Position numbers and translations under genes: made by a program. A stretch of 51,450 bases of DNA, taken from IMG/VR virus record IMGVR_UViG_3300031650_000002, positions 1 to 51,450 of that record. One strand, written 5' to 3'. Positions within the stretch are counted from its first letter, which is position 1; each line of letters opens with the position of its first letter. The notes under the pieces are model-generated. The model worked only from the letters and a program-made list of their open reading frames with translations, was not told the DNA's origin and ran no database searches. Source of the DNA: a virus. Of the stretch, positions 1 to 51,450 are shown piece by piece.

Positions 1-734
1 GAATCAATAACCTTCTTTAATCTTTCTATTTCTTCTAAGGCATGTTCTGAATTTCTAATTGCATCACTGATTTTAGTATTATTTATCATAGCTTCATGTA
101 ATTCATTATTAATATCGTCTACAGATATCAATTCTTCCGGTAGATCTTCGATTGTTATTTCTTCCCTATTGCCGGATAGTAATTTTACTTCCCGGCCTTT
201 TTCTAACCTTTGATCATATAGATAAGCAATCTTTTTTTCTATTTCAGTAATATCAAATCCGGTTAAATCAATAAGCACCTGCCGTTGTTCCCTTCCCTTC
301 ATTTGTGAAAATAGCCGTGGATCAAAACTTAGATAACCGATAAAGTCATCTAATAGCTTTTGCGGGGTAGTATATTTTAGCCCTTTTCCGTTAGTTACTT
401 TTAGTTGGGTATCGCCGTTAGTTTTCCATATTCTATTTACGACAAATAGCACTTCCGGTATTTTCCCAGCAGCCAAGTCTTCAGGTGATAAATCTTCGCA
501 TAAAGTTACCTCACCTTCCGCTTCTTTTTCACCTTTTCTAATTGGCATAGGGGTTTCCTTAGCCCCAGCTTTCCAACACAATATATACCAAATAGAATCT
601 AAGGCCGAAGTTTTACCTGCCCCGTTCTTACCGGATATGATTATTACATCCTCTTTGGGCGTAATATCTATTGCCTTGATCCCTTTTATGTTCGTACTTT
701 TCAAATTTAATATTTTCAAACCTTTATTTTCCAC
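1..734 (-). CDS. AAA ATPase, N-terminal half (partial, runs off the left edge)
   Basis: A GTG start at 734 follows a good AGGAGG site. The first 244 residues are visible. Residues 35-43 form a P-loop (GKNGAGKTS) inside an SbcC/RecF-like N-terminal ATPase fold, and the last 50 or so residues are charged and coiled-coil-like. Proteins of this kind (AAA_23-like) are common in phage early regions near recombination genes and are thought to act on DNA ends. The catalytic C-terminal part is missing here. The matching C-terminal type (LKICVKIGMALNPKLKVLRI followed by a YQIWAEEVD segment) sits at the other edge of the window, so both pieces may be one gene of about 435 residues. A direct join of the two ends would be out of frame by one base. 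Confidence 0.85.
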   Translation of the reverse strand, partial: MENKGLKILNLKSTNIKGIKAIDITPKEDVIIISGKNGAGKTSALDSIWYILCWKAGAKETPMPIRKGEKEAEGEVTLCEDLSPEDLAAGKIPEVLFVVNRIWKTNGDTQLKVTNGKGLKYTTPQKLLDDFIGYLSFDPRLFSQMKGREQRQVLIDLTGFDITEIEKKIAYLYDQRLEKGREVKLLSGNREEITIEDLPEELISVDDINNELHEAMINNTKISDAIRNSEHALEEIERLKKVID

Positions 735-756
735 TTTTATTTACCTCCTAAAAATT

Positions 757-975
757 TTAATAATTTTGCATACCGTTCTCGGTATATAAGATCACCCCCT
801 TATTTATTTTCCTTCGATATGAAAGTCTATCATTCATTACTCTAACGTTACTCAATAAAAGATAATTTAATTTAACTTTTGTTAATTTGTTAGTAACTAA
901 TAAATTGCGAAATGCTTCCATAAAAGTTACTTTTCTTTCAGTTCCTAACTTCATATTTTCTTCAATAATTATCAA
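757..975 (-). CDS. small protein of unknown function
   Basis: A 72-residue basic protein. The TTG start is supported by a GGGGGTG ribosome site 8 bases upstream; the first ATG is 7 codons further in. It sits between two other small early genes and just before the AAA ATPase. I do not recognise a family. Confidence 0.6.
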   Translation of the reverse strand: MIIIEENMKLGTERKVTFMEAFRNLLVTNKLTKVKLNYLLLSNVRVMNDRLSYRRKINKGVILYTENGMQNY

Positions 976-981
976 TTATTC

Positions 982-1173
982 TCACCCCCTTAAAATATTT
1001 AATAATTTCTGAGTATTCTTTTGAGAAACTTTACATTTACATTGAGGTCTTTCTTTAAAAGTTAAAATATTATTAATTTTTAATTTATCTAAATACATTA
1101 TTTTTTCGTTACTAAGGACTGGAGTATAGCCGAATGTTTTAGCAATTTTGATAAAATTTTTTTGTGTATACAT
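982..1173 (-). CDS. small protein of unknown function
   Basis: A 63-residue protein starting MYTQKNF. The ATG at 1173 is chosen because AAGGAG lies 7 bases upstream; a longer reading from 1203 lacks such a site. It contains a CKCK motif near residue 45 and is lysine-rich. It is probably co-transcribed with the following small gene and the AAA ATPase. No family recognised. Confidence 0.6.
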   Translation of the reverse strand: MYTQKNFIKIAKTFGYTPVLSNEKIMYLDKLKINNILTFKERPQCKCKVSQKNTQKLLNILRG

Positions 1174-1221
1174 TGTTTGACTCCTTAAAATAAAAATAGC
1201 CAAATATCCAACCGGTTATTT

Positions 1222-1641
1222 CTAACCAACCAAATATTCGGCTTTAAATGCGAAACTGTTTAAAGACCCGCCTTTAATTCTATTTATTTTTTTAGGTAAT
1301 AATCTTAGATTATTTAAATCCCAAGCTTTTCTAAAACCAATATGCGTTGTTTTAGAATATTTATATATTCTAATAGGTTTTATGTGGTCTAATTCTAATC
1401 TGCAATCTAAATAATCCTGCCAGGTATATTCTTCGGGAATTGTAGAAATTAATCTTGCTTTTAATTCCCTTATTGTATATCCTAATATTATTTTCCAATG
1501 ATTTTCTTTATTAGATTTACTATTTTTTAAAGCCCTTCTAATCGAGCGACTTATATTTCTATCTAATCTAAATCTTTCGTCAGTTTTTAATCTATTAGCT
1601 TGATACTTTTTATAATATTCATAAAAAGATTTGTTATACAT
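1222..1641 (-). CDS. HNH endonuclease (homing type)
   Basis: 139 residues. The C-terminal half has an HNH core, LELDHIKPI followed by NLRLLPKKINRIKGG, as in free-standing phage HNH nucleases. The N-terminal part is basic and probably binds DNA. The gene has its own promoter-like boxes (1702-1730), and a terminator-like hairpin ends exactly at its ATG, so the only possible ribosome site (GGGG) lies in the 3' arm of that hairpin. It separates the repressor from the downstream early genes, as expected for a mobile insertion. Confidence 0.8.
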   Translation of the reverse strand: MYNKSFYEYYKKYQANRLKTDERFRLDRNISRSIRRALKNSKSNKENHWKIILGYTIRELKARLISTIPEEYTWQDYLDCRLELDHIKPIRIYKYSKTTHIGFRKAWDLNNLRLLPKKINRIKGGSLNSFAFKAEYLVG

Positions 1642-1676
1642 AAAAAAACCCCAAATATTCTTAAATGTTCAGGGTC
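1642..1676 (-). terminator. terminator-like hairpin abutting the HNH start codon
   Basis: On the minus strand an ACCC arm pairs with GGGGT, an inner AACATT/AATATT stem adds to it, and seven T residues follow directly before the ATG at 1641. It may be an intrinsic terminator or attenuator that limits HNH expression, because the weak GGGG ribosome site is inside the stem. Confidence 0.55.
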
Positions 1677-1701
1677 TTTTTTGGTATTCGATATATTATA
1701 T

Positions 1702-1730
1702 GTTATATCCTGTAATATATCTTATGTAAA
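1702..1730 (-). promoter_or_regulatory. candidate sigma-A-type promoter for the HNH gene
   Basis: Minus-strand boxes are TTTACA (1725-1730) and TATAAC (1702-1707) with a 17-base spacer, about 60 bases upstream of the HNH start and just downstream of the XRE stop. Confidence 0.4.
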
Positions 1731-1773
1731 CTAAATAACTAAAATTAAACCCCGAAACATTTAAAATATTTTT

Positions 1774-1959
1774 TTATAATAATACTTCTTTATAAAAATC
1801 CATTATTGCTTTTTGATATATTGGTAAAGGTTTTCTAGTTGTCCCTAATTCCCATCTTACTATTGTATGCTCTCTACAGCCAATCTTATCAGCAAGCTCT
1901 CGCCTGGTCAAATTAGCTTTTTCCCTTGTTTTTCTTAATTTGCTTAAATCAATTATCAT
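1774..1959 (-). CDS. XRE-family repressor-like HTH protein
   Basis: 61 residues, essentially one Cro/CI-type helix-turn-helix (residues about 8-40, including LTRRELADKIGCREHTIVRW). Its length fits a minimal Cro-like regulator, not a two-domain CI repressor. The ATG at 1959 has a GGGAGG site. It is the first gene after the main terminator and is preceded by a near-consensus promoter overlapped by a long inverted repeat. Autoregulation of the early operon that leads through the AAA ATPase is likely. This is inference from the layout. Confidence 0.85.
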   Translation of the reverse strand: MIIDLSKLRKTREKANLTRRELADKIGCREHTIVRWELGTTRKPLPIYQKAIMDFYKEVLL

Positions 1960-1979
1960 ATAACTAACCTCCCATAAAA

Positions 1980-2008
1980 ATATTACTATATGTATAGTAA
2001 TATGTCAA
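1980..2008 (-). promoter_or_regulatory. early promoter with overlapping operator
   Basis: Minus strand: TTGACA (2003-2008), 17-base spacer, TAATAT (1980-1985). An inverted repeat with 10-base arms, ATATTACTAT and ATAGTAATAT, covers 1980-2003, that is the -10 box, the spacer and the first base of the -35 box. This is the natural binding site for the XRE protein encoded 20 bases downstream. Confidence 0.8.
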
Positions 2009-2196
2009 CCCCTTTTTGAAAATAAATTAAAAAATGTGAGTTTGAACAAAAAATAGCATTATATTAGCTTGTTTTTTGTGCGGATTATATATAATCGCCT
2101 TTAAGGGGTCTGTGGCTATCGTAGTGGCAAATTATGCTTTTTACATACAATCATAAGCAGATATGCCTATTTTAGCGAGGTTATTAGTACTATAAA
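2009..2196. other. non-coding spacer between terminator and early promoter
   Basis: No convincing gene on either strand. It is AT-rich upstream of the -35 box, where an UP-element-like tract could lie. It holds a perfect 14-base palindrome, GATTATATATAATC at 2083-2096, flanked by partly complementary GC-rich trinucleotides. This could be a second operator. Confidence 0.5.
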
Positions 2197-2226
2197 CAGA
2201 AAAAGCCAGCTTTTACACTGACTTTT
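2197..2226 (-). terminator. intrinsic terminator of the late operon
   Basis: Minus strand: AAAAGTCAG pairs with CTGGCTTTT (9 bp, one G-U) around an 8-base loop, followed by TTTCTGTTT. It lies after the last late gene and before the early promoter, so it separates the two transcription units. Confidence 0.75.
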
Positions 2227-2283
2227 CCTGCGGAGGAAAAAATGAATCTGGATATTATAACCGTCCAGCCCGGCTTGGGGGGA

Positions 2284-2581
2284 TCACCTATTATTTATAA
2301 ATCTTTCTACTTCCTCTTTCATCTGCTTATCTAATTTATTTTTAAACTCTTTTTGTTTTACATAGAATAATAGTTCTCTTACTTTTAGTTCAACTCTTAT
2401 ATTTCCCTTTTTACTGTTTGGATCAAAACCCTAATAACATCTTAACAACTTTAACAACTACATCATCAACTTTACTTTCCGTTTCTGCTGCTTTTAGTTC
2501 CCATTCATTTAAAGATTTTTCAATAGCACTTCTTAATTCAGGGCTAATCAAATCTAAAATCTTTGAAATTATTGTCCACAT
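2284..2581 (-). CDS. small late protein read through an apparent +1 frameshift
   Basis: An ATG at 2581 (AGGAG site 8 bases upstream) opens 52 codons, ending LLGF and a TGA at 2423. In the +1 frame coding continues at once as DPNSKKGNIRVELKVRELLF and on to a stop at 2284, giving about 96 residues. The C-terminal part has no start codon or ribosome site of its own, so both parts belong to one protein. The junction is GGG TTT TGA, which resembles the UUU-UGA slip of RF2-type programmed shifts, but one extra T in the TTTT run would also explain it. The protein is charged and helical; I do not recognise the family. Confidence 0.6.
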
Positions 2582-2607
2582 GATTTTTACTCCTTTCTAT
2601 TTTATTT

Positions 2608-2691
2608 TTATAAGTATCTCAACAATTCTATCCACCATGCAATAAGTGCGAATATTAATCCCCCACCTACTAACCAGTTTAATATTCCCAT
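2608..2691 (-). CDS. 27-residue membrane peptide
   Basis: ATG at 2691 with AAAGGAGG 7 bases upstream. The sequence is almost wholly hydrophobic (MGILNWLVGGGLIFALIAWW and a short tail), one transmembrane segment. It is translated just before the frameshifted small gene, immediately after the large non-coding region. The function is unknown; a regulator of lysis or of host membrane state is only a guess. Confidence 0.55.
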   Translation of the reverse strand: MGILNWLVGGGLIFALIAWWIELLRYL

Positions 2692-3698
2692 AATATCCTC
2701 CTTTCTCATTTCTATGCACCAAAGTTATCACTAACCTCTGTTTCGTGTATGTAATTGAGAATCTAATTGTGAACTAACCGGAATTACCGGATAACTGTAG
2801 TCCATATCGACACGTTTGTAGTCATATATAGGGTGTGACCCCATATATTGAACATGCAAGGTCGATAATAGTCTCACTATTTGGTATAAACGTGTCCAGT
2901 TTCGTCACTCTATCATTCGCTAAAAATGATTATTTAAACTATTTTCTGGTAGTGATAATAAGTAATTGCGTTATTATCATCTTGTGTAAATTTTGCACAT
3001 ACTCGATTCTAATGAATGCTATAAATAACACTTTCAGCAACCGTTGAAACAGGGGACGCCATTGAAACGCCCCCGTTACTCCTTCTCCACATGGCAGATG
3101 AGCTAATATTTTAGACGTTCGGCTAAAATATTATATCGTTAAACTTTTCTTACCTGACAATTCGCCTTTTAAGACAATTTGTCTGGTATATCTGTAACAT
3201 AAGGAATAATCCCTCCAAAATATGTTATATATATATTTCCATTAACTTACTGTCCTTAGGTGTTTACACTTCTCAACAACTGTTATCAATTGTGTCCATA
3301 ACTGATAATAGCGTTGTCGCTAATTATCACAATTCGTTTTGAAAGAGAATTAGCAAATATGCTAACATTTCACTTCTACATTAACATTGTGTTAAATATT
3401 CATTTAAAAGTGAACATTATTGCCGTAGGTGTTATATCAGGAATGCAATATGTATCCTAATCCGCCCATTCCCATACTTCTATTATTCGCTTATTATCTA
3501 TGTTAGGATTTGTTTGTTTCATTTCTCCAACGCTTTAAATAGTATTTTCAAGAATTGACCACTCCACCTATCTTGGTTGTTTTCCTTCGCTCTAAGAGTT
3601 CCAGTAACAACTAACATGTATCTTCAAGAAAAGCTACCATGAGCTTTTATCAGCGGAGTGGAACGTTTAAGAACCAATTGCCTGTTTTCCCACCCTGT
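2692..3698 (-). ncRNA. large structured non-coding RNA candidate, main part
   Basis: About 1 kb with no plausible gene on either strand but many strong stems. CCACTCC 3559-3565 pairs with GGAGTGG 3655-3661 and encloses a 7-bp hairpin at 3629-3648. Other stems are: 3454-3460 with 3503-3509; hairpin 3350-3365; an 11-bp hairpin with one bulge, 3303-3329; hairpin 3276-3293; hairpin 3156-3183; an 11-bp hairpin 3104-3133; 3052-3058 with 3068-3074; a 9-bp hairpin 2953-2979; hairpin 2912-2930. A three-way junction is closed by 2810-2818/2888-2896 and contains hairpins 2824-2848 and 2867-2881. The minus strand is inferred from gene direction. Size, density and phage setting recall GOLLD and ROOL RNAs, but I cannot show sequence homology to either. 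Confidence 0.55.
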
Positions 3699-4202
3699 TC
3701 ATAAAAATCTAATAGCTAATCTATTTATTTCCATCATATTTTTACCCGTTTTTAAACAATGAACGATACCTCGATGAATCGCTTTGGGCATATAGATAAC
3801 ATCATTTTTATTTATATGATGACCTTCTGAATCTTCAAAAGATTGATTAAGGGGATTAAATCCTAACTCACGTCTTTTGAAATCATTTCTTTGGCTATTT
3901 ATTTCCCCTTTTTCTGTCTTATTATATTTTCGATTGTGTTTATTGTGTTTCCCACGATTATTTATACGATATTGTTCTATCTTTTCGAAATTATTTTTTC
4001 GATATCGTTTATCATGTTCTTTTCTTTTTTCGGGGTTATCTTCACGCCATTGTTTCTTATGTTCTGGATTATTTTTACGCCATTGTTTATTATATTCGTT
4101 TTTATCTTCCCGATTGTCCAATGTCCATTGTTTCATATATTCTTTGCGTTTTTCTTTATTGTCAATACGATATTGCTTATCATATGCTTTTCTATCGAAC
4201 AT
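3699..4202 (-). CDS. HNH-like homing endonuclease inside the structured RNA region
   Basis: Read from the ATG at 4202 (MFDRKAYDKQ), with GGAG upstream, 167 residues. The first 100 or so are repeats of a basic YR-NN-EK pattern, as in other short phage homing nucleases with DNA-contacting repeats. The C-terminus (EGHHINKNDVIYMPKAIHRG) resembles a degenerate HNH core with HH and a later H. It splits the hairpin-rich non-coding region. The 12-base sequence AGGGTGGGARAA occurs on both sides (4218-4229 and 3685-3696), compatible with an insertion. Confidence 0.6.
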   Translation of the reverse strand: MFDRKAYDKQYRIDNKEKRKEYMKQWTLDNREDKNEYNKQWRKNNPEHKKQWREDNPEKRKEHDKRYRKNNFEKIEQYRINNRGKHNKHNRKYNKTEKGEINSQRNDFKRRELGFNPLNQSFEDSEGHHINKNDVIYMPKAIHRGIVHCLKTGKNMMEINRLAIRFL

Positions 4203-4406
4203 AATTCTCCTAATCCATTCTCCCACCCTCATGGACTTAGCCACTGCAGTCGGCTACCCTATCACCTCTAAGAAATATAAGCACAGGCTTATATTGTAGT
4301 GTGATATTTATTATGCCAATATTTGGTGAATGTTTTATCACAATGTCGACTAATCTAACACTCACCGCTCGCCACCTTGCCTTCATTCGAAGTTGGAGTG
4401 GCTCTT
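4203..4406 (-). ncRNA. structured non-coding RNA candidate, 5' part
   Basis: No gene is visible. Strong minus-strand stems follow the tRNA-like element. GGTGAGTGTT pairs with AACATTCACC (4357-4366 with 4325-4334, 10 bp with one G-U). AATATAAGC pairs with GCTTATATT around a CTGT loop (4274-4295, 9 bp) inside an ATCAC/GTGAT helix (4261-4265 with 4301-4305). A TAGCC/GGCTA hairpin follows. It is probably the 5' portion of the same transcript as the 2692-3698 region. Confidence 0.4.
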
Positions 4407-4504
4407 TGGTGGAGGCGGAGGACGGTCAGCCCTCGTGCAAGAACAAGTATCGACTTGGTGATACCCAAATCCACTATGCCTATTCCTGTCGAACATACAC
4501 CCCC
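4407..4504 (-). ncRNA. tRNA/tmRNA-like element ending in CCA
   Basis: 98 nt starting 3 bases after the stop codon of the phosphoesterase gene. The 5' GGGGGTG pairs with CGCCTCC over 7 bp, followed by A and CCA. The third pair is G-U, the known alanine identity element shared by tRNA-Ala and tmRNA. TTCGACAGGAATAG just after the 5' arm matches the conserved D-analogue of tmRNA. A GUAUC/GAUAC arm and a 5-bp T-arm-like hairpin with a 7-base loop follow. Against a functional tmRNA: the T loop (CTGACCG) is not canonical, and no tag reading frame or pseudoknots fit in 98 nt. A degenerate tmRNA or a tRNA-like domain of the long RNA are both possible. Confidence 0.45.
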
Positions 4505-4507
4505 ATA

Positions 4508-5755
4508 TTAAATAACTACTTCAAAGACCGTTCTTTTCTTCCTAATTCTATCTGCACTCTTTGCATTATAGGCTTCAATTTCTGTTTCGATGTTATAGCC
4601 CTCTATATGCTCCGTATGCTGTAAATCAATTTTAATGCTATCTATCCTATTTGAGCTATAAATGATATGTATATTCTGGCTTGCCCTACTCGTTAACTGC
4701 AAGCCCCTTTCGCTATATTCATTAGCCCCCACAATAGAACTACCCCTTGCGTATACATCACCTATCCTGGCAGAATGTAAATGTCCGGATATTATAAAAT
4801 GTATTGTTATACCTTTAGCCGCATATTTGCCCTTTATCCCCTGTATAGCTTTCTCAGTCTTTCCTTTTATTTGATGTCCATGAATAAGTAATATATTTTT
4901 GTTTCCTACTTTCACGATTTGCTCCATCGGGTCCGAGTCTGATAAGAATAAGATTCCTTTACTTCCCCTGAATAGATAATTTAATATATTAAATATCGTA
5001 AAATCGTAGTTATCGGTAGCTAAAATATCATTCCAGGCTATATCTTTTGCTATCCTGCTTTCGTTACCCGTTACCCCTGCCACCGTTAAGTTAAAATCTT
5101 TATTCAAGTCAAGGATCATCAGTTCAATTAACCGGACAGCCAAAAAAGTAGCCTTGCTACGATTGGTCGCCTGTGCCAATAATTCATCAAGTCGCCGGTC
5201 GCTATTCATCAAGTCACCGGTCATAGCGAATAATACATTCTTAACATTCTTTAGCTTAAAATATTCTCTTGCCTCTTCAACGAATAATTTACACCGCTTA
5301 CTTGCTATATCAAAATCATATTTATTAATAGCCAAATTAACCAGCTCATTAAAATGCGGGTCGGTTAAATGGAATATTCCCGCCGCTTCATTCTGGTAAT
5401 TCTTATGTTTTATGGTAAATTTAGCGAGATTATACTGGTCTAAAATCTTAACTAATTCTTGATTATATTCAGCTACTGCATTATCTATCCTGGCATATTC
5501 CCGGAAGGCTTTCCGTTCTATCCGGTTAGAATCGGCAAATCGTTGTGTTTTTTTGGCAAGTTTAATATTTTCTCTTAGTAACTCAAGGTCTATATCAGGG
5601 AATTGACTTAGAATATCTTCATCTAAAAATTCTTTATCACAGCTATTACAATAAAATCTTTGCTTTTTAACTGTTTCCCCTTTTTTGAGTGGTTTATATC
5701 CTGAATATTTCCAATTACTTGAACCACATTTAGGGCATTTAATACTTAGTGGCAT
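4508..5755 (-). CDS. metallophosphoesterase with N-terminal zinc ribbon
   Basis: 415 residues from the ATG at 5755, which has GGGGG upstream. Residues 7-39 are a zinc ribbon (CPKCG then CNSCD). A charged helical linker follows, then a calcineurin-like phosphoesterase domain with DPH, GDLMNS, GNESR, LIHGHQ and SGHLH motifs in the family order. Such phage proteins probably act on DNA, as Mre11/SbcD do, but the SbcD-specific regions are not recognisable. It overlaps the end of an upstream HNH gene, and its stop lies 3 bases before the tRNA-like element. Confidence 0.8.
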   Translation of the reverse strand: MPLSIKCPKCGSSNWKYSGYKPLKKGETVKKQRFYCNSCDKEFLDEDILSQFPDIDLELLRENIKLAKKTQRFADSNRIERKAFREYARIDNAVAEYNQELVKILDQYNLAKFTIKHKNYQNEAAGIFHLTDPHFNELVNLAINKYDFDIASKRCKLFVEEAREYFKLKNVKNVLFAMTGDLMNSDRRLDELLAQATNRSKATFLAVRLIELMILDLNKDFNLTVAGVTGNESRIAKDIAWNDILATDNYDFTIFNILNYLFRGSKGILFLSDSDPMEQIVKVGNKNILLIHGHQIKGKTEKAIQGIKGKYAAKGITIHFIISGHLHSARIGDVYARGSSIVGANEYSERGLQLTSRASQNIHIIYSSNRIDSIKIDLQHTEHIEGYNIETEIEAYNAKSADRIRKKRTVFEVVI

Positions 5756-6480
5756 ATATTCCCCCAATCAATATTTTGTTATATTTTTTACTATTACAAC
5801 TCTGGCAAGTGGGAACTATATTTTCTTTTGTATTGTCCCCACCTTTACTTATCGGTATAATATGGTCTTTTGTAGGTAAATTTTCCTCATCAAATTCACA
5901 ACCACAATAAGCACATCTGTAATTGTATGCTTCTAATATATCTACCCATTCATTTAAAGTTAAGGTGTTAATAATTACTTTTTCTATTGCACGTCTTTTG
6001 GAATAACTTCTTTGACTACAAGCTTTCCCCTTTTCTGTTTTAAACCAAATCCTACCTAATTCTAAATATCTTTCCTTATGTTTCCTTTTATATTTTCTCC
6101 AATATTCTGGATTTTCTTTCCATAGTTTTTTTTGTATATTTTGAGATTCTTTCCTTATTTTTTATGTAATATTTTTTATAATATCCTTTAAGATATTCTT
6201 TATTATCTTCTTGCCATTTTTTCCCTTTTTTTAATATTTCCTTTCTGTTTTCTCGATAATATTCTTTAAAATGTTCTTTAAAATATTTTTTTCTTTTTTC
6301 TTTATTTCTTATATAGTATTTTTTATTATATTCTTTCATATAATCTTTGTTGTTATTCGCTTGGATTCTTTCTCTATTATCTATATAATATTGTTTCTGT
6401 CGTTTTAATTTTTCTTCCTTATTTTTTTGATAATATATTCTATCCCTCTTTTTTTGATCTTCTTTATTCTTATATGGCAT
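5739..6480 (-). pseudogene. HNH endonuclease split by a one-base shift
   Basis: Reading starts at the ATG at 6480 with repeated basic YY-NKE units and stops at 6088. The +1 frame continues from an A8 run (6126-6133) as KLWKENPEYWRKYKRKHKER and ends with a full HNH domain: CAYCGC, DHIIPISKGGDN, CQSCNSKK, stop at 5739. Seven A residues would restore one frame of about 247 residues. Organisation is that of phage HNH nucleases with N-terminal repeats. It could be decayed, slippage-expressed or a sequence error. It lies between the zinc-ribbon gene and the phosphoesterase. Confidence 0.75.
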
Positions 6481-6522
6481 TAATTACCTCCAAAAAAAGT
6501 TGTCAAGTTCTTCCTCCTTTAC

Positions 6523-6705
6523 TTATTCAAATTCAAAATATCTTTCGATTTTATCATTCTCCTCATTCTCATATTCCTCTTTATCTATCTCTAATCTGTT
6601 TTTACAGTAAGGACACATCGACACATATTTATCATTAACCAACCTAAATGATATAACCCAGCCACAATTCGGGCAGGTATAGAATCTATCATCTACCGCT
6701 ACCAT
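6523..6705 (-). CDS. small zinc-ribbon protein
   Basis: 60 residues with two CxxC knuckles (CPNCG near residue 10 and CPYCK near 32) and an acidic C-terminus. It is a typical small phage zinc ribbon, possibly a transcription or nucleic-acid accessory factor. It follows the lysis hydrolase with a short gap. Specific function unknown. Confidence 0.7.
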   Translation of the reverse strand: MVAVDDRFYTCPNCGWVISFRLVNDKYVSMCPYCKNRLEIDKEEYENEENDKIERYFEFE

Positions 6706-6715
6706 CTTTATACCC

Positions 6716-7156
6716 TTACCTTACACCTCTAATCAATCTAAGGTTATTCACTCCGTAGACAGCCATATAATCTCCTCCTTCTGCCCAATATGGAGGGTTG
6801 CTATCTAAACTCTTATCGTAATAATGCCTAACGCCTACAATAGGGTTATGCTTTTCTGCACTTTGCATAACAACTACTGCTACACCAATGCATACTTCCC
6901 AAAGCCTGCCTTTAATTATTCCCTTTATTACCTTATAATTATGGTCATCTTTATTCCAACAGCTAAACTGTCTCGGTTGTAAAACAACGTCTTTATAAGT
7001 ATTACCATGTCGTTTAGCTTGTAGCCTGTTTCGTATAACCCAACCCACAATAAGCATCGTTTCTATGCTCTCTCCTCTTGCTTCACCATAAATTGTTTTT
7101 GCAAGATGTAAAAGGTCAGTATTTAGGTTTGCAATCTTAGATAATTTAGAAATCAT
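6716..7156 (-). CDS. SleB-type cell wall hydrolase (endolysin)
   Basis: 146 residues forming a single hydrolase_2/SleB-like domain: LAKTIYGEARGES with the catalytic glutamate, VIRNRL, then a conserved QFSCW and the C-terminal HYY segment. Members cleave peptidoglycan glycan strands. No signal peptide is visible, so release would depend on the adjacent holin genes. GAAGG site before the ATG. It is the last gene of a compact lysis cassette. Confidence 0.8.
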   Translation of the reverse strand: MISKLSKIANLNTDLLHLAKTIYGEARGESIETMLIVGWVIRNRLQAKRHGNTYKDVVLQPRQFSCWNKDDHNYKVIKGIIKGRLWEVCIGVAVVVMQSAEKHNPIVGVRHYYDKSLDSNPPYWAEGGDYMAVYGVNNLRLIRGVR

Positions 7157-7369
7157 TTAATCACCTTCACAATCTTTTTTCCCGCTTTGTAGATAAAATT
7201 TAACTATCAGCGTAACCAGCCCAGCAAATATACCATATACAGTTGTCAGGAATGTATCTAATTCAATACACCCCGAAAAGATATTTAGGGTAACTTTTAG
7301 GAAACAATATAATATTGCAAATACTAATATTCGCCTGATTAAGTGATACTTATTTACTAGATTATTCAT
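7157..7369 (-). CDS. holin-like membrane protein
   Basis: 70 residues with two predicted transmembrane helices (residues about 12-30 and 38-58) and a charged C-terminal tail (KKDCEGD), typical of small class II holins. The start overlaps the upstream XhlA-like stop by 4 bases, and the hydrolase follows at once, so the three are translated together. Confidence 0.65.
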   Translation of the reverse strand: MNNLVNKYHLIRRILVFAILYCFLKVTLNIFSGCIELDTFLTTVYGIFAGLVTLIVKFYLQSGKKDCEGD

Positions 7370-7590
7370 CTCTTCGTACCAAAATAAATACCGAGAATAG
7401 ATGTTATAAGGGAAACAACGAAAGCAATAACCCCACTTTGCCCCTTCATCTTTGCTATATCGGTGCTATTCTTAAAAGACCTGCCGTTCAATACGTCTAA
7501 TCTCGTATTGACTTCATCAACTTTTTTATCGGTATTTTTAACGATTTCTTCTATTACTATTAATCTTTCTTTAATTGTTTTTTCAGGCAT
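7366..7590 (-). CDS. XhlA-like protein
   Basis: 74 residues. The N-terminal half is an amphipathic coiled coil (IKERLIVIEEIVKNTDKKVD), followed by a C-terminal transmembrane helix (GVIAFVVSLITSILGIYFG) and a basic end. This matches the hemolysin XhlA layout, which works with a holin and lysin in Firmicutes prophages. AAGGAG site before the ATG. Confidence 0.7.
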   Translation of the reverse strand: MPEKTIKERLIVIEEIVKNTDKKVDEVNTRLDVLNGRSFKNSTDIAKMKGQSGVIAFVVSLITSILGIYFGTKR

Positions 7591-7602
7591 TACATCATCT
7601 CC

Positions 7603-8748
7603 TTAAAAATTCATTCCAAAAAATATTGCATTATCTTCTGCTGCTTCCAGTGTTTCCTCACTCCCATAGGTAAGCAAAGCATCCCATAAACTATTATAGG
7701 TTGCTTTTATCCAAGCGGGATTTCTTTCTGTTCCTGTAAAATTCGATACTCTTATTTCATCTTCTATCCCATCCATATATTCGTGTAAACTTGTATGCGC
7801 CCAGTCACCAATATTAACATTTGCATTATTGGTATTCATCGTTTTTTTAGTAACTGCACTACCAGAAGCAACACCATTGATATAAAATTGGTAATTAGTT
7901 CCATCATTTAATATAGCCACATAAATCCAATTTCCTGTTACAGCAGTTCCAGCTGCACTATCTACTCCAGTATCTGCACCATCTCCAGATTGTCTCATGA
8001 CAAAAAGAAAATAACCTGCCAATACTGCCGTCAAATGCCAAGCCCTTGTCGTTCCATCCCAAAATTTAGAAATTATAACTCTATTGTCAGATAAATCATC
8101 TATATTAACAATTGCCTCAATTAAGAAATTACTCGTTAAATCAAGGTCTGCACTATCGGGAATAACTATTCTATCATTACTGAAATCCTGTCCGTACCCC
8201 ACTTTTGCAATTGCAGTTAGAGGATTATTGGCACTGGTTTTTGTGCCGTTATTATTATTAGATGTGCTATCTTTTATCGTTGAAGTCGTTGAGTCAACCA
8301 TGTGCTGAACCATCTTGAAATTATTATTCCAAACTTCCGCCCTGCCATTTATTCCACCTATATAATCTGTATTGTGGTCTGCATCATTGTCAAAATAGTA
8401 ATAGAAATCTGTATCTACATCTGGAGAAGTAGTTGGTATTTTAATATGGTATATTGCGTCAATTTCCGAGACATCAAAAAGTTCTTTTTCAGCATATAAT
8501 AAAGTATTATCACCTAAAGCAAACTGACCTCTATCAAAATCTGCGTCCTCATCAAACTCGGCAAATATTTCTTCTGCCTGTGTTGCTGTAAAAAAGGCAG
8601 TTACTGGAAAATCAGATAGAGTGTCATCTATTTTAGTATGGTCAGTAGTTAATTTTATTCGCTGGTCATATCCACCCACCCAACAATATCCCGTTAAGGT
8701 AAAAGATAATATTAGAATTATAATTAATGGTAATATAAATTTCTTCAT
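7603..8748 (-). CDS. exported DUF2341/LamG-domain protein
   Basis: Start set at MKKFILPL (8748) because of the AAAGGAG site; longer readings run into the upstream gene. Residues 1-22 are a Sec signal peptide. A DUF2341-like region (YYYFDNDAD) and then a concanavalin/LamG domain (residues about 160-350, ending DGIEDEIRVSN) follow, with a short acidic tail. LamG domains bind glycans or proteins. A cleavable signal on a gene in the fibre position is unusual for a virion protein; it may be a lysogenic-conversion surface protein or a horizontally acquired host gene. Confidence 0.7.
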   Translation of the reverse strand: MKKFILPLIIILILSFTLTGYCWVGGYDQRIKLTTDHTKIDDTLSDFPVTAFFTATQAEEIFAEFDEDADFDRGQFALGDNTLLYAEKELFDVSEIDAIYHIKIPTTSPDVDTDFYYYFDNDADHNTDYIGGINGRAEVWNNNFKMVQHMVDSTTSTIKDSTSNNNNGTKTSANNPLTAIAKVGYGQDFSNDRIVIPDSADLDLTSNFLIEAIVNIDDLSDNRVIISKFWDGTTRAWHLTAVLAGYFLFVMRQSGDGADTGVDSAAGTAVTGNWIYVAILNDGTNYQFYINGVASGSAVTKKTMNTNNANVNIGDWAHTSLHEYMDGIEDEIRVSNFTGTERNPAWIKATYNSLWDALLTYGSEETLEAAEDNAIFFGMNF

Positions 8749-8761
8749 ATTTTCTCCTTTA

Positions 8762-10054
8762 TTAATCATCAGTCGCAAATGTTTCAGTCCCCTGACAATA
8801 CCACTTGTCGCCATCCTCATCATCAAAGGCAAAACTCACTATACATCTATTATTATCAGCAGTAGGAACGCTTACTTTTGTCCCATTAGCCCAATATATC
8901 CCTGCTGGAAAGGTAATCGTATAGGCGTTAGCACCTGCGGGTTGGATGATAATTAGCATATAGTTACCTGAATTAGCGGGGTTAGTAAAAGCCAAAGTAG
9001 TATTTTCTGATAAAGTTATTCTTGCTTTATTAGAATTACCCCAATCTATTGTGGCAGTTCCTTCAGAAAATTCTATAGTCTGGACAGTAAAACCTATTGA
9101 ATGAGCACCTGCATCTAATTCTTCGCCAAGTTCTGGGGCAGGATCATCAACTAAAGCCTCGATATATGTTCCTAAATCACTAATATCCGCTTCAACCAAT
9201 GCTCTACTTTCCCAGCTATCACCATCTGCAACTAAAACATATTTATCAGTAGGTGTAGTAACACCAACATCGCTTAAATCTGATAATTGAGAAGCACCGC
9301 CACCAGAAGGAGTATCTATCCAAGCATAGCCATCAACGGTTGTTTCTAATACTTTTGTGGCAGCAGCAGGATGAGCAGGAATATCGGCAAGATCAGCAAA
9401 ATCTTCTCCTGTAATATCATTAAGTAAAGTAACACTCCAGATAGTTTCCATCTCGCCTTGAGTATCAATAGCAGTTTTTAAGTAGTAATCAGTAAGAGCA
9501 GTAGCTAATTCTGTAGTATCTACGATGTCAGCACTATAAATCGTTTCAACTTCGCCTAAAGTATCTATGGCACTCTTTAGATAGTAGTCAGTTAAGGCGG
9601 TAGCAAGTTCCGTGCTATCGGTTACATCAACACTCCATATAGTTTCTACTTCACTCAATGAGTCTATTGCTGTTTTTAAATAATAATCAGCTAAAGCAGC
9701 AGCTAATTCATCGGAATCAGTTACATCTTTAATCCAGATTGCCTCCATTTCCGAGAGGGCATCCATTTCAGTTTTGAGATAATAATTATCGAAGATCCCT
9801 AAAGTACCACCTGTAGTCTCATCAGCAGGGTAGCTGTCATCACGCTTGGAATGTTGCAAAAGAAAACCCAAATCATCAAGTATTTGTCTTTTTTCATTTT
9901 CTGTTTCCAATGCATCTGCCTTATCCGCAGTCGATACATAAAAATTGGTCCCTGATTCCATTGTATATTTATAATAAGCAGCAGAAACATTCAGACTAAA
10001 CGCTAATAATATAATCGGTAATATTATCCATAGTAACTTTTTATTTTTTAACAT
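8762..10054 (-). CDS. exported fibre-like protein with 33-residue repeats
   Basis: 430 residues. Residues 1-25 form a signal peptide (LLWIILPIILLAFSLNVSA). Residues 91-222 contain four tandem 33-residue repeats of the YYLKTAIDSLSEVETIW type, which look like trimeric fibre spacers. A glycine-rich linker (SGGGASQLSDLSDV) and a C-terminal beta-rich domain rich in phage-fibre-like segments follow. The fold says tail fibre, the signal peptide says exported. It overlaps its upstream small gene by 14 bases. Confidence 0.65.
   Translation of the reverse strand: MLKNKKLLWIILPIILLAFSLNVSAAYYKYTMESGTNFYVSTADKADALETENEKRQILDDLGFLLQHSKRDDSYPADETTGGTLGIFDNYYLKTEMDALSEMEAIWIKDVTDSDELAAALADYYLKTAIDSLSEVETIWSVDVTDSTELATALTDYYLKSAIDTLGEVETIYSADIVDTTELATALTDYYLKTAIDTQGEMETIWSVTLLNDITGEDFADLADIPAHPAAATKVLETTVDGYAWIDTPSGGGASQLSDLSDVGVTTPTDKYVLVADGDSWESRALVEADISDLGTYIEALVDDPAPELGEELDAGAHSIGFTVQTIEFSEGTATIDWGNSNKARITLSENTTLAFTNPANSGNYMLIIIQPAGANAYTITFPAGIYWANGTKVSVPTADNNRCIVSFAFDDEDGDKWYCQGTETFATDD
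9389..9784 (-). repeat. four tandem 99-bp units in the fibre-like gene
   Basis: In-frame tandem units of 33 codons, each beginning with YYLK and containing a SEVETIW-like core and an ELATALTD end; the fourth unit is diverged. Copy-number change here would alter fibre length without changing frame. Confidence 0.7.
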
Positions 10055-10211
10055 TATTTATCGCCTCGTTTTTAGTTGGTTTATAATTCATAATTTCGGT
10101 TAGGAGCATATTTTTCAAAGAGATCATAGAAAATTGGCTCAAACGATTTCCCGCCTCTTCCCTGAAAAACTGGTCAAGTATTTGTGTAACTTTGGTTATT
10201 AGATTTTCCAT
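10041..10211 (-). CDS. small protein of unknown function
   Basis: 56 residues from the ATG at 10211 (MENLITKVTQILDQFF), with AGGAGG 8 bases upstream. A longer reading starts inside the upstream hairpin and has no ribosome site. It is amphipathic and helical. It is the first gene after the copy-1 hairpin element and overlaps the fibre-like gene. Confidence 0.6.
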   Translation of the reverse strand: MENLITKVTQILDQFFREEAGNRLSQFSMISLKNMLLTEIMNYKPTKNEAINNVKK

Positions 10212-10236
10212 TATTTTGTTCCTCCTTTCGTAAAAA

Positions 10237-10296
10237 TAAAAAAAGCGCCACAAACTAAGAAACTTAATTCTTAATTTTGGCGCTCTATGGCACTCT
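10237..10296 (-). ncRNA. dispersed hairpin element, copy 1
   Basis: Minus strand: AGAGTGCC, two bases, AGAGCGCCA, an inner TAAGAA/TTCTTA-type hairpin, then TGGCGC and a U-tract. The 3' GGCGCT can pair with either upstream box. It sits in the leader of the fibre operon, 26 bases before the start codon at 10211. The same element occurs at 31192-31252 and 43239-43299. It may be a terminator, attenuator or short RNA. Confidence 0.65.
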
Positions 10297-10334
10297 ACAG
10301 ACTTATTCAGTTTTTAGAAATTACTTATTAATTA

Positions 10335-10878
10335 TTAAAAATCTTCTTTAGCTTTTTCTATCTCTTTTTGTTTATTAATTTCAGGAAGGTCTTCCTGGTG
10401 AATTTTTACACCTTCAAATATTAACCGACAACTTAACCAATAACCTTTTTCGGAATTGTAATATATATATATTTGTTTTATCTCCTTCCCAGCATAACCA
10501 GTGCTCCAATTTTCTTGTTGGTTCACCATATCTCTCTTCAAAAATCATTTTTAGAATATTAAAATCCCTATTTAATTTAACGTCATTCAATTCACTACAA
10601 ATAGCTTCTACTTTATATAATTGGTTACTACGTAAATTAAATGTATATTCTATATCATAAAATTTGACACTGCCTATAAACTTTTTTTCATCTCTTTTAT
10701 GATATATATTCCCTCTATCTGTATTTTCACTCACCATTTGTAAGAAAAATACCATATCCTCTGCCGGTGCGTCTCCCCATTTCAATCCTCTAAATCCATC
10801 AGGTTCATTCTGAAAAGCGAATCCTATTCCTGTAATTAGAAATATTAAGATTATACTTAATAAAATAACCTTTTTCAT
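10335..10878 (-). pseudogene. exported protein interrupted at an (AT)6 tract
   Basis: Starts MKKVILLSIILIFLITG with a Sec signal peptide, then FRGLKWGDAP, a motif I associate with bacterial periplasmic proteins. The first frame stops at 10414. From the (AT)6 tract at 10462-10473 the other frame carries a natural-looking continuation, YYNSEKGYWLSCRLIFEGVK and on to KEDF with a stop at 10335. A change of one base or one AT unit at the tract would shift the frame. Either phase variation, decay or error. It lies in the cluster of exported proteins downstream of the tail genes. Confidence 0.6.
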
Positions 10879-10919
10879 TCTATCCCTCCCAAGATAAAAT
10901 TTCTTTAATTATTTAGGAT

Positions 10920-11036
10920 TTATTTACTCAACACTTCTATAACCTCGCAAATTGTCCCTATATTACTTTGTATATTATATATAAAATAATGCAAAATTAA
11001 ATTCCAGACAATTAATAATCCACCTATAAATATCAT
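10920..11036 (-). CDS. 38-residue membrane peptide
   Basis: ATG at 11036 with AGGAGG 6 bases upstream. MIFIGGLLIVWNLILHYFIY forms one transmembrane helix, followed by a polar tail. It lies between the tail-protein operon and the exported-protein genes. Function unknown. Confidence 0.55.
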   Translation of the reverse strand: MIFIGGLLIVWNLILHYFIYNIQSNIGTICEVIEVLSK

Positions 11037-11095
11037 TTAATACCTCCTAAATATTATTGAATTTGTTTTTATTATATACCATAATATCAATTTTT

Positions 11096-11590
11096 TCAAG
11101 TTTTAGGATTATTTTTTATAATAGCTTCTACCTTCGTATTGTATTTCTGAAACCCTTCATCTGTTATACCCAAATAATCTAATATTGTTTTTAACGTTTT
11201 TCTATGTAATTTTGCTTCAGAAGAAGGATTGTATAACTGGTTTATTTTTCCAGCCAGTGCCATTCGTCTATTCGTATTAAAAAAATAAGCGTATTGATTA
11301 TAGTCAAATGGAATTATCTTCCCATCTTTAAATTCATATAATGGAAAATTCCACCAAGTTTTTTGCTCTCTAACTATAAATGCTTTATGGTCTATTTCTT
11401 TTGTATCTTTCCCTTTTTCATCTTTCTTATAGAAGATTTTTAAAGTATTTTTAATAAATTGGTCATTACCATCTAAATCTATCATTTCATCATAACCAAA
11501 AAATTCATTATCACTTATTCCTCTAATAATATTGTGTTCGATAGCATCTTCTTCGAAATTCATCTTTGAAATTTTCAGATATAATTCCAT
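11096..11590 (-). CDS. tail-region protein of unknown function
   Basis: 164 residues from MELYLKISKMNFEED at 11590, chosen for its AAAGGAG site; the longer reading overlaps the tail protein. It is acidic, with no recognised domain. Placed directly after the tail-associated protein, it may be a tail accessory or chaperone. That is inferred from position only. Confidence 0.65.
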   Translation of the reverse strand: MELYLKISKMNFEEDAIEHNIIRGISDNEFFGYDEMIDLDGNDQFIKNTLKIFYKKDEKGKDTKEIDHKAFIVREQKTWWNFPLYEFKDGKIIPFDYNQYAYFFNTNRRMALAGKINQLYNPSSEAKLHRKTLKTILDYLGITDEGFQKYNTKVEAIIKNNPKT

Positions 11591-11601
11591 ATTATTCTCC
11601 T

Positions 11602-14205
11602 TTACCAACCAGTAGAAAGATTCCAATATCCCCAAGCGTTATCAGGCGAGCCAACGTAACCGTGAAATTTAGGATTTACTCCCCCATCCGTATCGTAGGT
11701 TAAATCTCCTGCATGTCCAGTCGGTGCTGATGAAAGATTACATAATTGTAATGTTCCTGTAGGATAAAATATAAAAGCATTATCTATACAATTAATTATT
11801 GTTTTTTTATCATTATAAAATTCTATTCTGGGAATATTAAGTCCACCAAATGCTATAGCGGAAGCATGTAAAAGAACAAATCCACTTTGTAATCCAGCTT
11901 TAGCCCACACCAAACCTTGTCCGCTTGCATCATAAAACCTGATTCCGCTATCTTCAAAATATATATCTTCACTCGTCCCACTGCCAACTCTAAATCTTGT
12001 TCCGTAAATTGTGCCAGCGTGAACCGTTCCTAAAATAGCTTTAATTGCCGATAAACTATCAACGTTTATTTTCCCAGCGGTAACCGCTCCAGCCTTTATT
12101 TTATCAGTTTCGATAGCATCAGCATTTATTTTGATAGCAGTTATAGCGTTAGCTGCTATTTTGTCAGCTGTCACCGCTCCAGCCTTTATTTTATCAGTTT
12201 CGATAGCATTGGCGACTATTTTACCGGCAGTAACCGAACCATCGGGAAGTACGAGCGTATTGTTATCTAAATCAAAATATACCAATCCATTAGTGGATTC
12301 TATTTTTCCGGTTCGGATATATTTACCGTTTATAATCGTCTGGCCATAAGTAAGAGATACTCCCCGCACTCCTTCAACTACAGAATGCAATACACCAATC
12401 AGGAAATAATAATAGGTCTCGTCATCATCAAATTTTTTTTGCGTTTCATCGACTACAATCTGCCCGGTATATCCGGGCTCTTTAGTGCATTTTGCGTAAA
12501 TATAATATGGTGTAGCATTTACCAAGCTATCCTGGGTATTCTCCGATAGTGTCCATGTTCTTATCTCATCCGCAATCGATAAATGAATCAGTTGACCTGC
12601 ACTGGCATGGAATTTGCTTACATCGGATTGATAGTTCCCCTCAATTTCAATTTCCTTTAAAATAAACTGTGTAGATTTTGCCCCAACTGACAGCATTCCG
12701 GTTTCAACCGAAGCAGGCCGGATATTTCCCATATCGAAATATCCGTCTGTATCAAAAACCATCGTCCTTAATTCTTCTGAAGTTCTCCAATTCCGCCTTG
12801 ACCTTATAATATCGCCACCATAACCAATCTCTATTTTTTCTTTCAAATCTTCCTGCTCGGAATATAGCCGTTGGATCAATTGTACTTCTAAATGATCAGT
12901 TAATTTTAGAGTATATTTATATTCATTAGCCACCGATTTAGTTAATTCTACTATCCGGGTCATTACATCTATCCCTAAATCTGTATCTTCTATTGTAATA
13001 AAATCCCCTGCTTTAAGGTCAATAAGATGGGTTTTAAAATAACGGGGGTCAGGAGTGAGGATATAGGTTACTCTCGGTTCGCAGTTATCATCAATATAGG
13101 TTTGGGCTTTGGCTTGTAGGGCTGTTTCAGCAGTATCTATATAAGATTGTGGAAGATATATTTCAAGTAGAACATATTTATCACCAACAGCAGGCTTTAA
13201 AGTGGCATTCGGCATTTCATAACCTACCTCGTCCTTATAGGCTATAATAGTAAATTCTTTGGTAGCGTTATTATAAGCAGAGACTTCAAATTCATACCCG
13301 CCTAAATTCCCAGAATTAAAATGGAGTTTTGCAGTTACGCCGGAAAGCAGATAATCATTCAGGTTAAAATCCATTCCACTATCAGTAAATTTTGTTATAT
13401 CCGCCCCATCAACCGCGCTAATAGTCCCTTCCCGGTGTGGGTAAATATCCTCAAATATTTCTGTATGTTCAATTGTGCCATACTCATCAACATTCTTTTC
13501 AAGGTAGGATAATCCGCCATCTACAAATATCAATCTTCTTGAATGGTCTCTGTAATCATTTGCTAAATTTTTCTCTGAGCCAAAAGCATACAGCCTTGTA
13601 ATGATATTTTTTTCACTTAGTGTAGTCCGTTGTATATTTCTCAAACCTTGCTTATACATAAAAGTTAAACCGGAATCACTGCCCGCCTTATCAGTAAAAC
13701 AAATATCTTTTTCATCGAAATAAAATTCCCCTTCAAATTCATTACATAGTTTTTGCAAGACTTGCATACAATTAGCTTTGGAAAAGTGTAGCAGCTTATA
13801 GTCTGCATTTGTCTGGTCGCAAGTCCCCTTTGCCCAATCTGAATGCGTTCGGTTCATGTTGGTTACAATTAAATTAATAAAAGTTTCTAAATTCCCCACC
13901 AAGTCAAAATCGGAGTTTCCGTCACTATCTAAAAATTGGGTCTTCAATAATTCATAATACTCGGACTCGAAAACGAGGTTATAATCAAATGAATTTGAAC
14001 TGCTCTTTTTGATATTTGGGAGGTTATTTACATAATAGTTTATACCATCATAAATAACGTAATCGCCGATAGTGATGTCTAAGATATCATGAGAATTAAA
14101 CGTTGACTTTATGATATCCTCACCCAACAACTGACGAATGAGTCTCGTGTTATCATCTATATGAAGACTAAGATTAACTTCTGCACCTCTATAGATATCT
14201 AGCAT
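11602..14205 (-). CDS. tail-associated protein (prophage endopeptidase-tail/Tal type)
   Basis: 867 residues. The N-terminal 400 residues have the baseplate-hub-like pattern of Siphoviridae tail-associated proteins (IGDYVIYDGINYYVNNLPNI near 45-65). The middle holds repeated AGAVTADKIAANAI units (residues about 640-700), a motif of phage minor structural proteins and fibre stalks. The C-terminus ends with a glycine- and aromatic-rich fibre tip (WGYWNLSTGW). It follows the distal tail protein and DGR-target segment, as expected for the receptor-binding apparatus. Confidence 0.75.
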   Translation of the reverse strand: MLDIYRGAEVNLSLHIDDNTRLIRQLLGEDIIKSTFNSHDILDITIGDYVIYDGINYYVNNLPNIKKSSSNSFDYNLVFESEYYELLKTQFLDSDGNSDFDLVGNLETFINLIVTNMNRTHSDWAKGTCDQTNADYKLLHFSKANCMQVLQKLCNEFEGEFYFDEKDICFTDKAGSDSGLTFMYKQGLRNIQRTTLSEKNIITRLYAFGSEKNLANDYRDHSRRLIFVDGGLSYLEKNVDEYGTIEHTEIFEDIYPHREGTISAVDGADITKFTDSGMDFNLNDYLLSGVTAKLHFNSGNLGGYEFEVSAYNNATKEFTIIAYKDEVGYEMPNATLKPAVGDKYVLLEIYLPQSYIDTAETALQAKAQTYIDDNCEPRVTYILTPDPRYFKTHLIDLKAGDFITIEDTDLGIDVMTRIVELTKSVANEYKYTLKLTDHLEVQLIQRLYSEQEDLKEKIEIGYGGDIIRSRRNWRTSEELRTMVFDTDGYFDMGNIRPASVETGMLSVGAKSTQFILKEIEIEGNYQSDVSKFHASAGQLIHLSIADEIRTWTLSENTQDSLVNATPYYIYAKCTKEPGYTGQIVVDETQKKFDDDETYYYFLIGVLHSVVEGVRGVSLTYGQTIINGKYIRTGKIESTNGLVYFDLDNNTLVLPDGSVTAGKIVANAIETDKIKAGAVTADKIAANAITAIKINADAIETDKIKAGAVTAGKINVDSLSAIKAILGTVHAGTIYGTRFRVGSGTSEDIYFEDSGIRFYDASGQGLVWAKAGLQSGFVLLHASAIAFGGLNIPRIEFYNDKKTIINCIDNAFIFYPTGTLQLCNLSSAPTGHAGDLTYDTDGGVNPKFHGYVGSPDNAWGYWNLSTGW

Positions 14206-14214
14206 TATTTCTCC

Positions 14215-14586
14215 TTATTTACTAATGATTTCCTGCGATTTTAAGACAACTTTTAGACGACCAATATATTCTTTTTCTGATTCATTTCTTAGCCTAAAAT
14301 TATCTTTCCAGACTTGCCTTTCCTGTCCAGCCTTTATTTTTTGCTCTTCTCCCCAGGTTTTACAGCTTTCTACATGGGAATTATAACTTTGAAAATCTAT
14401 ATTATTCTTGTCTAATATCCCTTTCCTTAATGCTTTAATTTCTTCATCTATACTATATTCTTTTCTAATTTTAGCAATCACTTTTTTATCAATTATTTTA
14501 TCCTCTAAAATATCCTCGGCAAATAATGTTTCTTCCTGTTTGCCGGTTTCAGAATTTATCTGTTCTTTAATTAAATATTTATACAT
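14215..14586 (-). CDS. tail-region protein of unknown function
   Basis: 123 residues, lysine- and glutamate-rich and helical, with AGGAG before the ATG. It sits between the HNH gene and the tail-associated protein. The N-terminal 30 residues resemble a short beta domain (MYKYLIKEQINSETG). No family recognised. Confidence 0.6.
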   Translation of the reverse strand: MYKYLIKEQINSETGKQEETLFAEDILEDKIIDKKVIAKIRKEYSIDEEIKALRKGILDKNNIDFQSYNSHVESCKTWGEEQKIKAGQERQVWKDNFRLRNESEKEYIGRLKVVLKSQEIISK

Positions 14587-14631
14587 TTTATTTAATCTCC
14601 TTTCTATATTATTATTTTAAAACAAAACTCC

Positions 14632-15333
14632 TTAAAATCTTTTTTCTTCGCAAAATTCATTGACCATTTCTCTTGTTAATTTTTTCCTTCCATAAATTCT
14701 ATGAAATTCTTTATGACAATCTTCGCAAAACGTAATACCGTTATTTATATCGAGAATCTTATCTTTATTCCCTTGATAATCTTTGATATGATGAGCATTT
14801 AAAATGCCACCTTTTTGCCCGCATTTTTGGCAAATATAATTGTCTCTTTTATATACATCTTTTCTCCATATCCTATAATTGCCTTTTGTCATTTTGCATT
14901 GTCTTTCTCCTGTAATTCCACCTTGCCAATTCCAATGTTTTTTGCCAAAATAATGGCGAGAGACTTTTTTTATATTCTCTTTCCTTAAACAACCACAGCT
15001 TTTTGTTTTGTCTAATAAAAAATTACTATTTGATACTTCACATATATTTCCGCAGTCACATCTAAAAATTGAATACCCACTTTTTTCCGCAGGTTTCAAA
15101 ACCGTTAATCTATTTTTCTTTGTGCCAGGCTTTATTGTTTTTGATAACTTTTTTTTAATTGCACATTTTTGACAAAGAAAAGAACCCGATTTATTTAATA
15201 CTGAAAAATATCTTTCAAAAACAACTCCGCATTTAGGGCACGTAATAACAATTTTTTTCTTACTATTTGGTTTTAATTTATTTAAAGGAATCTTCTTCCC
15301 TCTATATATTATATAATTACTGTATTTTAACAT
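14632..15333 (-). CDS. HNH endonuclease with zinc ribbons, inserted beside the DGR genes
   Basis: 233 residues. N-terminal zinc ribbons (CPKCG, CQKC, then CDCG and CGCL) are followed by an HNH domain near residues 165-220: CQKCGQKGGILNAHHIKDY and CEDCHKEFH. This combination is common in free-standing phage homing nucleases. The gene begins almost at the predicted transcription start of its own promoter, so its mRNA may be leaderless. It occupies the place after avd where template repeat and reverse transcriptase stand in classical DGRs. Confidence 0.85.
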   Translation of the reverse strand: MLKYSNYIIYRGKKIPLNKLKPNSKKKIVITCPKCGVVFERYFSVLNKSGSFLCQKCAIKKKLSKTIKPGTKKNRLTVLKPAEKSGYSIFRCDCGNICEVSNSNFLLDKTKSCGCLRKENIKKVSRHYFGKKHWNWQGGITGERQCKMTKGNYRIWRKDVYKRDNYICQKCGQKGGILNAHHIKDYQGNKDKILDINNGITFCEDCHKEFHRIYGRKKLTREMVNEFCEEKRF

Positions 15334-15338
15334 ATCTT

Positions 15339-15367
15339 ATTATACCATATAATATACATAATAACAA
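15339..15367 (-). promoter_or_regulatory. promoter of the HNH gene
   Basis: Minus strand TTGTTA (15362-15367), 17-base spacer, TATAAT (15339-15344). The start codon is only 5 bases beyond the -10 box, which leaves no room for a leader. Confidence 0.65.
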
Positions 15368-15392
15368 GAGTTATTCCAATTCGTTTATCCAG

Positions 15393-15659
15393 TTATCCAG
15401 TAATTGATAAAAATCTTAAATCTTTAGCAAGTCTAATTAGTAATCTTAGTTTTTCTAATTCCACGTCAATCTGGAAAAGATGTGGAATCTTGTATCTACT
15501 TTTATTCGCCTGAATAATAAGTTTTTGTATATCTACCATGCAATTTTCTACCTGCTGAGCTAAAACAAATCTCTGCTTTCTCGGAAATTTATCGAGAATT
15601 GGAAACAGATATAAAATTAAATCATATGTTTTTTGGTAAATTATTAATTTTTCATTCAA
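15393..15659 (-). CDS. avd: Avd-like four-helix-bundle DGR accessory protein, short
   Basis: 88 residues from a TTG start with a GGAGA site. The sequence (LYLFPILDKFPRKQRFVLAQ, then VELEKLRLLIRLAKDLRF) matches the bacterial accessory variability determinant family, which forms a pentamer that binds the DGR reverse transcriptase. It starts 33 bases after the target gene, the normal DGR position. It ends about 30 residues short of the usual C-terminus. In another frame after the T5 run near 15405, YQLLDNWINELE follows, so a one-base shift is possible. No reverse transcriptase is next to it. Confidence 0.8.
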   Translation of the reverse strand: MNEKLIIYQKTYDLILYLFPILDKFPRKQRFVLAQQVENCMVDIQKLIIQANKSRYKIPHLFQIDVELEKLRLLIRLAKDLRFLSITG

Positions 15660-15684
15660 AACAGATTCTCCGATACCAGATTAC

Positions 15685-15698
15685 AGATAATATTATCT
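15685..15698. repeat. perfect 14-bp palindrome across the target stop codon
   Basis: AGATAATATTATCT contains the last Arg codon and the TAA stop of the DGR target. Inverted repeats or hairpins just after the variable region are established requirements for target recognition in some DGRs, so this is a candidate for that role. Confidence 0.6.
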
Positions 15699-15815
15699 TG
15701 CAGCACGGAACCCGAGACTGCTGTACGTACTCGACGGTGCATAACCCAAATTCAGACCGAGAATTCCAGCACCCGAAGTAATATCCCAAAAGCCGCCACG
15801 TCCCGCAGCCCTTTC
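15693..15815 (-). other. candidate DGR variable region
   Basis: Last 41 codons of the target gene. The sequence GRGGFWDITSGAGILGLNLG to the final SLGFRAAR has the conserved frame of C-type-lectin/formylglycine-enzyme-fold DGR targets. The varying sites stand where templates usually have AAC or AAT codons. No second, adenine-rich copy is seen in the window. Confidence 0.6.
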
Positions 15816-16931
15816 GCCAGTATAAGCCAAGTAAGCCTTGTCACTTCCATATTCAAGAACAGCTGAGCCAGTCGTTTTAGGTAATGCTGCTTTTTTCCCG
15901 TTAACGTCAGAATCTTCAAGGGTAGCTATGTAATTAGACGAATTTGGCAGAGTTAATCCAGCTTCCGGGAATCCAGGATTAATTATATGGTCTGTTCCGC
16001 CTACTCCAGATACACTATTTCCGCCACCTATAAGTAGGTCTATCCATTCATAAACATTTCCATTTAAACCCCAAACTCCGAGTGGATGTCCGGTTAAACT
16101 CCAAGTGTTCGGACCGCTTCCGGTAAGACATCTATCGATACCATCATCAGTTCCAGGTTCTATAGGATCTCTCATTCCATAATTTTCAGGGGAATCAGCA
16201 TCCTGGTAATCTCTACCATAATTATTATTTCCTTTTGGAAGGTCAATCCCTGCTCTTCTCTTATCACCAAAAATCATACAAGCCAAATAAGCCATACTTG
16301 CCCATTCGTAAGCTGTTACCATGTGGTATTCTGGTATAGTGTAACTATCGCCACTTGCCACATTCGACGGTAGGTCAGGTTCAAAATATACCGTTGTTGC
16401 AGCAGGATTAAATCCAGTAATTCGCCTTATATAAGTTAGTCCATCAGCGACAAGAGTAATCTGTATTTGTGTACCTACTGCATATGTGGGTAAGTGGACT
16501 GTATCGGTTAATTCATTGGCTGCTCCTGCTGCCGCCGAAGCTGTGCTCGTGTTAGAAGCTCCCCTATTTTCACAGGCTACTTTTGCATTAACCCAGGAAA
16601 TATCTGTCCAGGGCACTTTGAGTACTTGTGATACTCCGGGAATAGCTCCGGGGGTATTAGCTGCTGTGCCACCTCTCGAAGCCATAGTAGAGTCAGGTTG
16701 GCTGCATTGATATTTATCAACCCAGAATCCGCCCATATTTATCCCGTTTAAATTCGGTTGAGCTACAAAACCCGCAGTTACATATTTTGGTATCCATATC
16801 ATATTTGAATGAGATGCAAGAGCCGTCACTCCATCTGTATGGATAAATGTCTCTTGTCTCATAGCTGCAAGAACATTTCTTACAGCCTCATCGATGTCCG
16901 CTCCTTTGTGAATCGAATTATAATCTGTCAT
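15693..16931 (-). CDS. DGR target protein with formylglycine-enzyme/C-type-lectin fold
   Basis: 412 residues. The N-terminal 50 residues probably attach to the tail. Residues about 60-412 form an FGE-sulfatase (SUMF1) like domain: MGGFWVDKYQCSQPD, then GLNGNVYEWIDLLIGGG, then GRGGFWDITSGA and a terminal GFRAAR. This is the fold of Mtd-like DGR targets, which bind variable receptors through the C-terminal variable region. The ATG has AAGGAG. It stands between the distal tail protein and the avd-like gene, consistent with a virion receptor-binding protein. Confidence 0.8.
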   Translation of the reverse strand: MTDYNSIHKGADIDEAVRNVLAAMRQETFIHTDGVTALASHSNMIWIPKYVTAGFVAQPNLNGINMGGFWVDKYQCSQPDSTMASRGGTAANTPGAIPGVSQVLKVPWTDISWVNAKVACENRGASNTSTASAAAGAANELTDTVHLPTYAVGTQIQITLVADGLTYIRRITGFNPAATTVYFEPDLPSNVASGDSYTIPEYHMVTAYEWASMAYLACMIFGDKRRAGIDLPKGNNNYGRDYQDADSPENYGMRDPIEPGTDDGIDRCLTGSGPNTWSLTGHPLGVWGLNGNVYEWIDLLIGGGNSVSGVGGTDHIINPGFPEAGLTLPNSSNYIATLEDSDVNGKKAALPKTTGSAVLEYGSDKAYLAYTGERAAGRGGFWDITSGAGILGLNLGYAPSSTYSSLGFRAAR

Positions 16932-16969
16932 TATTTTATCTCCTTATATATTTATATTTTTTTATTCTC

Positions 16970-17743
16970 TTATTCTCTTATCGTAAATGTAAGTCCATCG
17001 GAATCTAACACTGGACTTCCATCAGAATCTAAGAAATCATCATAAACAATTGCTATGGTAAATACCAAATTACTCACATCATATCCATTTGTTTCAGTAA
17101 TTTTCACCAGACATATTGAAGAATCTATATAGGGAATTGTCCAGCTATAAATTCCGTCACTCGTTGTTTCATAATTAATTACCCTCCAAGATGCTCCATT
17201 GTCATCACTATATTCTATCTTTACATTAGTTACGCCATCGCTATCCCAGGTTATATTATGGCTCGTTCCCGGTTGCCAGTTTTCTCCTCCGTTAGGAGAA
17301 ATGACAAAAACAAAAGTTGGCACTATTATAGGAACAGGTTCTCTTAATGGAATATAAAACTTGCCCACCAACTTATCTCCGTCCCATTTCGTCAAAATAT
17401 TAAATGTTGAATTTTCTTTAAAATATACATTGTAAACCATGCTTCCGTATGGCAATTTTAGGGTATGCAGACCCGAACTTACCAATACCGTTTTAAAAGC
17501 ATTTAATTTTGTCAAGAAATCTATTTTTGAATCAGCTACAATATGGCAAATTAATCTGACATTTCGAGCATCCCAATATATATCTTCTTCGTCTGTAAAT
17601 GATTGCACCCCATTGGAATCTTCCCAACTGTACTCAGTTACCCCTTTCCGTTTTGGAAAATCCCAGAATCCGCTTGATTTTTCTACGTATATTCCGTATG
17701 TATCTGCTAAATCTAAACCGTCGAATAGGTAATTTTTTTGCAT
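16970..17743 (-). CDS. distal tail protein (Dit-like) with C-terminal Ig-like domain
   Basis: 257 residues. The N-terminal 150 or so have the Dit/phage tail component pattern (an LFDGLDLADTYGIYVEKSSG start and a KLPYGSMVYNVYF strand). Residues about 155-235 are an Ig-like extension with SPNGGENW, HNITWDSDG and DNGASW motifs, found in many secreted bacterial proteins. It follows the tape measure gene, the usual place for Dit. The extension could give carbohydrate contact. Confidence 0.75.
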   Translation of the reverse strand: MQKNYLFDGLDLADTYGIYVEKSSGFWDFPKRKGVTEYSWEDSNGVQSFTDEEDIYWDARNVRLICHIVADSKIDFLTKLNAFKTVLVSSGLHTLKLPYGSMVYNVYFKENSTFNILTKWDGDKLVGKFYIPLREPVPIIVPTFVFVISPNGGENWQPGTSHNITWDSDGVTNVKIEYSDDNGASWRVINYETTSDGIYSWTIPYIDSSICLVKITETNGYDVSNLVFTIAIVYDDFLDSDGSPVLDSDGLTFTIRE

Positions 17744-17744
17744 A

Positions 17745-20700
17745 TTAACTGCCTCCTATACCCCTTAAAGTTTCATTTTCTAAAGAGCCACCTGTATTCA
17801 TTTTATTCCAGATATTCTCTAAATATTTATTGTATTCGGTATTATCGGCAATTCTCGAATTGATTATTATAATATTCTCCATATTAGAAAGTATACTTAC
17901 GGTATTTATTCTAATTGCCTGGAATTGGCCAGCCAATAATCCTGCTGTTTCTTCTGTTATACCTGCAATAGCCCCGGTTAAACCTGTTACACTTGGAATC
18001 GCCCCCACTGCCTCTTCTAATCCTAGACCTGCTGCTTCTAATATATCTGCAAATGCACCCCATTCTGTTTCTATATCTTCAAGCATATTTTGAAATGTTG
18101 TTGATAGAAATTCTATATCCTGAGCTGTTAACCCTCCATCAGGAGTGCCAAGTCCGAGAAGACCTGCAAATCCACCTCCAGATAATATACTAAATAAATT
18201 ATACCAATCCTCAATATATTTCGTGATTATGGTTCTTTTAAAGGCATCTACAATCGCCTTTTTCATCATATCGTTAAAAGTGTCGGCGAAAACTTGGGCC
18301 GAGTCTAATCCTTGAGAAAATCCCTCTGCAATAGCATCAGCGATTGTTTCGGCAGTAGTTCCAGTGAGGATTTGTTGATATTGTTGGTTCAAATTAAATA
18401 TTTCTGCATTCACACTTTCTATGGAAGATAACCAATTATCTATTGCTTCTTGATTAGTCTCATCCCATGTCCACCATAGGAATTGTCCATAAGCTGCCTC
18501 TTCTGCAGCTATCAGATCATAATATACATCAATCTGCTCTTGCAATAAGGCGATTCTCTCTTTTATTGCTGCTGTTTCTGCTATTCCTGTTGCCTGATTC
18601 AATATATACTGTTGTGCCTGTAATTCAAGAGTAATCTTTTTTAACTCTTCTTCTAATTCTGGAACATCAGTTTTATGTTGCACAAACAAATTAATAATAC
18701 TGCTTATAATAGTTGCGATTCCACCTAAGGCTGTTGCAATACCACCAATACCACCCATAGAAAACCCAGAGGCTATTTGTCCAATTCCACTTACTAAATC
18801 AGCCATATCATTTATAGCTTCTTTAAGTTCGGAATCAAAATTACCTACGGCATCAGCTAAGTTATGCAGTGCATTTACAGTATCATCGATTTCACTTCTC
18901 ACGTTTTCCCAGATCTGCTTTTGTGATTCGGCAATTGCTTCATCGATTTTAATTATTTCGTTGCGATAATTAGCATATTCTAATTTCATTGCTTCAAGAG
19001 TCTTAATTTTATTTTCTAATTCTTTATTATTTAAATCTTCCCCAAATGCTGCTAATTTCTCATTAACTTCTTTTGTTGCTTCGCTTGCTTCTATTTCTGC
19101 AATAAGCATTTCTTCTATATTTTTTAATCTTTCTTTTTCATATTCATCGTCCGTTAATAATAATAATTCAGCGGTCTTTTTATGGATAGAAATAATTTTT
19201 TCTTCCGTGGTCTGGTAAGCAGCAAAATAAGAATCTAATAATTCTCTTTTTTCTTTGGCTGCTGCTTTTTCTATTTTAATTATTTCCTGTAATTTATTTC
19301 TTATAAATTCAACACGTTCTACATCAATTACTTTTTCTGCTTCGAGTTCTTTCAATTTCGCTTCAAGTCTTTTGACATAGGCTTCTTTTTCTTCCCCTAT
19401 TTGCTTTTCCCAGCCCTCTTTGAATATAGCCAATTTTGCTTCTGCTATTTCTTTATCATATTTAAGATTAATTTCTTTTTCATTTTCTTTATGCTTTTCA
19501 ATAGTCAATAAATACTCATCAGTGCCTTCTTTATAATTTATAATTATAGCTTCAAAATCATCTTTTTCAGCCTTAAGGTCTTTTTCTCTTGCTTCTGCAA
19601 TATATGCAAAGAGCTCATCTTCTATCTTCTTCTTTTTTTCTATTACTGTCTTGTTATATTCATATATATCATCAGTAATTATTTTGGTTAAATCGGCATT
19701 GCCCTTATATTTTTCCAGCATATCGGAAAGATATTGACCGTAGTTTTCAGCGTCTTTGAATAATTGTACGTTAAGTTTTATTACTTCCTCTTCCCCTAAT
19801 TCAGCTATATCGCTTAAATATAGTTTATATCGGCTTGCCATATATTTTAACTGGGCTTCTACTTCTTCGGTATCAATAGTAACTGTGGTTATGGTTTTGG
19901 GGCCTCCATTGCCTTTATCGGGTTTAGGAGTTGCAATCGGCTTGCCTTGTTTTAATGCTTCTTCTAATTTATTTATTTCTTCCCTTTGAATCCTTACCGC
20001 TTCCGTTGTTTTCTCCACATCAAGCCTTAATTGTATTTCTGTTTTGCCCACTTTCAATTCCGCTGTTGCCAAATCAAGCATTGTTTCCTCAAGGTTTGTA
20101 TCTTTTGCAAATAATGCATCGGTAACTTCTTTTATTAATTTTATTTGCCTTTCGGTAGTATCCTCTCCCAGTTTCATATCTTCTTGAATGTCACGTATTC
20201 TTCCACCAAAATTCATGACTGATATTCCTGCTCCATCATATACTTCAATAAGTGCTTTTATCTGTTTAGTATAATCATCACCATAATACATGCTCATTGT
20301 TCGAAAAAGTTCCTTAATAGGAGCAGTCTGTCTATTACTGATTTCTTCATACCAAGTAGCTACTTTTTCTTTTAATCTTTTTACTTCTTTATTTGCTTCA
20401 TCCTCACTTCTTTCAAATCTTGTCAATGCTATTGCTGCTTGCTTTTCCTCAATTTCTGCTAAAGTTAATTCTGTTTTCATAATTCGTAAAGTTGCTTCTG
20501 CAGTTTCCTCTTTGGCTGCGGTTAGAATATCAAAGTCTGCCCCAGCTTCTCTGGCAGCTTTTCCAAGATTTGGTAAGAGAGTAATTAAGGCATCTTCGGC
20601 AGATTTTAATTCAATCGATACATCTTTACCCTCTTTTAATTTACTTCGTAAATCCTCTATTTTAGCGGTTAATTCATCAATCCTACTCTGTTTTCTTCGC

Positions 20701-21872
20701 AAAGTATCTGCTAATTCTGAATATGCACGGCTCATATTAGATAGTGAATCAGTAGCACCGCTCATGGCTATATTAATTCCTTTGGCTATACCGTTCATAG
20801 ATTTTAATATTTCGTCTCCGAGAGGTTTTAATTTAGCCATTACATTATTATGCAAGATAGATAATTGATTTTCGGTGGTGTCCATCATGGTGGCAAAGGC
20901 TTTATCGGTAGCACCTAAAGAATTTTCTATCTCATTTAAGGTCTTATTATAATTTTCTCCTTCGTTTGTCATAACTGCCAATAATCCGATAAGTCCACGA
21001 ACATTAGGGAATAATTCCATTAATTTTTGTTTTTGGCCTTCGGTTGCATCACTCATTTGTTTTAACATGTATTCAAGGCCTTTTGATTTTAATGTAGCTA
21101 TATCAAATTCAATCCCCATTTCTTTAGCTGCTTTGGCTGCTTCAGCACCTTCTTTTGATGCACGAAGTAAGGCAGTAACAAATCCTCTTATACCGGTAGA
21201 AACAATATGAGGTTGTATCTTCTTGACCGCCTCAGCATAAAAAGCACCGAGGTCATTAAAGCTCATCCCAGCTTCAGCAGCAAGTCCTGTTACCATAGAT
21301 AAAGTTGGGCCCAACTCTTCCATTTTTACTTTACCTAATTTAACTATGGTAAATAATTTATCAGATATTTCAGCGGCAGTTCCAGCGGCTTCTCCATAGG
21401 CGTTCATTACATAGGTCAAGGCGTCTGCGGCGGTAAAGGTATCAGTTACAGAGGCAGTAGCAAGTTCAGCGGAAGTTTTAAGGATATCCATAGCTTCCGC
21501 CCCGTCATAGCCAGCCGACACGATTTGATAAAGAGCTTTGGTCAACTTTTGGGCATTATCTGGGACGGTCTTTGACATATTGATAATTTCTTGAGAGATT
21601 CCTTTGAAATTATCTTGTGTCGCTTTGGAAATAGTCTGGACTTCTTTCATTGCTGTTTCGAATTCTTTGGAGAAGTTGTAGGCTTGCTTAGATATTTTAG
21701 CAAAGACAAGAGCAGAACCTATTGCAAGTCCGGCAAAAATATCCATCTTGGTTATTGATTTTGATAACGTTGCCAATATCCCTTTGGCTTGTGTAGAACC
21801 AGCCATAAGACCAGCATTATCTAAAAAAGTTTTCCAATATAAAGAATCTGATCCGCCTACGTCTAAAGCCAT
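17745..21872 (-). CDS. tape measure protein
   Basis: 1375 residues, the longest gene. The N-terminal TP901-type core (FETAMKEVQTISKATQDNFK) sits near residues 70-340. Long charged coiled coils cover residues 380-1000, a glycine/isoleucine-rich hydrophobic patch (FSMGGIGGIATALGGIATI) follows, then a helical tail. It sets tail length; by the rule of about 1.5 angstrom per residue the tail would be near 200 nm. The GAGGTG site overlaps the end of the upstream glycosyltransferase. Confidence 0.9.
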   Translation of the reverse strand: MALDVGGSDSLYWKTFLDNAGLMAGSTQAKGILATLSKSITKMDIFAGLAIGSALVFAKISKQAYNFSKEFETAMKEVQTISKATQDNFKGISQEIINMSKTVPDNAQKLTKALYQIVSAGYDGAEAMDILKTSAELATASVTDTFTAADALTYVMNAYGEAAGTAAEISDKLFTIVKLGKVKMEELGPTLSMVTGLAAEAGMSFNDLGAFYAEAVKKIQPHIVSTGIRGFVTALLRASKEGAEAAKAAKEMGIEFDIATLKSKGLEYMLKQMSDATEGQKQKLMELFPNVRGLIGLLAVMTNEGENYNKTLNEIENSLGATDKAFATMMDTTENQLSILHNNVMAKLKPLGDEILKSMNGIAKGINIAMSGATDSLSNMSRAYSELADTLRRKQSRIDELTAKIEDLRSKLKEGKDVSIELKSAEDALITLLPNLGKAAREAGADFDILTAAKEETAEATLRIMKTELTLAEIEEKQAAIALTRFERSEDEANKEVKRLKEKVATWYEEISNRQTAPIKELFRTMSMYYGDDYTKQIKALIEVYDGAGISVMNFGGRIRDIQEDMKLGEDTTERQIKLIKEVTDALFAKDTNLEETMLDLATAELKVGKTEIQLRLDVEKTTEAVRIQREEINKLEEALKQGKPIATPKPDKGNGGPKTITTVTIDTEEVEAQLKYMASRYKLYLSDIAELGEEEVIKLNVQLFKDAENYGQYLSDMLEKYKGNADLTKIITDDIYEYNKTVIEKKKKIEDELFAYIAEAREKDLKAEKDDFEAIIINYKEGTDEYLLTIEKHKENEKEINLKYDKEIAEAKLAIFKEGWEKQIGEEKEAYVKRLEAKLKELEAEKVIDVERVEFIRNKLQEIIKIEKAAAKEKRELLDSYFAAYQTTEEKIISIHKKTAELLLLTDDEYEKERLKNIEEMLIAEIEASEATKEVNEKLAAFGEDLNNKELENKIKTLEAMKLEYANYRNEIIKIDEAIAESQKQIWENVRSEIDDTVNALHNLADAVGNFDSELKEAINDMADLVSGIGQIASGFSMGGIGGIATALGGIATIISSIINLFVQHKTDVPELEEELKKITLELQAQQYILNQATGIAETAAIKERIALLQEQIDVYYDLIAAEEAAYGQFLWWTWDETNQEAIDNWLSSIESVNAEIFNLNQQYQQILTGTTAETIADAIAEGFSQGLDSAQVFADTFNDMMKKAIVDAFKRTIITKYIEDWYNLFSILSGGGFAGLLGLGTPDGGLTAQDIEFLSTTFQNMLEDIETEWGAFADILEAAGLGLEEAVGAIPSVTGLTGAIAGITEETAGLLAGQFQAIRINTVSILSNMENIIIINSRIADNTEYNKYLENIWNKMNTGGSLENETLRGIGGS

Positions 21873-21873
21873 A

Positions 21874-23037
21874 TCATTTCACCTCAATTAAATTCTTTTT
21901 TGCATTCCCCTCGTTAAAAATATCCCAGCGTAAGGGCAATTTATTATCATTTAATCGAATACCTTCATTAATATAGTCCCCAGCCTTATTGTAGTTCTTC
22001 TTCTCAAATTCATAAGTAGCCAGCCAGTTGAGTATTTCGGGAATAATTATCTTTGTATTACTGATCAATAACTGATCATATAAACTACCTTCACTATTTA
22101 CGATATTAAGAGCTATTTCAAAATTTTCTCGAGCTTTTTCGTTGTCTTTACCTGCCCAGTAGTTACCGATCATTAAATATATTTGAGAAATTCTACTTGA
22201 ATAATGGCAGGCTTCCCTTTCTATTCTTTCGGCATTTTCTATATCATTAAGTACTAAGTAAGATCCTACCAAATTAACAAATACCTCTAAAAAAGCTGTC
22301 CAGCCCTCATTATAATTTTCTTTTCTCATCTTTTTTATCCATATTTCCCCATATTTAATTGTATTTTTGAAGTCTCTTGTTACATAATAGGTCTTTACCA
22401 AATGTGTTAGATTGTGTAAATTCTCCGGATGTTCTTTATATTCTTTTTGGAGCATAGGTAAACTGCGTTCCATTTTCTTCTCATATAACTTCTCCCCTTT
22501 TTCACCTTGAAAAATATATCCATAATGTTTAAATATTATATGAGGAGCAAAAAGATAAGGAGCCTTACAAATTGGTTTATTATGCACTGCTTGTTCGTAA
22601 TGAAAATCGCCATCATTTTTAAACAAACGTGGCTGTAACATTTCCGAATATTGCTTTAAATCTCTGGTGTGATAATTAAATAATTTTACAAATACAGAAG
22701 GCTCTTTATATTTTGGATTCAAGATTATATCCTCTAAAGGATATAAGCATTTTTGGTCAAGCTCTTCATCAGCGTCTAAAATAAGGATTTTATCTCCTGT
22801 AGCCTTTTTAATCCCATAATTACGAGCTTCGCTAAAATTCCAGGGGATAAATTCTTTTTTATATACCTTGTCGGTATATTCTTTAGCTACTTCTATAGTC
22901 CTATCAGTACTTCCCGTATCTGTTATTAATAATTCGCACCATTTTTCATGTATGATAGGAAGGAAACTATCTAAACACCGCTTAAGATTTGCCTCCTCGT
23001 TCTTAGTAATTAAGCACATTGATAATTTTGGTTTCAT
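21874..23037 (-). CDS. family 2 glycosyltransferase with C-terminal TPR-like region
   Basis: 387 residues. The N-terminal GT-A domain starts LSMCLITKNEEANLKRCLDS and continues with the nucleotide-binding LLITDTGSTDRT and DADEEL (DxD-like). From about residue 200 it is helical and TPR-like, as in SunS and other protein O- or S-glycosyltransferases. It lies between the tail chaperone and the tape measure, an unusual place. It may modify tail or capsid proteins, or the host surface. Confidence 0.8.
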   Translation of the reverse strand: MKPKLSMCLITKNEEANLKRCLDSFLPIIHEKWCELLITDTGSTDRTIEVAKEYTDKVYKKEFIPWNFSEARNYGIKKATGDKILILDADEELDQKCLYPLEDIILNPKYKEPSVFVKLFNYHTRDLKQYSEMLQPRLFKNDGDFHYEQAVHNKPICKAPYLFAPHIIFKHYGYIFQGEKGEKLYEKKMERSLPMLQKEYKEHPENLHNLTHLVKTYYVTRDFKNTIKYGEIWIKKMRKENYNEGWTAFLEVFVNLVGSYLVLNDIENAERIEREACHYSSRISQIYLMIGNYWAGKDNEKARENFEIALNIVNSEGSLYDQLLISNTKIIIPEILNWLATYEFEKKNYNKAGDYINEGIRLNDNKLPLRWDIFNEGNAKKNLIEVK

Positions 23038-23049
23038 TGATTCTCCTCT

Positions 23050-23795
23050 CTACAATAAATCTTTTATATCATTTATATCCTTTATTTCTAATTTATTTGC
23101 TTTTTTCTTCTTCTCGTTCTCGAGATCATATGAAGGGATACTGTTCATTAGCATTGCAAGATTTATGAATGAATATCCCCACAATACATCTTCCATAGTT
23201 AGCGAAGGAAAGTAATGCAAAATCCCACCAATAACTCTCCAGGGATTTAGGTTTTTTTGTTCGCCAGCAGATTCATTCCCTTTAGGCTGGCAAGCGAAGC
23301 TAAAAAAGGGGAGACGTCCATTTGTTGAATCACTAAAGTCAAAACTTTTAATCCTTCCTTTGCCGTCAAGTTTTCGTTTAGGAATTTGATTAATCTTCTG
23401 GATGGTTCTTTTTCACTATTCACAATCCCGTAAGCAATCATCTTAATTAATTTATCTTTATTTTCGACTATATTTTTAGCCCCTAAATCCAGGATATTGA
23501 CTTCTTTCCCTTTATTATTTCCCTCATCTTTCATAACTCCCAATAATTCTTTGGTATCTAAATCCAATAAAATCTTACTAATCTTCAAAAGCGTCCCCAT
23601 TCGAATAGGGTAAATAACAAATTTTCGTTTAATGGGAATTAAATTAAGCTTATGAAGTATATTCGTTTTGCTTACGGTTATTTCAAAATCTACCCCTTTT
23701 TCTAAAATGGAATCTATAGCATTTTGACGAACTTGGTTATCGTCTTTGGTATCCAATGGAACTTTAACTTTCTCTTTAGACTTTTTCTTCGACAT
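23050..23795 (-). CDS. tail assembly chaperones G and GT (by -1 frameshift)
   Basis: The zero frame (23247-23795, 182 residues) ends ANKKT and a stop. An A7 run lies just before the stop. In the -1 frame coding continues as NLNPWRVIGGILHYFPSLTM and on to a stop at 23050. A -1 shift would add about 66 residues. Position before the tape measure and after the tail tube gene matches the lambda G/GT arrangement that loads the tape measure. The ATG has AAGGAG and lies inside the end of an HNH gene. Confidence 0.8.
23252..23258 (-). promoter_or_regulatory. -1 ribosomal slippery site
   Basis: Seven A residues on the minus strand in the context AAC AAA AAA ACC TAA. Lysine tRNAs can slip back one base, which bypasses the stop and opens the GT-type extension. 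Confidence 0.7.
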
Positions 23796-24381
23796 ATTTT
23801 CTCCTTTTTAATATAAAATAATCCTTCCAGAAATTTCTATTAATATTAACTTTACTGTTACAACTTCCACAAAGTGCTGTTAAATTATCTGGTAAACAAT
23901 TTCTCTTGACATAGTCAATATGATGTATACTAAGTTTTCTTATATTCTCTATTTCAGGCATACCACATAATTGACATTTATATCCGTCTCTTTGTCTTAT
24001 TAATTCTTTAAGTTGCCGATTAAATTCAACAGTATAAGGCTCAAAAGAAAGCCCGCCTCGCCAATTAGGATTTTTTTTACCAGCAAATATACCTTTACGA
24101 GTTTCACTCATTTTTTTCCTTGTTTCTTCTGTTGGATGCATATTTAAATGAGCGATTCTTAATTTTTCTTTTGATTCTTCTGAATGGTGTTTGCCTAACC
24201 TGCCAGAAGGTTTGCCTTTAAAAGCAATACTTATTCTTTTCTTAGTTTCTTCTGTACGATGTTGACCTAAATTGGAAAGTCTTATTTTTTCTTTAGTTTT
24301 TTCTGTGGGGTGTTTTCCTAACATAGCAAGTCTCTGTTTATTTTTATGTTCTTCTGTTCGTTCATATACCCCAGTTGGCAT
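23776..24381 (-). CDS. HNH endonuclease with NUMOD3-like repeats
   Basis: 201 residues. The N-terminal 100 hold several NUMOD3-type helices (EETKKRISIAFKGKPSG and similar), DNA-contacting repeats of homing nucleases. The C-terminus has HNH features: YKCQLCGMP, LSIHHIDY and ALCGSCNSK. It is inserted between tail tube and tail chaperone genes, and its end overlaps the chaperone start by 20 bases. Confidence 0.85.
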   Translation of the reverse strand: MPTGVYERTEEHKNKQRLAMLGKHPTEKTKEKIRLSNLGQHRTEETKKRISIAFKGKPSGRLGKHHSEESKEKLRIAHLNMHPTEETRKKMSETRKGIFAGKKNPNWRGGLSFEPYTVEFNRQLKELIRQRDGYKCQLCGMPEIENIRKLSIHHIDYVKRNCLPDNLTALCGSCNSKVNINRNFWKDYFILKRRKYVEEKV

Positions 24382-24455
24382 TTTTGCCTCCTTTTTTTAA
24401 ATGTTATACCCGCCCTAAAATATTACTATCATAGAGCGGGTAATATAATCATTGC

Positions 24456-24971
24456 CTACCCTGCAACTTGTGTAATTACTATTGGGGATATCTGTGTCGA
24501 ACTGGCAGGAATCATTACATCGCAAGAGAAACTAATCTGGCCTGATTCTGTTTTGGTAAACCGCAAATCCCCTCCAGCCTTGACAGAAGCTCTGGGAATC
24601 TGAATCTTTAACTGGAATCCTTTTATGACTTTAGATATTGCTTCTATACAGCTTTCCTTTATAACGGCAGCAGTCACGGCAGCACTCCATACTGTTCCTG
24701 CGGCAGATCCACCAAAAGCCTCTATTAATACAGCAGTACCCATATCCCTTGTAGCAAATTCGATAGTTTTCTTACTTGTGCCCAAAATAGATATATCGGG
24801 AAGGTCTGTTTCTTCTACAAAAAGGTCAGTACTTGCGGGGGCTTCTATGATAAGATGGGCACTGTCAGGAACAGTAGGGGATATTGTTGAAAGCGTAGTT
24901 CCCATTACTCCAGTTACTCCTACAGCTCCAATTCTTATACTTTCAAGTCCAATTAATCGAATGTTTGACAT
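24456..24971 (-). CDS. major tail tube protein
   Basis: 171 residues, beta-rich and low in charge, with an AGAGGTG site. Placement between the head-tail connectors and the tail chaperone, and segments such as DLPDISILGTSKKTIEFATR, suggest the tail tube subunit of a siphovirus. The assignment rests mainly on order. Confidence 0.65.
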   Translation of the reverse strand: MSNIRLIGLESIRIGAVGVTGVMGTTLSTISPTVPDSAHLIIEAPASTDLFVEETDLPDISILGTSKKTIEFATRDMGTAVLIEAFGGSAAGTVWSAAVTAAVIKESCIEAISKVIKGFQLKIQIPRASVKAGGDLRFTKTESGQISFSCDVMIPASSTQISPIVITQVAG

Positions 24972-24989
24972 TAATATTCACCTCTTTCT

Positions 24990-25856
24990 TTATTTTTTTA
25001 CTTTATTTAATTTATTTAAAATATTTTCTTCATTAACTTCAATTTCATTAAAATATACTATTTCCCAGCCATACTGTTTAAACACTTCTGACCTTTGGAT
25101 TTTCCAATCTTCTATGCTTATATGATTTCTTTTCTTGTAGTATCTGGCATAAACCTCTATTGCTATTTTTTCGCTGTTAGTATTAATAAAATCAGGATTA
25201 TACCTGCCTATAATAAAAGAACCATCACCAACATATTTATAAGGCAAATTATGTTTATCCACTATAGATTGAAACTTTTCTTCTAAGCTCGTTGGGATTC
25301 GCCTGCATAGAATCTTTTTAAGCACTTCTTTTGTGTAATGGGAATGAGCAATTCTATTTTTTTCTTTACTCTCTTCTGTATGACGTTTACCGTAAAAATG
25401 ATTATTTTCACCACTTATTGCTATACTAATTTTTCTTTTCGTTTCTTCTGAAACTAAATGCCCTTTATGAGATTCGCTCATTTTTTCTATAATCTCTTTT
25501 AAGAAATGTTTATTTTTATTCCAAGGAATATTACCTAAGTGGCCAAGCCCTATCTTTTCTTTAGTTTCTTCTGAATGATGTTTGCCTTTCATAGGAGAAG
25601 GTCTACCCGAATTAGCAATACTCATCTTTTGTAAGGTCTCATCACTTAGATTTTCTCTCAAATGAGCAATCCTCATTTTTTCTCTGGATTCTTTAGTTGG
25701 AGATTCTAAATGTTTACCTAAATTGGCAAAACTTATTTTCATTTTATGTTCTTTACTTAAAGATTTACCTAATTTAGCATTTCTCATTTTTTCTAAAGTT
25801 TCCTCTAAATAGACTCCAGTTTTCCCTTTATTCCAAGGAATTTGACCTATAGGCAT
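24990..25856 (-). CDS. homing endonuclease with NUMOD3-like repeats and a Vsr/EDxHD-type C-terminus
   Basis: 288 residues. Seven or so NUMOD3-like repeats (SKEHKMKISFANLGKH type) fill the first 180. The C-terminal 100 have LEEKFQSIVDKHNLPYKYVG, IIGRYNPDFI, KIAIEVYARYYK and WEIVYFNEIEV, which resemble the Vsr-like nuclease fold of I-Bth0305I-type homing enzymes. It sits between the tail terminator and tail tube genes. Catalytic residue assignment is inference. Confidence 0.75.
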   Translation of the reverse strand: MPIGQIPWNKGKTGVYLEETLEKMRNAKLGKSLSKEHKMKISFANLGKHLESPTKESREKMRIAHLRENLSDETLQKMSIANSGRPSPMKGKHHSEETKEKIGLGHLGNIPWNKNKHFLKEIIEKMSESHKGHLVSEETKRKISIAISGENNHFYGKRHTEESKEKNRIAHSHYTKEVLKKILCRRIPTSLEEKFQSIVDKHNLPYKYVGDGSFIIGRYNPDFINTNSEKIAIEVYARYYKKRNHISIEDWKIQRSEVFKQYGWEIVYFNEIEVNEENILNKLNKVKK

Positions 25857-25868
25857 TTATGTATCTCC

Positions 25869-26267
25869 TTATTTCTCGATATAGCACTGTAGACGTATAC
25901 TTGTATATGACATAGATATTTGTTCATTGTCCTGTAATAATATTTGGCTTGTGATATCAAAAACATAATAATTATTCGTAGCGTTATATCCTTCAATTAC
26001 TGCCACCACCGCATCAGTTACTGCTCTTAATCGTGTGATATCAGGAGTGCTATTGACAAAATTCTTACAAAAGCAATTGATAATAAAAACAGAATCATTT
26101 GTAATTTCGCTACCTACATAATTCGACAAAGGCAGTATAACTATATCTTGTAGTTCGCTGTTTAAGGGCTTCTTATTCCTATAAATTCCACCATCAATAG
26201 TAGTTTTCACACTGGCTACATTAATAACCGGATAAAGTATATCTAAAATGTCAATCGTGGTTTTCAC
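25869..26267 (-). CDS. tail terminator-like protein
   Basis: 132 residues with a GTG start overlapping the upstream stop region. Position directly after the HK97 gp10-like gene and its mixed alpha/beta pattern (IDILDILYPVINVASVKTTI) fit the tail terminator or completion protein. No diagnostic motif. Confidence 0.55.
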   Translation of the reverse strand: MKTTIDILDILYPVINVASVKTTIDGGIYRNKKPLNSELQDIVILPLSNYVGSEITNDSVFIINCFCKNFVNSTPDITRLRAVTDAVVAVIEGYNATNNYYVFDITSQILLQDNEQISMSYTSIRLQCYIEK

Positions 26268-26707
26268 TACAATCCATACTCCTTTATCTTTTTCTTTAGA
26301 AGTGCCTTCGCTGCCGGTACGCTTCCGGTAATTACGTCTTTTCCTTTTGCCTCAACCGCCGCTGCATACTCCATGCCGGCGACCACAATCAGAATAAACC
26401 CTTTAGGATTTTCTCTTAATACTTCATCTGCTATTTTTTGACCTTGTGCCCTTCCTTCTGCAGTTTTCCCTTCAAACTTTCCTACAAGGATATTTCCATC
26501 CCTTGCCACAACATAACCAATAGAGCTTCTTAAATTTCCAGTTTGATCATGGAAAGAACCTGCTTCAGGTGTTTTTTCTCTGGCAGCATTAACACACGCT
26601 TCGCCTACCATAGCAAGTGTAGATATGATTCTTTTTTCGATACTTAGTACGAATCTGTCCACTCTATTATTTATACTACCTTGAGAGAAGCCAGGAATAA
26701 GCCCCAT
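26267..26707 (-). CDS. HK97 gp10-like head-tail joining protein
   Basis: 146 residues. ACVNAAREKTPEAGSFHDQTGNLRSSIGY-type segment and the later GMEYAAAVEAKG are the usual signature of HK97 gp10/minor capsid-tail joining proteins. Short overlaps with both neighbours place it in the connector operon. Confidence 0.75.
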   Translation of the reverse strand: MGLIPGFSQGSINNRVDRFVLSIEKRIISTLAMVGEACVNAAREKTPEAGSFHDQTGNLRSSIGYVVARDGNILVGKFEGKTAEGRAQGQKIADEVLRENPKGFILIVVAGMEYAAAVEAKGKDVITGSVPAAKALLKKKIKEYGL

Positions 26708-27016
26708 TTAACACTTTACCTCTACATGTTTCTGATATGGAAACAATTGCAAAATCACATGTTCTTTATTAAAAAAGGTTAATTTTGCATCATCGGGAAC
26801 ACTATTGACGCCGGTAAAAAGTGGAGACATGACGTACCAATTATATCCGATCATATTTCCCGATTCTCCTATGATATATTTAGTTGAATTCGGTTGGATA
26901 TTACAGACAATTCCTATAGTTATCAAAGTTCCGGGGGTATATATCCCGATTGAATTAATAGTCCCGGCACCATAATAGCTTATAGTCGCTGTATGTGGAT
27001 ATCTTTCTATTACCAT
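26708..27016 (-). CDS. head-tail stopper-like protein
   Basis: 102 residues, beta-rich, with a pattern (ERYPHTATISYYGAGTIN) common in head-closure proteins of siphoviruses. It overlaps the upstream connector gene by 7 bases. Assigned by order and size. Confidence 0.6.
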   Translation of the reverse strand: MVIERYPHTATISYYGAGTINSIGIYTPGTLITIGIVCNIQPNSTKYIIGESGNMIGYNWYVMSPLFTGVNSVPDDAKLTFFNKEHVILQLFPYQKHVEVKC

Positions 27017-27303
27017 ATTGCTACTCCATTAACTGTTGCTTTGTCTTCACCGTATTTCTGTAAGATTCTTTTTGCCATTGCGATTAGCTGTGCTCCACTA
27101 TATTTAACTGAAAAAGCTCCTTCTCTTAATTCGGGATGTGCCGCCAGGGTAAAATAGAGAGAAGCGGCAGCTAAATCTATTTCTTTAGCGTTAGCTGCCG
27201 CATAAGTTCCACCTGTCGCAACGCCTCTGTCTAAAAGAAGTTTCTCTAACAGATTATTATTACTATATTCTGTTAAACTTTGTAGAGCTTCTTTATTTGT
27301 CAT
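27010..27303 (-). CDS. head-tail connector (gp6-like) protein
   Basis: 97 residues, helical, with AAGGAG before the ATG. It lies directly after the major capsid gene, as DNA-packaging adaptor proteins do. Assigned by order and size; a short alanine-rich segment (YAAANAKEIDLAAASLYF) is the clearest feature. Confidence 0.5.
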   Translation of the reverse strand: MTNKEALQSLTEYSNNNLLEKLLLDRGVATGGTYAAANAKEIDLAAASLYFTLAAHPELREGAFSVKYSGAQLIAMAKRILQKYGEDKATVNGVAIW

Positions 27304-27316
27304 CTACTTGCTCCTT

Positions 27317-28432
27317 TTATACTGTCCAAGTGACGTGATGTTCCGTATCTAAATTATAAATATGGTCTATAGCAGGGCAGCTTGGAAACGCATTTATTTC
27401 ACCTTTTGTAAACTGAGTTACAGGGTCGATATGACTCCAAGTAGAAATTAAAATGCCGCCTTTTTTAGCTTGTATTACCTGTTTTGGAGGATTAGTCTCT
27501 TCCGCAATAGGACCTCTAAGCGTATTTCCACACTGTAAGCTATCTACAAAAATTACATGATTATCTCCAGTAGCACTTAACCACGGGTCGACTGAATGAA
27601 TTGTATGGTCTTCATCCTCATAACTTATCACGGTATCAATTATTACTATTTGAGGAAGCCCAAAAGCCTTTAATGTTAGATTTAAAACATCTAGAGATGG
27701 AACCATTGTTATTTTTGTAGCTCCCCAAGTTGTATAAGGTACTACAAAATTCCTAACTTCATCTGCAGTTACCATCTCTGAAAATTTAGATTCATTCATT
27801 AATATATATTGAGGATTTGCTCCAGCTCTTTTTGCTGCTCTTACGACAGTACGAATGTCAGTTATAGGTTTAATTAGACTTGAATCTCCAGCACTCCAAT
27901 ATCTTGCAGCACTAACCATTTTCTTTTTGTTGGCATCAGGAAGTTGAAAATCTACTACTTCCTCGGTAACTATTCCACCAACATTATTAGTTGTAGAAAG
28001 AACTATTTGCCCAGTAGATAAAGCCTGTAAAGCAAACCATTCTAATCTACCTAATACTGCATCCATACAAAAATTAGTATCGTTAAAGACAAGTTGTAGA
28101 AGTGCTCCCTGTTCAGGATTCGCCATAGCCTTAAAAGCATTATAATCGTTTATATCCGTTTCCGTCATTTGTCTTTTTACTCTAATGGAAGGAATTGAAC
28201 CGGTTAATTTGCTTATGCTTTTTCTTGTCTTGAGAGGGGCACTTGAATTATAAGCCACAACATCTGCCATTACACGATTCCCTTCACTGCCAATTAAAGT
28301 TTCAAAATTCAAATATGGCGTAGTCTTCATGGGGAAGAAGTTAGGCCAATATTGTTTCTCATACGGCCTCTTATTTAACCATATTTCTAAATTCTTCTTA
28401 TTCATCTCATTAAACATATTATATTCACTCAT
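27317..28432 (-). CDS. major capsid protein (lambda gpE family)
   Basis: 371 residues. It has the major capsid protein E pattern: WPNFFPMKTTPYLNFETLIG early, APLKTRKSISKLTGSIPSIR near 70-90, a middle domain, and a late DPWLSATGDNHVIFVD. Length agrees with the family. It follows a decoration-like protein and the scaffold, the lambda-type order. GAGGTG site. Confidence 0.8.
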   Translation of the reverse strand: MSEYNMFNEMNKKNLEIWLNKRPYEKQYWPNFFPMKTTPYLNFETLIGSEGNRVMADVVAYNSSAPLKTRKSISKLTGSIPSIRVKRQMTETDINDYNAFKAMANPEQGALLQLVFNDTNFCMDAVLGRLEWFALQALSTGQIVLSTTNNVGGIVTEEVVDFQLPDANKKKMVSAARYWSAGDSSLIKPITDIRTVVRAAKRAGANPQYILMNESKFSEMVTADEVRNFVVPYTTWGATKITMVPSLDVLNLTLKAFGLPQIVIIDTVISYEDEDHTIHSVDPWLSATGDNHVIFVDSLQCGNTLRGPIAEETNPPKQVIQAKKGGILISTWSHIDPVTQFTKGEINAFPSCPAIDHIYNLDTEHHVTWTV

Positions 28433-28465
28433 TATTATTCACCTCATTAATTCATTTTTTATTTT

Positions 28466-29071
28466 TTATGCGAATCTTATTCTGGCAGTAAGAGCAGTCT
28501 TGTCAGCAGCAGTTACAAAATAAGGCATCTCTGATTCATCGACCGTACCTCTTACAACAGCCCCAGCGAATAGGTTATTCAGTAAGGTTGTTACACCGTC
28601 CCTTCTAACTTCTACAGTATCTCTTAATACAGCACTAGCCGCATAGAGAGGGGTATTAGTAGCCGCAACAGCTCCCTCGAAAAGGATAGCATTAGTTGCA
28701 ACACCCTTAAGAGGTTTACTCGCAAGTAGTACCGCATTGGAAACTAATCCTGGAGTAATAGTCAGGATAGTAGGAGCATGCACAGTTCCGAACCCGCCAA
28801 TATATTCGCCTTCTACAAATTCATTCCGGGGATCTACATACATAATTGTTGCATCGCTTGCTACATTATGAATGACTTTCGCAGTTTTAACTAAGTCATA
28901 CAGCCCCACGCTGGTAGTGTCCGCATGTAGTAAAGCTCCCTTTTTTATCTCCTGTGTAGTAGTTTTAAATCTATCAGTTCTAATAGTTACTCCACCGGGA
29001 ATATCTTCTAATATTTTTAGAAATACAGGGTCATATACGACCCCTGCTTCTTTTGATACTTGTAAACTCAT
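28466..29071 (-). CDS. head decoration or capsid cement-like protein
   Basis: 201 residues, beta-rich and alanine/threonine-rich. Order between scaffold and major capsid protein, together with segments such as EIKKGALLHADTTSVGLYDL, suggests a head-decorating protein like those accompanying gpE-type capsids. Not certain. Confidence 0.6.
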   Translation of the reverse strand: MSLQVSKEAGVVYDPVFLKILEDIPGGVTIRTDRFKTTTQEIKKGALLHADTTSVGLYDLVKTAKVIHNVASDATIMYVDPRNEFVEGEYIGGFGTVHAPTILTITPGLVSNAVLLASKPLKGVATNAILFEGAVAATNTPLYAASAVLRDTVEVRRDGVTTLLNNLFAGAVVRGTVDESEMPYFVTAADKTALTARIRFA

Positions 29072-29101
29072 TATTATTCACCTCGTTTAATTTAATTATA
29101 T

Positions 29102-29770
29102 TTATTCTTCTATTAATTTCTTACCTTCAAAAGTTCCTTCAGCTGTTCCTTTTCCACTTGCAACCTTAGCTATTAGTTCTTCATTCATGCTCCCAGCCGC
29201 TTCGCCTTTTGCAGGTGCTCCACCGTCTTCTTTTAATTTCTTATCAATTTCAATTTGCCTTGCTTCTAATACTTTATTTTGTAAGTCTTTTATTGCTGTT
29301 TCGATATCTTCATCTTTTTCGGCTATTACATACTTCGAAAACCCTTCATTTAATCCGGCAATTTTCAGTGCCGTTTTAATTTTAGTATCTCGTTTTTCCT
29401 GAATCGTGGTTTCTGTCAACTTTTCCATAGATTCAGTGAGTTTATTAATTCGTTCATTTAAGTCCGAAATTTTCTTTTCTTCTTCATTCATATTTTTTTG
29501 CTCTTCCTTTCTTTTCTCTTCAGCTTTTCCTTTTACCCCCGCTTCCTCAGCCTCTTTCTTGAGTTTAAGGTCATGGGTAGTAACTGCTTGCGTAACTCTT
29601 CTGTCTGTTTCACTTTGTAAGTATTTCTCGAAACTTTTTGTCAAATTAGCTTCTTTAATCGCATTAACAAGCTCCTCTGATGTAAGTTCCACTTCTGTTT
29701 TTCCCTGTTTCTCCTTTTCCCCACCTTCATCAGGTGTAATCTTAGGATCTCCAGTCTTTTCTTTTAACAT
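29102..29770 (-). CDS. scaffold protein
   Basis: 222 residues, strongly charged, with a central coiled coil (residues about 70-160) and an acidic and glycine-containing C-terminus. Size, composition and place before the capsid genes match phage scaffold proteins of the GP20/DUF4355 kind. Confidence 0.75.
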   Translation of the reverse strand: MLKEKTGDPKITPDEGGEKEKQGKTEVELTSEELVNAIKEANLTKSFEKYLQSETDRRVTQAVTTHDLKLKKEAEEAGVKGKAEEKRKEEQKNMNEEEKKISDLNERINKLTESMEKLTETTIQEKRDTKIKTALKIAGLNEGFSKYVIAEKDEDIETAIKDLQNKVLEARQIEIDKKLKEDGGAPAKGEAAGSMNEELIAKVASGKGTAEGTFEGKKLIEE

Positions 29771-29804
29771 CTTAATTTATCTCCTTTATATTTTTTATAT
29801 TTAT

Positions 29805-30251
29805 TTAAGTTTTTATTATAATCTTTTTAAGAGAATATTTTTCTGCATCATCTTTAGGTAAAAGATATCCTCTCGATGTTTCTATCTCTACTTCTTTATA
29901 TCTTTTTAAAAAATGTAATTGTTTTAAAAATTTCTTTCCAAATATATATATAAATTGGAAATCTCCTATGACATAAAGCCAAGAATTATCTTCTCTAAAA
30001 ATACCGGAAGGAATAAATTCTAAATTTTCTTTATTGGTTTTCTCTGATATTTCTATATAAAGATTCCCTGTTTCTTTAAACCTATTATCAAATTTTATTT
30101 CAATTCCTGCTTTATTTTCACCTAATGCATATTGATATTCTTTACTTGTATAGGTTAATATCGGTAACCCAATTTTATATAATTCTTCAACTATAAAATC
30201 TTGATAATAATTTCCTTCTTTTAATTTCTCCTCATAGTAAGGCGTATTTAT
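29805..30251 (-). CDS. PD-(D/E)XK-like phage protein with non-standard start
   Basis: 148 residues in an open frame with no ATG, GTG or TTG near its start. The best start is an ATA at 30251 (NTPYYEEKLKEGNYYQDF follows) with GGGGAG upstream; it overlaps the end of the MT-A70 gene by 4 bases. The core (ENKAGIEIKFDNRF, ETGNLYIEISEK, GIFREDNSWLYVIGD) belongs to a widespread phage family that I recognise by pattern; the E-I-K arrangement looks nuclease-like. Next to a DNA adenine methyltransferase it might be its partner or an accessory. Function unproven. Confidence 0.65.
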   Translation of the reverse strand: MNTPYYEEKLKEGNYYQDFIVEELYKIGLPILTYTSKEYQYALGENKAGIEIKFDNRFKETGNLYIEISEKTNKENLEFIPSGIFREDNSWLYVIGDFQFIYIFGKKFLKQLHFLKRYKEVEIETSRGYLLPKDDAEKYSLKKIIIKT

Positions 30252-31171
30252 TTTATTTCAGCTCCCCATGTATCCCAATTATCTATTTTTCGCCGTGCAA
30301 ATAGTTCTATTTTTTTACTGTTTGGATACATCTTTTCTATTAACTCTCTAAAATATTCTGGTTTTTCTGAATGTTCTTTTGACCTTTCAATAGAAATAAC
30401 ACTATCTTCTAATTCTTTATTTTGTTTAAGAAAAGACCCTTTTGTGCATACTAATAAAAATTCGTGTCTTACAGAATTATAATGTCCCCAGTTGTGTTTC
30501 ACTTTATCCCAAATAAAAGATGACTTATATTTAAAGCCCCATGCTTTTATAACTTCAAAACATTCTTCTAATAATGGAGAAGTTACCCACAAAAATAAAA
30601 CTGCATTATCATCTGTAATATCTTCTATATTTAATTCACATAACTCTTGTATGGTCATTGAAGTATAATGTCGTTCAACCGAACCATACCCCTCAACAAG
30701 TGTATCTCCATAAGACCACGGAGGGTCTGCATAAAGAACATTATATTTGCCTTCTGGTAATTCAGGAGTCCCTTCAAATTCATTTTCTCTTTGCAATTTT
30801 CTTGCTAACTTAACAGCCCCAGAAGTGGTTATTTCTTTTTTGTCTTGTATATATTCTTCAAATTTCTCTTCAGGTATAGAAGCGATTCGCTGCCAGCTAG
30901 AAGATTGGTCTTTTGTTACTCCTATATCTGACAAAGTCGTAGGGTGCGATTTTGTGCCAATTGTAATTTGTTCTGGTAATAACTCCCCAGCTCTGCGTTC
31001 AGCCCTTAACTTTATTTCTTCTGCTTTTCTTATTAAGTCTGGACTTTCTTTTGCCTGTATCATTGCATAACGATATGCTTCGGCTTTATCTCTAATAAGT
31101 TTAATTTCATCAACTTTATGGCATTCCTGTATAGCAAATTTCATTTTGTTATACTTTTCTAAATATTCCAT
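30248..31171 (-). CDS. MT-A70 family DNA N6-adenine methyltransferase
   Basis: 307 residues. The C-terminal domain has NVLYADPPWSYGD with the DPPW catalytic motif, then a FLWVTSPLLEECFEVIKAWG segment and a KYKSSFIWDK segment, typical of phage MT-A70 enzymes. The N-terminal 120 residues include a helical domain (IRDKAEAYRYAMIQAKES) often found in these proteins. A consensus promoter (31291-31319) and hairpin element copy 2 lie upstream. Confidence 0.85.
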   Translation of the reverse strand: MEYLEKYNKMKFAIQECHKVDEIKLIRDKAEAYRYAMIQAKESPDLIRKAEEIKLRAERRAGELLPEQITIGTKSHPTTLSDIGVTKDQSSSWQRIASIPEEKFEEYIQDKKEITTSGAVKLARKLQRENEFEGTPELPEGKYNVLYADPPWSYGDTLVEGYGSVERHYTSMTIQELCELNIEDITDDNAVLFLWVTSPLLEECFEVIKAWGFKYKSSFIWDKVKHNWGHYNSVRHEFLLVCTKGSFLKQNKELEDSVISIERSKEHSEKPEYFRELIEKMYPNSKKIELFARRKIDNWDTWGAEIK

Positions 31172-31191
31172 ATTCCCCCCTTTTATAAAAC

Positions 31192-31252
31192 AAAAAAAAG
31201 CGCCAGAGACTAAGAAGTTTAATTCTTAATCTTTGGCGCTCTAAGGCACTCT
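31192..31252 (-). ncRNA. dispersed hairpin element, copy 2
   Basis: Minus strand: AGAGTGCC, TT, AGAGCGCCA, inner TAAGAA/TTCTTA hairpin, TGGCGC and eight T. It lies between a perfect consensus promoter and the MT-A70 gene. It is the best-formed copy, and as a terminator it would stop transcription 20 bases before the start codon unless it is read through. Confidence 0.7.
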
Positions 31253-31290
31253 CAAAATTCTATTTAATTTTCAAGAATATATACACATTA

Positions 31291-31319
31291 ATTATAATAT
31301 AATATTTTTTATATGTCAA
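31291..31319 (-). promoter_or_regulatory. consensus sigma-A promoter
   Basis: Minus strand TTGACA (31314-31319), 17-base spacer, TATAAT (31291-31296): an exact match to the bacterial housekeeping consensus. It lies at the end of the upstream methyltransferase gene and reads into hairpin element copy 2 and the MT-A70 gene. Confidence 0.75.
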
Positions 31320-31992
31320 CTTTTCTATCATTAAAATATTTATCATAGTTATAGAAGATTACAAATCCCTTAACGAATTGGAAACTTACATATTGGATGG
31401 GCATATCTACCCCGTAAATTTTAATCTTAATCGCCTCAAATTTAATCTTATTAAACCAAACCAATATTTCTTCTATGGAGTACGCCTCATCTATAATCTG
31501 TAATCTACCCGGTAATTTCCCATGCATAAAAACCTGTAGTCTGGCGTCAGGAATATTAAGGTAGATAGTTGTATTTTCATGAGAATACCGTTCTATATTC
31601 TTTAGCAAGCCTGGGATTTTCTCTCGTGGTATATGCTCCATTATATCACATAGGCATATCACATCAAACTTTTTCTTATCAAGATTAATATTAGTTACAT
31701 CACCTGTTAGATATTTAATGTTTTTATGGTTAGAATTTTCTTCTGCAAACTCGATTAATTTTGGTGACAAATCTACACCAATAACTTTTGCACCTAATTC
31801 AGCAATATAACGGGTAGTGATCCCGGTCCCGCAACCTAAATCTAATACACTCATACCATCACCAATTATTTTTCTTAGGTCTTCTTTAATTTTGGTATGG
31901 CGGGGGTTTTCACGGGTATGATCATATTTAAGATAATCGAGGAAATTGTCGTAATAATTTTTTACCTCGGTTGTAGTGGGTTTTTTATTCAT
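31309..31992 (-). CDS. class I SAM-dependent methyltransferase
   Basis: 227 residues with motif I (VLDLGCGTGITTRY), an acidic turn (VIGVDLSPKL) and DVICLCDIMEHI, as in small-molecule or lipid methyltransferases (methyltransf_11/25), not DNA methylases. Its start overlaps the glycosyltransferase stop by 4 bases. With the sugar genes upstream it may methylate the assembled glycan; this is inference. Confidence 0.75.
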   Translation of the reverse strand: MNKKPTTTEVKNYYDNFLDYLKYDHTRENPRHTKIKEDLRKIIGDGMSVLDLGCGTGITTRYIAELGAKVIGVDLSPKLIEFAEENSNHKNIKYLTGDVTNINLDKKKFDVICLCDIMEHIPREKIPGLLKNIERYSHENTTIYLNIPDARLQVFMHGKLPGRLQIIDEAYSIEEILVWFNKIKFEAIKIKIYGVDMPIQYVSFQFVKGFVIFYNYDKYFNDRKVDI

Positions 31993-32921
31993 GATATTGC
32001 CTCTATAACTTTTCTTAATTCGTTCAATTGATTTTCAAGTATCCAGCCTTCGTATTTAACCCAGTTTTTGTATGAATTAGAATGATAATCTTCATCTCTT
32101 ATTTCATTCACCGCTTCCTCAATAGTATTAAAAATATCAATGTCAGGATATAATTCTCTTGCCCCTCTGAAATTATGTATAACTGGTTTTATCCCTCTTG
32201 CCATAGCCTCAGTTATGGCCAGCGAATGCCCTTCATGAATCGAGGTATGTAGTAAGTAGTCCATACCTTTCCAGAAGTCCTCCATGTCATCGATCCAGCC
32301 ATAAAAAACAACGTTATCCTGTAACCCCATTTCTTTAATCATGTGCTCTAAATAAACTTTATACCGTAGATCCTGATAAGATCCTGCTATATGTAATAAG
32401 TATCTCTTATCAATATCTACCAGCTTTTTCATTATTTGCAGTGCCATTTGCGGGTTCTTTTTGTAATTAATGAATCCTACCCAGGCAACATTAAACCCTG
32501 TCTCTCTCTTTTTAAATGGAATTTTATCTATATCTACTCCATTATATATAACCTCATTCTTTACTTTATCTATAATACCAGGAGATAATTCATTCAAGAT
32601 TTCTCTAATATGTGGAGCTACAAAGATTAATCTATCTACCACATCCCAGTTAATCTGCTTAGGGAAGTCAGTAAATATTTCATAGCTATGAAGACGGATT
32701 ATTACCTTTTTTCCTTCTATCTTTTTATAATTAGTCCCTATAACAGCTACTTCATTCGCCCATTCAAAGAAAATTATATCCCCATAATCTATTGCATTAA
32801 AAATATCCCATTTAGTCCTTACTACAAACTTCCTTACTGTATAATCACTTGATAGCCCTTCTATTATCGGGTCTATAAAATTATCTAACCCAGCTGCGCA
32901 AATTACGCTTATTTTTTCCAA
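31989..32921 (-). CDS. family 4 glycosyltransferase
   Basis: 310 residues with a TTG start and AAGGAGG. GT-B fold: an N-terminal acceptor half, then VAWVGFINYKKNPQMALQIM, VVFYGWIDD and SIHEGHSLAITEAMARGI, the E-x7-E motif of GT4 donors. Probably transfers a sugar made by the neighbouring pathway. Confidence 0.8.
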   Translation of the reverse strand: MEKISVICAAGLDNFIDPIIEGLSSDYTVRKFVVRTKWDIFNAIDYGDIIFFEWANEVAVIGTNYKKIEGKKVIIRLHSYEIFTDFPKQINWDVVDRLIFVAPHIREILNELSPGIIDKVKNEVIYNGVDIDKIPFKKRETGFNVAWVGFINYKKNPQMALQIMKKLVDIDKRYLLHIAGSYQDLRYKVYLEHMIKEMGLQDNVVFYGWIDDMEDFWKGMDYLLHTSIHEGHSLAITEAMARGIKPVIHNFRGARELYPDIDIFNTIEEAVNEIRDEDYHSNSYKNWVKYEGWILENQLNELRKVIEAIS

Positions 32922-32972
32922 TTTGCCTCCTTTATTATTTAATCTTTTGGGGTTAATCTTTCCGCAATCTCT

Positions 32973-33308
32973 TCATCCGTTTAACACCCTCATATATTCT
33001 TTAATAAACTCTGGGTTATCCCGAATAAAGCAGGAAGAACACGTCGTTAATTGGCAAGTCATTCTCTCGTCATTTTCTAAGTCAAAACGCATTTCATAAC
33101 GCATACCATGCCAAGCCTCGTGTAGGATTACCTGAAGTTCATATTGATAATCAAGTGAATCAAGTATTTTTATTTCTTTAGCCCCTTCGTTAATATGACC
33201 ATCTAAAGAACGTTCATCTTCTACAATTATTTTATGATAGGTAATTATATAATCACTCGATACAATTCTAACCTTCTTAAACTTTATACGCTTTTCTTTC
33301 TGTTTCAT
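32973..33308 (-). CDS. small HExxH metallopeptidase-like phage protein
   Basis: 111 residues. The motif VILHEAWHGM near residue 60 gives HExxH, followed by ENDERMTCQL. Small phage proteins with this pattern are common and their role is unknown. After the stop at 32973 the +1 frame reads DEEIAERLTPKD to a stop at 32939, a plausible natural C-terminus, so a one-base insertion at the GG is possible. Confidence 0.6.
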   Translation of the reverse strand: MKQKEKRIKFKKVRIVSSDYIITYHKIIVEDERSLDGHINEGAKEIKILDSLDYQYELQVILHEAWHGMRYEMRFDLENDERMTCQLTTCSSCFIRDNPEFIKEYMRVLNG

Positions 33309-33319
33309 AATCCCCCTTT

Positions 33320-34033
33320 CTATCCTATATAGAACCTTTGATTCTCTATTAACTGCTCTTCAGCTACATCCCTCACTACCCGAGCAGGTGCACCCATAAC
33401 TACCATTCGAGCCGGTACATCTTTGGTAATTATGCTACCAGCAGCTACTAAAGCATCCTCTCCGATAACTTTACCCGGGAGAATAACCGCTCCCGCTCCA
33501 ATTCTACCGCCTTTTTTAACTGTAACGCCTTTAAAATGTTTAAATCGTTCTTCTGTCCTACCTAAATAATTATCATTACTTGTCACCACTCCGGGAGCGA
33601 TAAAAACATAATCTCCTAATTCTGAATAAGCGGTAATATAACAATTGCTTTCCAATTTGCAACGTTTGCCAATTAAGACATAATTCTCAATAGTTACGCC
33701 CCTGCCAATTATGGTATATTCGCCTATAGTGGTATTTTCTCTTATAGTAGCCATGTCAGCCACCATAACATTATTAGCGATATTAGAGCCAATATAAATA
33801 ATTGCACCTGACCCGATTATACAATTATCGCCTATCACCGTTGGAGTTAAATCCTTTTCCTCTTTTAAAGTGCTTATACTTGCTTTCATGGGAAGTTTTC
33901 CGATTACTGCGTTGTCATCAATTCTTACGTTATTGCCGATTATAACGCCGCTTTTGATTACTACGTTATGGCCAAACTGACAATTATTGCCGATTATAAC
34001 GTTATCTTCAATAATTACATTGTTTGATTTCAT
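33320..34033 (-). CDS. left-handed beta-helix N-acetyltransferase (WbpD/WlbB type)
   Basis: 237 residues built of hexapeptide repeats (VIIEDNVIIGNNCQFGHNVV and onward), with a GTVITSND-type loop and a terminal PARVVRDV segment, as in UDP-sugar 3-N-acetyltransferases. Known WbpD acetylates the 3-amino group of UDP-GlcNAc(3NH2)A. Its start lies within the end of the upstream DNA methyltransferase, so it belongs to the same operon as the oxidoreductase and aminotransferase. Confidence 0.8.
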   Translation of the reverse strand: MKSNNVIIEDNVIIGNNCQFGHNVVIKSGVIIGNNVRIDDNAVIGKLPMKASISTLKEEKDLTPTVIGDNCIIGSGAIIYIGSNIANNVMVADMATIRENTTIGEYTIIGRGVTIENYVLIGKRCKLESNCYITAYSELGDYVFIAPGVVTSNDNYLGRTEERFKHFKGVTVKKGGRIGAGAVILPGKVIGEDALVAAGSIITKDVPARMVVMGAPARVVRDVAEEQLIENQRFYIG

Positions 34034-34676
34034 TTAATACCTCATATATTTGCTTTCTGGCTATCTTACAATATTCTTTACTTATTTCACTACCAATATA
34101 ATTACGATTATTCCTAATTGCTATTTTGGCTGTTGTGCCAATGCCCATAAATGGGTCATAAATAATATCATGTTCATTACTAAAATTTATAATAAAAAAT
34201 TTTGCTATATCATCGTGCATAATTGCCTTATGTTCTTTACACATTTTAGCAACTGATGTTGTTATATGATTTTTTGTATATGTATTGTTAGATTTTAATT
34301 TATTACCAAAACAAAATATAAATTCATAAGCATTTGTTATATTAAACCCTCTTGCAGGCATTGGATTTGATTTTTCCCAAATAAATATTTCGTATATTTT
34401 ATTATAAAAATTGCCTATTAAGCGAAATATATCTTGTTTGTTATAGTAATTTTTTTGTAAATTAATAAAAACATTACCTTTTGTAATTCTTATTGCTTCA
34501 TCAATAAATGTTTTTAGAAACGAATAATAATCATTTATAATATCGTTATAAAACAAATATTTATCATTTCTTTTTCTGTTATATGGTGGAGAAGTAAAAG
34601 TTAAATCTACGCTCTTATCAGGTATATCCTTCATCACTTCAAGACAATCACCACATATTATTTGGTTTACTTCCAC
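34008..34676 (-). CDS. N6-adenine/N4-cytosine DNA methyltransferase
   Basis: 222 residues with a GTG start. Motif IV is FTSPPYN (TSPPY) near residue 30, and motif I is DPFMGIGTTAKIAI near 180, in the beta-class order. The opening NQIICGDCLEVMKDIPDKSV is nearly shared with the enzyme at 38301-38945, so the two are probably paralogues. TSPPY favours N4-cytosine; not proven. It is overlapped at both ends by sugar genes. Confidence 0.85.
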   Translation of the reverse strand: MEVNQIICGDCLEVMKDIPDKSVDLTFTSPPYNRKRNDKYLFYNDIINDYYSFLKTFIDEAIRITKGNVFINLQKNYYNKQDIFRLIGNFYNKIYEIFIWEKSNPMPARGFNITNAYEFIFCFGNKLKSNNTYTKNHITTSVAKMCKEHKAIMHDDIAKFFIINFSNEHDIIYDPFMGIGTTAKIAIRNNRNYIGSEISKEYCKIARKQIYEVLNEIKQCNY

Positions 34677-35794
34677 GATACCTCCTCAAAATCCCCCGAA
34701 CCTATATCCAACCCCTCATCAGCACCTATAGCCCTTGAATACTTCTGAGACTTATAGGCCATCAAAATTATACTTAATGATTTTTTACCTTCGTTGCCGT
34801 CAATTAATGGAGTGTCATCAGTCCTTATCGCATTTATAAAGTCTGCATATAAGGGGGTATGTCCGTCTCCATAGATGTTACCGTCTTCTAAATCACATTC
34901 TTTTTTTACCTGCTCCAGTGTATCCCGACTGTCCTCAAAGCCCCAGACTAAGATCTTATTTAAAGCCAGCCCACCAATAACCGCCGTCCCCTTTTCGCCT
35001 AATATAGTCAATGTTTCTTCTAAGTTTTTAGGATACACATTAACAGTCCCTTCGATGTTCCCGATAGCTCCATTGTTAAATTTGATGATAATGCTTCCAT
35101 AGTCTTCAGCTTGAATATAGGGATGTAGGAAATTCCCGGTCTGGCCATAAACGGAGTATATTCCGCTTCCTATCATCCATTGGAGTAAGTCTATATTGTG
35201 AGTGCATTGGTTTAATAAGCAACCGCCGTCTAATTTCCATGTACCTCTCCACCCTGCTTTATCGTAGTATTCTTTACTTCTATTCCATAAGATCCTAGCA
35301 GTACCGGCAAAGATCCGACCAAATCTTCCCGTCTCGACTGCCTGTCTTAACTTCTGTATAGGCTTATTAAATCTATTTTGATGACAGACTGCTAACTTTA
35401 GCTTATTTCGTTTGGCCATCTCTATCATCTCATTAGCACCTGATATTGACATAGCCATAGGCTTTTCTACGATTACATGCTTACCGTGGTCAAGACAGTA
35501 AAGAGCAATTTCAACGTGATAGCCGGATTCGGTGCAAATAGAGCAGATGTTTATGTCCTCTTTTTGGAGCATTGTTTTATAATCGGAATAGATGTTAATT
35601 CTTGTTGCCGGTATATTATTTTTTACTGTTCCCATTAAATATTTAGCCGATATAAACCCAGCTTTACTTTTTACAATATCGCAAGTAGCCACAAGTTCTA
35701 TATCTTGATGATTATTTAACACCGCTTTTAAGTGATTATCGGATATCCTTCCACAGCCGATTAAAGCTAATTTTAATTTATTTTTTATAGTCAT
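34667..35794 (-). CDS. Gfo/Idh/MocA oxidoreductase (WbpB/WlbA type)
   Basis: 375 residues. Rossmann motif LALIGCGRISDNHLKAV, catalytic EKP motif in IVEKPMAMS, and a GGCLLNQCTHNIDLLQWMIG segment, typical of WlbA-like enzymes. In the known pathway WbpB oxidises C3 of UDP-GlcNAcA before transamination. It overlaps the DNA methyltransferase by 10 bases and follows the aminotransferase. Confidence 0.85.
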   Translation of the reverse strand: MTIKNKLKLALIGCGRISDNHLKAVLNNHQDIELVATCDIVKSKAGFISAKYLMGTVKNNIPATRINIYSDYKTMLQKEDINICSICTESGYHVEIALYCLDHGKHVIVEKPMAMSISGANEMIEMAKRNKLKLAVCHQNRFNKPIQKLRQAVETGRFGRIFAGTARILWNRSKEYYDKAGWRGTWKLDGGCLLNQCTHNIDLLQWMIGSGIYSVYGQTGNFLHPYIQAEDYGSIIIKFNNGAIGNIEGTVNVYPKNLEETLTILGEKGTAVIGGLALNKILVWGFEDSRDTLEQVKKECDLEDGNIYGDGHTPLYADFINAIRTDDTPLIDGNEGKKSLSIILMAYKSQKYSRAIGADEGLDIGSGDFEEVSWK

Positions 35795-35831
35795 TTAATC
35801 CCTATCCTTTTCAAAGAATACCTTTAGACAT

Positions 35832-37031
35832 TCATTTATATAAATTGATACTGCTAATACAATAATAACTGTTAATCAATATGTCATCCTTATAAAATTC
35901 GCTTATTTTATCTACTATATATTCCTGTTGTTCCCCTGTGATTTCCGGATAAATCGGTAAGGCCAGAACGTGTTTACTTGCATTTTCAGCAACGGGGAAG
36001 TCCCCTTCTTTGTAGCCTAAATATTTAAAGCATTCTTGTAAATGTAGACACAATGGATAGTATATGTTAGTGCCTATGCCGTTTTCTTTTAGGTATTCTT
36101 GAAGTCTGTCTCTATCTCTTGCGTAGATTACATATTGGTTAAAGGTGTGTTCTTTGTGGTTTTCTATATTATAGATATCACACAAGGGAAAATTTAATAT
36201 AGTCAATAAATCGTATTTCTTAATCAATTTATAATATCTGCGTGCCACCTTGAATCTATCACTTATCCACTTATCTAAATACCTTAACTTTATAAGCAAT
36301 ATAGCAGCGTGTATTTCGTCTAAGCGGGAATTAATGCCTATAACTTTATGATAGTATTTAGGGTCTGCACCATGAGAACGGAATAGCCGGCAATAATCAG
36401 CATATTCTTTTGAAGAGGTTATAATCATACCGCCATCTCCATAAGTGCCAAGATTTTTCGTAGGATAAAAAGAGAAGGTTGCAAGGTCTCCGTAGCTTCC
36501 GGCTCTTTTGCCGAGATATTCTGAGCCTATAGCCTGTGCGCAATCTTCTACTACTTTTAAGTTATATATGCAGGCTATGTCCATAATCTTATCCATTTTG
36601 CACATCTGGCCGAATAGATGGACAGGGATAATTGCCTTAACATTTTTACCAATCTCTAAATTAGCTTTCATATATTCTTGTATTTTTGCAGGATCTATAT
36701 TGTAAGTATCCAGCTCGATATCTACAAATACCGGAGTCGCTCCCGCTCTAACTATGCTCCCAGCAGTAGCAAAGAATGTAAAGGGTGTCGTTATAACATA
36801 ATCACCTTTAGTTATTCCTACAGCTTTTAAGGCTATATAGAGAGCGTCTGAACCGTTGGCCACGCCTACGCCATATCGAGTGCCGGAATAGCAGGCAATA
36901 AAGTTTTCTATTAGTCTTACATTATCGCCATTGATAACTATGCCAGATTCAAGAACGGATTTAATGGTATGGTTAATTTCTGAGCTTATAGAGTTATATT
37001 GAGTCGTTAAATCAAATTGCGGTATATTCAT
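35832..37031 (-). CDS. DegT/DnrJ/EryC1 family aminotransferase (WbpE type)
   Basis: 399 residues. PLP fold type I sugar aminotransferase: VITTPFTFFATAGSIVRAGA, VEDCAQAIGSEY, and FSFYPTKNLGTYGDGG with the PLP lysine. In the known pathway WbpE adds the 3-amino group to UDP-3-keto-GlcNAcA. It follows the MuF-like and a small structural gene. The reading ends with about 15 extra residues (INSYYCISSINLYK) beyond the usual C-terminus. Confidence 0.85.
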   Translation of the reverse strand: MNIPQFDLTTQYNSISSEINHTIKSVLESGIVINGDNVRLIENFIACYSGTRYGVGVANGSDALYIALKAVGITKGDYVITTPFTFFATAGSIVRAGATPVFVDIELDTYNIDPAKIQEYMKANLEIGKNVKAIIPVHLFGQMCKMDKIMDIACIYNLKVVEDCAQAIGSEYLGKRAGSYGDLATFSFYPTKNLGTYGDGGMIITSSKEYADYCRLFRSHGADPKYYHKVIGINSRLDEIHAAILLIKLRYLDKWISDRFKVARRYYKLIKKYDLLTILNFPLCDIYNIENHKEHTFNQYVIYARDRDRLQEYLKENGIGTNIYYPLCLHLQECFKYLGYKEGDFPVAENASKHVLALPIYPEITGEQQEYIVDKISEFYKDDILINSYYCISSINLYK

Positions 37032-37050
37032 TTATTCCTCCTTTTTCTTT

Positions 37051-37224
37051 TTATGATTTAAATTTCTCACCTGAATTTTTACTAATAGCAACCCCTTGCT
37101 TAATGGCTTTTAACTTAGCCGTTGCTTCGGATTTCTTATCGCCAGTAGTATAAGTATAGCAAGCCCCCGAATCTCCATACTTCCAGCCGGGTTTATTCTC
37201 TGAACTACATCTCATTAATGGCAT
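37051..37224 (-). CDS. small conserved phage protein
   Basis: 57 residues, MPLMRCSSENKPGWKYGDSG, then CYTYTTGDKKSEATAKLKAI and QGVAI. I recognise the GKPGWK-CYTY pattern as a frequent small protein beside MuF and portal genes in phages. GAGGTG site; its start follows the MuF stop directly. Function unknown. Confidence 0.7.
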   Translation of the reverse strand: MPLMRCSSENKPGWKYGDSGACYTYTTGDKKSEATAKLKAIKQGVAISKNSGEKFKS

Positions 37225-37225
37225 T

Positions 37226-38290
37226 CTATTTCACCTCGACAATACTTTTCTTTAACTCGAACCCCTTTGTAAAATTATTATTAATCCAATCCGGTATATG
37301 CTTATATCCCGCTACCGTCTTAGCATTTTCACTTAACCAAGCCTCTGCTCCCTTTGGAATCTTATTAATATAATTAGCCTTAGCAATCTTCCCAGTCTCC
37401 ATATATTCAAGTGAATCTTTTTCGTTTAGCATGATTGAAGTAGTATAACAAATGCAGCCCACGTGCCATTCGTCAAATATAAAACCCTTCGGATATTCCC
37501 CTACCAGATCATCACACATATCAAAAATCGGATGGTCAGCTGATAAATGAACCTCAATTCCTGTCACAAAATCAAGCTGTTGCCGTCTTGTGTAGTCACT
37601 TAATCTATAAGAAACATTCACTTCATTCTTTGTTAACCTTAAAGCATTTTTATAAGAGCTTCTATAAATACCAGCCCCCGGGTGATAGCCTTTGGCTGCC
37701 TTAGATAATATTAATTTCCCCTCTTGCCTTACCCGCCTAAATAATCTATTCGGTTCATTAAGGTATTGCTTAATATCCCTTGCAATACCTGCCGCACTTC
37801 TCCCGGTAGATATCCCACTTGCCAAATATAATTCTATCTGGTCTTTTGCCCCGTTAACTATATTCCAGACCCTATCGCTAATTTTTAATCCTGCTGTAGT
37901 CCTTGTAAGAAATGTATCTAACGCCTCCATATTCAATTGGTTAAACGAGGTCGGTATACCATTTTTAGTCAGCTTAATTCCGTCAGCCCACTTACCCACC
38001 ATCTTATTATTCTTTAGATTTGCCATATCCCATTGACTGACTACGCCGTCACCGATATAGGCCTCGATATCATCACGGAGCTTGCTTAGTATTGTATCTA
38101 TTTGTTTTTCTAAGCCTTTATTGCGTATATAGAAAGAGCCTTGAGAGATTGCTGTCGGGTTCTTTAACTTGAATATAGTAATTCTCTTAGCTAAATCTTT
38201 GGAAGCCTGATTTAATACCGCTTGAATTTTGCGATTGTATGCGATTATGGCTTTTATATGTTTAGCTTCATAATATTCTTCTATGGTCAT
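37226..38290 (-). CDS. MuF-like minor head protein
   Basis: 354 residues. The C-terminal part has the phage_Mu_F pattern (NALRLTKNEVNVSYRLSDYT, ending with a HVGCICYTT segment near residues 275-290). Known MuF-type proteins are internal head proteins next to the portal. Here it is separated from the portal by a methyltransferase and a dehydrogenase gene. No C-terminal toxin domain is seen. Confidence 0.8.
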   Translation of the reverse strand: MTIEEYYEAKHIKAIIAYNRKIQAVLNQASKDLAKRITIFKLKNPTAISQGSFYIRNKGLEKQIDTILSKLRDDIEAYIGDGVVSQWDMANLKNNKMVGKWADGIKLTKNGIPTSFNQLNMEALDTFLTRTTAGLKISDRVWNIVNGAKDQIELYLASGISTGRSAAGIARDIKQYLNEPNRLFRRVRQEGKLILSKAAKGYHPGAGIYRSSYKNALRLTKNEVNVSYRLSDYTRRQQLDFVTGIEVHLSADHPIFDMCDDLVGEYPKGFIFDEWHVGCICYTTSIMLNEKDSLEYMETGKIAKANYINKIPKGAEAWLSENAKTVAGYKHIPDWINNNFTKGFELKKSIVEVK

Positions 38291-38300
38291 TTATACTTCC

Positions 38301-38945
38301 TCATGTAAATAATAATTCCGGAACGGCACTGATTCGCCTTCGTGCCATCTCGCAATATTCTGGGGATATTTCTATCCCGATATATCTACGATTAAGTTCT
38401 TTACAAGCTACTGCCGTAGTTCCTGAACCGATAAAAGGGTCAAAAACTAAATCGTTTTTATTAGTAGATGATTCTATTATTCTTTCGATAATTGATACTG
38501 GTTTTTGTGTTGGATGATATTTAGGAATTTCTCTTTTAAATTGCCAAACATTAGAATATCTTTTACTTTTTAATTTAAAATTTTCTTTTGGCATAAATGC
38601 TATACATTCATATTGATTCCCAAAATCTCCAAATAAATCACCTGCCGACCAATTATTTTTAACCCACACAATTACATTTTTTACCCTTTTGTCTACCAAC
38701 GGATTCTTTTGTGAATAAAACACGAATAAACTTCCTGTTGGCTTTAAAATACGCCAGCATTCATCTATATCAATAAATAATTTATCGTCATTAATAATTT
38801 TAGAATGAGGATTATTATATTTATAGTGGTTAGATAAATAATTAATTCCATAAGGCGGGTCAGTCACCACCAAATCAATTGAATTATCAGGTATCCCCTT
38901 CATCACTTCAAGACAGTCACCTTGTATTATTTGGTTATATTCCAA
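38301..38945 (-). CDS. N6-adenine/N4-cytosine DNA methyltransferase
   Basis: 214 residues with a TTG start overlapping the upstream gene by 11 bases. Motif IV is VVTDPPYGINYL (DPPY, usually N6-adenine), and motif I is FDPFIGSGTTAVAC, in the beta order. Paralogue of the enzyme at 34008-34676. No cognate restriction gene next to it, so it probably protects phage DNA. Confidence 0.85.
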   Translation of the reverse strand: MEYNQIIQGDCLEVMKGIPDNSIDLVVTDPPYGINYLSNHYKYNNPHSKIINDDKLFIDIDECWRILKPTGSLFVFYSQKNPLVDKRVKNVIVWVKNNWSAGDLFGDFGNQYECIAFMPKENFKLKSKRYSNVWQFKREIPKYHPTQKPVSIIERIIESSTNKNDLVFDPFIGSGTTAVACKELNRRYIGIEISPEYCEMARRRISAVPELLFT

Positions 38946-39714
38946 TCAACTTCCCCTTCTCCAACAAACTCTCATTCTCCTCATCAGCCAACTCCATCAT
39001 CTCCGGCAGGTAACCCTTTACTACCCCCGCCTTAATTAAAAACTTTATATCTTTGCTTAAACATTTCCCGCCTGCTCCCCTGTAGCCATCGAATAAGGGG
39101 TCAAGGTGCATAGGGTTTATATATTTATCCAGTTTGAAAGCCTTGAGTAGCCTGTAATAGTCTGCCCCGTAAGCCTTACAGATATCGTATAGCTCGTTAG
39201 CAAATACTACCTTTACGGTGTATAGGGTATTTAAAGCAACCTTAACCAATTCCGCTTCTACCGGCTTCATCATTAATATTTTCTTCTTATCGATTATAGG
39301 TGAAAATAGATTTTCGAATATCTCAAACGTTTCTACCTTGCGAGTTCCTACAACTATTTTGTAAGGCTTAATTTCGTCTTCTAAAGATGACCTTTCCCTT
39401 AGAAATTCTGGCAAATAGACAAATTCCCTTTCGTATATCGTTGCGAAATTATCAGTCATCCCCGGCATAACAGTAGAACGTATAGCGATTATTCCATTTT
39501 TGTTTTTAAGGGTTGCATAATTTACTGCCTCTTTGACATCTTCAAATTTGCAGTCGGGTTTAGTTGGGACACAAATGAAGATAACTTTGGATCGAGAGAT
39601 AATATTAGAAAATCCTTTGGCAGGGTCGTATCTCTTGACAGTATGGCCTAACCCTTCTAATAGTTCGCTTAAGCTACCGCCTACGACGCCACAGCCAATA
39701 ACGCCTAATTCCAT
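38935..39714 (-). CDS. UDP-sugar 6-dehydrogenase-like enzyme, lacking the C-terminal domain
   Basis: 259 residues. The NAD-binding domain begins LGVIGCGVVGGS; the central domain has AELVKVALNTLYTVKVVFAN and GYRGAGGKCLSKD, with the catalytic cysteine at 218. UDP-glucose/UDP-GlcNAc 6-dehydrogenases are about 400-450 residues and carry a C-terminal UDP-binding domain that is absent here. In the Wbp pathway the corresponding enzyme (WbpA) makes UDP-GlcNAcA. A short-form enzyme or a partner-dependent one is possible. It lies directly after the portal gene. Confidence 0.75.
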   Translation of the reverse strand: MELGVIGCGVVGGSLSELLEGLGHTVKRYDPAKGFSNIISRSKVIFICVPTKPDCKFEDVKEAVNYATLKNKNGIIAIRSTVMPGMTDNFATIYEREFVYLPEFLRERSSLEDEIKPYKIVVGTRKVETFEIFENLFSPIIDKKKILMMKPVEAELVKVALNTLYTVKVVFANELYDICKAYGADYYRLLKAFKLDKYINPMHLDPLFDGYRGAGGKCLSKDIKFLIKAGVVKGYLPEMMELADEENESLLEKGKLIGI

Positions 39715-39717
39715 TTT

Positions 39718-41127
39718 TTATACCTCAAATGATTCTCCAAGTTTCGCTACCTTGCCTTCCTTTTCTTCCGCCAATCGCTTTATATCCTCTTCAGCATCTT
39801 CGACGAGTAGATTCTGTCTAACTGCCTCATCCCCACTCATAATTGCCTCGCCACCCCTTGCAGTGGATAAAGCATTTATAGTTTCGGTTACATTTTGTGG
39901 TAAGACGTTCCCAAATTTAACTGATATATTTAATTGATCTAAGTTCTGTTTTTCCACCATATCGGTTACACTTATTATTGCCTTTAATAAATTTATTCTC
40001 CTGGCCAGAGCCTCTCCAAATGTTTCCTCTTTGTTTTTCGCTTTTAAGACGGCATCCATGAACATAAATTTTAAGGCTTCACCGGAGGTTTGATCCATAC
40101 CTTTAACGTTATCGAAGGATAAATCGGGTGTAGAGGTCATGGAAAAGATGATATCTTTTAAGGTGTTATATTCTAATTTAATCGCTTCAGGAGCTTGGTC
40201 CCAGGTGAGATATTCGGCGTCCCCGTAATCCGTTTTACCGTCAGCACCTGTCACACCAGTAAATTGTAATAACTTCCCTACTTCTGCCTTATCTGGTGGG
40301 TTGGTTATCTTCCCTTTTATCTTTAACGTAGGTGATCCGAAGTAGTCGTTGGTATCGGCAAATTTACTGATCAGCATTTCACTTCTGTCAATTTCGGTTT
40401 GTACATCTGTCCACTCCGGTTGAGCCTGCTCATAATATATAACCGGGATCTTGCCAAAGTGGTTTTCTTCCTCTGTAACTATCCAGGATTCTTTTTTCGT
40501 TCCTTTAAAGATTTTATCGGCAGTATATATGTCTACATGCCCATAGGTTTTTTCATCTATATCTTCTAATTTGTAACGCCGGGTAAAAGCGTCCATATCT
40601 CCATTCTCGTTAAAATGTGAATATATCTCATCACCATTTTCGCTACATAAGAGAGCTACTTTAATATCTTTTTGAACATATTTATCACCATTTACTCCAT
40701 CTATTACATCATACGCTTTTGTATACCATAACTCCGCTACCTTTGTTTCAATAAATAACCGCCGTGCCAGCTTCCTATTAAAATAATCAAGTTTATTCTT
40801 TTCCCAAACATCCTGAATTAAGGTAAAAGTCTTTTGAAGATTATCCTCTTTGTTAGCTAAAATTAGTTTCACGGCATCACCGAATAAGAATGATACTGCC
40901 ATGTTAACAATCTTCTTTTGATATCGGATAACTAATTTTGCCTGCTCAACACGCTTCTTCTTTGTATCACTACCTACTAACTTAACAGGTCGAAGTAAGA
41001 TATCATGTTCACCTTGATATTGTTTTTCATAGGTTTCAATATCCCGTTCTACCGGGTCTTTACAAAGCACGGTCGTTAATTTAGAGTAATCGTCTTTATA
41101 TTTGTCTAAAATGTCTTTTATATTCAT
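39718..41127 (-). CDS. portal protein (SPP1 gp6-like)
   Basis: 469 residues. Pattern of the phage_prot_Gp6 family: RVEQAKLVIRYQKKIVNMAV near the N-terminus, a stem and wing, MDQTSGEALKFMFMDAVLKA, and an acidic C-terminus. Length is usual. It follows the large terminase by about 30 bases and forms the DNA entry vertex. Confidence 0.85.
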   Translation of the reverse strand: MNIKDILDKYKDDYSKLTTVLCKDPVERDIETYEKQYQGEHDILLRPVKLVGSDTKKKRVEQAKLVIRYQKKIVNMAVSFLFGDAVKLILANKEDNLQKTFTLIQDVWEKNKLDYFNRKLARRLFIETKVAELWYTKAYDVIDGVNGDKYVQKDIKVALLCSENGDEIYSHFNENGDMDAFTRRYKLEDIDEKTYGHVDIYTADKIFKGTKKESWIVTEEENHFGKIPVIYYEQAQPEWTDVQTEIDRSEMLISKFADTNDYFGSPTLKIKGKITNPPDKAEVGKLLQFTGVTGADGKTDYGDAEYLTWDQAPEAIKLEYNTLKDIIFSMTSTPDLSFDNVKGMDQTSGEALKFMFMDAVLKAKNKEETFGEALARRINLLKAIISVTDMVEKQNLDQLNISVKFGNVLPQNVTETINALSTARGGEAIMSGDEAVRQNLLVEDAEEDIKRLAEEKEGKVAKLGESFEV

Positions 41128-41158
41128 GGTATTGGTCTCCTATCATTTCCTTATATTT

Positions 41159-42415
41159 TTAGAATATTCCCAGACCAGAAGCGGTATAAACCTCTTCTTC
41201 TTCTCCCTCGAAGATCCTGTCATTTAGGGCATACCGAACCTGGTCGATGTAATGGTTGTACTTGTCTACAGGCTCGTTGATGGTCTCCCCGTCTTTATTC
41301 TTTTTCCATTGATATTGTTGAAATTCGTTGATGGCATTTTGACATTGTCTATCTATTACAATTTCAAATTGCCTTAGATACTGAATCCCGAAATTGACAC
41401 TTCCTGGACCCTTTTTGGCTGCCAGTGCTTCTATTCCGTAGCCTCTTAATTCTGCTATGGATTTAGGCTCGTTGTCACATCTGATATATTCTTTGTGTAT
41501 GACCGGTTCAAGTTTTGACGCTATGACATCATTGGTCAGGCCCAGCTCATAGATCATCTCTTCTAAGATGTATAATTTCTTGCCCTTAATTGCCTGTCTG
41601 CCCGCTGCCGTCGGGTCGTTGCTATAGCCGAAGTCAAGGCCGTTATAATAAGTCCCGAAAGTATTCTTAATCTTTGAAAGATCCTCTATGCGCCAGTTAG
41701 TGAAGATCAGGTCGCCTAAGACGCCCCAGTTGCCTAAGGTATAAACATCTCTGTAGTAAGGGTCTTGTTCGTTTTCTAATTCGTCATGATCAGCCTGCTC
41801 TAAAAATTTATTATCTTTGTGAGTCGTTTTTAGAATTGTTAAGCCTTCATCGTGATATTCTGTTTCGCCTTCTATCCAGTTGGTGAAGAATTCTTTAAAT
41901 ATCCAGTGAGAACGCATAATCGGATTAAAACATAATATTATACGCTTCTTAACCCCACCAGCTAAACCCCTTGTCCTTATTTTTAATTGCCTAAAAGCTT
42001 CTTTCTTTGTTTCGGTTGCTTCTTCGACAAGAACATCTGTAATAACGCCCCTCTCAGGTATAATTGATTTAAGTTTTTCGGGGTCATCTAGTCCCCTAAA
42101 AAGTATCTGATATCCATTAATACAGGTTATAGTCATCTCGGATTTATTAATCTTAAATAGCTTGCTTGCACCAAAGTTTAATATAACCTTTTTTATTTCG
42201 TTAAAAACCGAAGCTCTTATTGTATTCGCTGTGTTTCTGATTACAAGATAATTTCTACCACCATTTAAGATATCTATTACACACCTTTGAAAAACAAAAA
42301 CACTTTTGCCTCCCGAAGCTCCACCGAAAAATACTTGTATTCTTGTATCATTTTTTAGATAAGGGATATAGACTGGGTTAAAGATATCTTCATCAATTTT
42401 TATATTACAAATCAT
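41159..42415 (-). CDS. terL: terminase large subunit (PBSX-like)
   Basis: 418 residues. The P-loop variant GGASGGKS is at 31-38; ITDVLVEEATE is a Walker B with the catalytic glutamate pair; and the nuclease domain starts at GLDFGYSNDPTA. This is the terminase_3 family, usually headful (pac) packaging, which agrees with circularly permuted ends. The start overlaps the small upstream ORF. Confidence 0.9.
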   Translation of the reverse strand: MICNIKIDEDIFNPVYIPYLKNDTRIQVFFGGASGGKSVFVFQRCVIDILNGGRNYLVIRNTANTIRASVFNEIKKVILNFGASKLFKINKSEMTITCINGYQILFRGLDDPEKLKSIIPERGVITDVLVEEATETKKEAFRQLKIRTRGLAGGVKKRIILCFNPIMRSHWIFKEFFTNWIEGETEYHDEGLTILKTTHKDNKFLEQADHDELENEQDPYYRDVYTLGNWGVLGDLIFTNWRIEDLSKIKNTFGTYYNGLDFGYSNDPTAAGRQAIKGKKLYILEEMIYELGLTNDVIASKLEPVIHKEYIRCDNEPKSIAELRGYGIEALAAKKGPGSVNFGIQYLRQFEIVIDRQCQNAINEFQQYQWKKNKDGETINEPVDKYNHYIDQVRYALNDRIFEGEEEEVYTASGLGIF

Positions 42416-42506
42416 TATTGGTTTCTTTTAATCTATTTCTTTCTTTTTCCCACCTTAGTTTATGTCCATTTATTATATTATTGATAACATATATACCAGA
42501 TATCAT
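42405..42506 (-). CDS. 33-residue linker ORF between terminase genes
   Basis: MISGIYVINNIINGHKLRWE plus a basic tail. Its ATG overlaps the small-terminase stop (ATGA), and its end overlaps the large-terminase start, an arrangement that would couple translation across the gap. No family known. Confidence 0.45.
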   Translation of the reverse strand: MISGIYVINNIINGHKLRWEKERNRLKETNNDL

Positions 42507-42952
42507 TTTTTACCCTCTATGGTTACATGTATTTCTATATCTTTATCTTCGGGAGTCTCGCCCATCAATTTTAAATCAAGGTTGCATAGCTTGTCATAGC
42601 TATTTATAACCTTCTCTAAGTCTTTAACATTGTCTACATCAAGTATGTTGTTATTTTTAAAGTCCTGTATCACTTTATTAAGCATTGCCTTTAGTATCCC
42701 TAATTGTGTTTTTATCTCAGCTCTATAATCAGCTTTAGTATTTACAACAGTTTGGTTTGTTTTCTTCTCGAGAGATTTAGCATTTTCAATATCTCTTAAA
42801 CCTACCCGTTCCTTCCAGTTAAAAGCCTTCGCCCACTTCTTTAGTGATGTCTTTGAAACGGTAAACTTTAGGGCAACTTGCGGGTAACTTCGCTTATCAC
42901 CTAAACTATAATAATATTCAAAGGCTTCTCTATGCCTTAGGGTTTCAATCAT
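42503..42952 (-). CDS. terS: terminase small subunit
   Basis: 149 residues. N-terminal helix-turn-helix (YPQVALKFTVSKTSLKKWAK), then long helices (residues about 70-130) for oligomerisation. Directly upstream of the large terminase. It recognises the packaging site. Confidence 0.8.
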   Translation of the reverse strand: MIETLRHREAFEYYYSLGDKRSYPQVALKFTVSKTSLKKWAKAFNWKERVGLRDIENAKSLEKKTNQTVVNTKADYRAEIKTQLGILKAMLNKVIQDFKNNNILDVDNVKDLEKVINSYDKLCNLDLKLMGETPEDKDIEIHVTIEGKK

Positions 42953-42973
42953 ATATTTATCTTCACTGCCTTT

Positions 42974-43219
42974 TTATTTAATTAAATCCAGTTTCTCTAC
43001 TTCCGAATTTACATAATTATCATTTATAATATTATCTTCTATTTCCTCAATCGTAATCTTAAAAGGTTTTTTCCCGTTCATTGCTATTATATTCACTACC
43101 GCTATCAATTCTGATTCGGGAATATCTATTTTTAATCTCGTATTTCTAACCTGCCCACCAATAGCGATAGCTTGTATATCGGGAAAGCTCGCTATAAATT
43201 CAATCTTCTTAATTTCCAT
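42974..43219 (-). CDS. small protein of unknown function
   Basis: 81 residues from MEIKKIEFIASF at 43219, with AAGGAGC upstream. A longer reading begins inside the hairpin element and has no ribosome site. Mixed beta/alpha pattern. First gene downstream of hairpin element copy 3 and just before the small terminase. Confidence 0.6.
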   Translation of the reverse strand: MEIKKIEFIASFPDIQAIAIGGQVRNTRLKIDIPESELIAVVNIIAMNGKKPFKITIEEIEDNIINDNYVNSEVEKLDLIK

Positions 43220-43238
43220 AAGCTCCTTCCTTATAAAT

Positions 43239-43299
43239 AAAAAAAGCACCAAATCAAAAAGCATTTCTACTTTCACAACTTGGCGCTCTAAGGCACTCT
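43239..43299 (-). ncRNA. dispersed hairpin element, copy 3
   Basis: Minus strand AGAGTGCC, TT, AGAGCGCCAA, an inner AAAG/CTTT hairpin, TTGGTGCT and a U-tract. The arms differ from copies 1 and 2 but keep pairing: GGTGC against GCGCC through a G-U. Its 5' box overlaps the stop codon of the Com-like gene. TTGTTA and TATAGA boxes spaced 17 bases lie just upstream, so transcription could start near the element. Confidence 0.65.
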
Positions 43300-43509
43300 A
43301 TCTCTATATTCTTTTCCTAAGCACTTAACAACTACTTTTTCTTCTACTACAGAGGTGACACTGTTATAATTTCCGCATTTATCACATTTGACAATCAGCG
43401 TTTTTGGATTGCCTTTTAAATCGAATCCGGGCTCTCCTATAAAAAACTTATGAAAGCAGAGCCGCCCGTCATCAAATGTTCCCTTACATCGAACCTCTAT
43501 TTTTTTAAT
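43288..43509 (-). CDS. Com-like zinc-ribbon protein with likely ATT start
   Basis: The frame holds IKKIEVRCKG, C-FHKFF, VKCDKCGN and VVVKCLGKEY, a two-knuckle zinc ribbon like phage Mu Com, which regulates translation in Mu. The only strong ribosome site (GGAGG) is 7 bases before an ATT codon at 43509. The upstream TTG at 43536 has no such site. The stop lies in the 5' box of hairpin element copy 3. Assignment to the Com family is by pattern only. Confidence 0.55.
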   Translation of the reverse strand: MKKIEVRCKGTFDDGRLCFHKFFIGEPGFDLKGNPKTLIVKCDKCGNYNSVTSVVEEKVVVKCLGKEYRDRVP

Positions 43510-43542
43510 AATATCACCTCCAGCGATTATTTTCAAATTTAT

Positions 43543-43998
43543 TTAATTCAATTTCCACTTTTCGCCAGTCCAAATTTTGTCGTATTCTTCTTTCATTACA
43601 AAGGCAAGCCAGAGTTCATTCATACTATTAAACATTGCCATATATTTATCAAAAGACGGAGAGCTCCTATTTATCCATCTCTGGAATTTTTCTATAATCA
43701 TTCGATAGATAAATGAAGGGTCATTTTGTAAAGCATGTGTTGTGGAATACATTTTAAGAAATATTGGCAATACCATCTCCTGCAACTGCTCTTGCGTGGG
43801 TAGCCAGATAAAATCTTTATATGCCTCTACGCACCGCTGTTTCTTCATTTTATAGAGCCATGTTTGGTTGTTACATGTATATAGTTCTATACTTTTTGCT
43901 TCTTTGCGATAATAATAATTTGGTTCTATTGCAGGATTCCATTCCCTCTGTAAATCCTCATTCTTTTCGCACATCTCAATATAATTTTTAGTTACCAT
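43543..43998 (-). CDS. phage protein of unknown function
   Basis: 151 residues, helical and aromatic-rich, with AAAGGAGG before the ATG. It lies in the cluster of short genes between replication and packaging. Segments such as WLPTQEQLQEMVLPIF are typical of small phage proteins without known function. Confidence 0.65.
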   Translation of the reverse strand: MVTKNYIEMCEKNEDLQREWNPAIEPNYYYRKEAKSIELYTCNNQTWLYKMKKQRCVEAYKDFIWLPTQEQLQEMVLPIFLKMYSTTHALQNDPSFIYRMIIEKFQRWINRSSPSFDKYMAMFNSMNELWLAFVMKEEYDKIWTGEKWKLN

Positions 43999-44015
43999 TC
44001 TCTTTACCTCCTTTA

Positions 44016-44228
44016 TTACTTCACTAAACTTTTTACCATATCATCTAACCTAAAATCTACGATATCCCTTGTTGACCTGCCCTCTGGTCTACACATACAC
44101 CGCTTAACCCTCATTTTATCTTGCAATATCTCTACCTTAAACCTTTTATTGCTGCTGTTATCGTAGGCGTCATTCATGCAGTATAGGATATTTCGTGCAG
44201 TCTGTTCGGTTATATTTAAAGCTATCAT
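44016..44228 (-). CDS. small protein of unknown function
   Basis: 70 residues, MIALNITEQTARNILYCMND start, a CMC motif near residue 44. AGGAGG site. No family recognised. Confidence 0.6.
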   Translation of the reverse strand: MIALNITEQTARNILYCMNDAYDNSSNKRFKVEILQDKMRVKRCMCRPEGRSTRDIVDFRLDDMVKSLVK

Positions 44229-44297
44229 AATTAGCCTCCTTTATATTTTTTTACATAAGTCATTCAAGGCCCCTAAATGATGATATATGCAATACGA

Positions 44298-44675
44298 TCA
44301 CCTCCCCTCTATTGTTATCTCTGTTCTTGGGTTCGCCTTATCTATATGGAAATTGACGATCGGCTGACCGATACAATCGGAATTATCATCTAATATAATC
44401 TGTTGGTCGACTAATGAGTCAAGCCAAGCTATTAAACCACCACCGAGATAATTTTGAATATCACGCTTTCGATTGGTCTTGAAATATATATCAAAAGTAA
44501 TTTTCACATTTTCAGCAAACTCCCCTATATCATCTATTTCATCACTCTTCATAAATTTTATACGTTGTTCACAGATTAGCCAGCCAATCATCTCTTTATA
44601 TATATCTCGCTTACTCCAATATAATTTAATATATTTATTTTTGCTTAATGGCACTTCGTCTATTATCAGCTTCGT
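44298..44675 (-). CDS. RusA-like Holliday junction resolvase, start uncertain (ACG or GTG)
   Basis: The frame contains KLIIDEVPLSKNKYIKLYW, a typical RusA N-terminus with P-S-N, and later RKRDIQNYLGGGLIAWLDSL and a DD pair, as in the RusA active site. A GTG at 44654 gives 118 residues, but the conserved N-terminal strand lies upstream of it. GGAGG stands 9 bases before an ACG at 44675, so either an ACG start or a mutated ATG is likely. RusA resolves four-way junctions before packaging. Confidence 0.7.
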   Translation of the reverse strand, partial: TKLIIDEVPLSKNKYIKLYWSKRDIYKEMIGWLICEQRIKFMKSDEIDDIGEFAENVKITFDIYFKTNRKRDIQNYLGGGLIAWLDSLVDQQIILDDNSDCIGQPIVNFHIDKANPRTEITIEGR

Positions 44676-44790
44676 CTTGCTTCACCTCCTCTAATTCCCT
44701 CTCATATAATATCGCCTTATCATCATCTACGCAGTTGTTTAACAAGTCCTCAAGCTCGTAGATTCTGTTTAGCTGACCTATAGTTAACAT
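44635..44790 (-). CDS. small protein of unknown function
   Basis: 51 residues, MLTIGQLNRIYELEDLLNNC and a charged helical tail, with AGGAGG before the ATG at 44790. It overlaps the RusA-like gene in another frame. Coupled translation is likely. Confidence 0.6.
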   Translation of the reverse strand: MLTIGQLNRIYELEDLLNNCVDDDKAILYERELEEVKQDEADNRRSAIKQK

Positions 44791-44806
44791 TATTTTTCCT
44801 CCTTTT

Positions 44807-45172
44807 TTAGCCGATTATCGGCCTACTCAATAAATTATCTACCAGCTTTTGACCCGCCGTGCTATACTTAGATTTAATATATTCAATCTGCTCATTATTT
44901 ATTTTAGTATTCTCTTTTTGCTTCGCTAAAAATGCCTGGCTAAACTGCCGCTTATAATGTTTACCAGGTATCTCATTCTTACGGCGGCTCGTTCCTCGGT
45001 TCTTAGAAGTTATTTTTACACCCCACTTGATTAGCCGTAGATAGATCATGGGATTAGTTACACCGTATAGCTTGGCAATATCTTTTACCGGCATACCCTC
45101 TTTACACTTTGCGGTTATGTTGGCCTGGTTCTCGTCTATATAGGCGGCTATTAAGTGTTTATTTTTAATCAT
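44807..45172 (-). CDS. HTH DNA-binding protein
   Basis: 121 residues. Residues about 15-55 form a helix-turn-helix (GMPVKDIAKLYGVTNPMIYL), followed by a basic region. It may be a late-gene regulator or an ori accessory; not known. Short overlap with its upstream neighbour. Confidence 0.7.
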   Translation of the reverse strand: MIKNKHLIAAYIDENQANITAKCKEGMPVKDIAKLYGVTNPMIYLRLIKWGVKITSKNRGTSRRKNEIPGKHYKRQFSQAFLAKQKENTKINNEQIEYIKSKYSTAGQKLVDNLLSRPIIG

Positions 45173-45387
45173 TTCTTATCTCCTTCTCTTAATTCTGTTT
45201 TAACATACCAATCGCCTATATTATTTCGGCAATTCTCACAAGCTACTACAAATCCAGTTATATATTTATTATCGTTTCTATGTGCTACTAAAGTCAGGTT
45301 TTTATTTATTCCACAAAAAACACATTGTAAATTAAAATTTGTATCCTCATTTTTATTACCGAGTATATTTAACTTTGTTTTAGTCAT
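45169..45387 (-). CDS. small CxxC protein
   Basis: 72 residues with CVFCG near residue 22 and CENC near 51, and a histidine between. It looks like a minimal zinc ribbon, possibly HNH-related, but no catalytic histidine pattern is clear. Confidence 0.6.
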   Translation of the reverse strand: MTKTKLNILGNKNEDTNFNLQCVFCGINKNLTLVAHRNDNKYITGFVVACENCRNNIGDWYVKTELREGDKK

Positions 45388-45727
45388 TTTTTATCTCCTT
45401 CGCCGTTTCCGGCATATTAAACTTGCCTTTTAACATATCACTTAACTTTTTGGCATTAGCTTTGTTTCTTTCTATCTCTTCTTTAGTTAATTCAGGCTCC
45501 GGCTTAAATATATATTTCTCCGGTGTTTCACTTAATTGCTCAAATACATCAGCAGGCCGGGGGAAGTATTTACACTTTCGTAGGCAACTTTTGGTTATGA
45601 CTGTTACCTGACTGTCAGGAATATCCCGGAATATATCAAAATAGATTTTTACCACATAAGGATTTAAGTTTTTTTCATACACTTCACTAAATATTTTCAT
45701 CATTTGATCAAAATTCTTTTTATTCAT
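45380..45727 (-). CDS. replicative helicase loader-like protein (G39P-like)
   Basis: 115 residues. MMKIFSEVYEKNLNPYVVKI and YFPRPADVFEQL are patterns I associate with the SPP1 G39P family of helicase loader/inhibitors. It overlaps the initiator gene by 8 bases and follows it, the usual order of replication genes. Confidence 0.55.
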   Translation of the reverse strand: MNKKNFDQMMKIFSEVYEKNLNPYVVKIYFDIFRDIPDSQVTVITKSCLRKCKYFPRPADVFEQLSETPEKYIFKPEPELTKEEIERNKANAKKLSDMLKGKFNMPETAKEIKND

Positions 45728-46436
45728 TTTCTGCTCCTTCTATTTTTAAGGCTTCATCTATACCTATAAATTTATTTTGTTTATTATTATTCTTTCTAAG
45801 TGGGAATACACCTAGCCAGCTATTTTTAATACTTTGATTTAATATTGCTATTTGTGTATCTTTATTATCACTTAATTTATTAAGATCATCAATAATCAAT
45901 TCTTCTGCTCTTTCTGTCATTGGACTTCTTTTCTTTTTCCTCATCTCTTTAAAATCTTTCCAGGCTTTTAAAAAAATATCGCCTTTTTTTTGTATAGTTT
46001 CTTTTGTATAGTTTCTTTTAGTTTCTTTTGTGTTTACCTGTTTGGGGAACTTTTTGTTCCTTATTTGGGGAACTCCAGTTCCTTGTTTGGGGAACTTTTT
46101 ATCCTGATTAGGGAACTTTTTAATAGTTCCCCATTTAGGGAACTTTTCCCATTTTTCAAAGTCCTTCTGAAATCCCAATTTATTACCATTTTTAATAATT
46201 AAGTTTCTATGTATCAATCTTTTTAAAGTTTCACTAACATGACTTTTTGATATTGCAGTCATTTTTACCAATTGGCTGCCAGTAATCCAATCCATTTTTT
46301 TGTGCCAACCATAAGTTTTTCTAAAAATAGCCCACAATATCTGGCTTTCATAACTCGATAAATATGTTTTGGCCAACGCTTCAACTATTTCATTAGCTAA
46401 ATCTACGTGACCATCTTCTCTTTGTGGGTTAGCCAT
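45720..46436 (-). CDS. replication initiator, lambda O-like N-terminal domain
   Basis: 238 residues. Residues 1-105 match phage replication protein O: ANPQREDGHVDLANEIVEAL, a YESQILWAIFRKTYGWHKKM segment and a winged helix. The middle (about residues 97-133) is a Lys/Phe/Pro-rich repeat region encoded by iterons. The C-terminus is basic and helical and probably contacts the helicase loader. In lambda the origin lies within the same gene. Confidence 0.8.
   Translation of the reverse strand: MANPQREDGHVDLANEIVEALAKTYLSSYESQILWAIFRKTYGWHKKMDWITGSQLVKMTAISKSHVSETLKRLIHRNLIIKNGNKLGFQKDFEKWEKFPKWGTIKKFPNQDKKFPKQGTGVPQIRNKKFPKQVNTKETKRNYTKETIQKKGDIFLKAWKDFKEMRKKKRSPMTERAEELIIDDLNKLSDNKDTQIAILNQSIKNSWLGVFPLRKNNNKQNKFIGIDEALKIEGAENE
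46039..46147. repeat. five iterons inside the initiator gene, candidate replication origin
   Basis: Direct repeats of the form TTTGGGGAACTTTTT or TTAGGGAACTTTTT on the plus strand. Their GGG cores start at 46044, 46067, 46089, 46110 and 46137, a step of 21-23 bases for the first four. An inverted AGTTCCCC lies at 46125-46132. This is the lambda ori layout. Confidence 0.75.
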
Positions 46437-46442
46437 TCTACC

Positions 46443-46826
46443 CTACCTCTCGAATATTTCTAACTGACTTACCTTTTGTGGAAACATCTCATTGCAAGCC
46501 TTCAATACCGGATTGATTATCGCTAATTCTTTGATCGCCTTCTTGCGCATACGCTCCCGCCACTCTTTTGCTTCCTCGTGGGTAAAGGGGATAAAATATC
46601 CGCCTGGCTTATGCGGGGTGCTTAGGATCGGATAGCCTTCCCGTCGCAATTCCCTGATTGCCACGCGGACCGACCTATCGGTAATTCCATCATTGTGCCA
46701 GTAAAGATATTTATTGACTATCTCATATTGACTGATAGCGTTAAAAGCACCTACATGTTCTTTGATGATATTCCAAATATCCTGATTGTAAATTTGTTTG
46801 TGCCCTCTACAGACATGATTTGTCAT
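46443..46826 (-). CDS. winged-helix DNA-binding protein
   Basis: 127 residues. A winged-helix pattern (ITDRSVRVAIRELRREGYPI, then a GGYFIP wing) covers residues about 45-85. Common in replication regions of phages next to the initiator. Role unknown. Confidence 0.7.
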   Translation of the reverse strand: MTNHVCRGHKQIYNQDIWNIIKEHVGAFNAISQYEIVNKYLYWHNDGITDRSVRVAIRELRREGYPILSTPHKPGGYFIPFTHEEAKEWRERMRKKAIKELAIINPVLKACNEMFPQKVSQLEIFER

Positions 46827-46827
46827 T

Positions 46828-47175
46828 TTAATTAACCCCTCTTAAATCTTTTTCTAAAACATAATCAGTTTTGCCCATAGTATAGGCAACCAAATAAGCA
46901 AATCCATATTCTTGTCTTTTTATTTTTATCCATTCGGCCCCAGGTTCTAAGAAATCCCCTTCTTCTCTTACTGCTTCGAATATTGTATAAAAGACTAACT
47001 TTCTTCTGCCTACGACATAGCCATTAATTTCTTTATCTAGATAAACAAGTTCCCTTCTTTTCAGATGTTTTTCCTCATATTCCTTAAAATCGTCAAACTC
47101 CCAATACTTTTGATCTATCTTTCTTTTTCTGGTTATTCTTCTATATCTTACTTTTTGACCTAATTTAAATTTCAT
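46828..47175 (-). CDS. phage protein of unknown function
   Basis: 115 residues. The start (MKFKLGQKVRYRRITRKRKI) looks like an SH3-like beta domain; LVYLDKEINGYVVGRRKLVF and the rest are typical of small phage proteins. No function known. Confidence 0.6.
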   Translation of the reverse strand: MKFKLGQKVRYRRITRKRKIDQKYWEFDDFKEYEEKHLKRRELVYLDKEINGYVVGRRKLVFYTIFEAVREEGDFLEPGAEWIKIKRQEYGFAYLVAYTMGKTDYVLEKDLRGVN

Positions 47176-47395
47176 TTAATTAATCTCCTTTTTCTGGGGA
47201 CAGGTAAAATAGCCACAAAAACCTGCCCCCGACACTTTAGTCATTCTTACATAAAGAAATATTAAACCACAATCAAAGGCATCATCTCCCCCTTTTTTAA
47301 TCAGCCCTGCCCCCCTGAAATATGGTCAAAGGAGCAGGGATCGGCAATCCGAAGAACCCTGGAGAGAAAGCCGGATCGCCGGGATTCACCCCTTT
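47176..47395. other. GC-rich intergenic island with REP-like inverted repeats
   Basis: Far richer in G and C than its surroundings. GGGGACAGGT (47196-47205) and ACCTGCCCCC (47221-47230) form an inverted repeat of the kind found near REP-associated transposases. CGGCAATCCG (47342-47351) pairs with CGGATCGCCG (47372-47381). Short minus-strand ORFs exist (for example MTKVSGAGFCGYFTCPQKK ending near the 3' edge), but I would not call them genes. Confidence 0.5.
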
Positions 47396-47602
47396 TTATT
47401 TATTAACCTCAATGGCTAATCGGTAGTACATAACCGGATCTTTACTTTTTACTTTCTTCTTGTCTATATCGGCAATCAAGTTCTTAAAATAATTCTCTAC
47501 TTCCATTAAATCTATCCTGGTATTATTGTGAATTTTAATTTCCCGGTCTTCCCTGATATCGTTTAATAGATCTGTTACCGCAAATAATTCTTTATAGGTC
47601 AT
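47396..47602 (-). CDS. small protein of unknown function
   Basis: 68 residues, helical (MTYKELFAVTDLLNDIREDR), with GAGGGG upstream. No family recognised. Confidence 0.55.
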   Translation of the reverse strand: MTYKELFAVTDLLNDIREDREIKIHNNTRIDLMEVENYFKNLIADIDKKKVKSKDPVMYYRLAIEVNK

Positions 47603-47647
47603 ATTTATAGTTCTCCCCTCTTTTTTTATAGTTTATTTATATAACTT

Positions 47648-47782
47648 TTATAGTTCCCCTATAATATCTTCCAGTTTATCCCTCGTTCTAAGCAAGCAAC
47701 TATAAGCTATTTCGGGTATTACGAGAATAAATATTGCCAAAACTATAATTACCCATTCGTAAATATTCTCTAATGTTTTCAT
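47648..47782 (-). CDS. 44-residue membrane peptide
   Basis: MKTLENIYEWVIIVLAIFIL plus a short polar C-terminus: one transmembrane helix. The start overlaps the stop of the upstream gene (ATGA). Function unknown. Confidence 0.55.
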   Translation of the reverse strand: MKTLENIYEWVIIVLAIFILVIPEIAYSCLLRTRDKLEDIIGEL

Positions 47783-47997
47783 CTTTTCTTCCAATCCTCT
47801 GGACATCCAAAATTAGCATTAGTAATACAAACTAAATGCCCATCATGATTCCAATCGTGTGGTCTGAAACAATTTCTTTTAAAACATTTTATTTCATTTA
47901 TATTTATATCTTTCGCTTGGCTATAACCCCATTTATCTTTATATTTTTTACTCCACGCTCCGGTCCCGCCACAAAGATCAAGAATTATTTTTGACAT
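47779..47997 (-). CDS. truncated class I methyltransferase-like protein
   Basis: 72 residues. IILDLCGGTGAWSKKY is SAM-binding motif I, as in phage cytosine-methylase-like proteins, but catalytic motifs are missing. The rest has CFKRNC and FGCPEDW cysteines. Either a remnant or a small protein built from a methylase start. Confidence 0.6.
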   Translation of the reverse strand: MSKIILDLCGGTGAWSKKYKDKWGYSQAKDININEIKCFKRNCFRPHDWNHDGHLVCITNANFGCPEDWKKR

Positions 47998-48175
47998 CTA
48001 TGGTTTCCTTTTGAATCTTTTTATCATTTCTTCTTCTCATATATTTCAGCAGATCCAAAAGTTTGATGTCATTCTCTTTAGTAAATTCTCTTAATTCTTC
48101 TACAGATCTACGAAATTTAGTCTTATAAATCCCCCGTTTGTTCCTTTTGATCCGTTTATATACACCGCTTGTCAT
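47978..48175 (-). CDS. small basic protein of unknown function
   Basis: 65 residues, strongly basic N-terminus (SGVYKRIKRNKRGIYKTK) then a helix pair. It might bind nucleic acid. It overlaps the following gene by 20 bases. Confidence 0.55.
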   Translation of the reverse strand: MTSGVYKRIKRNKRGIYKTKFRRSVEELREFTKENDIKLLDLLKYMRRRNDKKIQKETIDVKNNS

Positions 48176-48177
48176 GG

Positions 48178-48348
48178 TTATCTTTTATCCCCAAATAATT
48201 TTTTCTTTATTTTATCCAGTAAAGTTAAAGCGCATTTCTTGTGATAAAGTCTATGATCATACATAATTATATCGTCTAAATTAAGGATCTTCTTCCCGCA
48301 CCGGAAGCATATCCAGGCAAGGCCTTCTTGCAGCTTATATTTTTTCAT
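48178..48348 (-). CDS. small zinc-finger-like protein
   Basis: 56 residues from the ATG at 48348 with AAGGAG. CFRCGKK and a later HKKC form a possible four-ligand site. Its stop touches the next start. Not longer than many phage zinc knuckles; role unknown. Confidence 0.6.
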   Translation of the reverse strand: MKKYKLQEGLAWICFRCGKKILNLDDIIMYDHRLYHKKCALTLLDKIKKKLFGDKR

Positions 48349-48350
48349 TT

Positions 48351-48683
48351 TTATTCTCCTTCATAGTGCATATATTCCAATTTTCCATTTTTATCTTTAT
48401 GACTTTTAGGATAAAAATGATTTTCATTTCCTAGGTCGTTTTTGAATATTATTATTTTGTATCCTAATTTTTTCATGAACTCAATATCTTTATCATCAAC
48501 ACCTATATAGCCCTTATTAATATTGTGTCCACAACAGCAACCATTCGTATTAATTTTTAATGACCATAAATATTTAATTTCGTCAGCTATACATTTATCA
48601 ATTCCCATCAACTCACCATTAGGTATTTTTAATGTAATTTGATTATCATAACTACCCATTTTAACGTTTACACAATCACACAT
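48351..48683 (-). CDS. phage protein of unknown function
   Basis: 110 residues with cysteines at the start (MCDCVNVKMG) and a CCCGH motif near residue 48, then IGVDDKDIEFMKKLGYKI. I recognise the latter pattern from small phage proteins, without known function. Confidence 0.6.
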   Translation of the reverse strand: MCDCVNVKMGSYDNQITLKIPNGELMGIDKCIADEIKYLWSLKINTNGCCCGHNINKGYIGVDDKDIEFMKKLGYKIIIFKNDLGNENHFYPKSHKDKNGKLEYMHYEGE

Positions 48684-48734
48684 TATTCAATTCCTTCAAT
48701 CACATAAACCTTTGTCAGTTTCCGACCCCACTCT

Positions 48735-48938
48735 TTATATTTTTAATGCTAATTGAAAAGATTTAATTAATTTATCTTTTTTAATACGATTTTCTTTCGC
48801 TGGTAATAATCTTAAATTTTTCAGATTCCAACAACACTTAAAATCAGTATCTTCTGTTTTAGTAAAATTAAAAATACTCTTCGGTATAATATGATCTATT
48901 TCAAGGTTACCTTCTAAATAATCATTCCAACAACACAG
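48735..48938 (-). pseudogene. 3' fragment of an HNH endonuclease
   Basis: The frame reads WNDYLEGNLEIDHIIPKSIF, then WNLKNLRLLPAKENRIKK and a stop: the same kind of HNH C-terminus as in the gene at 1222-1641. It opens right after a TAG with no start, so the N-terminal part is gone. A strong ribosome site (GAGAGGAGG) upstream leads only into a 9-codon ORF in another frame. Confidence 0.75.
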
Positions 48939-48977
48939 CTAACTTTTTCATTTTCTTTTTTTCACCTCCTCTCTTGT

Positions 48978-49056
48978 GGGGCCTGGCCCGGTTAAAGGGT
49001 CGATAAGTCATAATAATTAGGAGTTTATTACAACTTACAATAACCAAGCCAGGCCC
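48978..49056. repeat. GC-rich inverted repeat with 60-base loop
   Basis: GGGCCTGGC (48979-48987) and GCCAGGCCC (49048-49056) are perfect inverted repeats in an AT-rich spacer. A smaller stem-like TTATT/AATAA pair lies between them. It separates the RDF-like gene from the HNH remnant; a T6 run follows on the plus strand only. Confidence 0.6.
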
Positions 49057-49076
49057 GGTTTTTTACTTTTATCTTA

Positions 49077-50669
49077 TTAGTCCGGTATATCCTCGTCGCC
49101 GATTTCTTCATCTGGGAAAGGTGCGTCCTCATTGATTATTTCAAGTGGCTTTTGTTTATTAGGGATGTCCTGTACTTCCTCTTCTGATCTGATCTTCGCC
49201 ATTTTTATTATTTTTTCTACCGCTTCCGGCTTATCAAGTAAGGTCCGTTTCAACTCTTCAATCGGGCTTCCCGGTTCTTTAAAATCAGCCAAACAGGCAA
49301 AATAGGCAATCTCTCTCCAGGTAGCCAAATCTACTTCATTAAATCTTTTAAAGATTTTATCTAATTTTTCTTTATCCTCTTCGGTTGGTGGTTCCAGAGC
49401 TTTCATTAACCGGTTATATATATCTTGATTGGTAATTAATACCTTCCTGGCTAAATGTTCGCTAAGCATGGTTTTAAATATTCCCATATCTACGGCAAAT
49501 TTAACCAGCTTCTCAAAATTATCAATCCCAGACTTCTGGGCCTGTTTCGATATGGCCAGTAGGATTTTAGTTTCTTCTTTAACCTTCTCTTTATAGGTTT
49601 CTTTCGATTCCTGATAAGCTTTAAGTTTGCCCTTTCCTTCTTCTTGGTCCTTCTTTAACTGGGTTTTCTGGTCCTTTGATTTATCACTTTCTTTTTTCAG
49701 ATCCGGTTTTTCAGCTTCTTTTTGTTTTTCTTGATCTTTGGCCTCTTTCTCTTCCTCTTTTTTAATCTCTTTCTCGGGCTCCGGTTCTCCTATAACTGCA
49801 CCTTCTTTTTCACTGCCTGATTTTGGGTCCTCATCCGGTATATCTGGGATCTGATATATTCTTTTTTGCCCTAAGAATAAAGTTTGGCCTTCCCTAATCT
49901 TTTTTATTTCCGGAATAGGTAAATCCAATTCACAGGTTAAAGGCCAGTGCTTATCTTTTCTACCTTCGTGCTGGGTCTCCTTTTGCATTCGCCTTAACTT
50001 AAAAGGCAACATTGTAATACTGTTATATCGGTTAGTTATAGGATCTTTTAGTAGTTCTAAAGCCAGGTAAATCCCACTCTGGACATCAACCATAGTATTC
50101 CAGGAGCCGGAATCAATTACATAAATACCACCCATTGATATATCGGGGATAAAAAAGAAAAGGCTGGCCCGCTTACTACAGCCATCCTTTTGGCCAAACT
50201 TATCGCAGGGGCATTCCACTTCTTCAAAAACCCCTTTTTCGTTTGCCCTCATTGCCCTTTCTCCATTCCCCACACATTTGAGTCCCCTGGAGCTTCCATA
50301 CCATTTATAGGCTTGGGGAAACAGACCCCCGATATCCGGCAAACCATTTTCATCTAATCCGGATAAGGGGAATGCAATTTTTAATTCAGTGGGTTCTTCT
50401 CCGAACATTGTCTTAACTTCCTTAGGGCATACAAAGTAAGGGACATCTTTAGGGTGAAATGCCAATTCTCCATATTTATCTCTTGCCTGTAGGGGATCCC
50501 CATTCTGATCCTTCTTATATTTTCCATCCTTATCTTTTGCTATAGTAGGGACCTTTATCCCCAGCCGGATTTTGCCTTTCCAGGTTAATCTCCGGATACT
50601 GCTAATAGGATGTTCACCTACAATCTTAGTAAATCGTTTAAAAAAATTTGTGCCACCCGTATTATTCAT
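49077..50669 (-). CDS. Cys-motif phage protein, recombination-directionality-factor-like
   Basis: 530 residues. Residues 20-260 have a pattern I associate with the phage gp3-like / 'hydrolase or metal-binding' family: a KGKIRLGIKVP segment, FPQAYKWYGSSRGLKCVGNG, ECPCDKFGQKDGCSKRASLF with a cysteine cluster. After residue 280 it is long and rich in Glu/Lys (coiled coil), then a helical end and an acidic tail. Some members are serine-integrase directionality factors; no integrase is seen here, so a replication or recombination role is as likely. Confidence 0.55.
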   Translation of the reverse strand: MNNTGGTNFFKRFTKIVGEHPISSIRRLTWKGKIRLGIKVPTIAKDKDGKYKKDQNGDPLQARDKYGELAFHPKDVPYFVCPKEVKTMFGEEPTELKIAFPLSGLDENGLPDIGGLFPQAYKWYGSSRGLKCVGNGERAMRANEKGVFEEVECPCDKFGQKDGCSKRASLFFFIPDISMGGIYVIDSGSWNTMVDVQSGIYLALELLKDPITNRYNSITMLPFKLRRMQKETQHEGRKDKHWPLTCELDLPIPEIKKIREGQTLFLGQKRIYQIPDIPDEDPKSGSEKEGAVIGEPEPEKEIKKEEEKEAKDQEKQKEAEKPDLKKESDKSKDQKTQLKKDQEEGKGKLKAYQESKETYKEKVKEETKILLAISKQAQKSGIDNFEKLVKFAVDMGIFKTMLSEHLARKVLITNQDIYNRLMKALEPPTEEDKEKLDKIFKRFNEVDLATWREIAYFACLADFKEPGSPIEELKRTLLDKPEAVEKIIKMAKIRSEEEVQDIPNKQKPLEIINEDAPFPDEEIGDEDIPD

Positions 50670-50842
50670 TTAAAATTACCTCCTAAATTTTTTATTTTGC
50701 GGCCGTATTTATTTATCTTTACTTCGGCCCCAAATAATTTTTCATAATCGATTTGTTCTTTTGCTTTAAGCCATTTCATTTCTTCTTCTATGGTGGTATC
50801 GTTTTTTCTAGCCCGGTATTTAGCGATATTTTTAAGGCTCAT
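50666..50842 (-). CDS. small protein of unknown function
   Basis: 58 residues, MSLKNIAKYRARKNDTTIEE and onward, basic and helical, with GGGAGG before the ATG. Its stop overlaps the next start (ATGA). It lies between the AAA protein and the Cys-motif protein. Confidence 0.65.
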   Translation of the reverse strand: MSLKNIAKYRARKNDTTIEEEMKWLKAKEQIDYEKLFGAEVKINKYGRKIKNLGGNFK

Positions 50843-50875
50843 TTTATTTACCTCCCGCTATATTATTTTTTCGCT

Positions 50876-51450
50876 TTAAAATGGAACATCATCATTTTTG
50901 GCTTCTTTTTCAGCTTTTACTTCGGCCTTTACTTTAGTCTTTACTTTAACCTCTCCGTTTTCTTGTTTTACTTCTCCTTCTTCGATATAAAACCCAATCA
51001 TCCCGGTATCATCCACTTCTTCGGCCCAGATTTGATATCCAAATTCATTAGCCATTTGGCGCACTGTTTCTTTGCTTTTGTTATCGAGTAAAGTCCAATC
51101 TGAAATTCTTAGAACTTTTAATTTTGGATTTAAGGCCATTCCAATTTTTACACAGATCTTTAAATGCTCGGAGTATGCTATCTGGGAAAACGGAGTATCA
51201 TCATAGGCTATACCATCTTCGGTTAGGCTTAGTTTCTGGTCCGGAATCTTATGCCAATTTTCTTTTAGGCCATCCACTTTAATTTTGGTTTGCTCGTCTA
51301 TTTCCTGAGTAAAATCGTTATACTCATTTTTGGCCTTGTTTTCTTTTCTGTCTGCTATCTTATTACGGTCCCGGGCTCTTATCTGCTCATTTATTTTTTG
51401 CGATTCAGTTAGTTTTTCTTTTAGGGAATCAACCGGTATTTTTTCGTGGG
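50876..51450 (-). CDS. AAA ATPase-associated C-terminal half (partial, runs off the right edge)
   Basis: The frame is open from the edge: about 57 residues of coiled coil, then KLSLTEDGIAYDDTPFSQIA, LKICVKIGMALNPKLKVLRI, a YQIWAEEVDD segment and a Lys/Glu-rich tail ending VPF. This is the usual C-terminus of phage AAA_23-like ATPases, whose N-terminus is at 1-734 of this window. An internal GTG at 51277 exists but lies within the domain and is not a likely start. Confidence 0.8.
   Translation of the reverse strand, partial: HEKIPVDSLKEKLTESQKINEQIRARDRNKIADRKENKAKNEYNDFTQEIDEQTKIKVDGLKENWHKIPDQKLSLTEDGIAYDDTPFSQIAYSEHLKICVKIGMALNPKLKVLRISDWTLLDNKSKETVRQMANEFGYQIWAEEVDDTGMIGFYIEEGEVKQENGEVKVKTKVKAEVKAEKEAKNDDVPF

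Follow-up and report, generated by a model that had tools for sequence, protein, structure and literature searches.

We describe a 98-nt RNA element on the minus strand of a viral genome record (IMGVR_UViG_3300031650_000002; the window, i.e., the whole stretch analysed here, is 51,450 bases long), which is very probably a genuine, divergent tmRNA reduced to its tRNA-like domain (TLD). The record carries portal and terminase genes, which point to a tailed phage. We propose that the RNA family to which the element belongs serves as a decoy that blunts host trans-translation; the whole statement, divergent message-less tmRNA identity together with decoy role, we hold at about an even chance. From 4504 to 4407 the element reads GGGGGUG-UAUG-UUCGA-CAGGAAUAGG...-GAGGG-CUGACCG-UCCUC-CGCCUCC-A-CCA, and its parts are as follows.

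4407 to 4504, minus strand: putative TLD-only tmRNA, whole, 98 nt (fold, covariance model R1, syntenic homologue in contig L113)
4498 to 4504, minus strand: acceptor stem 5' strand GGGGGUG, with G3 at base 4502 (sequence, fold)
4494 to 4497, minus strand: shortened D-loop UAUG; ..GGU in relatives (sequence, comparison with L113 and the family alignment)
4489 to 4493, minus strand: UUCGA of the tmRNA 5' domain, nearly invariant in relatives (sequence)
4479 to 4488, minus strand: P2 helix 5' strand CAGGAAUAGG (fold; P2 covariation in 139 relatives)
4450 to 4474, minus strand: extra apical hairpin closing P2, where a full tmRNA has its mRNA-like region and pseudoknots (fold)
4438 to 4447, minus strand: P2 helix 3' strand CUUGUUCUUG (fold)
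4418 to 4434, minus strand: T-arm-like hairpin GAGGG-CUGACCG-UCCUC with a non-canonical T loop (sequence, fold)
4411 to 4417, minus strand: acceptor stem 3' strand CGCCUCC, with U70 at base 4413 (sequence)
4407 to 4410, minus strand: discriminator A73 and encoded CCA (sequence)

All seven pairs of the acceptor stem form, including G3-U70, and the UUCGAC segment leads into a 10-bp P2 (4493-4479; fold and R1 alignment). The minimum-energy fold is the three-way arrangement of a tmRNA TLD, with acceptor, P2 and T-arm hairpin (-39.2 kcal/mol, z = -2.8). The initial annotation of this DNA had noted that the usual tag frame and pseudoknots are missing, and this is borne out: only 71 nt, occupied by P2, the apical hairpin and the T arm, separate UUCGA from the 3' acceptor strand, and ARAGORN reports neither a tRNA nor a tag in the window. 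The elbow is also aberrant. The D-loop GG and the canonical T loop UUCRANY, present in L113 and most relatives, are absent here (UAUG; CUGACCG), so that the T loop, already described as unusual, does lie outside the family norm.

Could these features have assembled by chance within an unrelated structured RNA? The window contains 97 seven-base-pair stems followed by CCA where 96 are expected, which makes these two features noise when taken alone; with a 5-bp T stem required as well, 2 remain, against approximately 1 expected. When UUCGA near the 5' end is added as well, only 4504-4407 remains in the window, and none is found in 40 simulated windows. We also built a covariance model, R1, from 45 unrelated RNAs of the family, leaving the window out. 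R1 matches the element end to end (26.8 bits, E = 1.6e-4; the runner-up in the window has 12.2 bits) and gives 51.4 bits to the element of L113. Since tRNAs and the T arms of full-length tmRNAs also reach 26-40 bits with R1, the window score is supportive but not decisive alone. Although acceptor plus CCA is at chance level, the full combination, the independent R1 match and the syntenic homologue make a chance assembly extremely improbable.

The general models do not see the element: the Rfam tmRNA model (RF00023, cut-off 47 bits) returns nothing in the window even at E 10, and ARAGORN is equally silent. Among other candidates, GOLLD, ROOL and the other giant RNAs of Rfam give no match in window positions 1-5000 at E 5, and neither a group I intron nor any other Rfam RNA is matched in the window. 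The exact 15-mer GTTCGACAGGAATAG, used as a probe, has 22 matches in IMG/VR, all unrelated.

The synteny with L113 is the strongest evidence tying the window element to tmRNA TLDs. L113, the contig of the nearest relative phage, was the one relative found by a protein search with the exonuclease-like neighbor of the element (phrog_284), and its own exonuclease-like protein is 88% identical to that of the window. At the same place, 3 nt past the same stop codon, lies a 135-nt element with the same acceptor (GGGGGUG/CGCCUCC), G3-U70 and CCA. Its D-loop, AAGGUUUCGA, is that of tmRNA, and its T arm is canonical (UCGGG-UUCGAUU-CCCGA); the interior differs from that of the window element. The Rfam tmRNA model accepts it with 51.7 bits (cut-off 47; E 2.5e-19), the whole middle being deleted, while ARAGORN reports nothing on it. 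Such conservation of the ends around an exchanged interior is expected if the function resides in the tRNA-like domain. A scan targeted at nearer kin of the window element added none to the four relatives already known. Approximately 70 nt downstream of the L113 TLD (9465-9503) there is a near-cut-off match to abiF RNA (36.1 versus 37 bits, E=1e-4), a stretch that possibly mimics the RNA partner of the AbiF defence protein.

The window copy might instead be a decaying relic, left over from a tmRNA or from an attachment site and on its way to losing function. Its altered T and D loops and the silence of Rfam and ARAGORN fit such decay. Yet the acceptor, the 10-bp P2 and the T stem are intact; both ends of the molecule are present, whereas in attachment sites the 3' end of the tmRNA alone is copied; and L113 retains an element at the same spot. 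We therefore judge a relic to be improbable. Of the two outcomes that the initial annotation had named as speaking against the element, one was found and the other was not: the general models score it as noise, but homologues keep the acceptor and G3-U70 instead of losing them. The relationship to tmRNA which it had proposed is upheld by UUCGAC with P2, by the independent R1 match and by a homologue that passes the Rfam cut-off.

The window element is not alone. Pattern scans of IMG/VR yield at least ~150 distinct TLD-only tmRNAs of 74-137 nt. The short-TLD pattern is found in 87 stretches at a longer span, of which 15 are left when a perfect acceptor and T stem are required, and in at least 119 at a shorter span, where 84 of 119 (81 distinct) satisfy the same requirement among the matches listed; the lengths of qualifying TLDs peak at 77-83 nt. 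In GTDB cellular genomes none of 118 qualify with the same short pattern among the matches listed, and a model search of the GTDB genomes gives one clear TLD-only RNA, within a prophage beside tRNAs. Family members tested against the Rfam tmRNA model, among them L113, L162 and L143, score 51-75 bits (cut-off 47), while ARAGORN reports none of the members checked. The misses by ARAGORN, together with the plain Rfam label "tmRNA," explain why TLD-only RNAs go unseen. A blastn search of isolated phages with four family members returned T arms only, and the ten that were inspected fit full tmRNAs, not TLD-only forms. The gene content of the carriers that were checked is that of tailed phages, with terminase, HNH and genes of nucleotide metabolism. 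An SmpB gene is absent from all 25 carrier records examined, many of which are fragments; host SmpB would therefore be used.

Which parts of the family are under selection? We ran a second scan anchored on UUCGAC, GGAC and the T arm only, with the acceptor unused, and obtained 90 distinct matches. A near-perfect acceptor stem is present in 87 of them; of these 87, 86 have G-U as their third pair, whereas pair 4-69, the fourth, varies freely among G-C, C-G, A-U and U-A. Overall, G3-U70 is kept in 138 of 139 distinct RNAs, so that the alanine-type pair first pointed out in the window, where it stands together with CCA, proves to be a property of the family. CCA is encoded in only 21 of the 87 second-scan RNAs; A73 is nearly always there. 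P2, which was never a selection criterion, is paired in register at 94% against 28-54% when shifted, and it covaries strongly in 139 relatives with many compensatory double changes. In tRNA the elbow is held by the contacts G19-C56 and G18-psi55. In the family, U56 occurs only with A19 (9/9) and G55 only with A18 (12/12); the Fisher p-value of 1.7e-6 for this coupling is naive and ignores relatedness. As the coupled positions are those of the two tRNA contacts, selection seems to maintain an L-shaped elbow. In the TLD family, selection acts on the alanine identity pair G3-U70 and on P2 and, it appears, on the elbow. One subgroup (L208, L243, L251, L261, L268, L282) has the T loop GGCAGUA or GGCGGAA with AG replacing GG in the D-loop, a natural altered elbow.

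These constraints bear on a different kind of decoy, a mimic of alanyl-tRNA or tmRNA that would titrate a toxin or enzyme of host defence directed at alanyl-tRNA, tmRNA or CCA ends. No features are more constrained than G3-U70 and A73, there are tRNA-bearing phages among the carriers, and the window copy retains the acceptor and not the elbow, all of which such a target would accommodate. But P2 and UUCGA, which are tmRNA-specific and lie on the SmpB side, are also strongly conserved, and no such toxin was identified in the present analysis. We regard this reading as unlikely.

The surroundings of the element in the window, all on the minus strand, are listed below.

4508 to 5767, minus strand: exonuclease-like gene (phrog_284), UAA stop at 4508-4510, 3 nt before G1 of the TLD; same arrangement in L113
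3699 to 4244, minus strand: homing-endonuclease-like ORF (weak assignment), between the TLD and the downstream noncoding blocks
3229 to 3554, minus strand: noncoding stretch with blocks conserved 3' of the TLD in L162
3079 to 3102, minus strand: hairpin motif CUCAU..AAGGAG, a conserved part of the noncoding RNA downstream, common to SPbeta and other phages

In the phage group of the window the TLD follows the stop codon of a gene, with the leader UAAUAU or similar. Conserved noncoding blocks lie 3' of the TLD in the window, L162 and L143, and weakly in L113 and L160/L165; against the window they reach 79% identity over 123 nt in L162 (3229-3351) and 79% identity over 97 nt in L143. Different homing-endonuclease-like ORFs, in the window (3699-4244) and in L162, interrupt the same conserved blocks, as though such ORFs came and went within the RNA. 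The initial annotation had placed the element at the head of a giant RNA. This holds insofar as conserved noncoding blocks follow the TLD in the window's phage group, but most relatives are arranged otherwise, their TLDs lying between genes or within tRNA clusters. A tRNA begins 3 nt past the TLD in L202; read by eye, a tRNA also lies 4 nt past it in L160/L165, and further tRNA-like sequences follow it in L159. Nor is the TLD a constant head of such RNAs: R1 run on 88 loci with the hairpin motif gave three weak matches only (28-33 bits), in the range that tRNAs reach, the best one being a tRNA-Ala. The link between TLD and downstream RNA is thus confined to the window's phage group.

The hairpin itself, CUCAU-[CUGC CANNY GYAG]-AAGGAG, was found in 88 stretches (window 3079-3102, minus strand; L023 4016-4039; L024 4004-4027, for example). 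The long noncoding stretches that contain it are those of SPbeta-type phages (the 1.7-kb gap between yonN and yonK), of a Vibrio phage and of tRNA arrays in phages; its stem also takes the covarying forms GUAC..GUAC and CUAC..GUAG, and Rfam has no match to it. Approximately 120-180 nt downstream of the hairpin in SPbeta-type phages lies the Rfam DUF3800-VIII RNA (L023 4194-4259; also L046, L059, L069, L079, L090, L099 and L102). Elsewhere in the window, 35832-37031 encodes an aminotransferase-like phage protein (phrog_3139) within the structural gene region.

Part of the TLDs are placed directly behind genes. An upstream ORF of at least 60 codons ends no more than 10 nt before the TLD in 39 of 143 placed TLDs, and at about 20 loci the TLD overlaps the upstream UAG stop, whose G serves as its G1, so that cleavage by RNase P would cut inside the stop codon. 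These overlaps are seen in L205, L206, L216, L219, L228, L241, L249, L263, L279, L298, L308, L310, L312, L317, L450, L453, L463, L500, L501, L536 and L546. Such positions are what one might look for if the TLD were tRNA-like punctuation, a mark at which RNase P and 3' nucleases cut polycistronic phage mRNA. Cleavage alone needs no G3-U70, A73, tmRNA UUCGA or P2, though, and many TLDs do not abut an ORF; we find a pure processing role hard to credit. In a Clostridia-related genome (L558, G504:C48), a prophage TLD lies beside tRNA-Pro, tRNA-Met and tRNA-Ile, upstream of terminase genes; a carrier that can be cultured might be reached through this prophage.

Nearly all bacteria use trans-translation, and full tmRNAs are known in phages. 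It is tempting to hypothesize that the message-less tmRNA of the phages described here, a tRNA-like domain with P2 closed by a short hairpin and with no tag frame or pseudoknots, is directed against this process. In the window the TLD would be transcribed behind the exonuclease gene and then cut from the transcript, its 5' end probably by RNase P. Host AlaRS would charge it with alanine by way of G3-U70 and, charged or uncharged, it would compete with host tmRNA for SmpB, EF-Tu and stalled ribosomes. A TLD has no template and so cannot finish trans-translation; ribosome rescue, tagging and nonstop-mRNA decay in the host would be blunted during infection. Release by RNase P, alanylation, competition with host tmRNA and the decoy role are steps that we infer. 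That the family acts as a decoy which can be charged and which draws off SmpB, AlaRS and EF-Tu is a tentative reading, to which we give slightly less than an even chance.

An acceptor minihelix with G3-U70 suffices for AlaRS, and the window copy should therefore still be chargeable with alanine. Its binding to SmpB is doubtful, since the canonical T loop and the D-loop GG are lost. A very short tag (GCR GAR UAR) in the P2 5' strand of L113, L143 and L162 was considered and set aside, as it runs into a paired helix and does not hold across the family. One may also join several of these elements into a larger statement: an RNA-only rescue inhibitor, a charged, message-less tmRNA, in many uncultured tailed phages; in part of them, RNase P cleavage at G1 that severs the upstream UAG, leaves a nonstop mRNA and couples expression to rescue; and a window copy that is a derived alanine-acceptor form without the SmpB elbow. 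That all of this should hold jointly seems to us rather unlikely.

There is a precedent for the decoy. Mycobacteriophage DS6A has a published TLD-only tmRNA (tmRNA Website tmID 11587; PMC4131195, PMC11915505), and in E. coli the DS6A-type TLD-only RNA, charged or not, strongly inhibits the endogenous tmRNA, perhaps by titration of SmpB (PMC4131195, PMC11915505). This precedent makes the decoy the best current explanation. A TLD could also work in the opposite direction: alanylated and together with host SmpB, it would enter stalled ribosomes, free them without a tag and so sustain phage translation. A tag frame is missing from mitochondrial and some plastid tmRNAs, the mitochondrial one persisting alongside SmpB (PMC11915505); moreover, the whole TLD is under selection in carriers. 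Against such a helper stand the inhibition of tmRNA by the sole phage TLD-only RNA that has been tested (PMC11915505) and the fact that a TLD without a stop codon has no known route to peptide release. We see in it a minor possibility for the family, while some relatives could assist rescue rather than block it.

How new is the decoy candidate? The initial annotation had supposed that a phage-encoded element of this kind would be new, which cannot stand in full in view of DS6A (PMC4131195, PMC11915505). Message-less phage tmRNA was known before from this one phage, and the window element is neither a lone oddity nor wholly new. DS6A is the single published case, and its description sets the window element apart: 98 nt, with a long P2 and apical hairpin, a non-canonical elbow and a different phage group. 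With one-piece tmRNA (RF00023; about 350 nt) the family shares the acceptor with G3-U70, A73, CCA, UUCGA, P2, GGAC and the T arm, but at 74-137 nt it lacks the tag frame and pseudoknots. The mitochondrial tmRNA (RF02544) and the plastid tmRNA of Mallomonadaceae, which has no CDS, have likewise kept the TLD and lost the tag frame (PMC11915505). These are organellar forms, the mitochondrial one with a nuclear SmpB partner; the phage forms differ in having encoded short P2 caps and, in many cases, in lying in operons. The window element has G3-U70, A73 and CCA in common with tRNA-Ala, but it has no anticodon arm, carries UUCGA and P2 of the tmRNA type, and is not found as a tRNA by ARAGORN. In the literature searched, largely without subscription papers, we found no description of how broadly the family occurs in uncultured phages, of the strictness of G3-U70, of the covariation in the elbow or of the abutment to stop codons.

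The presence of TLD-only RNAs in many uncultured viruses suggests a widespread viral interference with ribosome rescue. At least ~150 distinct TLD-only tmRNAs, with their alanine identity and elbow under selection, would make anti-rescue RNA a testable phage strategy, and the family provides a set of small natural TLDs with varied elbows for studies of recognition by AlaRS, SmpB and EF-Tu.
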